Shown here in pieces: positions 1 to 51,192 of a DNA stretch of 51,192 bases. The notes beneath the pieces were generated by a model. The model searched no databases, was not told where the DNA came from, and worked only from the letters and a program-made list of their open reading frames with translations. A program made the position numbers and the translations under genes. Position 1 is the first letter of the stretch; the number at the start of each line of letters is the position of its first letter. Source of the DNA: Campylobacterales bacterium (lineage in GTDB: Bacteria > Campylobacterota > Campylobacteria > Campylobacterales > QNZT01); NCBI GenBank assembly GCA_024278835.1, contig JAJRSK010000037.1, positions 1 through 51,192 of the forward strand, read 5' to 3'.

Positions 1-30
1 TTCTTCAAGACTGAGATGTTTATATGACAT
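1..30 (-). CDS. N-terminal fragment, possible IS30-family transposase
   Basis: Only the first ten codons lie in the window (ATG at 30-28, running off the left edge). They read MSYKHLSLEE, which resembles the conserved start of IS30-family transposases, where a KHL(T/S)LEER segment opens the N-terminal helix-turn-helix. The match is too short to be conclusive. It begins 7 nt after an attC-like core site, so it could instead be the first codons of another integron cassette gene. Confidence 0.35.
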   Translation of the reverse strand, partial: MSYKHLSLEE

Positions 31-37
31 TTTTACC

Positions 38-115
38 CCTTAACTTTAGTAGTTGATTGTTTTTGGGTATCTTAGTCTTGTTGGACTTAAATACACAATC
101 AATTTTTAGTTAGGG
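38..115 (-). other. attC-like site 3 (uncertain)
   Basis: Read on the minus strand, the segment opens with CCCTAAC (115-109) and closes with GTTAAGG (44-38). These pair imperfectly as the outer R''/R' arms of an integron attC site. Inside, TTGATTGT (102-95) pairs perfectly with ACAATCAA (60-53). The stop codon of the gene at 99-584 lies inside it, as is usual for cassettes. The alternative is that this is the terminal region of an IS30-type element whose transposase starts at 30. Confidence 0.35.
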
Positions 116-584
116 TATTCGCTTGGTATGCGAATCCGCCATTGTATTTTTTATGAAATTTTTGCTTTATCGCAAAAGCTTCATCTAATGAAAATCTTCC
201 TTGTAACCTAATCATTATAATTTCATCATATTTGTTCACATGAACATAGCCTTTCATTCCTCCAATTGCTTTAGTGATTCGTCTTTGATGCAATTCAAGA
301 ATATCAAATTTAAATAAGGAATCATTGATGGTAGATGAATACATTGTAATTCCTCCATACGAATGCTTATTTCTTTTTATTTTAACTTCTAGTTTTTTTG
401 CATCCTCTAGCTTTTCTTTTTTTAAGACATTTTTACTTTTATAAGGGGTAATGTCAAACCCTTTACACTCCCACCTATTTATGCTTCCATTCCATTTCCA
501 TATTCCATTATTATTTTCACAAACTGAATGAAGTGAGCCAGAAGCATTAACAATAAATAAAAATATTAAAATAGTTATTTTCAT
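99..584 (-). CDS. hypothetical exported protein (cassette gene)
   Basis: 161 residues, not recognised. The N-terminus (MKITILIFLFIVNASGS) is a Sec signal peptide, so the protein is probably periplasmic or membrane-associated. The mature part has a Cys-x(17)-Cys pair (residues 22 and 40) in a Trp-rich stretch, then a basic, Lys-rich linker. The C-terminal 50 residues alternate strand-like segments with a helix (AFAIKQKF), a pattern faintly like a SPOR fold, but I would not assign that. The start is supported by AAGGA 7 nt upstream of ATG. Composition is very AT-rich. It is the third gene of a minus-strand array flanked by attC-like sites, so it is most likely a gene cassette. Confidence 0.6.
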   Translation of the reverse strand: MKITILIFLFIVNASGSLHSVCENNNGIWKWNGSINRWECKGFDITPYKSKNVLKKEKLEDAKKLEVKIKRNKHSYGGITMYSSTINDSLFKFDILELHQRRITKAIGGMKGYVHVNKYDEIIMIRLQGRFSLDEAFAIKQKFHKKYNGGFAYQANTLTKN

Positions 585-589
585 TCAAA

Positions 590-724
590 ATTCCTTTTTT
601 TAGTTTTTGTACTACTTTTTATAAAAAAGTAGTTGTCTTCCATAGTTTATATGGAATTTATTTGATAGTTCAATGCAATAAAGATTTCTTATCTTTGGTC
701 ACTATATAAACTTTCGAACTATTA
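590..724. other. structured non-coding spacer
   Basis: About 135 bases between attC-like site 2 and the exported cassette gene. It holds several inverted repeats: a perfect 10-bp hairpin (ACTACTTTTT with its complement, around 610-632), AAAGAT/ATCTTT around 682-698, TAGTTC/GAACTA enclosing that, and GTTTATAT/ATATAAAC. No open frame is convincing. It may be a folded leader of the downstream (minus-strand) cassette gene or a decayed cassette. Confidence 0.35.
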
Positions 725-795
725 AGACAACGGTAGTCTTGAGAAATAGTTTTGCCCGCTAGGGTAAACTATTTCTCTCCAAGTACTTGTTATAT
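725..795 (-). other. integron attC-like site 2
   Basis: Minus-strand reading: R'' ATATAAC (795-789), then an arm containing CTTGGAGAGAAATAGTTT, a short loop with CCC/GGG, the complementary arm AAACTATTTCTCAAG, and R' GTTGTCT (731-725). Total 71 bp, within the normal attC range. The arms are nearly identical to site 1 with the same spacing on both sides, including the unmatched bases typical of attC. The R' core keeps the essential GTT but departs from GTTRRRY. It directly follows the stop codon of the gene at 798-1043. Confidence 0.7.
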
Positions 796-797
796 GT

Positions 798-1043
798 TTA
801 TGTCAGTTCCACAACTTCTATACTTTTTGAATATTTTAATGCTTCATCAATAAATATTTTCATTGCTTCTCCAATAGTTTTTTGATCAACTAAATTGTCT
901 AACAAATAAAATCCATAATCATTTACTGAATAATTATATATTTCTGTCATTTGACTACTGATTGGCGATGGTAGCTTGTTTAAAACTTCATGTGATTTGT
1001 ATGCCTTTGGCATATCAAAAATTATTTTATATTCTTTTTTCAT
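798..1043 (-). CDS. hypothetical small protein (cassette gene)
   Basis: 81 residues, no family recognised, no signal peptide or membrane segment. It has a beta-alpha looking layout: a short strand (EYKIIFDM), a proline-rich turn, then a helical C-terminal half (KTIGEAMKIFIDEALKYSKSIEVVEL). It starts 18 nt after the stop of the preceding minus-strand gene (1062-1466) with GGAG spaced 6 nt from ATG, and no attC separates the two. They therefore seem to share one cassette. Its stop codon sits 2 nt before attC-like site 2. Confidence 0.6.
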   Translation of the reverse strand: MKKEYKIIFDMPKAYKSHEVLNKLPSPISSQMTEIYNYSVNDYGFYLLDNLVDQKTIGEAMKIFIDEALKYSKSIEVVELT

Positions 1044-1061
1044 TTTTTCTCCAAATTTTCG

Positions 1062-1466
1062 CTAAATAACATCTATGTAAACAAAATCAGAAAATTTTAA
1101 TTTTGTTTTTCCATTTAAATCTTTTCTCATAGCCAATACAATATTTCCAACAACTTTTCTTCCTTGTTGTGGGTCAGGAGCATTTCCTTTTGTGTCTATT
1201 ACTAATTTGACCATTTCATTTATAGCTTCTATAACTTCATCTGAACTATATATCCAAGACTTGTATTGTTCTTCAAAAAACTTACGTTTTGTTTCGGAGG
1301 TTGCTGTTGATCCAACAAACCCTTGTAGTAAAATCAGTAAGTTGGCATATTTTTCTTCTTTGTATTTTAAAATAGATTCTTCTCGTTTTGAACGACTAGC
1401 AAAAAAGTAGGTTAAATAAGAACCAGCTATTGCGGTAAAAATTGGTAATATTGCATTTGCTTCCAA
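1062..1466 (-). CDS. hypothetical membrane-anchored protein (cassette gene)
   Basis: 134 residues, not recognised. It has one N-terminal membrane helix (ILPIFTAIAGSYLTYFFA) followed by a positively charged stop (SRSKREE) and a soluble, mostly helical cytoplasmic part, so N-terminus-out single-pass topology is likely. The start codon is TTG at 1466 with AAGGA about 6 nt upstream. The start lies 16 nt after an integron core site GTTAGAT (1488-1482), the classic spacing from attC to the first codon of a cassette gene. Small bitopic proteins of unknown role are frequent in environmental integron cassettes. Confidence 0.65.
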   Translation of the reverse strand: MEANAILPIFTAIAGSYLTYFFASRSKREESILKYKEEKYANLLILLQGFVGSTATSETKRKFFEEQYKSWIYSSDEVIEAINEMVKLVIDTKGNAPDPQQGRKVVGNIVLAMRKDLNGKTKLKFSDFVYIDVI

Positions 1467-1539
1467 ATATATTCCTTTGTCATCTAACGTTTGACTTGAG
1501 AAATAGTTTTCCTGCTAGGGTAAACTATTTCTCTCCAAG

Positions 1540-3311
1540 GAGACTGTGAAAGAACCCAAACTCAAAAGCCTATAAAATATCATAACCAAACAAGCCTAAA
1601 GTTCACTATATTAGAACCTTTAAAATAGTATAATATACTTACAGAAAGAGGCTAAAAATGGGACTATACAAAGAGGGGTTAAATCGAAAACAACAGTTAA
1701 TGTTTCCAACATCATTGGATGAATTGGTAGATGAGAACAATATGGCAAGAGCGATAGAAGCCTATGTCAATACATTGAATATCTCTTCGTTAAACCTAAA
1801 AACAAAAAAGAGCTTCATCAAAGATGGACAACCAGCATTTCATCCAAAGCTATTACTAAAGATTTACATGTATGGCTACTTAAACAAGATACGAAGTTCT
1901 AGAAAACTAGAGACAGAGATAACTAGAAACATCGAGATGATGTGGCTGACTCAAGGCTTAACACCAAGCTATAAAACCATCGCCAACTTTAGAAAAGACA
2001 ATCCAAAAGCCTTACAAACCATCTTTAAAGAGTTTAGCATACTCATCAGAGATTTGAAACTTATCACAGGCGATTTAGTCGCCGTTGATGGCGCATACTT
2101 GCGCGCTAATGCTAGTAAAAACACCCTAATAATGAAAAAAACAGTAAAAAAAGATTTAGCAAAGATAGATGAAGATATCAAAAACTATATGACTGTCTTA
2201 GAGACCTTGGATAAAGAAGATAAAAATCAGACAAACCTCAAAATATCCAAAGAAGAGATAGAAAAACTAGTAGAGAAAAAAGAGAAAATGCAAAAGGATT
2301 TAGAGTTACTAGAGACCCTAGGCAAAGAACAGTTCAATAAAACAGACCATGACGCTACTGCCATGAGTAAGCCAGCACATAACCTTATGGCTTATAATTC
2401 ACAGATAGCAGTTGACCATAAATATAAATTTATCGTAGCTACAGATATCAGTACAAATGGTCATGATTTAGACCAACTGCATAACATGGCACTAAAGAGT
2501 AAAGCGATAGTCAATAATCCTGATATGATAGTAACAGCAGATAAAGGCTATTACTCCACTAGAGAAATAAAGAAATGTATAGAAAACGGCATAGAAACTA
2601 TCATACCACCAAGATGCACAGCAGCAAATAAAAAAATCAAAAGTGCAAGATTTTCTAAAAACCAATTTACCTACAATCATCAAGATGATTGTTATATCTG
2701 TCCCAATAATCAAAAACTCAAAAAAATAGAAAAACAGTATGAGAGAAACGGACGAATGCTAGATGTATATAGAATCTCAAGCACCTGCTGTAAAATATGC
2801 CCTTTAAAACAAAACTGCCTCTCAGATGTCACACCCAATAAACAGATGTATAGATGGGAACATGAAAACATCATAGATGATTATGTAAAAAAGATGGCAA
2901 CACCAGAAGCTAAAAAGATAGTTAAGCTGAGAGGCTCTATCGTAGAACATCCATTTGGAACAATCAAAAGAACACTAGGATGGGATCACTTTCTGGTTAG
3001 AAGTAAAGAAAAAGTACTTGGAGAAAATGCTCTTATCATGTTTACCTATAATTTTAGAAGATTACTTAACCTCATAGGGATAGATTTGTTTAAAAAACTC
3101 TGCCAAGCCATAAAAGAAAAGAATCTGACACAGATAAGGCAAGAGATAGCGGCTTATATCTAAGAATATAGCCTTATTTGGGGACAAATCACTCTAGTTT
3201 TAGAAATATATTTTTGAGATAGGATTTTTTACAGAAATTGAGTTTTTAGAGAAGATATAGAGGAAAATGACTGTGAATTTGGGGGAGTATTGGGACTAAG
3301 TTCACAGTCTC
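1540..3311 (+). mobile_element. IS1182-family insertion sequence
   Basis: About 1.77 kb with one transposase gene. The ends are 11-bp perfect terminal inverted repeats GAGACTGTGAA (1540-1550; complement at 3301-3311). The flanks carry a 3-bp duplication AAG (1537-1539 and 3312-3314), which may be a target-site duplication. The element lies inside the hairpin arm of an attC-like site and is oriented opposite to the cassette genes. It looks intact. Confidence 0.8.
1658..3163 (+). CDS. IS1182-family transposase
   Basis: 501 residues, full length for the family. The N-terminal DUF772-type domain (about residues 20-110, with HPKLLLKIYMYGY) is followed by a DDE nuclease. Candidate catalytic acids are Asp in VAVDGAYLRA, Asp in VTADKGYYS and Glu in SIVEHPFGTIKR near the C-terminus. 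A long charged coiled-coil insertion (about 165-225) and a Cys cluster (CYICP, TCCKICPLKQNC, about 350-390) are typical of IS1182-like enzymes. AGAGGC precedes the ATG. No frameshift is seen, so the element is potentially active. Confidence 0.9.
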   Translation: MGLYKEGLNRKQQLMFPTSLDELVDENNMARAIEAYVNTLNISSLNLKTKKSFIKDGQPAFHPKLLLKIYMYGYLNKIRSSRKLETEITRNIEMMWLTQGLTPSYKTIANFRKDNPKALQTIFKEFSILIRDLKLITGDLVAVDGAYLRANASKNTLIMKKTVKKDLAKIDEDIKNYMTVLETLDKEDKNQTNLKISKEEIEKLVEKKEKMQKDLELLETLGKEQFNKTDHDATAMSKPAHNLMAYNSQIAVDHKYKFIVATDISTNGHDLDQLHNMALKSKAIVNNPDMIVTADKGYYSTREIKKCIENGIETIIPPRCTAANKKIKSARFSKNQFTYNHQDDCYICPNNQKLKKIEKQYERNGRMLDVYRISSTCCKICPLKQNCLSDVTPNKQMYRWEHENIIDDYVKKMATPEAKKIVKLRGSIVEHPFGTIKRTLGWDHFLVRSKEKVLGENALIMFTYNFRRLLNLIGIDLFKKLCQAIKEKNLTQIRQEIAAYI

Positions 3312-3320
3312 AAGGTTTTG

Positions 3321-4139
3321 TTAGACTTTTTTGCCAACACCATTTTCAAAGCTTTTAATAGAATCTGCCAGTTTACTTTGTGGTGTTGCACTATAAATCC
3401 TCTCTATAACAAGCTTTGTTGAAATGGCAGCAAGTCCATCTAAAATAGACAGAACTCTTTTTAAATATTTTGTATCTAGTATAATTTTATTACCAGGCTT
3501 TAATGTTGTATTGACTACTTCTCGCACATATTTTCTATCAACCCTACCATTGTTATGAATAATTGCATTTCGATTTGCAGTAATTTCTTTATACTCATCT
3601 AAAATATGTTGATAATTATCAGGAAAGTATTTTTTAAACTCTAGTTTTATTTTGTCTTTTTCAAATATATCTAATGGATTTCCATAAAATATTGATCGTA
3701 ACTTTTCCTCGATTATTTTTGATATCATCTCTTCTTTTGTATCTGAATCAACAATATAGTTGAGATATTTTTCACCTTCTTTTTCTGTCTGTCCTTTACT
3801 GTTGTTTTTTAATTTTTCTGGAAAATCAGTGTAAACTATTTCTGCTAGATTACATATATAATCTTCAAATGTTCCTATTGAATCTAGTAACACTCTATTT
3901 GTTTGTGAGTTTTGAAGAACTTGACCTAAGGCACTTAAAGAAGTTGCTTTTGTTGTTTTTCTAACTTGTCCATCAGCTAAAAATGGTTCAAACTTATATG
4001 GAGGCAATGTCCCATTTTTTATATTTTCATGTAAAAGAGGTGCATAAAATTGTATAAAAGAGTACTCTTCCCAAATATGACGTAATTTTTGTCTATATTT
4101 TTTCATTAATACATGTAGTCTAGGCACGCTTTTATTCAT
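3321..4139 (-). CDS. cassette gene with a HEPN-type RX4H motif
   Basis: 272 residues, soluble and mostly helical. Residues 190-195 read RNAIIH followed by NNG, matching the RX4H signature of HEPN-domain RNases, which often occurs as RNAIxHN. The preceding helix (DEYKEITA) and following segment fit the usual HEPN context. HEPN proteins are commonly toxins or phage-defence effectors, so an RNase role is a reasonable inference. I see no MNT or other antitoxin beside it. The start is well supported (AAGGA, 5 nt, ATG) and lies 16 nt after a GTTAGAC core site at 4161-4155. The stop codon lies within the R'' arm of attC site 1. It appears to be the first cassette of the array. Confidence 0.65.
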   Translation of the reverse strand: MNKSVPRLHVLMKKYRQKLRHIWEEYSFIQFYAPLLHENIKNGTLPPYKFEPFLADGQVRKTTKATSLSALGQVLQNSQTNRVLLDSIGTFEDYICNLAEIVYTDFPEKLKNNSKGQTEKEGEKYLNYIVDSDTKEEMISKIIEEKLRSIFYGNPLDIFEKDKIKLEFKKYFPDNYQHILDEYKEITANRNAIIHNNGRVDRKYVREVVNTTLKPGNKIILDTKYLKRVLSILDGLAAISTKLVIERIYSATPQSKLADSIKSFENGVGKKV

Positions 4140-4154
4140 AGGTTTCCTTTTGTA

Positions 4155-4356
4155 GTCTAACTATTTAATACCTAACAAACTATACAAACCACCATCAATA
4201 TCCAAACATTATCTAACACCCAAAATGTGCATATAATAATATAAGAGATAAAACTATTTGTAAATTTAAATTATTATAGTTAAAAATTAAAATAATTTCA
4301 AGCTTAACATAATCTTTTAACTTGAAAATTGACAATTATCCCACACTTTGTTAGAT
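4155..4356 (-). other. array edge: attI/attC-like cores without an integrase
   Basis: This 200-base stretch upstream of the first cassette has integron core heptamers on the minus strand: ATCTAAC (4356-4350), GTTAGAT (4217-4211) and GTTAGAC (4161-4155), plus TTGTTAGG near 4172. ATCTAAC and GTTAGAT are exact complements, and the adjacent AAAGTGTG/CACATTTT partly pair. On the plus strand, ACAATTATC and GATAATTGT form another inverted repeat (4332-4361). The remainder of 4140-4526 has no gene, and no integrase is found nearby. The region could be a remnant attI or a degenerate long attC. Confidence 0.45.
4273..4301 (-). promoter_or_regulatory. sigma70-type promoter for the cassette array
   Basis: TTGAAA (4301-4296), a 17-bp spacer and TATAAT (4278-4273) on the minus strand. 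This is one base from the ideal -35 and a perfect -10. It points into the first cassette gene (start 4139) and sits just upstream of the GTTAGAT/GTTAGAC cores, where a cassette promoter (Pc) would be. Confidence 0.65.
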
Positions 4357-4526
4357 AATTGTTTAAAAATCCATTATTTATGCACTTTGTATATATTACC
4401 TCAAGCCACCATCGCTAGGAGTATCTCCACACCTATCATGATAGCTTCAGATTCTCCACTTTAGCCTCTTCTTGCATATAAGTTTTACATACTTATCATG
4501 ATAATATATCCACAAAGGAATGTATC

Positions 4527-5720
4527 ATGATAGATGTACTGGTAATTGGCACGGGCGAATATGTTACGGGCTTGGCTGGGGAGAGTGTTGTAGAGAGTGA
4601 CAAGAGTTTTGGTGTGATTGCCCTCTCTCTTTTTGATATGCGTCAGCGTGGCTTGGTGGGGGATATCTCACTTGTCGGGAGAAATGGCAAACGATTTGAT
4701 GCCATAAGAGAGCATTTTGAGAGAAACCTCAAAGGGGCTTACCCTAGCTTAGATGTTTCATTTAACGCTTATCCCAAAGAGCCTATTGTTGATGAAGATG
4801 CTTATAAAGTCGCTTTGGGTGAGATGAAAAAAGGATCTGCCGTACTCATCTTTACACCCGATGATACACACTTTGAGATAGCAAAAGAAGCACTCGAGGC
4901 AGGGATGCATGTGCTGGTTGCCAAGCCCTTGGTCAAAACACTCCAAGAGCATCGGGAATTGATGGATTTAAGTCAAGCAAAAAATACCCTTTTGATGCTA
5001 GAGGTGCATAAACGCTTTGATCCTATCTATGCTGATGCGGTAGATGAGATTCGCACCTTGGGGGATTTTTCGTACTTTAACGCCTATATGTCACAGCCAA
5101 AATCCCAACTAGAAACCTTTAAAGCATGGGCTGGTATCTCTAGCGATATCTCCTATTATCTTAACTCACATCATATAGATTTACTCTCGTGGGCGCTGCA
5201 AGATATCGCTAGACCTCTAAGCGTCTATGCCACCGCGTCAAGAGGCGTGGCGGATGATTTACTAGGTCGTGAAGTAGAAGATACCATCACACTCACCATA
5301 GCGTGGGAAAATATCCAAAGCAAAAACCTCGCCACCAGTATCCATACCGCTTCATGGATAGCACCCCCTGCCGATGTCCATTCACAACAACGCTTCTTTT
5401 ATATGGGACACAAGGGGGAAATCAACATCGACCAAGCCCACAGAGGATATAGCATCGCAACAGATACAAAAGGCTTCAAATCAGCCAACCCACTTTTCAT
5501 GAAATACACCCCAAGAGAGGGGAAATTTGCAGGGCAAAGTGGCTATGGGTATCAAAGTATTGCACATTTTATCACATCTTCTCACTCACTTGAGAAAAAA
5601 AGTACAAACTTAAAACAACTCAACAAAACCCTCCCAACCATCGCAAATACCTTGCAGACAACGGCTATTTTAGAAGCAGGATACAAGAGTCTAAGAAGTA
5701 AAAAAGTAGAAAATATTTAA
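4527..5720 (+). CDS. Gfo/Idh/MocA-family oxidoreductase
   Basis: 397 residues. The N-terminal Rossmann domain begins with VLVIGTGEYVTG (NAD(P) loop). The usual central EKP motif appears as AKP in HVLVAKPL (about residue 134), so the Glu before the conserved Lys-Pro is replaced. The C-terminal domain carries NSHHIDLLSW (about 215), the His-x-x-x-Asp type motif of the family. The family acts on sugars, inositols or related polyols; the substrate cannot be told here. Start: AAGGA, then ATG inside a copy of the TATCATGATA palindrome. The gene stands alone on the plus strand between the cassette array and the cold-shock gene. Confidence 0.75.
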   Translation: MIDVLVIGTGEYVTGLAGESVVESDKSFGVIALSLFDMRQRGLVGDISLVGRNGKRFDAIREHFERNLKGAYPSLDVSFNAYPKEPIVDEDAYKVALGEMKKGSAVLIFTPDDTHFEIAKEALEAGMHVLVAKPLVKTLQEHRELMDLSQAKNTLLMLEVHKRFDPIYADAVDEIRTLGDFSYFNAYMSQPKSQLETFKAWAGISSDISYYLNSHHIDLLSWALQDIARPLSVYATASRGVADDLLGREVEDTITLTIAWENIQSKNLATSIHTASWIAPPADVHSQQRFFYMGHKGEINIDQAHRGYSIATDTKGFKSANPLFMKYTPREGKFAGQSGYGYQSIAHFITSSHSLEKKSTNLKQLNKTLPTIANTLQTTAILEAGYKSLRSKKVENI

Positions 5721-5724
5721 AAAT

Positions 5725-5753
5725 TTGCTATTTTTTTAAAAATCAGTTATAAT
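5725..5753 (+). promoter_or_regulatory. promoter of the cold-shock gene
   Basis: TTGCTA (5725-5730), 17-bp spacer, TATAAT (5748-5753). Transcription would start near 5760, giving an untranslated leader of about 125 nt before the cold-shock gene. It overlaps the region just after the oxidoreductase stop codon. Confidence 0.6.
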
Positions 5754-5759
5754 AGCCCT

Positions 5760-5885
5760 GATTTAAGATGAGGTTAGAGTTCATCTTTGGTATAAACGCG
5801 TTTGATTACACTGCTAGACCGAAAGACTCCCCCCGATTTAAATTCCCAACTTCTTAGGAAGTAATTTTTTTAAAAGGCATTTAAT
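5760..5885 (+). promoter_or_regulatory. long structured 5' leader of the cold-shock gene
   Basis: The leader contains a perfect 7-bp hairpin (AAGATGA with TCATCTT, around 5765-5788). Near the end there is a short ACTTC/GAAGT hairpin followed by a run of seven T, just before the ribosome-binding region. Long folded leaders are typical of cspA-type mRNAs, where they control translation or decay with temperature. The second hairpin plus T-run could also act as a weak attenuator. Confidence 0.4.
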
Positions 5886-6104
5886 ATGGCAGATTTAGTA
5901 AATGGAACAGTAAAATGGTTCAATGATGAAAAAGGTTATGGATTTATCCAACAAGAAAACGGCGGAGCAGATGTATTTGTACATTTTCGTCAAGTAAACC
6001 ACAATGGACCAGGACGTGTTTCTTTGGCTGAAGGTCAAGCAGTAACATTCGAAATCGGCGAAGGTCAAAAAGGCCCACAAGCTGAAAACGTAACACCTCA
6101 GTAG
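5886..6104 (+). CDS. cspA: cold-shock protein (CspA family)
   Basis: 72 residues, a single cold-shock domain of normal length. It binds single-stranded RNA or DNA and melts RNA structure. The RNP1-like motif KGYGFI (residues 17-22) and RNP2-like VFVHF (30-34) are intact, with the aromatic residues on the binding face. The C-terminal GPQAENVTP is typical of the family. It is monocistronic: it has its own promoter and long leader upstream and a GC-rich hairpin just downstream. The gene symbol is generic for the family. Confidence 0.93.
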
Positions 6105-6114
6105 GTTTTACATT

Positions 6115-6145
6115 TGCGCGTGTGCACTTTGCACGCGCACTTTTA
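6115..6145 (+). terminator. probable terminator of the cold-shock gene
   Basis: TGCGCGTG (6115-6122) pairs with CACGCGCA (6132-6139), an 8-bp GC-rich stem with a 9-nt loop, followed by a short CTTTTA tract. It starts 10 nt after the cold-shock stop codon. Confidence 0.5.
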
Positions 6146-6174
6146 CCCTCTTAGCCTTTTTGAAAAGGCATTTT
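6144..6174. repeat. 31-bp direct repeat, left copy
   Basis: Identical over 31 bp to 7079-7109, which is the 3' end of the flavoenzyme gene at 7078-8403. It contains a hairpin (GCCTTTT/AAAAGGC) and so could also terminate transcription. With the right copy it brackets the MNT-HEPN pair. Confidence 0.9.
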
Positions 6175-6299
6175 CTCATACAAATTTCATATCCAGTTCA
6201 ATCTATAAAATCATTATAATTCACCTACATCATATAAACCAAGCAAATACTCTTCTGCAAGCACATAAGAGACAGCAAATGGATGCATGCTATAACTTA

Positions 6300-6308
6300 T
6301 GCTATACT
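6300..6308 (+). promoter_or_regulatory. extended -10 promoter for the MNT-HEPN pair
   Basis: TG (6300-6301), one base, TATACT (6303-6308). No good -35 element is seen, as is common for extended -10 promoters. It lies about 63 nt upstream of the MNT start codon. The rest of 6175-6370 holds no convincing gene. Confidence 0.4.
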
Positions 6309-6370
6309 TACAGTGTTTTTTTCATTCGACCCTATGGGGGTGAGTGGTGTGAAAATAGAAAGGCATAGAT

Positions 6371-6661
6371 ATGACAAAAGAAGAAATATTACTATTTTTA
6401 AGAGAGAAAAAAAAATTTTTAGCAGAAAATTATGGTGTATTAAGCATAGGACTCTTTGGCTCGTATGCTAGAGATGAAGCAAGGGAAGATAGCGATATCG
6501 ACATCGCTGTGGAGATAAAAAGTGATAATAAAGCAGATAACTATTTTGGATTGTTGCACTATTTGGAAGATACTTTACACAAAAAGATAGATTTGGGTAT
6601 TGAAAGTAATCTTAAAGAAATTGTTAAGCCTTATGTAAAAGAAGAGATTATATATGTCTAA
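6371..6661 (+). CDS. mntA: MNT-family nucleotidyltransferase antitoxin
   Basis: 96 residues. A minimal nucleotidyltransferase with the exact GSX10DXD signature: Gly30-Ser31, then Asp42 and Asp44 (SDIDIAVE). In the characterised MntA-HepT system the MNT protein neutralises its HEPN partner by attaching AMP residues to a Tyr in the toxin's RX4HXY motif. The stop codon overlaps the start of the HEPN gene by 8 nt, so the two are translationally coupled. The module sits between two copies of a 31-bp repeat and has no copy of the palindrome that marks its surroundings, so it looks acquired. Confidence 0.88.
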   Translation: MTKEEILLFLREKKKFLAENYGVLSIGLFGSYARDEAREDSDIDIAVEIKSDNKADNYFGLLHYLEDTLHKKIDLGIESNLKEIVKPYVKEEIIYV

Positions 6662-6992
6662 TCCACGCGGAGATAAACTGTATATTTTAGATATATTAGA
6701 GTCTATAGAAGCGATAGAAAGTTATGTCAAAACATATGACTATGATAGTTTTATAGAAAACAGAATGGTGTATGCTGCTACCATACGAGAACTAGAAATC
6801 ATAGGAGAAGCAGCAAGCAAACTATCAGACGGTTTGAAAGAAAAATATCCCAATATAGACTATAGAACTGTAAAAGATTTTCGTAATGTATTGGCTCATG
6901 AATATTTTGGAGTAGATATGCAAATAGTATGGATGGTCGCTACACAAAAAATACCACAACTAAAACGAGAAATCCAAAAAATAGACATTTAG
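6654..6992 (+). CDS. hepT: HEPN-domain RNase toxin (DUF86)
   Basis: 112 residues, all-helical DUF86/HepT fold. The catalytic RX4HXY motif is complete: Arg77, His82 and Tyr84 in RNVLAHEY, and the following FGVD is characteristic. HepT toxins cleave RNA; Tyr84 would be the residue modified by the MNT partner. The start ATG lies inside the end of mntA (8-nt overlap). Nothing indicates truncation. Antitoxin-first order and coupling agree with other MNT-HEPN pairs. Confidence 0.88.
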   Translation: MSNPRGDKLYILDILESIEAIESYVKTYDYDSFIENRMVYAATIRELEIIGEAASKLSDGLKEKYPNIDYRTVKDFRNVLAHEYFGVDMQIVWMVATQKIPQLKREIQKIDI

Positions 6993-7077
6993 ATAGATTA
7001 CCTATATCACCTGATATCATATAGAAATATAGGTATTACGAATGGTAGCTGACACAGAATTTTTTACGCTCTCTATC

Positions 7078-8403
7078 CTACCCTCTTAGCCTTTTTGAAA
7101 AGGCATTTTGAAAGATTCCTTTTGGGTCTTCTTTATCCACAAACTCCCAAAAATCATCCCATTTTTTATAATTTTTCTTAAAATCCTCCGTTGTGATACG
7201 AAACTGTTTTCCCCAGTGAGGTCGTCCACTGTGTGCTAAAAGAATCTTATCTACCTCTGTAAAATAGCGTGTATACTCAGGTTGACGACGCAATGGAAAG
7301 TGTATCTTTGTCCCGATAAAACAGACATCTTCTCCTTGTGTAGGAGAGAGCCAATAGTCATCTTTTTTCACAAATCGCACTTCTATAGGCGTATCGACAT
7401 AGATACCCCTCTCTTTTATCATCTCTATCAATTCACCAAACACATCAAAAGTCTCTTCTATCTTAAAGGCATACTCCACCACATCTTGCTTGAGTACATG
7501 AGGAAGGAAAAATGCCCAATGCGAAGGATAGACACTTTGGGCGACTTCACCCTCTTTTGGTAACAGAATCTTTGACATCAGCCTGTTGATAGAGGGGACT
7601 AAATCGCGTTTAAATGAGGCTACAAAAAGCAAGAGCTCGTGAAAAAAGTTATTGACCACCACACCTGTCCAGCCATAAGTCATCCACTTTTTAAAGGATG
7701 AACTCTCCTCTTTATCACTCCTATTTCCAAGCCACACCATAAAGTCCTCTGTGTGGGGTATCCAGATAAATTTAAAATGGTCATTCTCTTTTAAAAGTGT
7801 TTTAAAATTTGCCTCTATCTCTTCAAATGGCATACGTTTTTCAATCACTTCTAGCTTATAAAAAGGCTCACATTGCAAGGTGATATGCGTGATGACTCCC
7901 AACATCCCCAATCCTACGGCATAAATGTTAAATGCTTCATCACTATTTTTGATGATTTTTACTTCCCCCTGTGGCGATACCACCTCAAAAGCTAAAACAT
8001 CAGAAGCAAATATCCCATGCGCTATCCCCGAACCATGATACCCCGTAGAACAAGCTCCTGCAAGCGAGTCAAAAACATTGGTACCGAGGTTTTTAAGAGA
8101 AAGTTTATTGGCTTTTAAAATCTTGATTAGATGGGGTATACGAATGCCAGCTTGGACTTTGACAGTATGTTTTTGATGGTCGATATTGACGATATTATTA
8201 AAGGCTTTTAGGGAGATATTGATGCCATCTTTGCCCGCGCAAAAGATATCGTTATAGGAGTGTTTTGCCCCTACGACTTTAAGTGGCGTGTTTGATTGCT
8301 TGCATGATTTTACGAGTGTTACTATCTCTTCTTGACTTGTAGGATAAAGTATCTCTTTTGGATGACATAGCGCCGTTCGCGCCCAATTTTTTAAATCTTT
8401 CAT
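7078..8403 (-). CDS. FAD-linked oxidase, aldonolactone oxidase-like
   Basis: 441 residues. The N-terminal FAD-binding type 4 domain has VGAKHSYND (about 44-52), where the His of the G-x-x-H-S motif is the usual covalent FAD site in aldonolactone and related oxidases, and STGYHGSG (about 120-127). The C-terminal ALO-type domain ends with RPHWGKQF, a family motif near the active site. Likely reaction: O2- or acceptor-linked oxidation of a sugar lactone or sugar alcohol; substrate not determinable. No clear Shine-Dalgarno sequence precedes the ATG. The last 31 bases of the gene, including part of the stop codon, are duplicated at 6144-6174 beyond the toxin-antitoxin pair. Confidence 0.8.
   Translation of the reverse strand: MKDLKNWARTALCHPKEILYPTSQEEIVTLVKSCKQSNTPLKVVGAKHSYNDIFCAGKDGINISLKAFNNIVNIDHQKHTVKVQAGIRIPHLIKILKANKLSLKNLGTNVFDSLAGACSTGYHGSGIAHGIFASDVLAFEVVSPQGEVKIIKNSDEAFNIYAVGLGMLGVITHITLQCEPFYKLEVIEKRMPFEEIEANFKTLLKENDHFKFIWIPHTEDFMVWLGNRSDKEESSSFKKWMTYGWTGVVVNNFFHELLLFVASFKRDLVPSINRLMSKILLPKEGEVAQSVYPSHWAFFLPHVLKQDVVEYAFKIEETFDVFGELIEMIKERGIYVDTPIEVRFVKKDDYWLSPTQGEDVCFIGTKIHFPLRRQPEYTRYFTEVDKILLAHSGRPHWGKQFRITTEDFKKNYKKWDDFWEFVDKEDPKGIFQNAFSKRLRG
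7079..7109. repeat. 31-bp direct repeat, right copy (gene 3' end)
   Basis: This copy encodes the last nine residues (NAFSKRLRG) of the flavoenzyme plus most of its stop codon. It has the internal GCCTTTT/AAAAGGC inverted repeat. The sequences on either side of the two copies differ, so the match is sharply bounded. Confidence 0.9.
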
Positions 8404-8427
8404 GGGCGTAGTTTATCATGATAGGGT

Positions 8428-9636
8428 TTATCTTTTTAATAAATCTACCATGAAAAAATCAGCAGAACCATTGCCAAAACTATCTGTTTCACCCACGATG
8501 ACCATAGAACCCCGACTCGTTTGTGCTACCGCATGCGCCATATCTTTTTTGCCACCACCATAGAGATTTCCCCAGACTAGGTGTCCCTTATCATCAAGTT
8601 CTAGTACATACATATCGTACTTTCCATGCCCCATAGACTTGGTCGTACCGACTACCATATAGCCACCATCAGGCGTATGCGCGATACCATGTCCAAGTTC
8701 GATACTTTTAAAACCAAAAAGTTGATGCCATACTTGCTCACCATTTTTATCGAGTTTCATCACATCGATATCACTATGTTTACTTTTATAAGACTCTGTT
8801 TCACCAGCGACGACACAACCGCCATCTTTGGTTGGGGTAATGGCTCGAAAGATATCTTTTTTCTCTTCACCATAGGCTTTTGCCCATATCTGTTTTCCCG
8901 TAGGTGATATTTTTGTGATATAAAAATCTAAATTATCTTTACTATAAGAATCTGAACTACCTGCAAGGATAAAATTCCCATCCGAAGATGGTGTGATAGC
9001 GTAGGCTACATCATCTTTTTTACTACCATAGGTCTTTTGCCACACTTTATTACCATTTTTATCGAGTTTCAAAAGATAGATATCCTGATAACCTTTACCA
9101 TACGATTCTGTTGAACCTGCTACCATAACACCCCCATCTTTAGTGGCACAAACAGCATTGGCATGGTCAAGTTCATCCCCACCATACGCTTTTTGCCAAA
9201 TCATTCCACCATCTTTTGCGGAGAGTTTCACAGCATAAACATCAAAATCACTATTTTTATTAAAAGATTGCCCGTGTCCTACGGCTACAAGATTACCATC
9301 ACTTGTCTTGGTCAAAGACGTTGCCAAGTCTCTCTTTTTCCCACCAAAAAATTTACTCCAAAGCGTTTGTCCTTTAGCATTGACACGAATCACACACAAA
9401 TCTTCTCGTCCATGTCCAGTTCTACGACCAGAGCGACAAGTTCCTAGCACTGCGACATCACCATTAGCCAAAGAAACAACAGAACGTGCTATCTCTTTTT
9501 TACTCCCACCAAAGGTCGTTTTCCATGTGAACTTTAGTTCAGGTTTTGAAAGTTTTTTAGTGGCATTTTCATCTTTTGCGACACCTGATAATGTAAAAAT
9601 AGAGGCTATCATGATAGTTGTTAATAGTTTTGTCAT
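8428..9636 (-). CDS. exported beta-propeller-like repeat protein
   Basis: 402 residues with a Sec signal peptide (MTKLLTTIMIASIFTLSGVAK). The mature protein is about seven tandem units of roughly 52 residues with the pattern W-x-K-x-YGG-x(2-3)-D-x-A-x-A, then DGG, then G-x-T-x-S, then a D-x-Y/L-DxxG turn. This is the look of an extracytoplasmic propeller, probably periplasmic or surface-exposed. No enzymatic motif is seen. The start is supported by AGGAGAATAAATACTATG. It has a paralogue of the same design, frameshifted, at 29573-30729. Function unknown; a binding or scaffold role is plausible. Confidence 0.7.
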   Translation of the reverse strand: MTKLLTTIMIASIFTLSGVAKDENATKKLSKPELKFTWKTTFGGSKKEIARSVVSLANGDVAVLGTCRSGRRTGHGREDLCVIRVNAKGQTLWSKFFGGKKRDLATSLTKTSDGNLVAVGHGQSFNKNSDFDVYAVKLSAKDGGMIWQKAYGGDELDHANAVCATKDGGVMVAGSTESYGKGYQDIYLLKLDKNGNKVWQKTYGSKKDDVAYAITPSSDGNFILAGSSDSYSKDNLDFYITKISPTGKQIWAKAYGEEKKDIFRAITPTKDGGCVVAGETESYKSKHSDIDVMKLDKNGEQVWHQLFGFKSIELGHGIAHTPDGGYMVVGTTKSMGHGKYDMYVLELDDKGHLVWGNLYGGGKKDMAHAVAQTSRGSMVIVGETDSFGNGSADFFMVDLLKR

Positions 9637-9707
9637 AGTATTTATTCTCCTAGGGAATTATTAGCATTTATTATACATCTATCAAGATTAACGCATACTT
9701 AGGAAGA

Positions 9708-10376
9708 TTAAAAATCTGTTTTTATCCTATCAATCATATACCCAACTGCTCGTATATTGATGATAAAATCTTCTTTTAGATTCTTTTTCAGTCTACTGAC
9801 TTCTGCTCTGATAGTTGTATTGTCAATGGTGCTATTTTCCCAAACACCCTCACGCAATAAATCATAACTGACAACAACACCACGATTGACTGTTAAAATT
9901 TTTAAGATACCAAGTTGTCTACTAGGTAAAATTGTTGGTTGATTATAAAAATAGAGCATATTTGAAACTGCATCAAAACTATACCCTTCTGATAAGCGGG
10001 TATGCACTTGTGGAGCTTGATAAGTTTGAAGCATCTTATCTATACGCAAGGAGAGTTCTTTGAGATGAAAAGGCTTTTTCAAATAGTCATAGCATCCCAG
10101 TTCAAAAGCCCGGGAAATCTCCTCTATATCTATCAAAGCAGAGATGATGATAGCAGGAGGTGTAATCCTTAAAGTATGAATTTTTTCCAACAAACTCAAA
10201 CCATCAATCTCAGGTACATTAATATCAAGGATGATTAAATCATAAAGATTTTCTTTTATCGCTTTCAAAGCACTCTTGCCTTCACGAAAGTTCTCCACCA
10301 CATGCCCCGTGGATTGTAAATACTCCACAATCGTTTTATTTAGAAGCATCTCATCTTCAAGTAACAATATCTTCAT
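9708..10376 (-). CDS. OmpR-family response regulator
   Basis: 222 residues. The receiver domain has acidic pair Glu7/Asp8, phosphoacceptor Asp51 (IILDINVP) and conserved Lys101 (LKKPF). The C-terminal half (about 130-220) is a winged-helix DNA-binding domain with the OmpR-type wing (IRAVGYMI at the end). The start codon overlaps the stop of the kinase gene by 4 nt, so the two form one operon and almost certainly a cognate pair. Possible targets include the divergently placed aldehyde dehydrogenase gene, whose upstream region carries a repeated AACACAT motif. Confidence 0.9.
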   Translation of the reverse strand: MKILLLEDEMLLNKTIVEYLQSTGHVVENFREGKSALKAIKENLYDLIILDINVPEIDGLSLLEKIHTLRITPPAIIISALIDIEEISRAFELGCYDYLKKPFHLKELSLRIDKMLQTYQAPQVHTRLSEGYSFDAVSNMLYFYNQPTILPSRQLGILKILTVNRGVVVSYDLLREGVWENSTIDNTTIRAEVSRLKKNLKEDFIINIRAVGYMIDRIKTDF

Positions 10377-12277
10377 ACTTTTATCCTAAAGCGGTACGAA
10401 AAGCATGTCCTATCTTCATCGGAATCAAGGGTGACTAAAATATCTTCTTCATCACAGATTTGTTTGACCAGATTTAATCCAAGTCCAAATCCATCATGCG
10501 TTGAATCCTCTCTATAGTAAGCATCAAACACCTTATTCGGATATTGAATATGCGTAGAGTGGCTAGAAAAAGAGATCCGAAAGTGACTCTCCTCTAAGAC
10601 CAAAGAGATAAGAATTTCTGCATCTTCTAGGGTATATTTTATAGCATTTGTCAAATTATTATCAATGATGCGTTGTAGTTTTGTTTCATTAAACATGATA
10701 GTTACATGCTCTTGCACACTTTGCAATGAAAATGTCAGATTAACTTCTGCTGCCACCTCCCTAAAAAAATCTATACGATTTTGAAGATATGACACCAATT
10801 CAATACGCTGCAAAGGATAATCAACATGGTCTTTTTTCACCAAATAACTCAAGTCATCATATATCGTAAAAAGGTTTTTCATCGCGGCTTCCATCTTGGC
10901 ATGATAACTATTTTTACCTATTTTAAGTGCTGAAAGTTCGATGTTATTCATGATGATAGAGAGTGGTGTCATCGTCTCATGAATCGCATGACGCATAAAT
11001 ACTTTTTGATTTGAAAGTAACTTTTGGGAAAAGAGCTTTTCACGCTTAAGAGTCTCTGCTTGTGCTTCTAAATCAGCCGTTGATTGTTGGATGAGATGGG
11101 TGAGTGCTTGTATAGTCATCGCATATTCGCTATCTTTACCCTCTATACGTATCTCTTCACAACAATTTACATCTTGTTCTTTTTTTGACTCAGAGAGTGC
11201 GACTGCTGTGAGTGTCTGATTAAAGAGTTCATTATGTCCATCATGATGATAAAATTCCCCATAAGTAAAAAACCCAGCCACCGTAGCTAAGCGGCTAAAA
11301 GGTTCTATCTCTACTTGTATAAAATCTGGTATATACCGTCTTCTAGCCATACATGAGTAGATAAAGAAACTCTCTACTGGGGCATGGCACAAAACATCTA
11401 GCGCCGTTGTAGGAGCGTTGATTATCATCTCTGCATTGCCAAAACCAAGTTTGATTTTATCCCCACATTTTAGATTTCCTGCAAAACTGAGCGAACCATC
11501 ATCATGTTTCGCTAGTACCGCACGCGCTATCTCTAAACCACTTTTTTTAACTATCAGCGGGAACTCTATGCCTGTACTAGGCAAGGCATCTGCGACTGCT
11601 TCTCCCAAATACTTGGCATAAAATGCCACAGCACTCATCCCATCTATACGATAGACCCTATTATTTTCTACCTCATCGATACGATGCTCAACACCGATAG
11701 GACTCCAGTTAAAACTATAGGCATTATGTACTTGTAGATTTTTTGAACTCAACGAGACACCAACAGCACCTTGGCTAAGTATCACATCGCCTTGCGAGAT
11801 ATATGTCTGTATAAACTGTGCATTGTCCCCTGCCATACCACCTGCTACAATCACTTGGTTATTGACAGATTCTATCCCTTTGAGAAAATCTTCCCCATTG
11901 CTCGTAGAACCATCCGTAAAGACAAGCAACAATTTTGTATCCTCTTTGATAAGTGTTTTGGCAATCTCTTCTCCATCTCTAAAACTGTTACCGTTATCTA
12001 CATATGCACTTTGTATTTGTGTCTTTTCAAAGGTAGAGAGCGCCAGTATCGTCTCATTTGTGTGTATATTCTTCCCATCTATCTCTCCATCTGTTGTAGC
12101 ACCTACACAGACCGCCTTAGGAAATAAAACACTTAATTGGCTAATAACCTCTTGCAAGACACCCTTACCCTGACCGCAAAACACTTGTATCAAGAGATTT
12201 CTATGCATGTTAAACGCGATGATATCAATCGTAGAAGAGAGAGAATTGCCAGTCAATCTATAAGTAACAGTTTTCAA
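10373..12277 (-). CDS. FIST-domain sensor histidine kinase
   Basis: 634 residues with no membrane helix, so a cytoplasmic sensor. Residues about 20-390 are the FIST_N and FIST_C domains (GATTDGEI, AGGMAGDN, and the cysteine-bearing FFIYSCMARR), proposed to bind small ligands such as amino acids. A coiled coil (390-425) leads to a HisKA segment with the phosphorylatable His in RHAIHETMTPLSII, then a HATPase with N-box DNNLTNAIKY and G-box GFGLGLNLV. The start is a TTG with GAGGAG just upstream. It is first in the operon with the response regulator. Confidence 0.85.
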   Translation of the reverse strand: MKTVTYRLTGNSLSSTIDIIAFNMHRNLLIQVFCGQGKGVLQEVISQLSVLFPKAVCVGATTDGEIDGKNIHTNETILALSTFEKTQIQSAYVDNGNSFRDGEEIAKTLIKEDTKLLLVFTDGSTSNGEDFLKGIESVNNQVIVAGGMAGDNAQFIQTYISQGDVILSQGAVGVSLSSKNLQVHNAYSFNWSPIGVEHRIDEVENNRVYRIDGMSAVAFYAKYLGEAVADALPSTGIEFPLIVKKSGLEIARAVLAKHDDGSLSFAGNLKCGDKIKLGFGNAEMIINAPTTALDVLCHAPVESFFIYSCMARRRYIPDFIQVEIEPFSRLATVAGFFTYGEFYHHDGHNELFNQTLTAVALSESKKEQDVNCCEEIRIEGKDSEYAMTIQALTHLIQQSTADLEAQAETLKREKLFSQKLLSNQKVFMRHAIHETMTPLSIIMNNIELSALKIGKNSYHAKMEAAMKNLFTIYDDLSYLVKKDHVDYPLQRIELVSYLQNRIDFFREVAAEVNLTFSLQSVQEHVTIMFNETKLQRIIDNNLTNAIKYTLEDAEILISLVLEESHFRISFSSHSTHIQYPNKVFDAYYREDSTHDGFGLGLNLVKQICDEEDILVTLDSDEDRTCFSYRFRIKV

Positions 12278-12382
12278 AACGCTCCTCTCTACATTTTCAT
12301 AGTTACTTTTTGTAACATATAAAAAATTATTATAAGATAATTGTACACTATTTTACGCTTTAGTGCAACCGCTATTTTCTTG

Positions 12383-12426
12383 CAACACATGAAGAGTACC
12401 ATATGTGTTGAAAAGGTATAACACAT
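12383..12426. promoter_or_regulatory. AACACAT repeat cluster, possible operator
   Basis: CAACACAT (12383-12390) and ATGTGTTG (12403-12410) form a perfect 8-bp inverted repeat, and a third AACACAT follows at 12420-12426. The cluster lies in the divergent intergenic region between the kinase/regulator operon and the aldehyde dehydrogenase gene, about 50-90 nt before the latter. It is a reasonable regulator-binding site; no direct evidence. Confidence 0.4.
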
Positions 12427-12475
12427 CAGAGGGCTATCATGATAGATAGAAAATTACATAAAAAAAGGAAAAAAT

Positions 12476-13972
12476 ATGGCATTTGAAAAACCAACATTTA
12501 AAGCACAGTATGAAAACTTTATAGGTGGCGAGTGGGTCGCTCCTGTTGATGGCAACTATTTTGAGGCACTTTCACCAATAGATAACAAACTCATAGCCAA
12601 AGTGGCACAATCAAATAAAAAAGATATCAAACTAGCAACCGATGCTGCTTGGAAAGGATTTGAGAGTTGGGGGAAAACTTCTGTTACTGAGAGATGCGCA
12701 GTACTCAACAAGATAGCAGATGCCATAGAGGCAAACTTAGAGATGTTAGCTATCGCCGAATCTTGGGACAATGGAAAAGCTGTGCGTGAAACCATCAATG
12801 CAGATATACCACTAGCTGTTGATCACTTTCGTTATTTTGCCTCTGTTATTCGTGCTGAGTCAGGCACAGTCAGTGACCTAGACTCTTCACTCATCTCACA
12901 AGAAGTCCATGAACCTTTAGGTGTCGTGGGACAAATCATCCCTTGGAATTTCCCACTTCTTATGGCAGCTTGGAAGATAGCCCCTGCCATCGCTGCGGGT
13001 AACTGTGTCGTACTTAAACCCGCTGAACAGACACCAGTTTCTATCATGATGCTGATGGAAGTCATTGCCGACGTAGTCCCTGCCGGTGTCATCAACATCG
13101 TCAATGGATTTGGTCCAGAGTGTGGTAAGCCACTAGCTTTAAGTAAAGATATCAGAAAGATAGGATTTACCGGAGAGACAACAACAGGTAAACTCATCAT
13201 GCAGTATGCCTCTGAGAACCTCATCCCAGTCACACTCGAACTTGGTGGTAAATCACCAAATGTCTTTATGGAAAGTATCATGGATGCCGATGATGCCTTC
13301 TTTGATAAAGCGATAGAAGGCTTAGTGTTATTTGCATTTAATCAAGGTGAAGTATGTACCTGCCCTTCACGTGCACTTATCCAAGAGAGTATTTATGAGC
13401 CATTTATGAAGCGCGTGTTAGAACGCGTCGCTGCCATCAAGATGGGAGATCCATTAGATACTAGCACGATGATGGGAGCACAAGCATCCAATGACCAATA
13501 TGAAAAAATATTACACTACATCAACATCGGTAAAGATGAAGGTGCAGAAGTCTTAGCAGGAGGGGATAAGTTTGAAAATCCTACACATCCTGAAGGCTTT
13601 TACATCCAACCAACTATCTTTAAAGGTGACAACAAGATGCGTATCTTCCAAGAAGAGATTTTTGGGCCAGTACTTTCTGTCACTACCTTTAAAGATATCG
13701 ACGAAGCACTTGAGATTGCCAATGATACACTTTATGGATTGGGTGCGGGTGTATGGACTAGAAATGTACATGAAATGCAAAAACTAACACGTGGTATAGA
13801 AGCAGGTCGTGTATGGGCAAACTGTTATCATCACTACCCAGCACATGCCTCATTTGGTGGATATAAACAGTCAGGTATCGGGAGAGAAAACCACCTCATG
13901 ATGCTGAACAACTACCGTCATACGAAAAATATCCTCACATCTTATGATGAAAATGCCTTGGGATTCTTTTAA
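12476..13972 (+). CDS. NAD-dependent aldehyde dehydrogenase (acetaldehyde type)
   Basis: 498 residues, full length. The family oxidises aldehydes to carboxylates with NAD(P). Seen: PWNFPLLM and KPAEQTPVS (cofactor binding), FTGETTTGK (NAD loop), the general base Glu in LELGGKSPN, and the catalytic Cys in [12 protein letters not shown]. The double-Cys CTCPSR context is typical of ExaC/AldB-like acetaldehyde dehydrogenases. The DUF779 gene immediately downstream is a known partner of this subgroup. Start: AAGGA, then ATG. It faces a FIST kinase/regulator pair that may control it. Confidence 0.92.
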
Positions 13973-13975
13973 GCC

Positions 13976-14356
13976 ATGAGTACAAAACGCGTAAGTTCAA
14001 CACAAAAAGCAAATGAACTCATCGATAGACTAAGGGAAAAACATGGTACAGAACTCATGTTTCATCAAAGTGGTGGATGCTGTGATGGCTCCGCCCCGAT
14101 GTGTTTTGAAGTAGGCGACTTCATGGTGGGGAGTCGTGATGTGAAGGTGGGAGAGATTCATGGTTGTGAATTTTTCATGGCACCCGAACAGTTTGACTAT
14201 GTCAAAAATACCCATATGACTATCGATGTGGTAGAAGGAAGAGGGTCTAGCTTTTCGATAGAGATTCCTTTGGGACTGCGATTTATCGCTATCTCTAGGC
14301 TCTTTACACCTAAGGAGTTAGAAAACTTAGAAGAGATAGAGGTCGATTTAGACTAA
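13976..14356 (+). CDS. DUF779 protein
   Basis: 126 residues, full-length DUF779. The family is of unknown function but is consistently encoded next to ExaC/AldB-type aldehyde dehydrogenases, as here, 3 nt after the dehydrogenase stop. Conserved features visible: HQSGGCCDGSAPMC with three cysteines (about 36-50), possibly a metal or redox site, and GCEFFMAP. No signal peptide. A role in metal insertion, protection or regulation of the dehydrogenase would fit but is inference. Confidence 0.88.
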   Translation: MSTKRVSSTQKANELIDRLREKHGTELMFHQSGGCCDGSAPMCFEVGDFMVGSRDVKVGEIHGCEFFMAPEQFDYVKNTHMTIDVVEGRGSSFSIEIPLGLRFIAISRLFTPKELENLEEIEVDLD

Positions 14357-14377
14357 CTATCATGATATAATCCAACC

Positions 14378-14917
14378 ATGAAACAAAAAGTATTAATTCT
14401 TCACGGTTGGGGTGGAAGTGACTATCCCCATTGGCAAAGTTGGCTGGCGGGGGAGATTGCCAAGGAGTATGGTACCGTCTCTTTTCCGCTCCTTGACAAT
14501 CCCCACTTTCCTAACAAAAATCGTCAAATGCGACAAGTCAAAACACTTCTAAAAGAGTTCAAGCCCGACACCGTTATCTGTCACTCCTTGGCAAATATCA
14601 TCTGGTTTCACCTCTGCGAAGAAGGCGAGATAGAGGCTGTCAAAAGAGTCCTACTAGTCTGCCCTCCTTCAAGCAACTGTGACATCAAAACTATCAAGCA
14701 GTTTTTCCCTTATCAAGCACCCAAAAATCTTTATGCTTCAGAAGCCTTGCTAGTCACCTCTACAACAGACCCCTATCTCACCCAAGAAGAAGCATCTACA
14801 TTGGCAAAAGAGTTGGACATAGAGATGAAAGTCTTAAAAGATGCAGGACATATCAGCGCCGATAGTGGTTATGGTGTGTGGGACTGGGTACTAGCGTGGG
14901 TGAGAAAGTATAAATGA
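14378..14917 (+). CDS. RBBP9/YdeN-family serine hydrolase
   Basis: 179 residues, a small alpha/beta hydrolase. HGWGGSDYPHWQSWL opens the protein (oxyanion region), HSLAN (about 70-74) carries the nucleophile Ser, TDPY the Asp (about 130) and AGHISADSG the His (about 152), completing the triad of the RBBP9 family. Substrate unknown. A TATAAT (14366-14371) lies so close to the ATG that transcription from it would start at or next to the start codon, and there is no Shine-Dalgarno sequence. The mRNA could be leaderless, unless the gene is read through from the dehydrogenase operon. Its 3' end overlaps the convergent next gene by 27 nt. Confidence 0.85.
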   Translation: MKQKVLILHGWGGSDYPHWQSWLAGEIAKEYGTVSFPLLDNPHFPNKNRQMRQVKTLLKEFKPDTVICHSLANIIWFHLCEEGEIEAVKRVLLVCPPSSNCDIKTIKQFFPYQAPKNLYASEALLVTSTTDPYLTQEEASTLAKELDIEMKVLKDAGHISADSGYGVWDWVLAWVRKYK

Positions 14918-15745
14918 ACTTATCTCATCCATAACCCCATCATCATATAAGATTCGCCTATGCCCTAAACCCTTAGTTTGAACAAACTTTGCCCAAGACC
15001 ATTGTTGACAACAAGCACCAACATTGTCTATACTCACCTCTTTATCACTTGGGTCATAAATGATTAGTGTAGGCACTTGATAAGATGAAGTAAAGATATC
15101 CCTCCACTCTTTTCCATACTTTAACAATCCCTCTTTTTGTTTATCCCAAAAATATCTAGGCAATTTATCCAACACTTTTTGCGGGATATGCAATTTCTCC
15201 CCAAACCATTTTTCGATGATTTCTATAGGATTACAAAAGGGAGCAATTAAAACTATCTTTTTTGTCTCTAATCCTAATTTTGAAGCAACAAAAGTTGTCG
15301 TACCACCTAGAGAGTGCGCGATGATACACTCTACTTCACCAACAGAGTGATTGATAAATCGCAGACAATCTGCCCATTGTGAAAGCATAGAGAGTCCACC
15401 TGAACTATCTCCATGACCGATGGCATCATACGAGATGACTTGATAACCTTCTCTCACAAGCTTTTCAATCACCTTGTGCATGCTCGTGGCTACGCCTGTC
15501 CAGCCATGTACTACTAAAACCTTTGGATCTGACGCTTTGCCCCAACGATATCCTGCGATTTTATAGCCTTCAAAAGAGATTGTAAATTTTTTTGCCTTTT
15601 GTAAAAGAGTCTTTTCGATTTCACTACGCTCATAACAACTAGGCGTATGAAACAGTAAAAATGCTTTATCTATCACCAGTTTAGGCGACACCCTACCTAT
15701 AAGAGAGAAATAAAATCGATAAAAAAATAATTTATTCAGCATCAT
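14891..15745 (-). CDS. alpha/beta hydrolase
   Basis: 284 residues. VLVVHGWTG (about 78-86) marks the oxyanion loop, AHSLGGTT the nucleophile Ser elbow, DPSDKEV the acid and GLGHRRIL the His of the triad. A short hydrophobic N-terminus (MLNKLFFYRFYFSLIG) could anchor it at the membrane. It lies last in the minus-strand beta-oxidation run, 28 nt after the acyltransferase-hydrolase gene, so an esterase or thioesterase role on lipid substrates is plausible but not shown. Confidence 0.75.
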   Translation of the reverse strand: MMLNKLFFYRFYFSLIGRVSPKLVIDKAFLLFHTPSCYERSEIEKTLLQKAKKFTISFEGYKIAGYRWGKASDPKVLVVHGWTGVATSMHKVIEKLVREGYQVISYDAIGHGDSSGGLSMLSQWADCLRFINHSVGEVECIIAHSLGGTTTFVASKLGLETKKIVLIAPFCNPIEIIEKWFGEKLHIPQKVLDKLPRYFWDKQKEGLLKYGKEWRDIFTSSYQVPTLIIYDPSDKEVSIDNVGACCQQWSWAKFVQTKGLGHRRILYDDGVMDEISSFILSHPR

Positions 15746-15773
15746 AAAACCCCCTGTACCATTTTATCCTAAG

Positions 15774-17906
15774 CTATGTTCTTTTCAAAACATCAACGAT
15801 AAAACGGTAAATACTCTGGTATACTTCCTCTGCCTCATTCCCTTGTAAAATGCTATGTTTTTGGCGCGGCAATAGTATCATCTTTTTGAAGTCTGATTGG
15901 ACATTGTCGTAGATAAGTTTGGCACTTTTAGGATTCACTACAGGATCATTATCCCCTTGCAAAATGAGGATAGGTGCTGTCACTTTGTCTAAAGTTTTTT
16001 CCACTTTTGTCATCACTTTTTCCATCTCAGCCACAGAAGAGAGAGGATGTTTATCATAGTTTACCTTGGGATTTTCACTATCATTTTCTATCCATTCGTT
16101 GATGCCTTTTGCATGAAGATAAGCTATCATCTCATTAAAAGCATTAAGTGTGGGGACAACATAAGAGACTTTGAGATTATTTAGCTTTAAAGCAGAATTT
16201 ATCACCATCACACCATCCACTTCATACTGTGCTCCATGGTAGAGCGCCAACAAGCCACCGGTTGAGAATCCTCCGATAAAAACTTTATCACACACTTGCC
16301 GCATCGCGGTAAAGGCACGCTCAAAATCCACTTCCCACTCCTCTGATGAGACCTCTTTTAATGCCTCTGGGTCTGTCCCATGTCCGCGCAGACGAGGGAT
16401 GTAAACATTAATGCCTTTTGCATAGAGATATTCTGCCAATTTTTTCGCTTCTGCCGGCGCTGACATATACCCATGCGAAAAGACGATACCTGTACTGTTC
16501 TTATCATGATAGAGTACGATAGGTTTTCCAACCGCATCTTCTTTTGGCATGCTATCATGATAGCGTAAATACTCATCTTCATAGTACTTCAAGTCACGTT
16601 GCTGTAAGTAGTGAAAGTTATCCATCTTAAGTTCACTTTCGGAGAATAGACTATTTTTTTCAGCCGTCTCCACCAACTCTTTTTGCCACTTAATCTCATT
16701 TAAGATAACTTGGAGTGTATTTTTCACCCGTATTTTATTAAAATCATAACGCTTCTGAAGTAATTTTTTATCAAAAAGATACTCACCCTCACTATCTTTA
16801 AAAAGTATTTTTTGAACCTGTGCAATTTTAAGTGCTGACTTAAAAGGAGCGTACTCTTTATCTAGGATAAGTTTAAAGAGTTCTTTAGATAGTTCAGGGT
16901 GGAGATTGAGACCTTTTATATTTCTAAGTTCCCTCACATTTTTATAGATAAGCGTTCTCAAGTAGGTAGGGCAAACTTTGAGCGTAGGCATCGTCACAAG
17001 TGAAAGTATAAAGATATGATCAAAGTTGATTTGCATATTACCATAGACTTTTTTCATCGCATCATTGATAAGCTCTTTTCGCTGTTTATCTATAAGCGCA
17101 CCCGTAAAACTACTATCTTCCAAAGAACCCTTGTGCGCATTTTGATACGCGTGTATATATTTCCTAGCAGAGATTGGTTTTCCAAAATGAAGATGCATGT
17201 TGGCGTCCATCAAAAGATTGATTTCGATTTCAAGTTCTTCAAAAAGTCTTGTTCCTCGTAGATTAAACCACTTGTCTATCAAAAGTAAAAGTCTATTTTC
17301 TCCAGTACGTATTGGATAATACGTAATAGAGAGTGGTACAATACTGAGTGAAACATCATGGGATAGTTTTATCTTGTCTAGTTTATGCCTTCTGCAAAAC
17401 CTCTTTATCTCTGCTTCATCACTGACCCCTTTCATCCGCTCACGCATCATCTCTGATTTTAGTGCTAAAACCGCTGCTCCCGTATGTACCGGTCCTTCTC
17501 TCATTGTCGTATGAATACAAAATTCTCCATCATCAAAGCTAATCTCTTTGTTTTTGACCATATGCCCCTCAGGATAAATAATCCAATCTGCCTTACCAGA
17601 GAGAAAATCCTCCGTGATGATACAATCTCTCGCTTCATTTTTATTGGAGATGGAACCTGCCAGTCGCATATACTCCCCAAGCCACCCGACAAACACCGTG
17701 TCATCTGCCAAAGACCTAGAAATTCGTTTATGTTTACTAAATAGTAGATACGGCACAACAAAAGTCTCAAAACGAGTAAAGTGGTTTGCCAAAAACAAAA
17801 CAGGAGCATCAGGTAGCCCCTCACCACTTGTGGTGATATTGGCACCGCTAAGTTTTTTGATAATAGCGATAAAAAGAGACGAAATCCAAAGCACTACTTT
17901 TATCAT
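15774..17906 (-). CDS. acyltransferase-alpha/beta hydrolase fusion
   Basis: 710 residues with two enzymatic parts. Residues 1-300 are a PlsC/GPAT-like acyltransferase with an N-terminal membrane segment. The motif I HX4D is altered to HX4E (His42...Glu47, NHFTRFE) and motif III is YPEGHMV rather than the usual FPEGTR. A helical linker (about 300-460) leads to a serine hydrolase: SHGYMSAP, GFSTGG (Ser nucleophile), GDNDPVV (Asp) and KHSIL (His). The start overlaps the stop of the acyl-CoA dehydrogenase gene by 4 nt, placing it in the beta-oxidation operon. It may release or transfer acyl chains from membrane lipids; this is inference. Confidence 0.75.
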   Translation of the reverse strand: MIKVVLWISSLFIAIIKKLSGANITTSGEGLPDAPVLFLANHFTRFETFVVPYLLFSKHKRISRSLADDTVFVGWLGEYMRLAGSISNKNEARDCIITEDFLSGKADWIIYPEGHMVKNKEISFDDGEFCIHTTMREGPVHTGAAVLALKSEMMRERMKGVSDEAEIKRFCRRHKLDKIKLSHDVSLSIVPLSITYYPIRTGENRLLLLIDKWFNLRGTRLFEELEIEINLLMDANMHLHFGKPISARKYIHAYQNAHKGSLEDSSFTGALIDKQRKELINDAMKKVYGNMQINFDHIFILSLVTMPTLKVCPTYLRTLIYKNVRELRNIKGLNLHPELSKELFKLILDKEYAPFKSALKIAQVQKILFKDSEGEYLFDKKLLQKRYDFNKIRVKNTLQVILNEIKWQKELVETAEKNSLFSESELKMDNFHYLQQRDLKYYEDEYLRYHDSMPKEDAVGKPIVLYHDKNSTGIVFSHGYMSAPAEAKKLAEYLYAKGINVYIPRLRGHGTDPEALKEVSSEEWEVDFERAFTAMRQVCDKVFIGGFSTGGLLALYHGAQYEVDGVMVINSALKLNNLKVSYVVPTLNAFNEMIAYLHAKGINEWIENDSENPKVNYDKHPLSSVAEMEKVMTKVEKTLDKVTAPILILQGDNDPVVNPKSAKLIYDNVQSDFKKMILLPRQKHSILQGNEAEEVYQSIYRFIVDVLKRT

Positions 17907-20074
17907 CTGAAATACTCCTCTTTGGTAAAAGAGTCTACTGCTATCATCTTGCGTTGTAATTTTCTCACCCTTTTAAATTGTGTAGCTTCTTCTTTACTAA
18001 GCGCTTCAATCCCTTCTACTTTTTCTTTGTTTATAATCTCTTTTGCATCATTTAGGGCAAGTGCCGCCTCAATCAACTGATACATTTTTTCATTTTTTCC
18101 ACCGATATAGACATTGTTACAAATTCGCTCTCTCATTGCTAGATCTGTCCCTAAAAGTTTTGCTATCTCATGTAAATCTCTATCTTTGATAACTGAGCCC
18201 ATAGGATTTAACCTACTAAAATATGAAAGCAATGTAAAAGGGTACGCTAAAACTCCAGAGGCCAAGTTTTGATAAATACCTAAAAAAGCGTGATCTATCT
18301 TGTTAAATCCATCTTCAAGAGCCACCCTTAAAAAAACCTCATCCTCTTTTTTCCCTTCCATTTGAAAGCGTTTAAGCGTCGCGCTCATCATATACATCTG
18401 CGCTAACACATCTCCAAATCTTCCAGAAACAGACTCTCTTCTTTTCAAATCAGCTCCCATCAAACCCAAAGCTACATCTGATAAAAATGCAAACTTCGCA
18501 GAAGCCCAAGAGAGTTTTTGCTCATATCTCCTTGTCTCACCTTGCCCTTTTGTACGGTGTAAATATCCACGAGAGAAAAATAACATACTCGCACGAAATC
18601 CATTTCTAAAGACATGTGCAATATGCGCAAAAAGGGCACTATCAAAAGCTTTTATATCCTCATTCTCTAGTGCTTCAATCTCATTATAGGCATAAGGATG
18701 ACAACGAATCATACCTTGTCCAAAAAGTATCAGCGTTCTTGTCATGATATTGGCTCCCTCTACCGTAATGGCAACGGGCGAACCAAAATAAGCATGTGCC
18801 AAAAGATTTTTAGGTCCCTTTGAGATAGCCCCACCCCCTTGGATATCCATGGCATCCAAGATATTTTTTCTAAATTTTTCAGTACTTTGATACTTCATGA
18901 TAGCATTGGCTACCGCTGGTTTGGCACCGCTGTCTATCGCCCCTAGGGTAAATGTTTTAGAAGCATCCAAGAGATAAGTATCTGCACCCATCCGCCCTAG
19001 CACTTCAGCAATTCCCTCAAATTTTCCGATGGAGATACCAAACTGATAACGCACCACACTATAAGTAGAGGCAACCATCGTGGCAAGCTTTGTACCTCCT
19101 GTACTAGTAGAAGGAAGAGAGATGCCACGCCCTACGGCAAGAGACTCCATTAACATCTTCCAGCCTTCGCCTATGCCTGAGTCTCCACCGATGATATCTT
19201 CTATAGAGATGATGACATCTTTACCAATGAGTGGCGCATTCACAAAAGGAACACCCAAGGGGTCATGTCGTCTACTTTGATCTACCCCCTCACTTTTAGC
19301 ATTCACCAAAGCACAGGTGATACCCAACTCCTTTCCTCGTCCAAGGATATTTTTAGGATCTTTCAACACAAAAGCCAAGCCTATAAGTGTTGAAATCGCA
19401 CTCAATGTAATGTAGCGTTTTTCAAACTGAAGCTTGATTTTCACTTCACCATCATCATCTTTAAAGATTTCACCATAAGACTGTATAGAAGCCGCGTCAC
19501 TTCCCGCTTCTGGTTCAGTAAGTGCAAAACAGGGAATCTCCCTACCATCAGCTAGACGCGGAAGAAAATACTCTTTTTGTTTTTCTAAACCATAGTTATG
19601 CAAGAGTTCTGCCGGTCCTAATGAATTTGGCACCATCACCGTAATCGCCAAGACTTGTGAACGCGTGGCAAGTTTTTCAATCACACAACTATGCCCATAC
19701 GCGGAAAATCCAAGCCCTCCATACTCTTTAGGGATAATCATCCCCAAAAAGCGTCTCTCTTTGATAAATTTCCACACTTTTTTAGGAAGTTCTCTTTTTT
19801 GAAAAACATCCCAATCATTGGTCATCGCACAAAGTGCTTCTACTTCGTTATCTAAAAATGCTTGTTCTTCTAGACTTAGTGTCGGATAAGGGTTTGAAAA
19901 TATCTTTGTAAAGTCTGGTTTCCCACTAAAAAGTTCTCCCTCTATCCACACACCTCCCGCTCTCAAAGCGGTCTTTTCCGTATCTGAAATCTTGGGCAAT
20001 AGCCCTTTTGATTTTAGCATCTTAAAAAGAGGATTTGTGATAAATTTTATCCTTGTATCTTGTAAAAAACTCAT
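17903..20074 (-). CDS. fadE: acyl-CoA dehydrogenase, FadE type
   Basis: 723 residues, somewhat shorter than the roughly 800 of enterobacterial FadE but far longer than ordinary acyl-CoA dehydrogenases. It catalyses the first step of beta-oxidation, acyl-CoA to enoyl-CoA with FAD. Recognisable: PKEYGGLGFSAYGHS, CFALTEPEAGSDAAS (FAD/substrate loop), GEGWKMLMESLAVGRGISLPS and QGGGAISKGPKN. The C-terminal extension (about 500-723) is the FadE-specific DUF1974-like region. It overlaps the hydratase gene upstream and the acyltransferase gene downstream by 4 nt each, so translation is coupled. Confidence 0.9.
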   Translation of the reverse strand: MSFLQDTRIKFITNPLFKMLKSKGLLPKISDTEKTALRAGGVWIEGELFSGKPDFTKIFSNPYPTLSLEEQAFLDNEVEALCAMTNDWDVFQKRELPKKVWKFIKERRFLGMIIPKEYGGLGFSAYGHSCVIEKLATRSQVLAITVMVPNSLGPAELLHNYGLEKQKEYFLPRLADGREIPCFALTEPEAGSDAASIQSYGEIFKDDDGEVKIKLQFEKRYITLSAISTLIGLAFVLKDPKNILGRGKELGITCALVNAKSEGVDQSRRHDPLGVPFVNAPLIGKDVIISIEDIIGGDSGIGEGWKMLMESLAVGRGISLPSTSTGGTKLATMVASTYSVVRYQFGISIGKFEGIAEVLGRMGADTYLLDASKTFTLGAIDSGAKPAVANAIMKYQSTEKFRKNILDAMDIQGGGAISKGPKNLLAHAYFGSPVAITVEGANIMTRTLILFGQGMIRCHPYAYNEIEALENEDIKAFDSALFAHIAHVFRNGFRASMLFFSRGYLHRTKGQGETRRYEQKLSWASAKFAFLSDVALGLMGADLKRRESVSGRFGDVLAQMYMMSATLKRFQMEGKKEDEVFLRVALEDGFNKIDHAFLGIYQNLASGVLAYPFTLLSYFSRLNPMGSVIKDRDLHEIAKLLGTDLAMRERICNNVYIGGKNEKMYQLIEAALALNDAKEIINKEKVEGIEALSKEEATQFKRVRKLQRKMIAVDSFTKEEYFR

Positions 20075-22188
20075 GATGCACCTCCATAAAAAGTCATCTC
20101 TTTTTGTGCCATATCTAGCAGTAGATGAGAGGGTGTAAACCTATCTCCATATGCAGCTCGCAGTTGGTTTAATATTTTGATGATTTTATCTACACCTATC
20201 GTATCTGCGTAGCGTAGCAATCCACCACGAAATGCTGGAAAACCAGTCCCCATCACCATCGCCATATCCAGATATCGTGCATTAGCCACGACATCTTCTT
20301 CTAAACATCTTGTCGCTTCGTTTATCATGATAAGTAGTGAGCGGTGAAGCACCGTCTCTTTATCTAGAGCGGTTGAGCCTTTTTGCAAAGTAGTTATTTC
20401 AAGATTTAGCGTAGGTTTTTTACTCCCATAGTCATAAAATCCTTTTTGCATTTTTTTACCAAGCCATTTTTTACCCACCATCTCATTCATCAACAAACTC
20501 TCTTGCATCCGCTCACCATATGCTTCATGTAATATCACAGAGACTTTAGCCCCGATATCAACTCCCACCGTATCGATAAGTGCAAAAGCCCCCATCGGCA
20601 TACCAAAGTCTAAAAGTGTCTTATCAATCATCTTGATATCCCCACCTTCTTCAAACATCAAGGTCGCCTCTTTTAAGTAAGGTAAAAGGATACGGTTGAC
20701 TAAAAACCCCGCTGACTCTTTGACCTTTATAGGCGTTTTACCCATCTGTTTACTAAGTTTTACCACCGTAGCAATCGTCTCATCGTCGGTTTTATCCCCC
20801 GCAATGATTTCTACCAATGGCATACGCTCAACAGGATTAAAAAAGTGCATCCCAACAAATCTATGCGGATGTTTTAATCCTTTTGCTAAATTACTGATAG
20901 AAATCGAAGAGGTATTACTAGCGATAATCGCATCCTCTTTAAGTACTTCTTCAAACTCTGCATAGATTTTTTGTTTTAATGCACTATCTTCATTCACTGC
21001 TTCGAGGAGAAAGTCACAATTTTGAAATCCCACATACTCTGTAGCAGAAGTGATTTTATCCATCTTAAGTGCCACTGCACGCTCACTCAAACGACCACGT
21101 TTTTTGATGCCTTCATAAATATTTCGGATTTTAACTACTGCTTTTGCAGCACTTTCACTACTTCTAACTTTCAGACGTACATCGATATCTTGGTTGTTTA
21201 AAGCCCATGCGATACCACTTCCCATCGTACCTGTTCCTACGATAGAACTTTGCTGTATCTCTTTTGCTTTGGCTTTTGAAAACGACTCTTTTTTGAGAAT
21301 TTCTGAGATAAAAAAGAGTTCAATAAGATTTTTTGAGATAGGGGTAAGTGCTAACAGACCAACCGCTTCCCTCTCTATCTTTAATCCCTCTTCAAGTGAT
21401 TTTCCATAACTTTCATACATCACATCGATGACGCTTAATGGTGCGGGATAATGCCCAGCTGTTTTTGCTAAAACTTGTTTTTTTGCCATCTTAGTGATAA
21501 CTGTTCTCACAGGAGCAATCTTTTCATACCAAAGAAGCCCTTTTCTCTTTGCTTGTATCTTAGCATCTAAGATTCCATCCACTATCTCTTGCCCAAACTC
21601 CTCTTTTTTAAATTCTAAATATCCTCGTGGAACACAAGCATCTACCAAGCCTAACTTCAAGGCTTTTTCTCCTCTAAGTAGCTTACTCCCTACAATAAGT
21701 TCAATCGCTTTGGCATACCCAACTAGCTTATAAAGCCTCTGCGTGCCACCAAAGCCTGGCAAGATTCCCAGCTTCACTTCAGGAAGTCCGATGCGCGTAT
21801 GAGAATTTGTCGTGGCAATTCGATAAGAACAAGCCAAACTCATCTCCAATCCCCCACCTAAACACACCCCATCAATCATCGCAATAGTTGGAAATGGAAC
21901 ATTCTCAAGCTTAGTGAAGAGATCTTGCCCATTTTTAACATAGGCATCGATTTGTTTTTTATTGTCTGCTTGTTTTATCTCATGGATATCTGCCCCTGCG
22001 ATGAAGATACCTTCTTTACTACTTTCGATAAAAAGTGCTTTAATATCCTTATCATGATAGAGCATATCTAGCAGTTCATCAAACTCTCTCATCGCTTCAC
22101 TTGTAAAGATATTGACCGTACTTTTAGGCGTGTCAAATCTTAGTGTTGCAATCCCTTGTTTGTCCATTTTATAGTTAAAATATTTCAT
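20071..22188 (-). CDS. fadJ: fatty-acid oxidation multifunctional protein (FadJ/FadB-like)
   Basis: 705 residues from the preferred start at 22188. The N-terminal enoyl-CoA hydratase domain has GADIHEIKQ and CLGGGLEMSLACSYRIA with catalytic acidic residues around GLPEVKLGILPG. The C-terminal half is 3-hydroxyacyl-CoA dehydrogenase: GTGTMGSGIA (NAD loop), ASNTSSISIS, and HRFVGMHFFNPVERMPLVEI. A longer frame reaches 22236, but GGAGG lies just before the ATG at 22188, which overlaps the thiolase stop (TAATG). This gives steps two and three of beta-oxidation. FadB versus FadJ cannot be settled here. Confidence 0.9.
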   Translation of the reverse strand: MKYFNYKMDKQGIATLRFDTPKSTVNIFTSEAMREFDELLDMLYHDKDIKALFIESSKEGIFIAGADIHEIKQADNKKQIDAYVKNGQDLFTKLENVPFPTIAMIDGVCLGGGLEMSLACSYRIATTNSHTRIGLPEVKLGILPGFGGTQRLYKLVGYAKAIELIVGSKLLRGEKALKLGLVDACVPRGYLEFKKEEFGQEIVDGILDAKIQAKRKGLLWYEKIAPVRTVITKMAKKQVLAKTAGHYPAPLSVIDVMYESYGKSLEEGLKIEREAVGLLALTPISKNLIELFFISEILKKESFSKAKAKEIQQSSIVGTGTMGSGIAWALNNQDIDVRLKVRSSESAAKAVVKIRNIYEGIKKRGRLSERAVALKMDKITSATEYVGFQNCDFLLEAVNEDSALKQKIYAEFEEVLKEDAIIASNTSSISISNLAKGLKHPHRFVGMHFFNPVERMPLVEIIAGDKTDDETIATVVKLSKQMGKTPIKVKESAGFLVNRILLPYLKEATLMFEEGGDIKMIDKTLLDFGMPMGAFALIDTVGVDIGAKVSVILHEAYGERMQESLLMNEMVGKKWLGKKMQKGFYDYGSKKPTLNLEITTLQKGSTALDKETVLHRSLLIMINEATRCLEEDVVANARYLDMAMVMGTGFPAFRGGLLRYADTIGVDKIIKILNQLRAAYGDRFTPSHLLLDMAQKEMTFYGGAS

Positions 22189-23480
22189 TATTCTACCTCC
22201 AAAAGAAGTGCTGCACCTTGACCACCGCCGATACAAAGTGTGGCTAATCCTCTTTGTTGTTTACGATTTCTTAGTTCATGTAACATGGTGAGCACCAACC
22301 TTGTGCCTGTCATCCCTACTGGATGCCCTAGAGCGATAGCACCACCATTGACATTTAAAATCTTTGGGGCTATTTTTCCTACTGCTTTATCTATGCCAAA
22401 ATGTGTTTTTGCAAAGTTTTTGGAAGCAAAGGCTTTTTGACAAGCGATAACTTGCGCCGCAAATGCTTCGTTGATCTCCATCAACTCTATATCTTGCATC
22501 CCAAGTCCTGTTTTTGCAAAAAGTTCTTGCGTGGCAAAGACTGGACCTAAACCCATGCGTTTTGGATCAAGTCCCGTATACGCATACGCACGTAGAAAGC
22601 CAAGTGGCGTAAGTCCTCTTTTTTTTGCTTCACTCTCACTCATCACGATGACCGCTGCTGCTGCATCTGTAATCTGAGATGAGTTTCCCGCTGTCACTGT
22701 GCCGTTTTTCTTGTCAAAAAATGGTCTTAACTTTGCCAACTTTTCAACTGTTTGTCCCTCTCTTATCCCATCATCATAGTCGAGAAAATTACCAGAGTGT
22801 TCATCATAAATAATCGCCATACTCTCCTGTGAAAATCTACCAGACTTCATCGCCTTTTCAGCCTTTTGATGGCTTATCAAAGCAAACTTATCTTGTTCTT
22901 TTCGACTAATTCCAAAATCCCTAGCCAACACTTCAGCCGTAGAACCCATCAAAAGACCACTCACAGGATCTGTTAATCCTGACATAAGTCCAACAATAGG
23001 TTTTAAAAACGCTGGACGAAACCCAAAGAGTGCTCGCAGACTATCTAGTGCTGTTTTTGATTTTGAAAGTTGGGTAAATAAAGTCGTCATTTTTTCACTA
23101 TAAACAAGAGGAATATTGCTCATAGACTCCACACCACCACAAAGATAAACTTTGCCCTCTTTGGCATGGATTCGTGATGCTGCTGTTGTGATAGACTCCA
23201 TGCCAGAAGCACAGTTTCTATGTACTGTCATCGCGGGAGTAGATTCTGGAAATCCTGCACGAAGGGCAATAACCCTAGCGATATTTGCCGCGTGAATTGG
23301 CTGGGCAACATTGCCAATAATCACTTCATTTATATCAGAAAATTCCAAGGGGGAGCGCATCATCACTTCCCTGACAAGCTTACTTCCAAGCGTATCTGCT
23401 TGCAAAGTCTTAAACTTTTCACCTGCCTTCGCCATCGGAGTTCTTAGACCTGATATAATAGCTATTCGTTCATTTTTCAT
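22188..23480 (-). CDS. fadI: 3-ketoacyl-CoA thiolase (FadI/FadA-like)
   Basis: 430 residues, the length of FadI-type thiolases. It cleaves 3-ketoacyl-CoA to acetyl-CoA and a shortened acyl-CoA. The acylated Cys is in HRNCASGMES (about 90). The second active-site His is in NGGAIALGHPVGMTG, and CIGGGQGAALLLE near the end holds the third catalytic element. NEAFAAQ is intact. It precedes the hydratase/dehydrogenase gene with a 1-nt overlap, so the two subunits of the trifunctional complex are coupled. It begins a new transcription or translation block 106 nt after the Fe-S protein gene. Confidence 0.92.
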   Translation of the reverse strand: MKNERIAIISGLRTPMAKAGEKFKTLQADTLGSKLVREVMMRSPLEFSDINEVIIGNVAQPIHAANIARVIALRAGFPESTPAMTVHRNCASGMESITTAASRIHAKEGKVYLCGGVESMSNIPLVYSEKMTTLFTQLSKSKTALDSLRALFGFRPAFLKPIVGLMSGLTDPVSGLLMGSTAEVLARDFGISRKEQDKFALISHQKAEKAMKSGRFSQESMAIIYDEHSGNFLDYDDGIREGQTVEKLAKLRPFFDKKNGTVTAGNSSQITDAAAAVIVMSESEAKKRGLTPLGFLRAYAYTGLDPKRMGLGPVFATQELFAKTGLGMQDIELMEINEAFAAQVIACQKAFASKNFAKTHFGIDKAVGKIAPKILNVNGGAIALGHPVGMTGTRLVLTMLHELRNRKQQRGLATLCIGGGQGAALLLEVE

Positions 23481-23586
23481 ATTTTACCTCCATCAAAAAG
23501 GGAAACTATAAAAAGTAAACTAGATAGAAATCCTTTTTGTTATTCTATGGTGGAAGTATAAGAGGATTGTGTGTAGTGGGCGTTTA

Positions 23587-24093
23587 CTAAGAGGATTGAA
23601 GTTCTTTAATCACTTTAGAAACATCCCCCAAACAGCACCCTCCACTAGGATTAAGTATCTCACAAGCACATCCGGGATTTTTCATTTTTTCTTTGATTTC
23701 TTTTAATGCTGTAGATTTTCCTGTTTCATCTAGTTGTGCTTGTATCTTCTCTTTTGTCCAGTTAAAGCAGTAGCATACAGTGGCAGGCGTAGCACCTTCT
23801 TTGTGACCAACAACAACCATGATGTCTTTTTGTGTCAATTGTATAGCATCTTTAAAATAAACCACCTTGCAAGAAGGCGTTTTACAAAAATAAAATCCCT
23901 CTAAGCTTGTCAATTTTTCCTTAGTTTTATCAATCAAAAGATGCTCTAGTGTTTTGGCTAAAACACCTTTAGCCTTTGTGTGGCAACTAGGGCAAAGCGC
24001 TTTACCTTTTGGTTGAACTGAGCAACAGTCATGCCCCTTCGGTTGTGATGTGATATCACAACCTTTCTCTGATTTTGGTTTTAAACTAAACAT
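23587..24093 (-). CDS. CopZ/BFD-like Fe-S cluster binding protein
   Basis: 168 residues, very Cys-rich. Sites visible: CPSCHTKAKGV (about 34), FCKTPSCKVVYF (about 70), VCYCFNWTKEKIQ (about 107, the CxC of BFD-like [2Fe-2S] domains) and PGCACEILNPSGGCCLGDV (about 137-155). This layout resembles the N-terminal zinc/[2Fe-2S] part of CopZ-type copper chaperones, without the HMA domain. Lying 11 nt after the acyl-CoA ligase gene and ahead of the thiolase gene, it could be an electron carrier or regulator for beta-oxidation. Start: AAGGAG, 5 nt, ATG. Confidence 0.7.
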   Translation of the reverse strand: MFSLKPKSEKGCDITSQPKGHDCCSVQPKGKALCPSCHTKAKGVLAKTLEHLLIDKTKEKLTSLEGFYFCKTPSCKVVYFKDAIQLTQKDIMVVVGHKEGATPATVCYCFNWTKEKIQAQLDETGKSTALKEIKEKMKNPGCACEILNPSGGCCLGDVSKVIKELQSS

Positions 24094-24104
24094 TGCATCT
24101 CCTT

Positions 24105-25826
24105 TTAGATATGTCCTTTATACATCGCCTCTATCTCTTTTTCAAAACGCTTTTGAACATTGCCCCGGGCGAGTTTCATAGAAGGGGTAAGGTATCCATC
24201 TTCGATAGTCAAAACCTCAAAAATCAGATGGAAATCTCTAATCTTTTCCCAATGGTTAAGTTTTTTGTTGATTTTTGTGATAACAGCTTTTATCTCTTTT
24301 TGCAAAGCTTTTGATTTGCTATCATGATACGCCTCCAGCCTTGTCTCATCTAGCATCAATAATGCTACCACAAATGGTCTCTCATCTCCTACGATAAGGA
24401 CTTGATCAAACCATCCACTAGCAGCTAAAAGTTGCTCGATATAATTGACAGAGATATACTCCCCCGTAGAGGTTTTGGAGAGATCCTTTTTTCTACCCGT
24501 GATCGCGATATATCCTTCTTCATCTATACTAGCCAAATCTCCAGTATGGAGCCATCCTTCCCTATCTATAGTAGCATCCGTTGCTTCTTTGTTGTTGTGA
24601 TAGCCTATCATGATACCCGGTCCCCTAGCTAGTAGTTCACCGTCTTTGGCTATCTTTGTCTCTGTGTGGACAAAGTGTCTACCACAGGTACCTATCTTAT
24701 TTTCATTTGGTGCGTTAGCGCAGATGACGGGACTGGCTTCTGTCAGACCATACCCTTGATAAAGAGAAATACCAATGTTTAAGAAAAACCGATATAAATC
24801 ATCTGAAAGTGCTGCTCCTCCTGAAATCATCATCCGTAAACTCCCACCCAAAGAAGTTCTCAATTTACTATAGACTATCTTATCCAACCAAGTATCTACG
24901 ATATTTTTCGCCCTCCAAGGGTATTTTTGATTGGCTCTAGCAAAGGCTATCATGATAAGAAGCTTTTTAAGGATATTTCCCTCCATCGCTTTTGTATGCA
25001 TCTTAAAATAGACTTTTTCTAAAAGCCGTGGTACAACTGTCATCACCGTAGGATGCACAGAGCGCAGTAAATCCCCAACATGTTTCACATCATCAGCAAA
25101 ATAGATAGACATCCCCGTACTGATATAAAAGTGCATCACCATACGCTCAAAAATATGCGCCAATGGTAAAAAACTAAGTGCACTATCTGTTTTTGCATCA
25201 AATTTATACTTGATGCCTGTATCGATGATTTGGGAGATGAGATTTTGATGTGACAACTCTACCCCTTTTGGCAAACCAGACGTGCCTGAAGTATAGACAA
25301 TAGTCACCAAATCATCAGGCTTTATCTCTGCAAGAAGTATCTCAAACTTTTGTGGCTCTTTTTTATCTATCTCTTTACCTTTGTTTAACAAACTCTCTAT
25401 AGATAAACAGTTGGTACATTTTGCATCTATATCGATACACTCTACCCTATCATTGGCTTCTTTGATGATTTTAGCTTGTTCATCCGTTTGCGTAAAAGCA
25501 GTACAAATATCCGCATCCCTTATCTGAAATTTTAAATTTTTTGTAGAGATATTGGTAAACAATGGCACGCTGACTGCCCCAGAAAGCATCAAGGCATAAT
25601 CAATCATCACCCAATAAATAGAAGGATCAATCACCAACGCTATCTGCCTTCCACGCCACCCCTTCGCGTCAAATGCCAAAGTAAGATAACGCACCGTTTG
25701 TAAAAACTCTGATTTAGCGCAATGTTTCCATTTATTTGATTCTAAGTGATTTAAAAAAGTATCATTTTCCGGCAATTCACCCAAATATTTATAAAGAGCT
25801 GCGAAGGTATGTATATTTCCTATCAT
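24105..25826 (-). CDS. fadD: long-chain acyl-CoA synthetase (AMP-forming)
   Basis: 573 residues. It activates fatty acids to acyl-CoA with ATP. Signature motifs: TIVYTSGTSGLPKGVELSH (AMP-binding P-loop-like, about 173-191), YQGYGLTEASPVI (about 337), GWLHTGDLASIDEEGYI and GRKKD (A8/A10 region). The start ATG lies inside a copy of TATCATGATA with AGGAGG immediately upstream. It is the first gene of the minus-strand run leading to thiolase, hydratase/dehydrogenase and acyl-CoA dehydrogenase. The palindrome recurs three more times within it, giving IMI and YHD peptides. Confidence 0.9.
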   Translation of the reverse strand: MIGNIHTFAALYKYLGELPENDTFLNHLESNKWKHCAKSEFLQTVRYLTLAFDAKGWRGRQIALVIDPSIYWVMIDYALMLSGAVSVPLFTNISTKNLKFQIRDADICTAFTQTDEQAKIIKEANDRVECIDIDAKCTNCLSIESLLNKGKEIDKKEPQKFEILLAEIKPDDLVTIVYTSGTSGLPKGVELSHQNLISQIIDTGIKYKFDAKTDSALSFLPLAHIFERMVMHFYISTGMSIYFADDVKHVGDLLRSVHPTVMTVVPRLLEKVYFKMHTKAMEGNILKKLLIMIAFARANQKYPWRAKNIVDTWLDKIVYSKLRTSLGGSLRMMISGGAALSDDLYRFFLNIGISLYQGYGLTEASPVICANAPNENKIGTCGRHFVHTETKIAKDGELLARGPGIMIGYHNNKEATDATIDREGWLHTGDLASIDEEGYIAITGRKKDLSKTSTGEYISVNYIEQLLAASGWFDQVLIVGDERPFVVALLMLDETRLEAYHDSKSKALQKEIKAVITKINKKLNHWEKIRDFHLIFEVLTIEDGYLTPSMKLARGNVQKRFEKEIEAMYKGHI

Positions 25827-25936
25827 GATAGCCTCCTGCTTTCTTTTTCATTTGATATGTAAAGATACCTCATCACCAATATTATAGCGATATATTTTCC
25901 TAAAATAGATACAATATCCTTAAAAAGAGGATCTCT

Positions 25937-26182
25937 ATGTATCACGTCTATATCGTTCTATGTGCAGACAATACCCTTTACACAGGCATTGCCAAAGAAC
26001 TTGACAGACGCATCAACGAGCACAATAGTTCAGACAAAGGGGCAAAGTATACGAAGGCAAGACGACCAGTAACCCTACTCTACCATGAAACACACGCCGA
26101 TAGAAGTGCGGCTTCAAAAAGAGAGTATGCAATCAAAAAGATGAGCCGTCAACAAAAGCTTTCTTTAATTGATGCAAATTAA
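25937..26182 (+). CDS. GIY-YIG nuclease-domain protein (YhbQ-like)
   Basis: 81 residues, one GIY-YIG domain of the small UPF0213/YhbQ type. Key positions: YHVYIVLCADNTLYTGIA (the two strand motifs, with Tyr and Gly), Arg in DRRINEHN, and Glu within KREYAIKKMSRQQK. Family members have structure-specific DNA nuclease activity in some species; the cellular role here is unknown. Stand-alone gene on the plus strand between two minus-strand genes. AGAGGA precedes the ATG. Confidence 0.88.
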   Translation: MYHVYIVLCADNTLYTGIAKELDRRINEHNSSDKGAKYTKARRPVTLLYHETHADRSAASKREYAIKKMSRQQKLSLIDAN

Positions 26183-26199
26183 CCATCGACTCTCTCCAC

Positions 26200-26835
26200 C
26201 TACGCTACGTATTCGCAAGCTCCACTATTTTCATCACATGGAAATTTTATATACTTGGCTCTTACCAAGTTTTGTGACACAAAATCCCAATTGACAAGAT
26301 TCCACCACTTTTCAAGATACTCAGCTCTTGCATTTCTATAATCGATATAGTAGGCATGCTCCCAAACATCACAAGTTAAAAGAGGGGTATGCCCAGAACG
26401 AAGAGGATTGCTAGCATTTGTATGTGCTTCTATGACAAGTTTACCCGCTTTGTTAACACACAACCAGACCCATCCCGAGCCAAACAACCCCAAAGCAACT
26501 TCCGTAAAAGCTTCCTTGAGTGCACTTACCGATACAAACTCTTCGCTGATTAAAAGTGCTAAATCCTCTGAGATAGTTCCTTCTTCTACATGCATACCAG
26601 AAAAATAGAAGTCATGATTGTAGACTTGGGCAGCATTGTTAAAGATAGCACCATCCGCTTCTTTTATAATCTCTTCAAGCTCCATATCCTCATAGGCAGT
26701 ATCTTTAATCAAAGCATTTAATTTTGTAACATACCCCGCATGGTGTTTGCCATAGTGATACTCTAATGTCTCTTTTGAGAGGTACGGTTCTAGCGCACTA
26801 CTATCAAAAGGCAATGTCATCAATGTATGTGTCAT
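26200..26835 (-). CDS. sodB: superoxide dismutase (Fe/Mn family)
   Basis: 211 residues. It converts superoxide to peroxide and oxygen, normally in the cytoplasm. Metal ligands: His27 (LEYHYGKHHAGYV), His in VYNHDFYF, and Asp/His in TCDVWEHAYYIDYRN. The usual NHTFYW is NHDFYF here. Iron use is more likely from the general pattern, but cofactor choice is not certain. The C-terminus is extended and has two cysteines (FPCDENSGACEYVA), which is unusual. AAAGGA lies upstream, and the start codon sits in a one-mismatch version of the palindrome. Confidence 0.93.
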   Translation of the reverse strand: MTHTLMTLPFDSSALEPYLSKETLEYHYGKHHAGYVTKLNALIKDTAYEDMELEEIIKEADGAIFNNAAQVYNHDFYFSGMHVEEGTISEDLALLISEEFVSVSALKEAFTEVALGLFGSGWVWLCVNKAGKLVIEAHTNASNPLRSGHTPLLTCDVWEHAYYIDYRNARAEYLEKWWNLVNWDFVSQNLVRAKYIKFPCDENSGACEYVA

Positions 26836-26909
26836 GATAAATCCTTTCTCAATTTATTTACTGAGTGTATTATAAGAATTTATTATGTACTGTTTGTGTA
26901 GTAAAGTGG

Positions 26910-28313
26910 CTATTTATCCAAAAAAGACAACTCCAAAACTCCCTCTTTTTTCACATCAATTTTTTTACTACAGGCAAGTAACATCATAAAAAGTCCCTCT
27001 TCCAAAGTCAGATGATAAAAAGGAAGTTCTAACATATCATGCACGCACAAACCTTGTTCTATCGCCCAAGCAAGATGGTGCGCGAGATGTTCTCCCTCTG
27101 GAACTGCCATCTGCGCACCAAGAAGTTTTCCATCGCTTTTTTGCACAAAAAGCTTTGCTAAGCCTTTGTTTGTATTCATCAACATCGCACGTTGTTGTTT
27201 AGAAAAATCGAAGCTACCTATCACCACCTCAGGATTATCTTTAATCTCCTGATAATCCACCCCGACAAAAGCGATTTGTGGATCTGAAAAAACGATAGAA
27301 AGAGGTGTTTTTCGTCTAAATTTTCGCAGCGTATGCACCGCATTGTATCCTGCAATTCTACCTTCATCGGCTGCTTCGTGCTGTAGTGGACAATCCGCCG
27401 TAGCATCACCCGTCAAAAAGATAGGCAACTCTTCTATCTGCATCGTATTTCTATCAAAAGCAGGCATCCCTTTTTTATCTAACTTTATTCCTAAGTTTTC
27501 AAGTTTTAAGGCTTCCAAGTTTGGTTTTCTACCTACAGAAACTAGGACTTTATCTACCAAAACTTCTCTCTCACCACTAGTAATTTTTATCTTCTCTCCT
27601 ACCTTAGAGAGTGTGGCTCTCTCTCCAAAAAGCATATCAAAATCTTTTTGACACGCCTCTACCATGATAGCATTGATTTCTGGGTCGCTGAGTCCACCGA
27701 TAAACTCTTTTGATTGTACCGCCGTCACCTTGATGCCTAGTCTTGCAAAAGCTTGCCCAAGTTCTAGCCCGATAACACCCAAGCCAAGCACGCCTAAACT
27801 CTCAGGCAAATCCTCTTGCTCAAATATCTCATCCGTCGTCAAGATATGCTCTCTAAAATCTTCCCATGCCGCATCCAAAACCGGCGTCGAACCCGTGGCG
27901 ACGATAATCTTTTTGGCTGAAATGGTCATCTCTCCCACACGCAGCGTATTGCTATCGATAAACTCTGCTTTGCCATCAATCACCTTATCTCCATAACGTT
28001 CTACACTTTTGACATTGTGTTCTGTGAGAAAATCCCTATGCTCTCGAACGCGTTGGAGTACTTTTGGGATAGAGACTTTTAAAGCTTCACCATTGGCAAT
28101 ACCACTCTTTTCAAATTCATCTCTATCATGATAGGTCTTGGCGATGTGAATAAGTGACTTTGAAGGCATGCATCCCACACGCGCACAAGTCGTCCCATAA
28201 GGACCACTATTGATGATGACAAAATCATCTGTCTTTTTTTTTACTTGTGAAAGGGCATAAAGACCTGCTGTTCCCGCGCCGATGATAGCAACTTCTACAT
28301 TTTTGTGCATCAT
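26910..28313 (-). CDS. dihydrolipoyl dehydrogenase-like flavoprotein
   Basis: 467 residues, class I pyridine nucleotide-disulfide oxidoreductase. FAD loop VAIIGAGTAGLYAL, redox disulfide CARVGC (about 43-48) followed by MPSKSLI, NAD loop VLGLGVIGLELGQAF, and FLTGDATADCPLQHEA. The C-terminal active-site region reads FYHLTLEEGL, a His-x(3-4)-Glu pair as in lipoamide dehydrogenases, though the typical Pro after His is Leu. No lipoyl-enzyme genes lie nearby, so the partner is unknown. Two adjacent ATGs are usable, and GGAG is spaced 4 nt from the first. Confidence 0.85.
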   Translation of the reverse strand: MMHKNVEVAIIGAGTAGLYALSQVKKKTDDFVIINSGPYGTTCARVGCMPSKSLIHIAKTYHDRDEFEKSGIANGEALKVSIPKVLQRVREHRDFLTEHNVKSVERYGDKVIDGKAEFIDSNTLRVGEMTISAKKIIVATGSTPVLDAAWEDFREHILTTDEIFEQEDLPESLGVLGLGVIGLELGQAFARLGIKVTAVQSKEFIGGLSDPEINAIMVEACQKDFDMLFGERATLSKVGEKIKITSGEREVLVDKVLVSVGRKPNLEALKLENLGIKLDKKGMPAFDRNTMQIEELPIFLTGDATADCPLQHEAADEGRIAGYNAVHTLRKFRRKTPLSIVFSDPQIAFVGVDYQEIKDNPEVVIGSFDFSKQQRAMLMNTNKGLAKLFVQKSDGKLLGAQMAVPEGEHLAHHLAWAIEQGLCVHDMLELPFYHLTLEEGLFMMLLACSKKIDVKKEGVLELSFLDK

Positions 28314-28398
28314 AATACTCCATTATCTAAAATCTTCTATCATGATAGTTAATAAGCTCTAAAACTTTTCAAGGAGACAGCGTATCTAAGAGGGTAAA

Positions 28399-28490
28399 CC
28401 ATCCTTAAAACTTCAAAGAAGAGATATAAATTTCCGATAATTGAGGAGTTAAAATGAAACTTACATTCCACCTTGAAGTTTTAAGGATGG
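28399..28490. repeat. perfect 18-bp inverted repeat
   Basis: CCATCCTTAAAACTTCAA (28399-28416) and its exact complement (28473-28490), separated by 56 bases. The right arm lies inside a 17-codon open frame with a strong ribosome-binding site, and the left arm is upstream of that site. It is not a simple terminator because the spacer is long and no T-run follows. Possible explanations are a folded regulatory RNA or a small mobile-element remnant. Confidence 0.75.
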
Positions 28491-28507
28491 CTCTATACCG
28501 CTTTTAA
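28454..28507 (+). CDS. possible 17-residue leader peptide
   Basis: MKLTFHLEVLRMALYRF, preceded by GAGGAG with 5-6 nt to the ATG. The frame is closed by TAA at 28505-28507. About half of it is made of one arm of the 18-bp inverted repeat. A short translated frame within a strong hairpin suggests a regulatory upstream peptide or a decayed gene. It may be chance. The rest of 28314-28621 holds an extended -10 (TGTTATACT, 28585-28593) that would drive the next gene. Confidence 0.3.
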   Translation: MKLTFHLEVLRMALYRF

Positions 28508-28621
28508 TAGTATATATCATTTTCTAATTTTTTCATTCATTGTACTGCCCAATTATTCATCATCTTAGAAAGGATATTAAAAAATGTTATACTATCATTC
28601 TTAAAATTTAAAGGGACTATC

Positions 28622-29572
28622 ATGATTAAAATAGTTTTATTTTTATTACTACTCTATCATGATAGCTTCGCTAGAGATATCAAGCCTGCTTTCATCATGC
28701 AGACAAGCGGTCTGGTCAATGACTTTGTCATCGATGATGATAAACTCTATGCCGGTACCAATGAAGGTACTGTGGATATCTTTAGCTTGCGAGAAAGAAA
28801 ACTCATCGACCAGATATTTATCAAGCCCATACGCAGTGGTCAAGGTGAGGTCATAACCTCCAAAGTCATCAGCGTCGATAGACACAAAGGCAAAACACTC
28901 ATCGTCACAACGGCTGAAAATGCCTTTAGAAATGTCTGGCTACATGATGGAGAAAATCTCCGCCCTATCATCCAAGCAAAAGATAAACAAGTGATTCGAA
29001 AGGCGCGCTTTATCGATGAAGAGAACTTTATGTTTGGTTCTGTAGGCTATGAGATGAGTAAATATACCCTCAATGATAATTACACTATCTACAAAAACCA
29101 CATCGAGCCAAGTGCCTTTTCAGACATGGAACTCAGCGAAGATAAATCTATCATGATAACAGCATCAGAGAGTGGTATCGTAACTGTCAGCGATGTAAAA
29201 AGTGGAAAAATCCTCAAAAAATTAGAAGGGTTAAATGTGGACAATATCTACAAAGTCGCCTACAAAAATGGTAACATCATCACCGCGGGACAAGACAGAC
29301 GGGTAGGTGTCTATCCCAAAGAGGGCAAACCATACTACATAAGAAGTGATTTTTTAGTCTATACTGTGGGACTGAGTCCAAGTGGAAAGTTAGGGGTTTA
29401 TTCTAGTTCACAAGAGAGTGATTTACAACTTTTTGATGTCCAAAGTGGCAAGAAGCTAGACAAACTCATAGGACACGTCGCCGTGCCCTCTACGATACGA
29501 TTTTTTTCTGAAAAAGGATTTTTCTCAGCAGGTTATGAAAACAAGATATTTTACTGGCACTTAGAGAAGTAA
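28622..29572 (+). CDS. exported WD40/propeller-like protein
   Basis: 316 residues with a short signal peptide (MIKIVLFLLLLYHDSFA; the YHD comes from a copy of the palindrome). The mature part has repeated strand-turn units of about 40 residues with G-x-V-x-I/V-x-D/S patterns (for example SGIVTVSDVKSGKILKKLEG and AGQDRRVGVYPKEGK) typical of WD40-like propellers. Campylobacterota nitrate-reductase clusters encode a similar periplasmic propeller, NapL, but no nap genes are in this window, so that name is only a possibility. It converges with the frameshifted repeat gene next door. Confidence 0.65.
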   Translation: MIKIVLFLLLLYHDSFARDIKPAFIMQTSGLVNDFVIDDDKLYAGTNEGTVDIFSLRERKLIDQIFIKPIRSGQGEVITSKVISVDRHKGKTLIVTTAENAFRNVWLHDGENLRPIIQAKDKQVIRKARFIDEENFMFGSVGYEMSKYTLNDNYTIYKNHIEPSAFSDMELSEDKSIMITASESGIVTVSDVKSGKILKKLEGLNVDNIYKVAYKNGNIITAGQDRRVGVYPKEGKPYYIRSDFLVYTVGLSPSGKLGVYSSSQESDLQLFDVQSGKKLDKLIGHVAVPSTIRFFSEKGFFSAGYENKIFYWHLEK

Positions 29573-30729
29573 CTACTGCACGCGTACCACATAGATATCC
29601 ATACCACCACTACCATGCGTCTTTGTATCACCCACCATCACGATACCACCATCTTTTAATTGGGTGATACCATAAGCAATCTCCTCTTTTTTTCCACCAT
29701 AATGATTAGTTCTCAAAACATTACCATCTTTATCTATCATGATAAGGATAAAATCCGTCCGACCATAACTCATACCACGGCTAGAACCTGTGATAGCATA
29801 ACCCCCATCAGCGAGTGCCGTGACACCATAGGCACGATCTTTTTCCCCTACATCTCCATATGTTTTCACTAGACGTTTTTTTCCATCTTTATCCAGAAGA
29901 ATGATATAAACATCTCCTTTTTTATCTTTATAAGACTTGGTTTTTCCTACTAGCGCAAATCCGCCATCTACCCCCTTGGCAATAGCATGTATCATATCTT
30001 CTTTTTTCCCACCAAAAATCTTTTCCCAGATAAATTTCCTTCGAAACTGAGTTTTACCACATAGCCATCATAGCTATTTTCACCAAAGGACTCACTCTTG
30101 CCAACAAGCAATAAACTACCATCATCTGCTTCTGCTACGCCCGTCGCAATATCCCAATCCTTTCCACCAGCCGTCTGTTCCCATGCCAAAGCACCCTTGG
30201 CATCTAGTTTGACTGCGTAGTAGTTATATGAGCCTACACCATAAGACTTAGTAGTACCTAGTATCAAAAGACCACCATCTTTTGTGGAGATGACGGCACT
30301 TGCTTCATCTTTGGCACTACCTCCTGCCACTTTTTCCCATATCTTATTGCCATCTTTATCCATCTTGACGATATAAAAGTCATATCCCCCAGCACCATAA
30401 GACTTGGTAGAGCCCACCACCACATAGCCACCATCTGCTGTTTGTGTGATAGCCGCCGCATTCTCCTTTCTCTCACCACCAAAGTTTTTTGCCCATAGTT
30501 TATGCCCCTGACTATCTAACTTCATCACATTGATATCTGTTTTACCATGCCCAAAAGAGCGTGAGGTACTCGCGATGATAAGACCACCATCATCTGTAGC
30601 TGTGATGGCTTTAGCCACATCATCTTTAGCACCACCAAAAGCCTTTTGCCATGTGACAGCTAGAGGATTGGTTTGAGAAGCAAGCAAGGGAAGGGTCAAA
30701 AGCGCAGCAAGTAAAATAGATTTTTTCAC
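29573..30729 (-). pseudogene. exported propeller-like repeat protein, frameshifted
   Basis: One gene split into two frames. The upstream part starts at a GTG (30729) with AAAGGA 6 nt before it and has a signal peptide (VKKSILLAALLTLPLLAS). It runs through repeats of the W-x-K-x-FGG...DGG type and ends at 29992. The downstream part (29995-29573) continues the same repeats. At 30032-30037 the reading should pass from FEG to IWEKIFGG, but one base is missing around GGAAATTT. Restoring it joins the two frames into one protein of about 385 residues, paralogous to 8428-9636. It may be a real mutation or a base-calling error. Confidence 0.8.
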
Positions 30730-30809
30730 GGGGATTCCTTTATAAGTATTTCTTATGAAAGTATATACCTTTTCCATTTAAAAACTACTTAAGGGCACTT
30801 CTAAAAACC

Positions 30810-31298
30810 CTAGTCGTTCATCATGATAGCGCCATATTTTTCCATGAGCATCTTTAGCTTTGGTGCTATATAGGTTTTACAAAATGGTTTCTCTTTATTT
30901 TTTTCGTAGTAGTTTAAAAACTTTTCATCATTTAATTTAAAGGCTTTAAAGGGATAAATCTTGGTAACAAGAGGCTTAGTAAAAAGCTTCTGTTTCTCTA
31001 TCATGATAGCTTCAGTAGCTTTTGTTTGCTTCTCGTTAAACGTATAAATAGCAGAGCGATATTTTTCTCTCATTTTATGTTGCGATGTCGCACTATGCGT
31101 CAGTAAGTGTACCTCAACCAAAACCTCAAGTGGCACAATCGTATCATCAAAGTACACGATAACCGCTTCACTGAAACTCTCTGCCTCTTTTAGTGTGCTA
31201 CTTATCCACCCTTGTTCTACTTTGCTGACTCCTCGCAGGTGAGAAAAGAGTGCCTCAGTACACCAGTGACAACCCCCTCCAAAGCCTACTTTTTCCAC
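30810..31298 (-). CDS. msrA: second methionine-S-sulfoxide reductase (MsrA)
   Basis: From a GTG at 31298 the protein is about 162 residues. The MsrA active site is VGFGGGCHWCTEALF, with the catalytic Cys followed by His-Trp-Cys, a variant of the usual GCFWGVE. The downstream HDP region is absent or replaced by HSATSQHKMREKYRSAIYTFNE. An upstream frame reaches 31349 but would overlap the preceding gene by 64 nt. The GTG lies inside the last codons of msrAB with AGAGAGAAG upstream, so coupling is likely. No signal peptide is seen, so this is the cytoplasmic counterpart of the periplasmic fusion. Confidence 0.82.
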   Translation of the reverse strand: MEKVGFGGGCHWCTEALFSHLRGVSKVEQGWISSTLKEAESFSEAVIVYFDDTIVPLEVLVEVHLLTHSATSQHKMREKYRSAIYTFNEKQTKATEAIMIEKQKLFTKPLVTKIYPFKAFKLNDEKFLNYYEKNKEKPFCKTYIAPKLKMLMEKYGAIMMND

Positions 31299-32524
31299 GC
31301 TTTTAACTTCTCTCTTGGCACAAATTCCAAGACAGTCGCATTGATACAAAATCTCTGCTTTCCACCTGGAGCATCATCAAAAACATGCCCTAGATGTGCC
31401 CCACTTTTTTTGGCTAGTATCTCCACGCGTCTCATACCAAAGGCATTGTCCGTCTTTTCAATAGTGGCACCATCAACGGCTTTATAAAAACTCAGCCATC
31501 CACTCCCTGAGTTAAACCTATCTTTGGTATCAAAGAGTATATCTCCTGAAATTTTATCGACAAATACCCCATCACCCGTATGTTTAAAAAGGTCATACTG
31601 CTTGCAAAATCTTCTATCCGTACTCTTGTTAAAAGCCACATCAAATGCTTCACTACTCACACCAAGCTTGAACTCTCCAAGTGCCCTGTAAAAACGCTTT
31701 TCATTCATATAACCAAGGTGAGAAAAACGTTCATGCCCATCCTCGATAAAGAGTATCGCAGGCGTTCCTGCTATCTTGGTTTTTAAATCAAATCCTTTTA
31801 ACGCACTCTCTTTGGCTACCCTAAGAGGCAAGTTCCCCGTATAGTTTTCCACAACATCTTTTTTAAACTTTTCACAAAATGGACAATGCGCTGCTTCTAT
31901 AACAACTATCTCTTTCCCTCCAAGAGGAGAGATGCTTTTTATCTCTGCTTTTGTCTCTTTGTCAAACTTTACGCCCGTTGCATGATTTGGACAGTAGCCT
32001 CGGGGATTTTTTTTCAGATAATCTTGATGATAGGCTTCAGCCTTATAAAACTTTTTAAGTGGCTTTATCTCTGTGGTGATTTTCCCATATCCCGCCTTTG
32101 AGAGTAACTTTTGATAGATATCTTTTGTCTGGAGTGCTATGTTCTTTTGTGTAGGCGTTGTATAGTAGAGCGCACTACGATAGTTATTGCCCCTATCATT
32201 ACCCTGTCTATCTCCCTGTGTTGGGTCATGTAGTTCCCAGAAATGTTTTATCAATGTTTGCGTCGATATCTTTTCATCATCGTATACCACTTCTACGACT
32301 TCGGCATGATTGGTGATGCTATTATCACTTCTATAGCGTAACACTTTTTTATAGCTTGGATTTTCAAAATCTCCACCTGCATATCCAGATGTCGCATCGA
32401 TGACACCTTCTAGGTTTGAAAAATACTTTTCCACACCCCAAAAACACCCTGCACCAAAGACAATTGTTTCTGTTTTTGCAAAAAGGGAGATACCCAAAGC
32501 CAATAATAGAAATATTTTTTTCAT
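31286..32524 (-). CDS. msrAB: periplasmic MsrA-thioredoxin-MsrB fusion
   Basis: 412 residues. A signal peptide (MKKIFLLLALGISLFA) exports it. The MsrA domain (about 20-185) has GAGCFWGVEKYFSN and HDPTQGDRQGND. A middle thioredoxin-like domain (about 195-275) has the CxxC HCPFCEKF and a cis-Pro region AGTPAILF. The C-terminal MsrB domain (about 285-405) has NSGSGWLSF, AHLGHVFDD and the catalytic Cys in RFCINATVLEF. It reduces both stereoisomers of oxidised methionine in envelope proteins. The domain order MsrA-Trx-MsrB differs from PilB-type Trx-MsrA-MsrB. Confidence 0.9.
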   Translation of the reverse strand: MKKIFLLLALGISLFAKTETIVFGAGCFWGVEKYFSNLEGVIDATSGYAGGDFENPSYKKVLRYRSDNSITNHAEVVEVVYDDEKISTQTLIKHFWELHDPTQGDRQGNDRGNNYRSALYYTTPTQKNIALQTKDIYQKLLSKAGYGKITTEIKPLKKFYKAEAYHQDYLKKNPRGYCPNHATGVKFDKETKAEIKSISPLGGKEIVVIEAAHCPFCEKFKKDVVENYTGNLPLRVAKESALKGFDLKTKIAGTPAILFIEDGHERFSHLGYMNEKRFYRALGEFKLGVSSEAFDVAFNKSTDRRFCKQYDLFKHTGDGVFVDKISGDILFDTKDRFNSGSGWLSFYKAVDGATIEKTDNAFGMRRVEILAKKSGAHLGHVFDDAPGGKQRFCINATVLEFVPREKLKAWKK

Positions 32525-32654
32525 CTTTATTAAACCTTCATGATTAATTTGATTTTGAGATTATAACAAAGGAGTGTGTAGTTTATATAATATGTGCTAT
32601 TTTTATAATACTTTATCTGTAAAAGTGCTATAATACGGGCATAGGAGGTGCAAA

Positions 32655-33617
32655 ATGAGCCACTTTTACAAACCTTATAAGGAGGGCACCTTGATATGTA
32701 CCCTCTGTCAGCACTACTGCAAAATCAAAGAGGGCAAGACAGGTGTCTGTGGTGTCAATAAAAATATCGGTGACAAAATAGAGTGTTTGGTCTATGGCTA
32801 TCCTTCGGCGATGCATGTTGACCCCATAGAGAAAAAGCCCCTCTATCATTTTTTACCATTTTCAAAGGCATTTTCTTTGGGCACGGTGGGATGTAATTTT
32901 CACTGTTCATTTTGTCAAAATTGGACGATATCTCAGACACACCATATCAATAAGTCACGCTATTTTTCGCCACAAGACATCGTATCCTTGGCGCTTGAAA
33001 ATGATTGTCAATCTATCGCATATACCTACAATGAGCCAACGATTTTTTATCCCTATGCCAGAGATATCGCTTTGGAAGCGAAAAAAAGTGGGCTAAAGAA
33101 TGTTTTTGTCAGTAATGGCTTTGAATCACCAGAGGTGATAGATGATATGGTGGGGATTATCGATGCGGCAAATATAGATTTAAAGTCATTTGATGCGAAA
33201 TACTATCAAAAAAAACTAGGTGGAAACCTCGATAAAATCCTAGAAAACCTCAAACACTTTGTCAAAAATGGTATCTGGATAGAAGTCACCACACTCATCG
33301 TCCCCACACAAAATGACAGCGATGAAGAGTTAGAAAAGATAGCAGGATTTATCGCCAAAGAGTTAGGGGTACATGTACCTTGGCATATCTCGGCATTTCA
33401 TCCAGATTACAAAGAAGATGCCTTGCCAAGCACATCAATAGAGACGCTAGAGAGGGCATACAATATAGGAAAATCACAAGGATTGCACTATGTCTATAAA
33501 GGCAATATTGGAGAGAAGATAGAGACTATCTGTCCCAACTGTGGTGCAAGTGTAGATAGGCTACATGGTCTCTGCCCACAATGTGATAGAAAAATAGAAG
33601 GGATATATGATGCATAA
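32655..33617 (+). CDS. amrS: AmmeMemoRadiSam system radical SAM protein
   Basis: 320 residues. The radical SAM [4Fe-4S] site is GCNFHCSFCQNW (Cys-x3-Cys-x2-Cys, about 80-88), preceded by a Cys-rich N-terminus (CTLCQHYCKIKEGKTGVCGV). A C-terminal zinc ribbon (CPNCG...CPQC, about 296-313) closes the protein. This is the AmrS family, found with MEMO and AMMECR1 proteins; the chemistry is not settled. AGGAGG is 7 nt before the ATG and a TATAAT lies at 32629-32634. The stop overlaps the MEMO gene start by 11 nt. Confidence 0.9.
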   Translation: MSHFYKPYKEGTLICTLCQHYCKIKEGKTGVCGVNKNIGDKIECLVYGYPSAMHVDPIEKKPLYHFLPFSKAFSLGTVGCNFHCSFCQNWTISQTHHINKSRYFSPQDIVSLALENDCQSIAYTYNEPTIFYPYARDIALEAKKSGLKNVFVSNGFESPEVIDDMVGIIDAANIDLKSFDAKYYQKKLGGNLDKILENLKHFVKNGIWIEVTTLIVPTQNDSDEELEKIAGFIAKELGVHVPWHISAFHPDYKEDALPSTSIETLERAYNIGKSQGLHYVYKGNIGEKIETICPNCGASVDRLHGLCPQCDRKIEGIYDA

Positions 33618-34398
33618 TAGAAAAATGAGCGTAAGCGGGACATTTTATCCTGATAGTTGTGAAGTCATAGAGCAGATGATAAAAGAGTTTGATAAAAAAG
33701 CAGGGGCAAAACAAGCCCTCCCTTTTCATCCTAGAGCTATCATCTCTCCACATGCAGGATATGTCTATAGTGGATTTACGGCAAATCGTGCCTATAGACT
33801 TATCAATACCCAAGGCATCAAACGGGTCGTAGTGATAGGACCTAGTCATAGAGTCTATACCAAGGGGGCGAGTATCAGCTATCATGATAACTATGAAACA
33901 CCCTGTGGGAATATCATGATAGATAAACATTACAGTAAAGCACTCTCAGCAAAGTACGATTTTTTACATTTTGACGAATCACTCCATGCAGAACACTCCA
34001 CAGAGACGCAGATGCCTTTCATCAAGCACTATTTTCCCAAAACCACTGTTGTAGAGATAGTCTATGGAGAGATAGCAAGCACGACCATGACACCTATGAT
34101 AGAGCAAATCCTCAAAGATGACGAAACTTTTTTAGTTATCAGTACGGATTTGAGCCATTTTTACAATCAAGAAAAAGCTAATGCTTTGGATGAGATATGC
34201 TTACGCGCAGTAAAGGCACTTGACTTTGAAGCCACAAAAAAAGGTTGTGAAGCCTGTGGACTCATCGGCGTCAAAGCCCTCCTCGAAGCAGCACATAAAA
34301 ATGGATACAAATCAAAGTTGATTGACTATCGTACCAGTGCAGATGCTAGTGGTGATACAAGTAGCGTTGTGGGATATATGTCTGCACTAGTGGGTTAA
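33607..34398 (+). CDS. amrB: MEMO-like protein (AmmeMemoRadiSam B)
   Basis: 263 residues. MEMO fold, related to extradiol dioxygenases. Conserved His in SPHAGYVYSG (about 49), GPSHR (about 81), HAEHSTETQMPF (about 124) and STDLSHF (about 180) form the metal-site set of the family. Two in-frame ATGs (33607, 33610) lie inside the end of amrS. Two copies of the palindrome give YHD and IMID peptides around residues 93-106. The third usual component, AMMECR1, is not downstream; a small convergent gene follows instead. Confidence 0.9.
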   Translation: MMHNRKMSVSGTFYPDSCEVIEQMIKEFDKKAGAKQALPFHPRAIISPHAGYVYSGFTANRAYRLINTQGIKRVVVIGPSHRVYTKGASISYHDNYETPCGNIMIDKHYSKALSAKYDFLHFDESLHAEHSTETQMPFIKHYFPKTTVVEIVYGEIASTTMTPMIEQILKDDETFLVISTDLSHFYNQEKANALDEICLRAVKALDFEATKKGCEACGLIGVKALLEAAHKNGYKSKLIDYRTSADASGDTSSVVGYMSALVG

Positions 34399-34661
34399 TC
34401 CTCTCTTTGCATCAACTCCTCTTTTAAGTCGTGAAAATTGACTTTTTTGAGTGCTTTGGTTTTTACCTCTTCATAGCGCTTTTCATCTAAAGAAAGTTTT
34501 TTCAGTTGTTGTTCAATAGGCATTTCATCAAGCAAATAAGTCAAAATCTTAAATTCTTTTTTGGTGAGTCTTCTTTTCAATATCTCTCTTAGTTCTACTT
34601 CACTTTTTAGTGGAGCACTCAGCTTTTTAATATTTGTTTCTAATAGTGCTGTTAGCGTCAT
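34395..34661 (-). CDS. small hypothetical protein, helical
   Basis: 88 residues from the ATG at 34661 (AAGGA 5 nt upstream; a TTG one codon earlier is also possible). It is charged and helical, with no membrane segment. The middle (LTKKEFKILTYLLDEMPIEQQLKKLSLDEKRYEEVKTKALKKV) has the look of a sigma-region-4 or LuxR-like helix-turn-helix, in which an initial helix is followed by a threshold turn and a recognition helix. This is a visual impression only. Its stop codon overlaps the convergent amrB by 4 nt. Confidence 0.6.
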   Translation of the reverse strand: MTLTALLETNIKKLSAPLKSEVELREILKRRLTKKEFKILTYLLDEMPIEQQLKKLSLDEKRYEEVKTKALKKVNFHDLKEELMQRED

Positions 34662-34781
34662 CAAATTCCTTTAAAAGCGTATTATAACATTATTTTGTGG
34701 AAAATAATTTTCCTTTAAGAAATATTATAATATAATTTCTATAGCGATAAATATTATCGTCTAATAAATAAGGAGGTCATT

Positions 34782-35294
34782 ATGGCTATTAGAGGAAATT
34801 CAATCATCAAAGGCGTAGAGATAAGTGAAGTTATCACCCTACTTAACAAAGCGTATGCAGATGAGTGGTTGGCATACTACCAATACTTCATCGAAGCAAA
34901 AGTTATCAAGGGCATCATGAAAGATGCAGCTATCGCGGATCTAGAGCAACATGCAAATGATGAACTCAGACATGCAAATATGGTAGCAGATAGGATACTA
35001 CAACTAGGAGGCACACCACTTCTCAATCCAAAAGAGTGGTTTACCCACACCAACTGTGGCTATGAAGAGCCCAAAGATTTTGATGTCGTAGCGATACTCG
35101 AAGACTCTATCAAGGGCGAACAATGTGCCATCAGCACCTACTCTAACATCGCTGATATCGTCAAAGACAAGGACATCATCACTTATAACATCGTCAGTGA
35201 GATTTTGGCAGATGAAGTAGAGCACGAAGAGGATTTACAAGCACTGCATGATGATATCACAGAGTTTGTAGAGAGCATAAAAAATAAATTATAA
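34782..35294 (+). CDS. ferritin-like / Dps-like protein
   Basis: 170 residues, four-helix ferritin-like fold. Helix A has DEWLAYYQYFIEAK, helix B EQHANDELRHANMVADRI (Glu-x-x-His pair), helix C EDSIKGEQCAISTYSNI and helix D EILADEVEHEEDLQAL (Glu-x-x-Glu-His). These supply the carboxylate/His ligands of a di-iron site. CGYEEP between helices B and C with a second Cys (QCAIS) resembles Dps-like (DPSL) proteins, which use iron and peroxide. Strong AGGAGG upstream. It lies next to desulforubrerythrin and catalase, consistent with an oxidative-stress role. Confidence 0.8.
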   Translation: MAIRGNSIIKGVEISEVITLLNKAYADEWLAYYQYFIEAKVIKGIMKDAAIADLEQHANDELRHANMVADRILQLGGTPLLNPKEWFTHTNCGYEEPKDFDVVAILEDSIKGEQCAISTYSNIADIVKDKDIITYNIVSEILADEVEHEEDLQALHDDITEFVESIKNKL

Positions 35295-35398
35295 AAATGG
35301 CTATACTCTCGCCAAAGGCGTAGCTTTAGTGCAATGAATTGTGTGTGGACTTTGTTCATACACAAGAAAACAATTAGATAGTAACTATAAAAGGAAAA

Positions 35399-36061
35399 AT
35401 GATGAGACAATACGAAACATATAAATGTAACAAATGTGGTAACGAGGTAGAGGTGCAAGCAGTAGGTGGAGGAACGCTGGTTTGTTGTGGTCAAGATATG
35501 GAGATGATTACAGAAAATCTCACAGCTGTCAACTTGATGAAAGCCTTTGCAGGAGAGTCACAAGCCAGAAACAAGTATGAGTTTTTCGCAGACATGGCTA
35601 ATCAAGAAGGCTTACATAGAATCGCAAGATTTTTTCAAGAAGCAGCGGACAATGAAAAATATCATGCCATGGCAGAGTTCAAAGCTTATAACAAGTTAGT
35701 TAACGATGTCGAACTAGACACAACAAAGAAAAATCTTCAGTACGCAGCAGATGGCGAAAAGTACGAACACGAAGAGATGTATCCAAACTTTGCAGCTATC
35801 GCAAAAGAAGAGGATTTAAAAGCGATTGCAAGACTCTTTACTGCCATAGGGAAGGTGGAAGTAGAACACGAGGCGGAGTATCTTGCCCTCAAACAAGCAC
35901 TTATCGATGAAGGATTTTTTGCAAGCGATGAAGAGGAAGAGTATGTATGTGAAGTGTGTGGTCATGTCCATAAGGGCAAAAAAGCACCTAACAAATGTCC
36001 ACTTTGTGGCGTAGAGAAAGAGTACTTTAAAAAGAGAAACAAAGATGTAACAGTAGGATAA
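35399..36061 (+). CDS. rrc: desulforubrerythrin
   Basis: 220 residues with three iron sites in order. Residues 1-38 are a desulforedoxin-like Fe(Cys)4 domain (CNKCG...CCGQ). The central four-helix rubrerythrin di-iron domain (about 42-175) has GESQARNKYEFF, EAADNEKYHA, EHEEMYP and EVEHEAEYL. The C-terminal rubredoxin domain (about 186-213) has CEVCGH...CPLCG. This is the architecture of the Campylobacter jejuni Rrc protein, an NADH-linked peroxide-reducing enzyme. It ends 3 nt before the catalase gene. AAGGA lies before a double ATG. Confidence 0.92.
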   Translation: MMRQYETYKCNKCGNEVEVQAVGGGTLVCCGQDMEMITENLTAVNLMKAFAGESQARNKYEFFADMANQEGLHRIARFFQEAADNEKYHAMAEFKAYNKLVNDVELDTTKKNLQYAADGEKYEHEEMYPNFAAIAKEEDLKAIARLFTAIGKVEVEHEAEYLALKQALIDEGFFASDEEEEYVCEVCGHVHKGKKAPNKCPLCGVEKEYFKKRNKDVTVG

Positions 36062-36064
36062 ATT

Positions 36065-37495
36065 ATGAAAAAAATAGATTTAACAACAGCAAGTGGTAGA
36101 AAAGTAGATAACAATCAAAACTCATTAACAGCAGGTTCTCGTGGACCTGTGTTGATGCAAGATGTTTACTTACAAGAGAAATTGGCACACTTTGATAGAG
36201 AAGAGATTCCTGAAAGAATCGTCCATGCCAAGGGTGCTGGAGCACATGGAACTTTTACAGTCACAAACGATATAACAGCTTACACAAAAGCAAGTATCTT
36301 TAGTGAAGTTGGCAAACAGACAAGGACTTTTACGAGATTTTCTACCGTGGGTGGTGAGAGAGGTTCAGCCGATACGGCAAGAGACCCTAGAGGTTTTGCT
36401 ACAAAATTTTATACAGATGAAGGAAACTGGGACTTAGTTGGCAATAATACACCTGTCTTTTTTATCAGAGACCCCTTAAAGTTTCCAGATTTTATCCACA
36501 CACAAAAGCGTATGCCTGATTCAAACCTAAAATCAGACAACATGATGTGGGATTTTTGGTCAAAGTCTCCAGAATCCTTACACCAAATCACCACACTTTT
36601 TAGTAACCGTGGTACGCCAGATGGATACCGTCACATGAATGGCTATGGTTCGCACACATATAGCTTCATTAACGATAAAAATGAGCGTTTTTGGGTCAAG
36701 TTTCATCTTAAAACGATGCAAGGGATTAAAAACCTTTCAGCAGATGAGGCAACAAGATTGGCAGGTATCAACCCTGACTACGCCACAGAAGATTTGTTTA
36801 TGAATATCAAAAATGGAGATTTTCCAAAGTGGAAAGTGCATGTTCAAATCATGCCTGAAATAGAAGCCCAAAGTTATGCTATCAATCCTTTCGATGTGAC
36901 AAAGGTGTGGCCACATGGAGATTATCCTCTTATCGAGGTGGGGATTTTAGAATTAAATAAAAATCCAATAAACTATTTCAATGAAGTAGAACAAGCGGCA
37001 TTTTCACCGACAAATAAAGTGCCAGGCATTGGTCTTTCCCCTGATAAAATGCTTCAGGGAAGACTATTTTCGTATCCAGACACACAGAGATACAGACTTG
37101 GGGTGAATTATAACTTTCTACCTATCAACAAGCCTGATGTCGAAGTAAACAATGGATTCAGAAATGGTGCAATGCGTTTTGACGATAACGGAGCAGATAG
37201 TTTAAACTATGAGCCAAGTCATTACACAGTACCGACTGAATCACCTGATATGGCTGAACCACCATTAAAGATAGACGGGGATGCAGATAGATATGCCTAT
37301 GATAACGATGAAAATAGTGATTTTATACAAGCTGGGAATCTTTTTAGGTTGATGGCAAAAGAGGAGAAAGAAGATTTAATGGAAAATATCGCCAATAGTC
37401 TTAAAAATGCCACTAAAGAGATTCAAACTTTACAACTTACACACTTTGAAAAAGCTGATAATGCCTATGCAAAAGGTATCGCTACAAGGTTATAA
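36065..37495 (+). CDS. katA: heme catalase
   Basis: 476 residues, small-subunit monofunctional catalase. The active site is in [14 protein letters not shown] (catalytic His, about 58) with Asn in [11 protein letters not shown]. The proximal Tyr is in [14 protein letters not shown] (about 340), which ligates heme. It removes H2O2 in the cytoplasm or periplasm; no signal peptide is seen. It directly follows rrc with 3 nt between them, so the two peroxide-removing enzymes are co-transcribed. A strong hairpin terminator follows. Confidence 0.95.
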
Positions 37496-37499
37496 ATAG

Positions 37500-37530
37500 C
37501 TAGGGTGATTTTTTCACCCTAGGATTTTTT
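37500..37530. terminator. bidirectional intrinsic terminator between katA and nhaA
   Basis: CTAGGGTGA (37500-37508) and TCACCCTAG (37514-37522), a perfect 9-bp stem with a five-T loop. On the plus strand it is followed by ATTTTTT (katA side). On the minus strand the nhaA stop codon lies inside the stem and the katA end follows. Confidence 0.9.
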
Positions 37531-38850
37531 CGCCACAAACCTAAGCCACATGTACCCAAACAACCCAGCAAAAAGTGACGCTGCCAATATCCCAACTTTT
37601 GCTTGAAATATCAACGCTTCATTTCCTACAAACGCCAAATCAGCTACAAAGATAGACATGGTAAATCCAATCCCACCTAAAAATGCCACGCCAAAGAGTT
37701 GGCTCATCGAGGCACCTTCTGGTAGCTTTGCAACTCCTATCTTAATAGCTAGCCACGATACTCCAAAAATCCCCAGCACTTTACCTAGTATCAGTCCCAT
37801 CATGATACCGAGTGAAACAGGTGTCATGATAGTCTCACCGATAGAAGAAAAATCGATTGCGATGCCTGCATTGGCAAGGGCAAAAAGAGGGATGATAACC
37901 AAGGCGATAGGAAGATGCAAGTCATGTTCTAGCCTTGATGCAGGGGATTGTACGCCATCTATACTATCTTGGATACTGTGCAGTATCGCTTTTTGTCTCT
38001 CATGCAGTATATGCTCATCACAAGCAGGATAGGTATCATACTCCGTCAGTAAATCTTTTGTTTTTCGTGTAAAGTCATGTGGTGCGCGTTTTGGTTTGGA
38101 AGGGATAGCCATCGCGGCAATAACACCTGCTATAGTTGCGTGTACTCCAGACTCAAGCATAAAAAACCACATAAATAACCCTACGATAAAATAGGGCAAT
38201 ATCGCACGAATCCCAAAACGGTTAAACACTATCATGATAGCAAACGCCCCACCTGCAAGAGCAAGTGGCAGAAAGTGAATCTGCTCTGTATAAAATATCG
38301 CTATCACCAACACCGCACCCAAATCATCCACGATGGCAAGTGCCACCAAAAAAGTGATGAGTGCAGTAGAGACACGCTTACCCAAAAGTACCAAAGCCGA
38401 GATAGCAAAGGCGATATCTGTCGCCATAGGGATACCCCAACCACTTGCACCATCGCCACCAAAGTTCACACCAGCATAAATGAGCGCGGGCAATATCATC
38501 CCACCAATCGCTGCTAAGATTGGTAAAATAGCCACTTTGATGTTGGAGAGTTCGCATACCATAACTTCACGCTTTATCTCTAAACCAATGATAAAGAAAA
38601 AGATAGCCATCAAGCCATCATTTATCCAATGATGAATCGTATGAGAGAGTTCCCACGACCCAACCGTCAAATCTATTTTTGTGTGAAAAAAATGTGCGTA
38701 AGTTTCCGCCAAAGGAGAATTGGCAAGTAAAAGAGCCAACACCGTCATAAACATCAACACCATACCTGTTGTTGTTTGTGCGTGTAAGAAATGTTCAAAT
38801 GGCGTAGAAATCTTTTTAAAATGTTTTTCCCAAGGTGCATATAATCGCAT
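37519..38850 (-). CDS. nhaA: Na+/H+ antiporter NhaA
   Basis: 443 residues, about 12 membrane helices. It exchanges Na+ for H+ at the inner membrane to control pH and sodium. The key Asp-Asp pair is in LVALAIVDDLGAVLVIA (helix V), and GIPMATDIAFAISAL, FFFIIGLEIKRE and FLGGIGFTMSIFVADLAF are family motifs. A charged cytoplasmic loop insertion (about 255-320, KRAPHDFTRKTKDLLTEYDTYP...) is longer than in the E. coli protein, as in other epsilonproteobacterial NhaA. The stop codon is in the shared terminator. Confidence 0.94.
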   Translation of the reverse strand: MRLYAPWEKHFKKISTPFEHFLHAQTTTGMVLMFMTVLALLLANSPLAETYAHFFHTKIDLTVGSWELSHTIHHWINDGLMAIFFFIIGLEIKREVMVCELSNIKVAILPILAAIGGMILPALIYAGVNFGGDGASGWGIPMATDIAFAISALVLLGKRVSTALITFLVALAIVDDLGAVLVIAIFYTEQIHFLPLALAGGAFAIMIVFNRFGIRAILPYFIVGLFMWFFMLESGVHATIAGVIAAMAIPSKPKRAPHDFTRKTKDLLTEYDTYPACDEHILHERQKAILHSIQDSIDGVQSPASRLEHDLHLPIALVIIPLFALANAGIAIDFSSIGETIMTPVSLGIMMGLILGKVLGIFGVSWLAIKIGVAKLPEGASMSQLFGVAFLGGIGFTMSIFVADLAFVGNEALIFQAKVGILAASLFAGLFGYMWLRFVAKKS

Positions 38851-38912
38851 AAAATTTCCTTTTTATTAAACTATCTACAACTATATCGAATATATTAAAA
38901 AAAAGTTAATAC

Positions 38913-39164
38913 CTAATCGTCATACACCCCTTCATCCATGTCAAAGTCATAGTCAGGTTCTAGTGCTTTTATCTTATCAAGCGATTTGGGATCGACCTCT
39001 GCCCCTTTAAAATCATACTCATCTGCGGTATAAAACTTTTGTTCTTGGGCAAATTTTTTCTCTTGTTCCATCGCTTTTTTTAACGCTTCTTTAGTCGCAT
39101 TCTCCTTAGATGAAGCCATCATAGCAGTGCTAAACACCAACAGTAATATCAAAAAAATTTTCAT
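38913..39164 (-). CDS. small exported acidic protein
   Basis: 83 residues, not recognised. Signal peptide MKIFLILLLVFSTAMMASS, then a charged helix (ENATKEALKKAMEQEKKFAQEQ) and a very acidic C-terminus (PDYDFDMDEGVYDD) that could bind cations. A perfect 19-bp AT-rich palindrome lies 44-62 nt upstream of the start (39208-39226), inside the end of the preceding gene. A palindrome copy also sits at 39185-39194. Confidence 0.6.
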   Translation of the reverse strand: MKIFLILLLVFSTAMMASSKENATKEALKKAMEQEKKFAQEQKFYTADEYDFKGAEVDPKSLDKIKALEPDYDFDMDEGVYDD

Positions 39165-39205
39165 AAAAATCCCCTTATTTTTGCTATCATGATAACAAAA
39201 AAAGC

Positions 39206-39907
39206 TTACTTATAATTATTATAAGTTTTTATTCTATTGAACCAGCCTCTAAGCCAGCGCTTTTCTCCCCGCTCTTTGGGAGAATTCTTTACTCTTAATT
39301 GTAGCACTTTTTTAGCGCATATAGTAAACTCATCTTTAACATCGCCTCTACCTTGCATACACCCAAGCACTTGCACCAAGCCCCAGCCTTGACCATGATA
39401 GCGCTCTTTAGGATTGAGTCCACTCCCTTTGAAGTTTAGATAATCAATCAACAGATAATAGCCTCCTTCACTTTGCACCACTCTCTCAAACTGTTTTTTG
39501 ATTTGGGCATTTTGAGGCACAATAGCGTTCAAACGCTCTGCCATAAAATCCGCTTGTAAATCCATCGTTTCTAAAAGTAATTCTTTGAGTTCTTTGGCTT
39601 TTGGGCTCTCTTGCATCTGTGCTTTTGAGGCCCAAGGTGCATCTCCTTTTAACCACGCTGGCACTTCCTTGTCATGATAGAGGAGATAATTCACAAAAAG
39701 AGGGAAACTCTCTTCAAACCTCTCCTCTACTCCTTTGGGATACCAGATAAAGTGCCCTATCCCCACTGAGGGGAAATTTTCTCCCTTATTCCAATGTACG
39801 AGGTATTTGGGATTGGAAGCACACTCATTTTGGTAAATCTTTTGTGCAATAGTTTTGATATCCATCCCGAAGAGTGAGATGGAGAAAAAAAGGATTAAGA
39901 GACGGAT
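39206..39907 (-). CDS. lysozyme-like exported protein with odd start
   Basis: The ATG at 39865 gives 219 residues ([16 protein letters not shown]...). The frame stays open 14 codons further upstream and reads [14 protein letters not shown] before MDIK, a typical signal peptide lacking only its Met. It begins at ATC (39907-39905), preceded by a stop codon and by GGAG 6 nt away, inside the end of pyrC. A non-AUG start, coupled to pyrC translation, would give an exported protein. The mature part has [11 protein letters not shown] and a C-terminal [13 protein letters not shown] segment, and resembles conserved hypotheticals with a lysozyme-like look. I could not assign a family. Confidence 0.6.
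39208..39226. promoter_or_regulatory. 19-bp AT-rich palindrome (PerR-box-like or terminator)
   Basis: ACTTATAATTATTATAAGT is a perfect palindrome around a central T and contains TTATAATTATTATAA, an exact match to the TTATAATNATTATAA PerR operator consensus. It overlaps the last codons of the gene at 39206-39907. A minus-strand T-run (AAGCTTTTTTT) follows after a few bases, so it may instead be a weak terminator. Confidence 0.35.
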
Positions 39908-40902
39908 TTAATACTCCAGCCTATCTCTTTTCCCGCATACATCGGCACCACTGTATCATAAATGGCCGGCACGGTACTAGGTGCATCTTCCAAGATAACC
40001 TCTTTCTTTTCAGGTCTAAAGTCATAAATCCTCTGAGCATTGTCACTCACAAAGGCTTGTAAGTTGTCTAACTTATCATGATGGGCAAATAGTTCCGCTA
40101 GCACTGGCAAAGCGATAGGCGCAGTAAAGACCCCTGCCGCACATCCACATGACTCCTTGGCATGCTGTGGATGTGGCGCAGAATCAGAGCCAAACATCAC
40201 CTTTGGATGTGCCTCTAGCGCCACCTTTAGAAGTGCTTCTCTATCTTCTGGGCGTTTGGCTATGGGCTTACAAAATAGATGTGGCTCTAGCATCCCACCG
40301 GCGACATCATCAAGCGTGATAAGCAGATGATGCAGGGTAATCGTCGCATAGAGGTTTTTGTGTCTATCTAGCGCCTCCACGCTATCCTTTGTCGTGATAT
40401 GCTCCATGACGATAGTAAGGTTTGGAAAGTTTTTGGCTAACTCCTCATAAACAGGCACAAACTCTTTTTCTCTATCCATCACAAAACCATTTGTTTCTCC
40501 GTGGATAAGCAGAGGGATTTTAAGTTCACTCATCGCATCCAAGGTCATCTTAAGACTCTCACTATCGATACCACTCACCCCACCTTCAGAGTTTGTTGTG
40601 ATACCTGCTGGGTAAAGTTTGATAGCAGAGATATATTCTTTTGCCTCTTTTAAAAAGTCATAGTCATAACTGTCTTGGAAAAATAGCGTCATAAGTGGCG
40701 TGAATTTTTCCCCTTTCGTGGCTATCATGATACGCTCTTTATATGCTTTTAGTGCTGCTATCGTTGTGATAGGTGGAACAAGATTGGGCATGATGATAGC
40801 GGCTGCAAAACTTTTGGCAGAGAGTGGTGCAACGATATTGAGCATCGCTTCATCTCGTAAGTGTAAGTGCATATCTAGCGGAGAGTTGAGGGCAAGTTGC
40901 AT
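39895..40902 (-). CDS. pyrC: dihydroorotase PyrC
   Basis: 335 residues, type II dihydroorotase of the amidohydrolase superfamily; it makes dihydroorotate in pyrimidine synthesis. DMHLHLRD (about 10-17) holds the two zinc-binding His. IHGETNG (about 126) and [11 protein letters not shown] (about 162) give further His ligands, and [14 protein letters not shown] (about 237) the Asp. The usual carboxylated Lys is in [12 protein letters not shown]. The gene ends within, and is coupled to, the downstream exported-looking gene. Confidence 0.93.
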
Positions 40903-40952
40903 AAAAATCCTTTAAAAGCTGATGACATATTGTACCCCATCTTCACTTGAAC

Positions 40953-41693
40953 TCACAATCCCATAAAATGCCAAGCCAACTTCAATGCCAAAAGATATAA
41001 GATAGATGCCATGATTTTTTTGACTTGCTGTGGCTTGAGTTTAAAATGCATCAAATAATTACCTGCATAGCCACCCATAATGGCAGATATCGCTACTACA
41101 CATAATAAAATCCAATCCAAATGAATGTAACTTGCATAAGTAGCAAAGGATCCAAGTGCAGAAAATGGCACAACAAAACTAACCGCAACTGCAACTTTTT
41201 TAGGAGCAAATCCTACCAATGCCAAAAGTGGGATGAGAATATTTCCTCCACCTACACCCAACAACCCCGCTACAAATCCAACACAAGCGCCAATAAAAAA
41301 TAGAAGCGCATATGATTCAAGATGATATAAAGTTTTTTTCTTGCCAAAAAGCATCATACTTGCACTATAAAAAAGCAATAACATAAAGAAAAACTTCACT
41401 ATCTCTTCATCTATAAAACGACTCAAATAGGCACCTATAGGCGCAAAAATAAGCATTGTCGATGCGATAGGAAGGACAAACTTATAGTCGATAGCTTTGC
41501 GTTTTATGTTCATCACACTTGAGGTGATAGTGGTAGATGCCCCAGCAAAAAGACCCACCGCTTTAGCCATCGTAAAATCAAAACCCAAAAAGTTCAAGAT
41601 AGGGATCAGCGCGATACCACTACCTGCACCTCCCATAGAGAAGATAGAGGAGAGGAGAAGTGTTATAAAACCATAAAGTATATAATCGTGCAT
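40953..41693 (-). CDS. TauE/SafE-family anion exporter
   Basis: 246 residues, about eight membrane helices. The two halves have similar motifs: GGAGSGIALIPILNFLGFDFTMAKAVG and GLLGVGGGNILIPLLALVGFAPKKVAVAVS, the internal duplication of TauE/SafE proteins. Members export sulfite, sulfoacetate or related organosulfur anions. The substrate here is unknown; sulfite would fit an organism that meets reduced sulfur. Inner-membrane location. The gene stands 51 nt upstream of pyrC on the same strand. Confidence 0.85.
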   Translation of the reverse strand: MHDYILYGFITLLLSSIFSMGGAGSGIALIPILNFLGFDFTMAKAVGLFAGASTTITSSVMNIKRKAIDYKFVLPIASTMLIFAPIGAYLSRFIDEEIVKFFFMLLLFYSASMMLFGKKKTLYHLESYALLFFIGACVGFVAGLLGVGGGNILIPLLALVGFAPKKVAVAVSFVVPFSALGSFATYASYIHLDWILLCVVAISAIMGGYAGNYLMHFKLKPQQVKKIMASILYLLALKLAWHFMGL

Positions 41694-41814
41694 AATTTCT
41701 TTTTATCCCCATTTTACCCATTTTTTATTGATGCCAGCCTCAAGATTGATATATATCAACCTTTTTTCATATAAAACGATTTATACTAAGACTTTAAACA
41801 CCAAGGACTTGATT

Positions 41815-42258
41815 ATGATTATTTCAGACTATATGAAAAAAGAACATCGCGCTTGTGACACGCTATTTGCTGATGCAGAAAAAGCGGTAATGGATGGGGA
41901 TTTTGAGAAGGCGGATAAACTTTTTACGGATTTTTCAGATGAGACACTACGACACTTTCACAAAGAGGAGAGTACGCTATTTCCTACTTTTGAAGAGACG
42001 ACTGGGATGAGAGAAGGACCAACACAGATGATGCGACATGAGCATGAGCAGATGCGAGACCTCATCAGCCGCATGGGAAAAGCACTTGAAGATAAAGATA
42101 AAGATACCTATCTTGGTGTCGCAGAACTTCTCATGATACTCATCCAGCAACACAACATGAAAGAAGAACAGATGCTTTATGCTATGTGTGACCGATCCAT
42201 TTCACAAGAAGTAAAAGAAGACACGATTTCACAGATGGAGCAACTAAGAGATTGGTAA
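41815..42258 (+). CDS. hemerythrin-domain protein
   Basis: 147 residues from the ATG at 41815 (AAGGACTTGATT upstream); a longer frame begins at 41728 but lacks a ribosome-binding site. The hemerythrin-like di-iron four-helix domain has KKEHRACDTLF, LRHFHKEESTLFPTFE, MRHEHEQMRDLI and IQQHNMKEEQMLY, giving His and Glu ligands in the usual order. Such proteins bind O2 or NO or help repair Fe-S clusters. The next two genes overlap it and each other, making one unit with DUF2249 and NnrS. Confidence 0.88.
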   Translation: MIISDYMKKEHRACDTLFADAEKAVMDGDFEKADKLFTDFSDETLRHFHKEESTLFPTFEETTGMREGPTQMMRHEHEQMRDLISRMGKALEDKDKDTYLGVAELLMILIQQHNMKEEQMLYAMCDRSISQEVKEDTISQMEQLRDW

Positions 42259-42503
42259 GGATAGACTTAGACGCTAGAGAGATGGCACACCCTGAACCTT
42301 TCACACGCGCTGTCTCTGCCTTGCAACAGATGGATGCAAACAGCTACCTCTATATGAAAAATCGTAAAAATCCCTTACCTCTTTTAGAGATGCTAAATGA
42401 AAAAGGTTTTAGACACTTTTCGCGCGAAGAGGAAAATGGAGACTGGCATATCCTCATCAGCAAAAATCCCGACTATGACTTAAAGGTACTTTTAGATGTA
42501 TAA
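42252..42503 (+). CDS. DUF2249-domain protein
   Basis: 83 residues, one DUF2249 domain (IDLDAREMAHPEPF...LLEMLNEKGFRHFSREEENGDWHILISK), a TusA-like fold often linked to nitric oxide or denitrification genes. The start is TTG at 42252, overlapping the hemerythrin stop by 7 nt. The stop overlaps the NnrS start by 8 nt. Tight coupling on both sides argues that the three proteins act together. No Cys is present, so it is not a sulfur carrier of the TusA type. Confidence 0.85.
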   Translation: MVRIDLDAREMAHPEPFTRAVSALQQMDANSYLYMKNRKNPLPLLEMLNEKGFRHFSREEENGDWHILISKNPDYDLKVLLDV

Positions 42504-43716
42504 CAACGCAGGACTCTCCCTAGAGCAGGCCCCACCACTCTCCGTGGTACTTCGTTTTTTTATCACAGCATCGGTATTTGGTATCGGGGTTGGTCTGTTG
42601 TTGCTTATCTTTGGAGCTAATGTTTTTGATGCAAGTACCAAAGAAGCACGGATTATCACCCATCTTTTAGCCCTTGGCGTGATGGCCTCGTTTATGTTGG
42701 GAGCGCTTTTTCAGATGTTGCCTGTTATCGCAGGTGTGGTACTTAAAGCCCCGACGAAAAAGGCGATGTTTGTACATGTGGCTTTTACACTTGGAGTCAT
42801 CATGATAAGTGTGGCTTTCTGGACTTCAAACCCACTATTTTTTGCCTTGGCTGCACTCTTTTTAGGAGGTTCTTTACTCCACGCTACGGCTATCATGATA
42901 GTCAATCTTTTAAAACTACCAAGCCACTCTAGCTCTTCCAAAGGGATGTTGTTTGCCTTGGGTGCATTTATGATAACGATACTTTTAGGACTTTATCTTT
43001 TACTAGTTCTTGGGGGTTATCATGATGGCGCTTGGTACGCATCCGTCAAACAAGCACACTACGCATTTGGACTTTTTGGCTGGGTAAGTACACTCATCAT
43101 CGCTATCTCTTTTCAAGTCATCGAGATGTTTTTTGTCACACCAAAATATCCAGAGTGGATACAAAAGTACCTTATTATGATAATCTCTATTTTGTTACTC
43201 ATATCACCTTTTGCACAACCTATCATGATAGCCTTGCCACTCATCCTCTACGCAGGATACACTCTCCATAGACTCTCGCAAAGAAAACGCCCCACCTCTG
43301 ATGCTTCCGTCTGGTTTTGGCGCTTTGGAATGGGACTACTCATCCTCAGTATGCTGCTCTACATAGCCGACATGGGAGCACTCACCTACATCACTTTTAT
43401 CTTTTTTGCTACGAGCATTGTCTTTGCGATGGTGTATAAAATCGTCCCCTTTTTAGTCTGGTTTCACCTCTCCAATCAAGGCTATATGTCCGCGCCACTG
43501 ATGTTTGATATCATCCCACCAAAGAGAGTGAAATGGCACTTTTATCTACATGTCGGAACACTTATAATGTGGGCGTTGAGTAGCTATCATGATGGATTTG
43601 TTACGATAGCTTCGTTGTTGGTTATTCTCTCCTTTGGCTATCTGCTTTATCACCTCATCTCTGCAATAAAAATTTATCGCTATACACAAAAACATTCAGA
43701 AAAAATCAGCTGGTAA
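42496..43716 (+). CDS. NnrS-like multi-spanning membrane protein
   Basis: 406 residues, about 12 membrane helices. NnrS proteins carry heme and copper and protect cells against nitric oxide stress. His residues at helix positions (HLLALGVMASFMLGALFQMLPVIAG, HATAIMI, HYAFGLFGWVST and FLVWFHLS) are placed as in NnrS. Two copies of the palindrome give AIMI and PIMI within helices, with near-copies giving YHDG. Third gene of the hemerythrin-DUF2249-NnrS unit. The assignment rests on topology and neighbours more than on a unique motif. Confidence 0.75.
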   Translation: MYNNAGLSLEQAPPLSVVLRFFITASVFGIGVGLLLLIFGANVFDASTKEARIITHLLALGVMASFMLGALFQMLPVIAGVVLKAPTKKAMFVHVAFTLGVIMISVAFWTSNPLFFALAALFLGGSLLHATAIMIVNLLKLPSHSSSSKGMLFALGAFMITILLGLYLLLVLGGYHDGAWYASVKQAHYAFGLFGWVSTLIIAISFQVIEMFFVTPKYPEWIQKYLIMIISILLLISPFAQPIMIALPLILYAGYTLHRLSQRKRPTSDASVWFWRFGMGLLILSMLLYIADMGALTYITFIFFATSIVFAMVYKIVPFLVWFHLSNQGYMSAPLMFDIIPPKRVKWHFYLHVGTLIMWALSSYHDGFVTIASLLVILSFGYLLYHLISAIKIYRYTQKHSEKISW

Positions 43717-43771
43717 AGAAATCATTTTATAATCCGATATAGTTAAATATACAACTATTAAGGCTTATAAA

Positions 43772-44266
43772 ATGAAAAATATTCTATTTATCTCACTTGC
43801 ACTCTTTGCATTTAACTCGCAAATTTTTGCCAAAGCATTTGATCTCATCGTCACCCCTAGTCAGGAAGAAGAGGTTGTTAAAAAAGAGATTCCTAAAAAG
43901 CCTTTAACAGGTAAAAAGTTGCTCATCATGATAAGCAGCGGCGAACTAGAAAAAGCAGGTATGGGTTTTGCACTGGGATTAAGTGCTGCGCAAAAGGGAG
44001 TAGCAGTCACTTATGTCATCGGAGCAAAAGCACTTAATTCTGCTAAAAAAGAGGGTATACAAAATCAATTTTTGGCCAAGAAAATGACACATCGTGAGAT
44101 ACTAGAAGAAGCGATGAAAAACGGCGCAAGTGTAGAAGTCTGTTATATGTGTGCCGAAGCTTTGGGACTTGATGAAAAAGACTTTATAAAAGGGACAAAA
44201 ATCGTCAAGTCAAATATTATCTTTGAAAAGATTTATGAAGAAGGCGTAAAGATACTTAGCTTTTAA
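43772..44266 (+). CDS. DsrE-like protein with signal peptide
   Basis: 164 residues. N-terminal signal peptide (MKNILFISLALFAFNSQIFAK), then a short linker, then a DsrE/DsrF-like domain: LLIMISSGELEKAGMGFALGLSAAQKG (glycine-rich loop after the first strand) and a C-terminal VEVCYMCAEALGLDEKDF with two cysteines that could carry sulfur or bind metal. An exported DsrE protein is less usual than the cytoplasmic sulfurtransferases. It follows NnrS by 55 nt with its own leader. Substrate unknown. Confidence 0.75.
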   Translation: MKNILFISLALFAFNSQIFAKAFDLIVTPSQEEEVVKKEIPKKPLTGKKLLIMISSGELEKAGMGFALGLSAAQKGVAVTYVIGAKALNSAKKEGIQNQFLAKKMTHREILEEAMKNGASVEVCYMCAEALGLDEKDFIKGTKIVKSNIIFEKIYEEGVKILSF

Positions 44267-44314
44267 GTTTAGATGTTAAAATGGTCTCCATACATACACC
44301 TAGGAGTTCCCTGC

Positions 44315-45358
44315 ATGATAAAAATCATCCCAAACAGCACTGATATCCAAAACCTCAAAGGCAAGTCCGCTACCTTCCTACTTGCTCTATCCAACACTAA
44401 AACAGCCGATATAGAAGGCATCACTCAAGCAGGCATCCCAGGTCTCATCCATCTCACCCCAACACTTGATGCAGAGTTTTTAGCAAGTGGTGAAGTCAAA
44501 AGCTTAGAGAATATCGCCGAGACGCCCAAGGGTGTGCCCACCCCTGCGCTCATCACCAGAGCCGTACATCTGCTCAAACCTTTTCACGCTTTAGAGTTTT
44601 TGGATTTGGGTTTAGAGAAAATCCCACAAATAGAAAATAAAATTTATGGCTTCAACATCCACCCAAGCAATCGCATCGACCAACACGCACAGATAGATGC
44701 CCACGCACTCTTTAGCCTAGCACGAAGCTTTGGCAAATCCTACAAACCCAAAAGTGACTATCTCATCATCGGCGAATCCACACCCAGTGGTACAACCACC
44801 GCACTCGCTACTGCCTTAGCCCTAGGCTATGATGCAAATGAGATGTTTAGCTCCTCATTTAAAAATGACCCAACTAACATCAAACAAGAAGTGGTACAAA
44901 AAGCCTTAAAACATATCCATCCAAGCGACTCAATCCTCGATAAAGTTTCCAAAGTCTCTGACAATATGCTCATCTTTACCTCAGGATTTTTGATGGGAGC
45001 TAGCGAAAATGGCTACCCCATCATCCTAGCAGGTGGCACACAGATGGCAGCTGTATTACTTCTTATCAATGCCCTCACACCCAACTTTAACGCTGAGAAC
45101 ATCGCACTTTTTACTACCAAATGGGTCTATCATGATAGCCACTCTGATATCCTTGGCTTGTTAAATATGCTCGATTTTCCTATCAATGCTTACGCTTCAG
45201 AGTTTGACTTCTCCCTTACAAATCACCCTGCCCTCAAACTCTATGACCAAGGTGAAGCCAAAGAGGGTGTCGGGGCAGGAGCCGCACTCATCTATGCAGA
45301 GCTAAATGGTATTTCTAAAGAAGAAATCACCCAAAAAGTAGAGAGTTTCTTAGTATGA
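44315..45358 (+). CDS. cobT: nicotinate-nucleotide:dimethylbenzimidazole phosphoribosyltransferase-like (CobT)
   Basis: 347 residues from the ATG at 44315 (AGGAG 8 nt upstream); a longer frame starts at 44273 without good support. The TIGR00303-type variant of CobT activates the lower ligand base for cobamide assembly. Motifs: GESTPSGTTTALATALALG and a C-terminal EGVGAGAALIYAE, with the catalytic Glu expected near this end. It overlaps cobU by 4 nt (ATGA), so the two nucleotide-loop steps are coupled. Confidence 0.8.
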   Translation: MIKIIPNSTDIQNLKGKSATFLLALSNTKTADIEGITQAGIPGLIHLTPTLDAEFLASGEVKSLENIAETPKGVPTPALITRAVHLLKPFHALEFLDLGLEKIPQIENKIYGFNIHPSNRIDQHAQIDAHALFSLARSFGKSYKPKSDYLIIGESTPSGTTTALATALALGYDANEMFSSSFKNDPTNIKQEVVQKALKHIHPSDSILDKVSKVSDNMLIFTSGFLMGASENGYPIILAGGTQMAAVLLLINALTPNFNAENIALFTTKWVYHDSHSDILGLLNMLDFPINAYASEFDFSLTNHPALKLYDQGEAKEGVGAGAALIYAELNGISKEEITQKVESFLV

Positions 45359-45840
45359 AAATTCTCTACTTTGGTGGACAAAAATCAGGTAAAAGCACCC
45401 TAGCCGAAAAAAGAGCACTCTGGCTAAGCAAGAGCAAACCTACCTACATCGCCACCTATCATGATAGCTTTGCTGACACAGAGATGCAAGCGCGCATCGC
45501 CAAGCACAAAGCCCAAAGAGAAGAACAATTTATCACCATAGAGGAACCAAAAGAGTTAACAAAAGTCATCAAAAAAGGCACCTACCTCGTCGATTGTGTA
45601 TCCATGTGGATACTAAACATCATGGATGAAAAGAGCCTACTCTCACAGCTAAATACCCTAGCCAACACAGAAGCCAACATCATCTTCGTCCTCAACGAAG
45701 TCACCTCAGGCGTGATTCCCATAGATAAAGAGAGTCGCCAATTCATAGACCTCACAGGCATCATCGGACAGAGATTGGCACAGATCTGTGATGAAGTGGT
45801 AGAGGTAAAGTTTGGCTTGGAAAATAAAATTAAACCTTAA
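45355..45840 (+). CDS. cobU: adenosylcobinamide kinase/guanylyltransferase (CobU/CobP)
   Basis: 161 residues. P-loop GGQKSGKSTLAEKRAL at the N-terminus (GGxxSGKS), YIATYHDSFADTEMQARIAKHKAQR (the guanylylated His region, HKAQR), and EVTSGVIP in the second half. It phosphorylates adenosylcobinamide and transfers GMP to it. A palindrome copy (45457) turns the usual IATA into IATYHDS. The next cobalamin gene on this strand lies 2 kb further, beyond the AAA/RloB pair. Confidence 0.88.
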   Translation: MKILYFGGQKSGKSTLAEKRALWLSKSKPTYIATYHDSFADTEMQARIAKHKAQREEQFITIEEPKELTKVIKKGTYLVDCVSMWILNIMDEKSLLSQLNTLANTEANIIFVLNEVTSGVIPIDKESRQFIDLTGIIGQRLAQICDEVVEVKFGLENKIKP

Positions 45841-45888
45841 AAATGTGATTTTTTCACAAAATTAAGCTTTAAGTACTCTTTAAATAGT

Positions 45889-45894
45889 TATAAT
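45889..45894 (+). promoter_or_regulatory. -10 element for the AAA/RloB pair
   Basis: TATAAT at 45889-45894, 40 nt before the ATPase start codon, without a clear -35. A small TGTGA/TCACA hairpin with a T-rich loop (around 45844-45858) just after cobU may weaken read-through from upstream. Confidence 0.45.
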
Positions 45895-45933
45895 AGTCGA
45901 TATTAAAGATAGTTTTATCTAAAGGAAGTCATC

Positions 45934-47220
45934 ATGCTAGTCAATTTTCGAGTGGAAAATTTTAAATCATTTAAAGATTTTACAGAGTTCTCTATGGAAG
46001 CTACCAAACTAAAAAAACTAAAAGAGTCAAATACTTTTAAGATGCATAACATCTCACTTCTAAAATCTGCCGTTGTTTATGGAGCAAATGCAAGTGGAAA
46101 AAGTAATTTAAAAAATGCTATGTCTTATATGAAAAGAGTTGTAGAGATGTCATTAGATAATAATTTTATGAAAAATTATCCTCATACTCCCTTTTTATTA
46201 AACAGCGAATCAGAAAATAGACCATCTTTTTTTGAAATTGAATTCATTATTGATGAGATTTTTTTTAGATATGGGTTTGCAATCGAAAAAGAAGGCTTAA
46301 TCTACCAAGAAACACTATATCAAAAAAAATTACAAGCTAACTCCAGAGAAGTTCTCTTATTTAAAAGAGAAAAAAATAGTTTTTTAATAAAACCTGCTTT
46401 TAAAGAAGGGAAAAAACTAGACGAAAAAACTAGACCTAATGTACTTTTTTTATCCGTTGTTGCGCAATTTAATGGCACAATTTCAACTAAAATTCTCTCA
46501 TGGTTTGAAAAGTTTCATATCATTTCAAATATCAGCCACCGTGATTTTCAAGAATTTAGTTTTAAGATGCTAGAAGATAAAGCTTTTAAAGAAAAGATGG
46601 TTTCTTTAATAAAAAGTGCTGATGTAGGTATTCATGATATTGAAAAAAAAGTACTCTTATTTGATGAAGTTGCACAAAAGATAGGACAAGATGCTCTCAG
46701 AGAAGTTCCCAAAGATGTATTGCAAGATATAGAAAAAAATGGGTTATCGACTATAGAAACAATCCATTTGCAATATGATAAAAATGGAAATTTTCATAAA
46801 CTAAGACCATTTGAACTTGAATTAGAGTCTGAAGGAACAAAAAAATTTCTCGCATTAAGCGCACCTATTTTAGATACTTTACTCAATGGGGAAATTTTAC
46901 TAATCGACGAACTAGACAACAGCCTACACACAGAATTAGTGCGTGCAATCATCAAGCTTTTCAACTCAAAAGAGAGTAATCCAAACCATGCTCAGCTTAT
47001 CTTCACTACGCACGATACAAACCTACTAGACCAAGAGCTCTTTAGAAGGGACCAGATTTGGTTTACTGAAAAAGATATCTATGGTGCAACTGACCTTTAT
47101 TCTCTTGTAGAGTATGGTAAAGGTTCCGCACGTAATGATTTAGTGCTAGAAAAAAACTATCTTGATGGAAAATTTGGTGCCAAACCTCACATTGGTTCAT
47201 TGGCTTTTGAGGTGGATTAA
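45934..47220 (+). CDS. AAA15-type ATPase, AbiL/RloA-like defence component
   Basis: 428 residues. Walker A GANASGKS (residues 50-57) after a MLVNFRVENFKSF start typical of AAA_15/AAA_21 (OLD-like, SMC-type) ATPases. Walker B is ILLIDELDNSLH (about 326-337) and the switch His is in IFTTHDTNLLD. No nuclease domain is fused, so the effector is probably the partner encoded 0 nt downstream (RloB). Such pairs are known as AbiLi/AbiLii or RloA/RloB and act in abortive phage infection. The gene is AT-rich and free of the palindrome, and it interrupts cobalamin genes. Confidence 0.85.
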   Translation: MLVNFRVENFKSFKDFTEFSMEATKLKKLKESNTFKMHNISLLKSAVVYGANASGKSNLKNAMSYMKRVVEMSLDNNFMKNYPHTPFLLNSESENRPSFFEIEFIIDEIFFRYGFAIEKEGLIYQETLYQKKLQANSREVLLFKREKNSFLIKPAFKEGKKLDEKTRPNVLFLSVVAQFNGTISTKILSWFEKFHIISNISHRDFQEFSFKMLEDKAFKEKMVSLIKSADVGIHDIEKKVLLFDEVAQKIGQDALREVPKDVLQDIEKNGLSTIETIHLQYDKNGNFHKLRPFELELESEGTKKFLALSAPILDTLLNGEILLIDELDNSLHTELVRAIIKLFNSKESNPNHAQLIFTTHDTNLLDQELFRRDQIWFTEKDIYGATDLYSLVEYGKGSARNDLVLEKNYLDGKFGAKPHIGSLAFEVD

Positions 47221-47883
47221 TTGGGTACTGATGATTTTCAAAAAAAACGAAAAGCAAGAAATACCTCTAAAAAAAGAGAAGAACGAAAAAGTGTTCTCAT
47301 TGCGCTAGAGGATACAAAATCTGCTAGATTTTACTTTCAAGACCTCTTAAAAGATAAAAAACTAATTGGAAAAGTTATCCTTGCTCCACACAGAGGGACA
47401 AACCCTAAAAAAGTTTTAGAAGCATTAATTACGGAAAAACAGAAAAACAGAAAACTAAAATTTGAAAAAGAGTGGATTGTTATAGATAGAGATGAGCATC
47501 CTATTAGTGACTTCAATGGTACAATTGAAATTGCTAGAAATAGTGGCATCTGTGTTGCTTTCTCCAATGAAGCTTATGAGTTATGGTTATTACTACATTT
47601 TGAAATGATTACGGCATATACTAGTAGAAGCAATTTAACTAAAAAACTAAAAACATACATACCTGACTATGAAAAATCTTCTCATGATATCTATAAATTC
47701 ATCATTGGTAAACAAAAGACAGCTATCGAAAATGCTGAAAAATTAATAACCAAACATCAAGGAGACCATGGTAAACTTAAACCTTATGAACAAAACCCCC
47801 TCACCACTATACACCAACTAGTACTCTGTCTGAGTACCTTAAATGAGAATGATAAAAAGTGTGACTGTTTCCCTCTATCATGA
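47221..47883 (+). CDS. RloB-family protein, AbiLii-like effector
   Basis: 220 residues. TTG start directly after the ATPase stop, with GAGGTG upstream. The basic N-terminus (KKRKARNTSKKREERKS) is followed by VLIALEDTKSARFYF, IVIDRDEH and FSNEAYELWLLLHFE. These are RloB hallmarks, comparable to acidic motifs of Toprim-like nucleases. The usual EGxxTE appears here as EDTKSA. Likely an effector nuclease controlled by the ATPase; activity is inferred from the family. The final codons and stop (CTA TCA TGA) form part of a TATCATGATA copy that also holds the start codon of the next gene. Confidence 0.82.
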   Translation: MGTDDFQKKRKARNTSKKREERKSVLIALEDTKSARFYFQDLLKDKKLIGKVILAPHRGTNPKKVLEALITEKQKNRKLKFEKEWIVIDRDEHPISDFNGTIEIARNSGICVAFSNEAYELWLLLHFEMITAYTSRSNLTKKLKTYIPDYEKSSHDIYKFIIGKQKTAIENAEKLITKHQGDHGKLKPYEQNPLTTIHQLVLCLSTLNENDKKCDCFPLS

Positions 47884-48875
47884 TAGATTCTTTTCAACAC
47901 GGTGGTGACATCCATGCATTTGCTAAAAAAATAGGCTGCAATCCTAGTGAAGTCCTTGATCTCTCCTCTAACATCAACTTTATCAAACCAGAAGTAACAC
48001 CAGATTTCACCATCGATAGCTATCCAAACTATGATGATTTGTACCACTCCCTTGCCACGCACTTTAAGGTTAAAACAACACAGATGGAACTTTTCAATGG
48101 TGGCTCATCTGCGATATTTTCCCTCTTTCGTCACTTGGAAAACAGCACTTGTGTCATCTACGCCCCCGCCTACCTAGAGTACAAAAAAGCCGCCACGCTC
48201 TTTGGGAAGAGGCTTATCATGATAGATAGACTACAAGACTTCCACACCAACATCCCCCAAAACGCCCTTGTCATCTTTGTCAACCCCTCCACACCTGATG
48301 GTAAACTCTACAACATGGAACCTCTCCTAAAAGCATGGCAAGCGAAAAATGCCACTATCATGATAGATGAATCCTTCCTAGAGTTCACCGATGCTCCCTC
48401 CCTGAGCCATTTCATCAACAGCTACGACAAACTCTACATCCTAAAATCCCTCACCAAATTTCATGCCTGTGCAGGGGTACGAGCAGGTATCATACTCAGC
48501 CAAGAAGCAAACATCACATCCCTAAAAGCAAAAGAACCACTCTGGAAAATCTCCGCCTACGATAGTGCCTATATCCAAGCGGTTTTAAAAGATACTGCCT
48601 TTGCCCAACACGCTAAAAAAGAGAATACTAAAGCCAAATGTTTTTTAAAAGAGATACTAAAAGATTTTGAACTCTATGAATCAGATGCAAACTTTTTTCT
48701 TGTAAAATTGAAAGGCATCACAGCCCAAGAATTTCAAGAGAAGTTGTTACCACATGCTATCATGATACGAGAGTGTTCAAACTTCGACTTTCTTGATGAT
48801 AGCCATCTACGCATCGCCGTAAAAGATATAAAAGATTTACATAAATTCAAAATTGCTTTAGAATCTTTTTTTTAA
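47880..48875 (+). CDS. cobC: threonine-phosphate decarboxylase-like aminotransferase (CobD/CobC)
   Basis: 331 residues, class I/II PLP enzyme. The start HGGDIHAFAKKIGCNPSEVLDLSSNINFI is typical of CobD/CobC, which makes the aminopropanol linker phosphate of cobamides. The PLP Lys is in LKSLTKFHACAGVRAG (about 196), with Asp in IMIDESFLEFTD and Asn in IFVNPSTPDGK. Three palindrome copies inside give IMID and IMIR peptides. The ATG overlaps the RloB stop by 4 nt. Functionally it belongs with cobT and cobU, from which it is separated by the defence pair. Confidence 0.85.
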   Translation: MIDSFQHGGDIHAFAKKIGCNPSEVLDLSSNINFIKPEVTPDFTIDSYPNYDDLYHSLATHFKVKTTQMELFNGGSSAIFSLFRHLENSTCVIYAPAYLEYKKAATLFGKRLIMIDRLQDFHTNIPQNALVIFVNPSTPDGKLYNMEPLLKAWQAKNATIMIDESFLEFTDAPSLSHFINSYDKLYILKSLTKFHACAGVRAGIILSQEANITSLKAKEPLWKISAYDSAYIQAVLKDTAFAQHAKKENTKAKCFLKEILKDFELYESDANFFLVKLKGITAQEFQEKLLPHAIMIRECSNFDFLDDSHLRIAVKDIKDLHKFKIALESFF

Positions 48876-48966
48876 AATTTAATATTAATAAGTCTATATA
48901 ATATTTACCAAGAGATAGATAAGGTAAAATATAAATAACTTTATATATTTAAAAAGGAGAAAGTCT

Positions 48967-50259
48967 ATGAGGAAGTTTTTAATATGGCTGTTTGGTTTAC
49001 TAATAATGGGGTTATTGGCATTTAGCTGTTTTTCAGATAGGGGTGAGAGAATTAAAGAAAAATTAAACTCACATGTAGAACTTGCATATCAAGGAGAAGG
49101 GATGGATTGGGTAGAGCCTCATCTGAGGGGTGAAGGACTTGAAATATCACGCGTATTAAGCCTCGAAGGTACAGCACCCAATGAATCACTCAAAGAAGAA
49201 GCTATCAACATAGCAAAAAACATATACGGTGTATTTAGTGTTGTAGATAATATGACCGTTCGTCAATCAGAAATTGCTACTATCGAGCAAGAACCTCTTC
49301 TCCCAGCACAAAGCACAGAAGTAGAAAAAGCTGAAAACGATGTAACAACAGAAAAACCAGTGGCACAAGCTCTCATTCAAGAAGTTCTCCCACCTGTACA
49401 AAACAAAGAAAAAGAAGAGGAAAAAGTGAAAGCACCTTCTCCTTATCCATTTCATGCAACAAAAGAAAAATCTGGAAATATAATCTTAGAAGGTTTTGTT
49501 GCTGATGCTTTAGCTCACCAAGATATAGTTGAAAAAGCATTTTCTCTCTTTGGAAAAGATAAGGTAGTAGATAAGTTGGAAGAAGCCATAGATGCACCTC
49601 CTGCATGGAATGAAAGTATCTCTCTAGGTCTAGATAAGTTAGATGATGTTGACTATGGTGAATACACTATATCTGATAAGCAAGTGCATTTTAAAGGTTT
49701 TCTTCCTGATGCCACACAAAAAGAAGCATTTATGAAAAGTTTCAAAAGAAACTTGGATAGCTACTATGAAGCGCAATACGACATCGATACCCCAGCTATC
49801 GCCAAAGAAGTTGTCCAACCTGTACAAAAAGTTCAAGCAGCAACAAAAAAGCTTAAACCAACAGTATCAAAAGTGACTGAAAAAATAGAAACATGTCAAA
49901 AGAGACTAACAGAGATAATGTCATCATCGCATATTAGATTTCGTTACAACAAGTCACTTATCAAGGCTACAAGCTTAGGTCTACTAGATAAAATTTCAGA
50001 TATTATCAACTCTTGTAAGCCTCTAAAGATAGAGATAGGCGGGCATACAGACTCAGATGGTAGCGCAAGTTATAATCAAAAACTGAGTGCTAAAAGAGCA
50101 CAATCTGTTAAAAAATATTTAGTCAGTCGAGGGGTAGAGGCTAATCGTCTCTCTACAAAAGGCTATGGCGAAACAAAACCAATAGCAAGCAATAAAACCG
50201 AAGCTGGAAAAAAACAAAATAGAAGAATAGAAATTACACTAAAAGGAGCAACAAAATGA
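48967..50259 (+). CDS. OmpA-family protein with BON-like region
   Basis: 430 residues. The N-terminal membrane helix (FLIWLFGLLIMGLLAFSCF) is a signal or anchor, and the Cys after it might be lipidated though the motif is not a clean lipobox. Residues about 35-100 look like a BON-type domain (VLSLEGTAPNESLKEEAINIAKNIYGVFSVVDNM), a second copy follows after a Glu/Lys-rich linker, and the C-terminus (about 310-430) is OmpA-like with the peptidoglycan motif IGGHTDSDGSASYNQKLSAKRAQSVKKYL. AAAGGAGAAAGTCT precedes the ATG. It overlaps the next small gene by 4 nt. Confidence 0.85.
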   Translation: MRKFLIWLFGLLIMGLLAFSCFSDRGERIKEKLNSHVELAYQGEGMDWVEPHLRGEGLEISRVLSLEGTAPNESLKEEAINIAKNIYGVFSVVDNMTVRQSEIATIEQEPLLPAQSTEVEKAENDVTTEKPVAQALIQEVLPPVQNKEKEEEKVKAPSPYPFHATKEKSGNIILEGFVADALAHQDIVEKAFSLFGKDKVVDKLEEAIDAPPAWNESISLGLDKLDDVDYGEYTISDKQVHFKGFLPDATQKEAFMKSFKRNLDSYYEAQYDIDTPAIAKEVVQPVQKVQAATKKLKPTVSKVTEKIETCQKRLTEIMSSSHIRFRYNKSLIKATSLGLLDKISDIINSCKPLKIEIGGHTDSDGSASYNQKLSAKRAQSVKKYLVSRGVEANRLSTKGYGETKPIASNKTEAGKKQNRRIEITLKGATK

Positions 50260-50393
50260 GTTTATTGATAGAGATTTTTATGTTAATAGCATTGGCAGGA
50301 TTGATTGGTGGATTTCTAGGTTGGATTCTACATGGTTCTTGTAAGAAAACAGATGAATACATAGATGAAACTAGAGAGGAGATAAAATCATGA
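50256..50393 (+). CDS. tiny single-pass membrane protein
   Basis: 45 residues. One membrane helix (IEIFMLIALAGLIGGFLGWIL) followed by a short charged tail (CKKTDEYIDETREEIKS). It overlaps the OmpA-family gene and the next gene by 4 nt on each side, so all three are coupled. Its helix motif GGFLGWILHGSCK closely resembles GSILGWFLRKCK at the start of the next protein, suggesting a shared membrane-association element. Confidence 0.75.
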   Translation: MSLLIEIFMLIALAGLIGGFLGWILHGSCKKTDEYIDETREEIKS

Positions 50394-51192
50394 TGTTTTT
50401 GATAAATGAACTTGTACCTTGTCTATTGTTAGCTGCCCTTATAGGTTCAATCTTAGGGTGGTTTCTTCGTAAGTGTAAACAAAGAGATAATATATCTCAC
50501 ACAACTGATATAGATGCAACTGAACAAACAGGGCAGACAGCTATCATGAAAGAAGTACAAGATGACGATAATGACAAAAGTGCAACATTGTCAATTGCCT
50601 CTAGTGTCGCAGGAGTTGCTGGCGCAACTTATGTAGCAAGTCATATAAATGAAGAGACAAAAATAGATCCTTTAGAAGATGAAAACATACAACTAAGATA
50701 CAAACTAAGTGCTGCAGAATTGGAAGCAAAAACTGCCCGGATGAAAACAGAAGCATTAGAAGATCAGTATCAGACAAAGCTAAAAGATGCTGCAGACTCT
50801 TTTTACAACCGTGATGGATACATACAAGAACTACAGACAAAGCTTGATAAACATACAAGAGAATTAACATCACTCAAAGAAGACTTAGAAAAAGAGAAAG
50901 CTTCTAAACTTAACAGTGATACAGAAATAACACGCTTAAAAGATGAGATACAAAAATACAAGCGTATTGAAGAAGAGAAAATTGCACTAGAAAGAAAATA
51001 TCAAAAAGAGCACGATGACTTCACTACTAAATTCTCAGCATTATCTACAAATAGCCAAGATTATGAGCAAAGTGTTAAAAGATTAGAGTCTGAACTTACT
51101 ACACTAAAGCAAGAGAAACAGGCACTAGAACAAAAGTACAAAACTAGTGGTGAAAATGCACAACATATAGAACAAGAGTTCAACTCTCTCAA
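50390..51192 (+). CDS. membrane-anchored coiled-coil protein, 3' truncated by window
   Basis: At least 267 residues, open at the right edge. An N-terminal helix (LVPCLLLAALIGSILGWFLRKCKQ) anchors it. A short Asp-rich region and a second small hydrophobic stretch (TLSIASSVAGVAGATYVAS) follow. From about residue 100 on it is a long heptad-rich coiled coil full of Glu, Lys and Leu. Two adjacent ATGs are available (50390, 50393). Together with the OmpA-family protein and the tiny membrane protein it could link the inner membrane to peptidoglycan. Function unknown. Confidence 0.75.
   Translation, partial: MMFLINELVPCLLLAALIGSILGWFLRKCKQRDNISHTTDIDATEQTGQTAIMKEVQDDDNDKSATLSIASSVAGVAGATYVASHINEETKIDPLEDENIQLRYKLSAAELEAKTARMKTEALEDQYQTKLKDAADSFYNRDGYIQELQTKLDKHTRELTSLKEDLEKEKASKLNSDTEITRLKDEIQKYKRIEEEKIALERKYQKEHDDFTTKFSALSTNSQDYEQSVKRLESELTTLKQEKQALEQKYKTSGENAQHIEQEFNSL

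Follow-up and report, generated by a model that had tools for sequence, protein, structure and literature searches.

Introduction

Little is known of the bacterial enzymes that act from within the cell to remodel acyl chains. In plants, phytyl ester synthases contain a hydrolase and a DGAT2-like acyltransferase in one chain, with a domain order opposite to that of the protein described here. The Aas protein of Escherichia coli takes part in lysophospholipid remodelling, as stated in the available part of PMC11416262. The bacterial pathway for acyl-chain remodelling is called unknown in the accessible text of PMC9132575; an initial phospholipase candidate is described there, and its partner acyltransferase has yet to be identified. 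Genes of the acyltransferase-hydrolase kind are mentioned in the excerpts available from PMC10351704, either with a HAD phosphatase or without further description. No description of the present acyltransferase-hydrolase fusion was found in the literature searched, which lies mostly outside subscription journals and is partly represented by excerpts. The gene analyzed here joins both kinds of domain and is found almost always beside fadE in Campylobacterota, which would make the remodelling question testable.

The locus

The window, that is, the whole stretch of DNA analyzed, is 51,192 nucleotides of a contig from a Campylobacterales bacterium. The gene of interest is a single open frame of 710 codons starting with ATG. 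It is the last gene of an operon, with genes for a ligase, FadI, FadJ and FadE upstream on the same strand:

15774..17906, minus strand: fusion protein of 710 amino acids, with a GPAT/LPLAT-like acyltransferase, a helical middle part and a monoacylglycerol-lipase-like hydrolase (open reading frame, Pfam, 60-member alignment, AlphaFold2 models)
17903..20074, minus strand: fadE-type acyl-CoA dehydrogenase (ACDH_C 215.6 bits; NF007000 909.5 bits)
20071..22188, minus strand: fadJ/fadB-type multifunctional enzyme (Pfam, NCBIfam)
22188..23480, minus strand: fadI/fadA-type thiolase (Pfam, NCBIfam)
23587..24093, minus strand: small CopZ-like Fe-S protein, encoded between ligase and thiolase genes
24105..25826, minus strand: acyl-CoA ligase (PF00501 209.6 bits), which in other genomes comes first in the conserved gene order

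The initial annotation described a single protein joining an acyltransferase with HX4E and YPEGHMV motifs to a serine hydrolase with a full triad, and both the frame and the residues are as described. It also had the gene translationally coupled to fadE. The ATG of the fusion does overlap the FadE stop by 4 bp, and from this arrangement of the sequence we infer that the two genes are probably coupled in translation.

Several other features of the region should be noted. The position of the CopZ-like gene is empty in the other listed loci which have both ligase and thiolase. A second alpha/beta hydrolase of 284 amino acids (14891-15745, minus strand) begins 28 bp past the fusion stop on the same strand, and 43% homologues of it adjoin the fusion, in convergent orientation, in two loci (L148 and L149). 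A small Ser_hydrolase gene (PF06821; 14378-14917, plus strand) is convergent on the fusion region, and its 55% homologue adjoins the fusion in locus L145. The region is flanked on both sides (29573-30777 and 8428-9636, minus strand) by two sets of proteins with similar GG-x-K-x-D-x-A-like repeats, which are probably beta-propellers.

The acyltransferase half

The domains and motifs of the fusion are distributed as follows:

17082..17906, minus strand: LPLAT acyltransferase core, residues 1-275 (PF01553 in the relatives; AlphaFold2 secondary structure)
17766..17783, minus strand: motif 1 variant HX4E, H42-E47 (N-H42-F-T-R-F-E47)
17565..17573, minus strand: motif 3, P112-E113-G114 of YPEGHMVK
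16527..17081, minus strand: helical middle part (residues 276-460), probably related to the beginning of GPAT_C (PF19277 in relatives; GPAT1 match; invariant H297, R393 and N403)
15774..16526, minus strand: serine hydrolase domain, residues 461-710 (Hydrolase_4; PDB sequence matches; VIA-align)
16263..16265, minus strand: nucleophile S548 (GFSTGG), S in 55/60 members and G in 5
15945..15947, minus strand: triad D654, D in 52/60, E in 2, another residue in 5, gap in 1
15855..15857, minus strand: triad H684, H in 55/60, another residue in 4, gap in 1

The Pfam family Acyltransferase (PF01553) scores 21.5 bits with the whole window protein, just below the cut-off of 23, and 25.2 bits with the same gene in the genome-wide search, above the cut-off. 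All 21 members of alignment A3 match it at E<=1, the best at 1.3e-12. The core opens with a helix at residues 2-20 in the AlphaFold2 secondary structure, which is probably a membrane anchor, to judge from the model.

Residue counts are based on an alignment of 60 members. Repeats of other loci and non-fusions (L001-L012, L027-L063, L103) are excluded from it, as are a split frame (L020), genes at contig ends (L021, L022, L025) and sequences with the hydrolase only (L098, L102). One incomplete sequence (L076) is kept, which accounts for the gaps in two triad columns. Residues H42, R45, E47, G84, P112, E113, G114, P191, E223, E228, Y288, H297, R393 and N403 are invariant in 60/60; residue 118 is K in 59 members and R in one.

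Compared with the standard AGPAT/LPLAT motifs, as listed in the available part of PMC8753187, the agreement is partial. Motif 3 (xxEGxx, E113-G114) and the proline of motif 4 (P191) are present in all 60 members. Motif 1 (xHxxxxD) is replaced by the HX4E variant, also in all of them. Motif 2 (GxxFxxR) is not matched in the window protein, whose sequence lacks F and R at the required positions, but G84 in this region is kept in 60/60. The usual R after motif 3 is missing. Since motif 2 is absent as written, the acceptor may well differ from the usual one, a possibility also raised in the initial annotation.

A lost transferase activity had been suggested from these altered motifs, a view which our results do not support. 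H42, E47, the PEG triplet and P191 are invariant, and decay falls in the hydrolase half. In addition, LpxL and LpxM have an HX4E motif whose Glu is required for activity, according to the portion of PMC6286764 available. Loss of acyltransferase function by drift is rejected in view of the invariance of the motif residues. The invariant HX4E also corrects the idea that this variant denotes a dead enzyme.

Predicted fold and the possibly GPAT-like middle part

Structures of both domains were predicted with AlphaFold2 from 14 sequences, the window protein and 13 relatives, all but one of which are close. The full-length model averages a pLDDT of 75.8 and the separate model of residues 1-460 one of 76.2, with values under 50 in stretches near motif 3 (114-119, 133-139). 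Residues 1-460 were folded separately for the fold search because the search with the full-length model was filled by hydrolase matches. The models are GPAT1-like in the N-terminal half and monoacylglycerol-lipase-like in the C-terminal half.

The only Foldseek match of the N-terminal half at E<=0.001 is human GPAT1 (8e4y, E 3.7e-6). VIA-align superposes 327 residues on 8e4y with Z 15.3 and rmsd 4.7, over model residues 1-421 and with moderate model confidence; the next best structure is Thermotoga PlsC (5kym, Z 12.0, 189 residues). Sequence profiles agree in part. The family GPAT_C (PF19277) is matched by 9/21 members of A3 at E<=1, covering only the first part of its 344 positions; the best match is locus L082 (E 9.3e-7, 28.9 bits, cut-off 25). 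The window protein itself has no match to GPAT_C. A profile search of the PDB finds a G3P acyltransferase at E 0.017. In hhalign comparisons with individual E. coli proteins, the PlsC-type domain of Aas ranks first (E 7.6e-6, probability 84, 122 columns), PlsB second (E 0.0018, probability 15, 261 columns) and PlsC third, an order by which sequence alone leaves the subfamily unsettled.

Over residues 1-421, the predicted fold of the front half thus appears similar to that of GPAT1/PlsB. The label "PlsC-like" of the initial annotation is correct as regards the LPLAT core, but it is too narrow, since the predicted likeness to GPAT1/PlsB extends through residue 421. A plain PlsC is rejected for the same reason: the structural match to GPAT1 runs well past the core.

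The hydrolase half

The C-terminal domain scores 85.2 bits with the Pfam family Hydrolase_4 (cut-off 27). It has the fold, the nucleophile elbow and the Ser-Asp-His triad of monoacylglycerol lipases. Among PDB sequences it is closest to the monoacylglycerol lipases of bacteria and to esterases of the Est30 type (lowest E 1.7e-30), and VIA-align superposes 221 residues on the Bacillus monoacylglycerol lipase 4ke6_F with Z 27.3. Top fold matches include monoacylglycerol lipase chains with bound lauroyl glycerol.

This fold would also suit an enzyme which makes or breaks storage lipids, either triacylglycerol or wax esters, but there is no storage-lipid synthase among the neighbours scanned, and we consider such a role very improbable. 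A search for WS/DGAT found no match in the genome itself or in any control genome, so it is uninformative.

Free-standing hydrolases of about 300 amino acids (L098, L102; G171, G333, G278, G358) align with the fusion from near residue 430 onwards and so retain the linker. The fusion may have arisen from such proteins, or they may have split off from it.

S548 is replaced by Gly in one member, L083a, and in a clade of four (L084, L087, L091, L093), which also lacks the triad Asp and His. These serine-less members sit at two separate places of the tree and represent two lineages. Locus L083 (7621-12010) contains tandem fusion genes, one copy of which lacks the triad serine and aspartate. Since the catalytic serine is missing in 5/60 members, hydrolysis is not required in every one of them. 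The acyltransferase motif is present in 60/60 while S548 is lost in 5/60, so selection seems, from the alignment, to keep the acyltransferase motif and sometimes to let the hydrolase go.

These counts bear on a supply-only explanation, close to the idea of the initial annotation: the hydrolase would supply beta-oxidation with fatty acids, the acyltransferase half being a dead domain which binds lipid or anchors the protein in the membrane. The operon is catabolic, and HX4E and the absent motif 2 do depart from the textbook motifs, but an invariant acyltransferase, with the losses in the hydrolase triad, speaks against this explanation, and HX4E is functional in LpxL and LpxM. We regard it as improbable.

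Distribution in Campylobacterota and related genomes

A survey of the range of the fusion, which the initial annotation had proposed, finds full-length copies in 13/298 Campylobacterota genomes (all at least 90% complete), 35/297 Desulfobacterota and 7/99 near relatives. The family-profile search covered Campylobacterota and Desulfobacterota. A scan of contigs from all phyla, sensitive to close relatives, found 14 loci, all of them labelled as one of these two phyla. With tblastn, none of 38 plasmid records covers 80% of the query, and among the matches listed (20 of the 38) only the hydrolase half is found. Full-length homologues with the same architecture recur across both phyla, so the fusion is not a chance join.

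In Campylobacterota, FadE (PF09317) is above the curated cut-off in 13/298 genomes, which are the same 13 that contain the fusion; in one additional genome (G480) the score of PF09317 stays below the cut-off. Were the two genes independent, identical sets would be expected with a probability of about 6e-23, a figure made too strong by the kinship of the genomes. The carriers span five families (f1, f6, f8, f16, f20), and the fusion adjoins FadE in all 13. The link to fatty-acid oxidation claimed in the initial annotation is thus supported. With adjacency in 13/13, the homologues are not located far from fatty-acid genes everywhere, a finding which would have spoken against it.

Near relatives present a similar picture. 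Matches are found in 9/99 genomes, two of them weak and partial; the 7 with a full-length fusion are the same 7 which have FadE, adding families f3 and f7. The combined set has 18 different genomes from seven families (f1, f3, f6, f7, f8, f16, f20), with fusion and FadE adjacent in 16 of them. In the two exceptions they are about 3 kb apart (G027) or on different contigs (G023). The order ligase-FadI-FadJ-FadE-fusion recurs in family f8, which we take from its gene content to be of Arcobacteraceae type, and in others. In six f8 loci (L100, L147, L150, L151, L152, L154) a gene for a YiiD-type thioesterase comes directly after the fusion.

Some f8 loci (L147, L150-L154) also have genes for an M48 peptidase, YebC and mostly an M23 peptidase downstream of the fusion. 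Next come genes for MlaA, MlaC and a protein of about 830 amino acids, the whole series lying in some 8-10 kb. Mla proteins serve in phospholipid transport.

Desulfobacterota and transfer of the block

In Desulfobacterota, 43/297 genomes match at E<=1e-40: 35 contain full-length fusions, 7 the hydrolase only, and one is cut off at a contig end. FadE-type enzymes (PF09317) are present in 5/297 genomes, of which only 2 have the fusion, so the fad link is not general in this phylum. A strict fad-operon protein is therefore rejected as a general rule: most Desulfobacterota carriers have no FadE-type enzyme.

We have examined the neighbours of the fusion in 35 Desulfobacterota loci (L026, L064-L097). 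One of them (L079) has a fadE-fadI-fadJ-ligase run beside the fusion, and three (L066, L081, L083) have other acyl-CoA dehydrogenases within the stretch examined. A glycerophosphodiester phosphodiesterase (GDPD), an enzyme which turns deacylated phospholipid into glycerol 3-phosphate, adjoins the fusion in five loci (L069, L074, L075, L077, L095), which fall in three separate lineages of the tree. Other neighbours include RuvAB. A search of the window's own genome for GDPD found none; the control was matched in 11/14. The GDPD and fad contexts would correspond to what phospholipid breakdown yields, a glycerol moiety on the one hand and acyl chains on the other.

In 13 related loci (L013-L025), labelled Campylobacterota or Desulfobulbales, the fusion is immediately preceded by FadE or its contig-end remnant, and the operon proteins share 55-91% identity with those of the window. 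In the fusion tree, the Desulfobulbales rows cluster with a single contig labelled Sulfurovum in one group (SH-aLRT 99), nested within Campylobacterota, and the FadI+FadJ tree agrees on the Desulfobulbales grouping (100/99). As both trees fit, the results suggest that the block moved once, from Campylobacterota to Desulfobulbales. The loci of the transferred block come from metagenome assemblies, in which single contigs may be misbinned; one of them sits on a 283-kb contig.

Proposed function

We propose that the fusion is a two-headed glycerolipid enzyme which links the acyl-CoA pool to glycerolipids, the lipase head releasing acyl chains and the GPAT-like head re-attaching them, and we give this reading a probability of about 0.5. 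An exchange in which acyl chains pass from glycerolipids to the acyl-CoA pool and back is suggested because the gene occurs where acyl-CoA is made, is the last of that operon, and codes for a GPAT-like and a lipase-like domain. What the sequences and models show are the domain architecture, the conservation of the motifs, the predicted folds, the linkage in the operon and the co-occurrence; from these we infer the two activities, acyl-CoA as the donor, the substrates, a location at the membrane and the direction in which acyl chains flow.

The fusion would sit at the cytosolic face of the inner membrane. Its C-terminal head, with the build of a monoacylglycerol lipase, would take an acyl chain off a monoacyl glycerolipid, either a lysophospholipid or a monoacylglycerol. 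The freed fatty acid would be activated by the acyl-CoA ligase of the operon. The resulting acyl-CoA could then enter the FadE-FadJ-FadI pathway, or it could be taken by the N-terminal GPAT-type head, whose His-Glu dyad would return the acyl group to glycerol phosphate or a lyso-lipid. The fusion would thereby set the share of acyl chains which are burned or returned to membrane lipid, and would act as a switch which decides whether fatty acids are kept or burned.

The genome contains PlsY and two other PF01553 proteins, so the N-terminal half is unlikely to be a housekeeping acyltransferase. The same PlsY is compatible with another explanation, in which the acyltransferase is the main activity: it would incorporate exogenous CoA-activated fatty acids into the membrane lipid of bacteria which use PlsY, the hydrolase being an editing or product-control domain. 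An invariant acyltransferase with a hydrolase dispensable in two lineages speaks for it, the co-occurrence with FadE would follow if acyl-CoA is the donor, and the GDPD genes in 5/35 Desulfobacterota loci also fit. But the position in a catabolic operon in 13/13 carriers favours a role in oxidation too, and nearly all members retain a complete triad. We find this explanation rather unlikely.

The two-headed enzyme may be stated in a stronger form: a one-protein cycle of deacylation and reacylation, made of a GPAT-type family with an invariant His-Glu dyad and a lysolipid lipase, which would give PlsY users an acyl-CoA-dependent exchange between membrane lipid and beta-oxidation, in a five-gene block that moved between phyla. 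This form is doubtful, and we offer it tentatively.

Comparison with known systems

The fusion resembles GPAT1/PlsB in the predicted fold of residues 1-421, in the match to the start of GPAT_C that 9/21 relatives show at E<=1, in the proline of motif 4 and in the EG of motif 3. It differs from them in having HX4E instead of HX4D, no GxxFxxR and no R after EG, and it is shorter and fused to a lipase. With PlsC it shares the LPLAT core (Z 12.0 to 5kym over 189 residues), but PlsC has no middle part and has the HX4D and FPEGTR motifs. The HX4E dyad is also found in the lipid A acyltransferases LpxL and LpxM, which by their description belong to a different family with a different acceptor.

The second half is similar in fold, triad and sequence to the bacterial monoacylglycerol lipases (the 4ke6 series of Bacillus sp. 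H257, Geobacillus 5xks) and to Est30. These are free-standing proteins of about 250 residues, unlike the lipase-like half of the fusion. Finally, Aas of E. coli also has a PlsC-type domain joined to a second lipid enzyme. Its partner is an acyl-ACP synthetase, not a lipase, and in the operon of the fusion the ligase is a separate gene.
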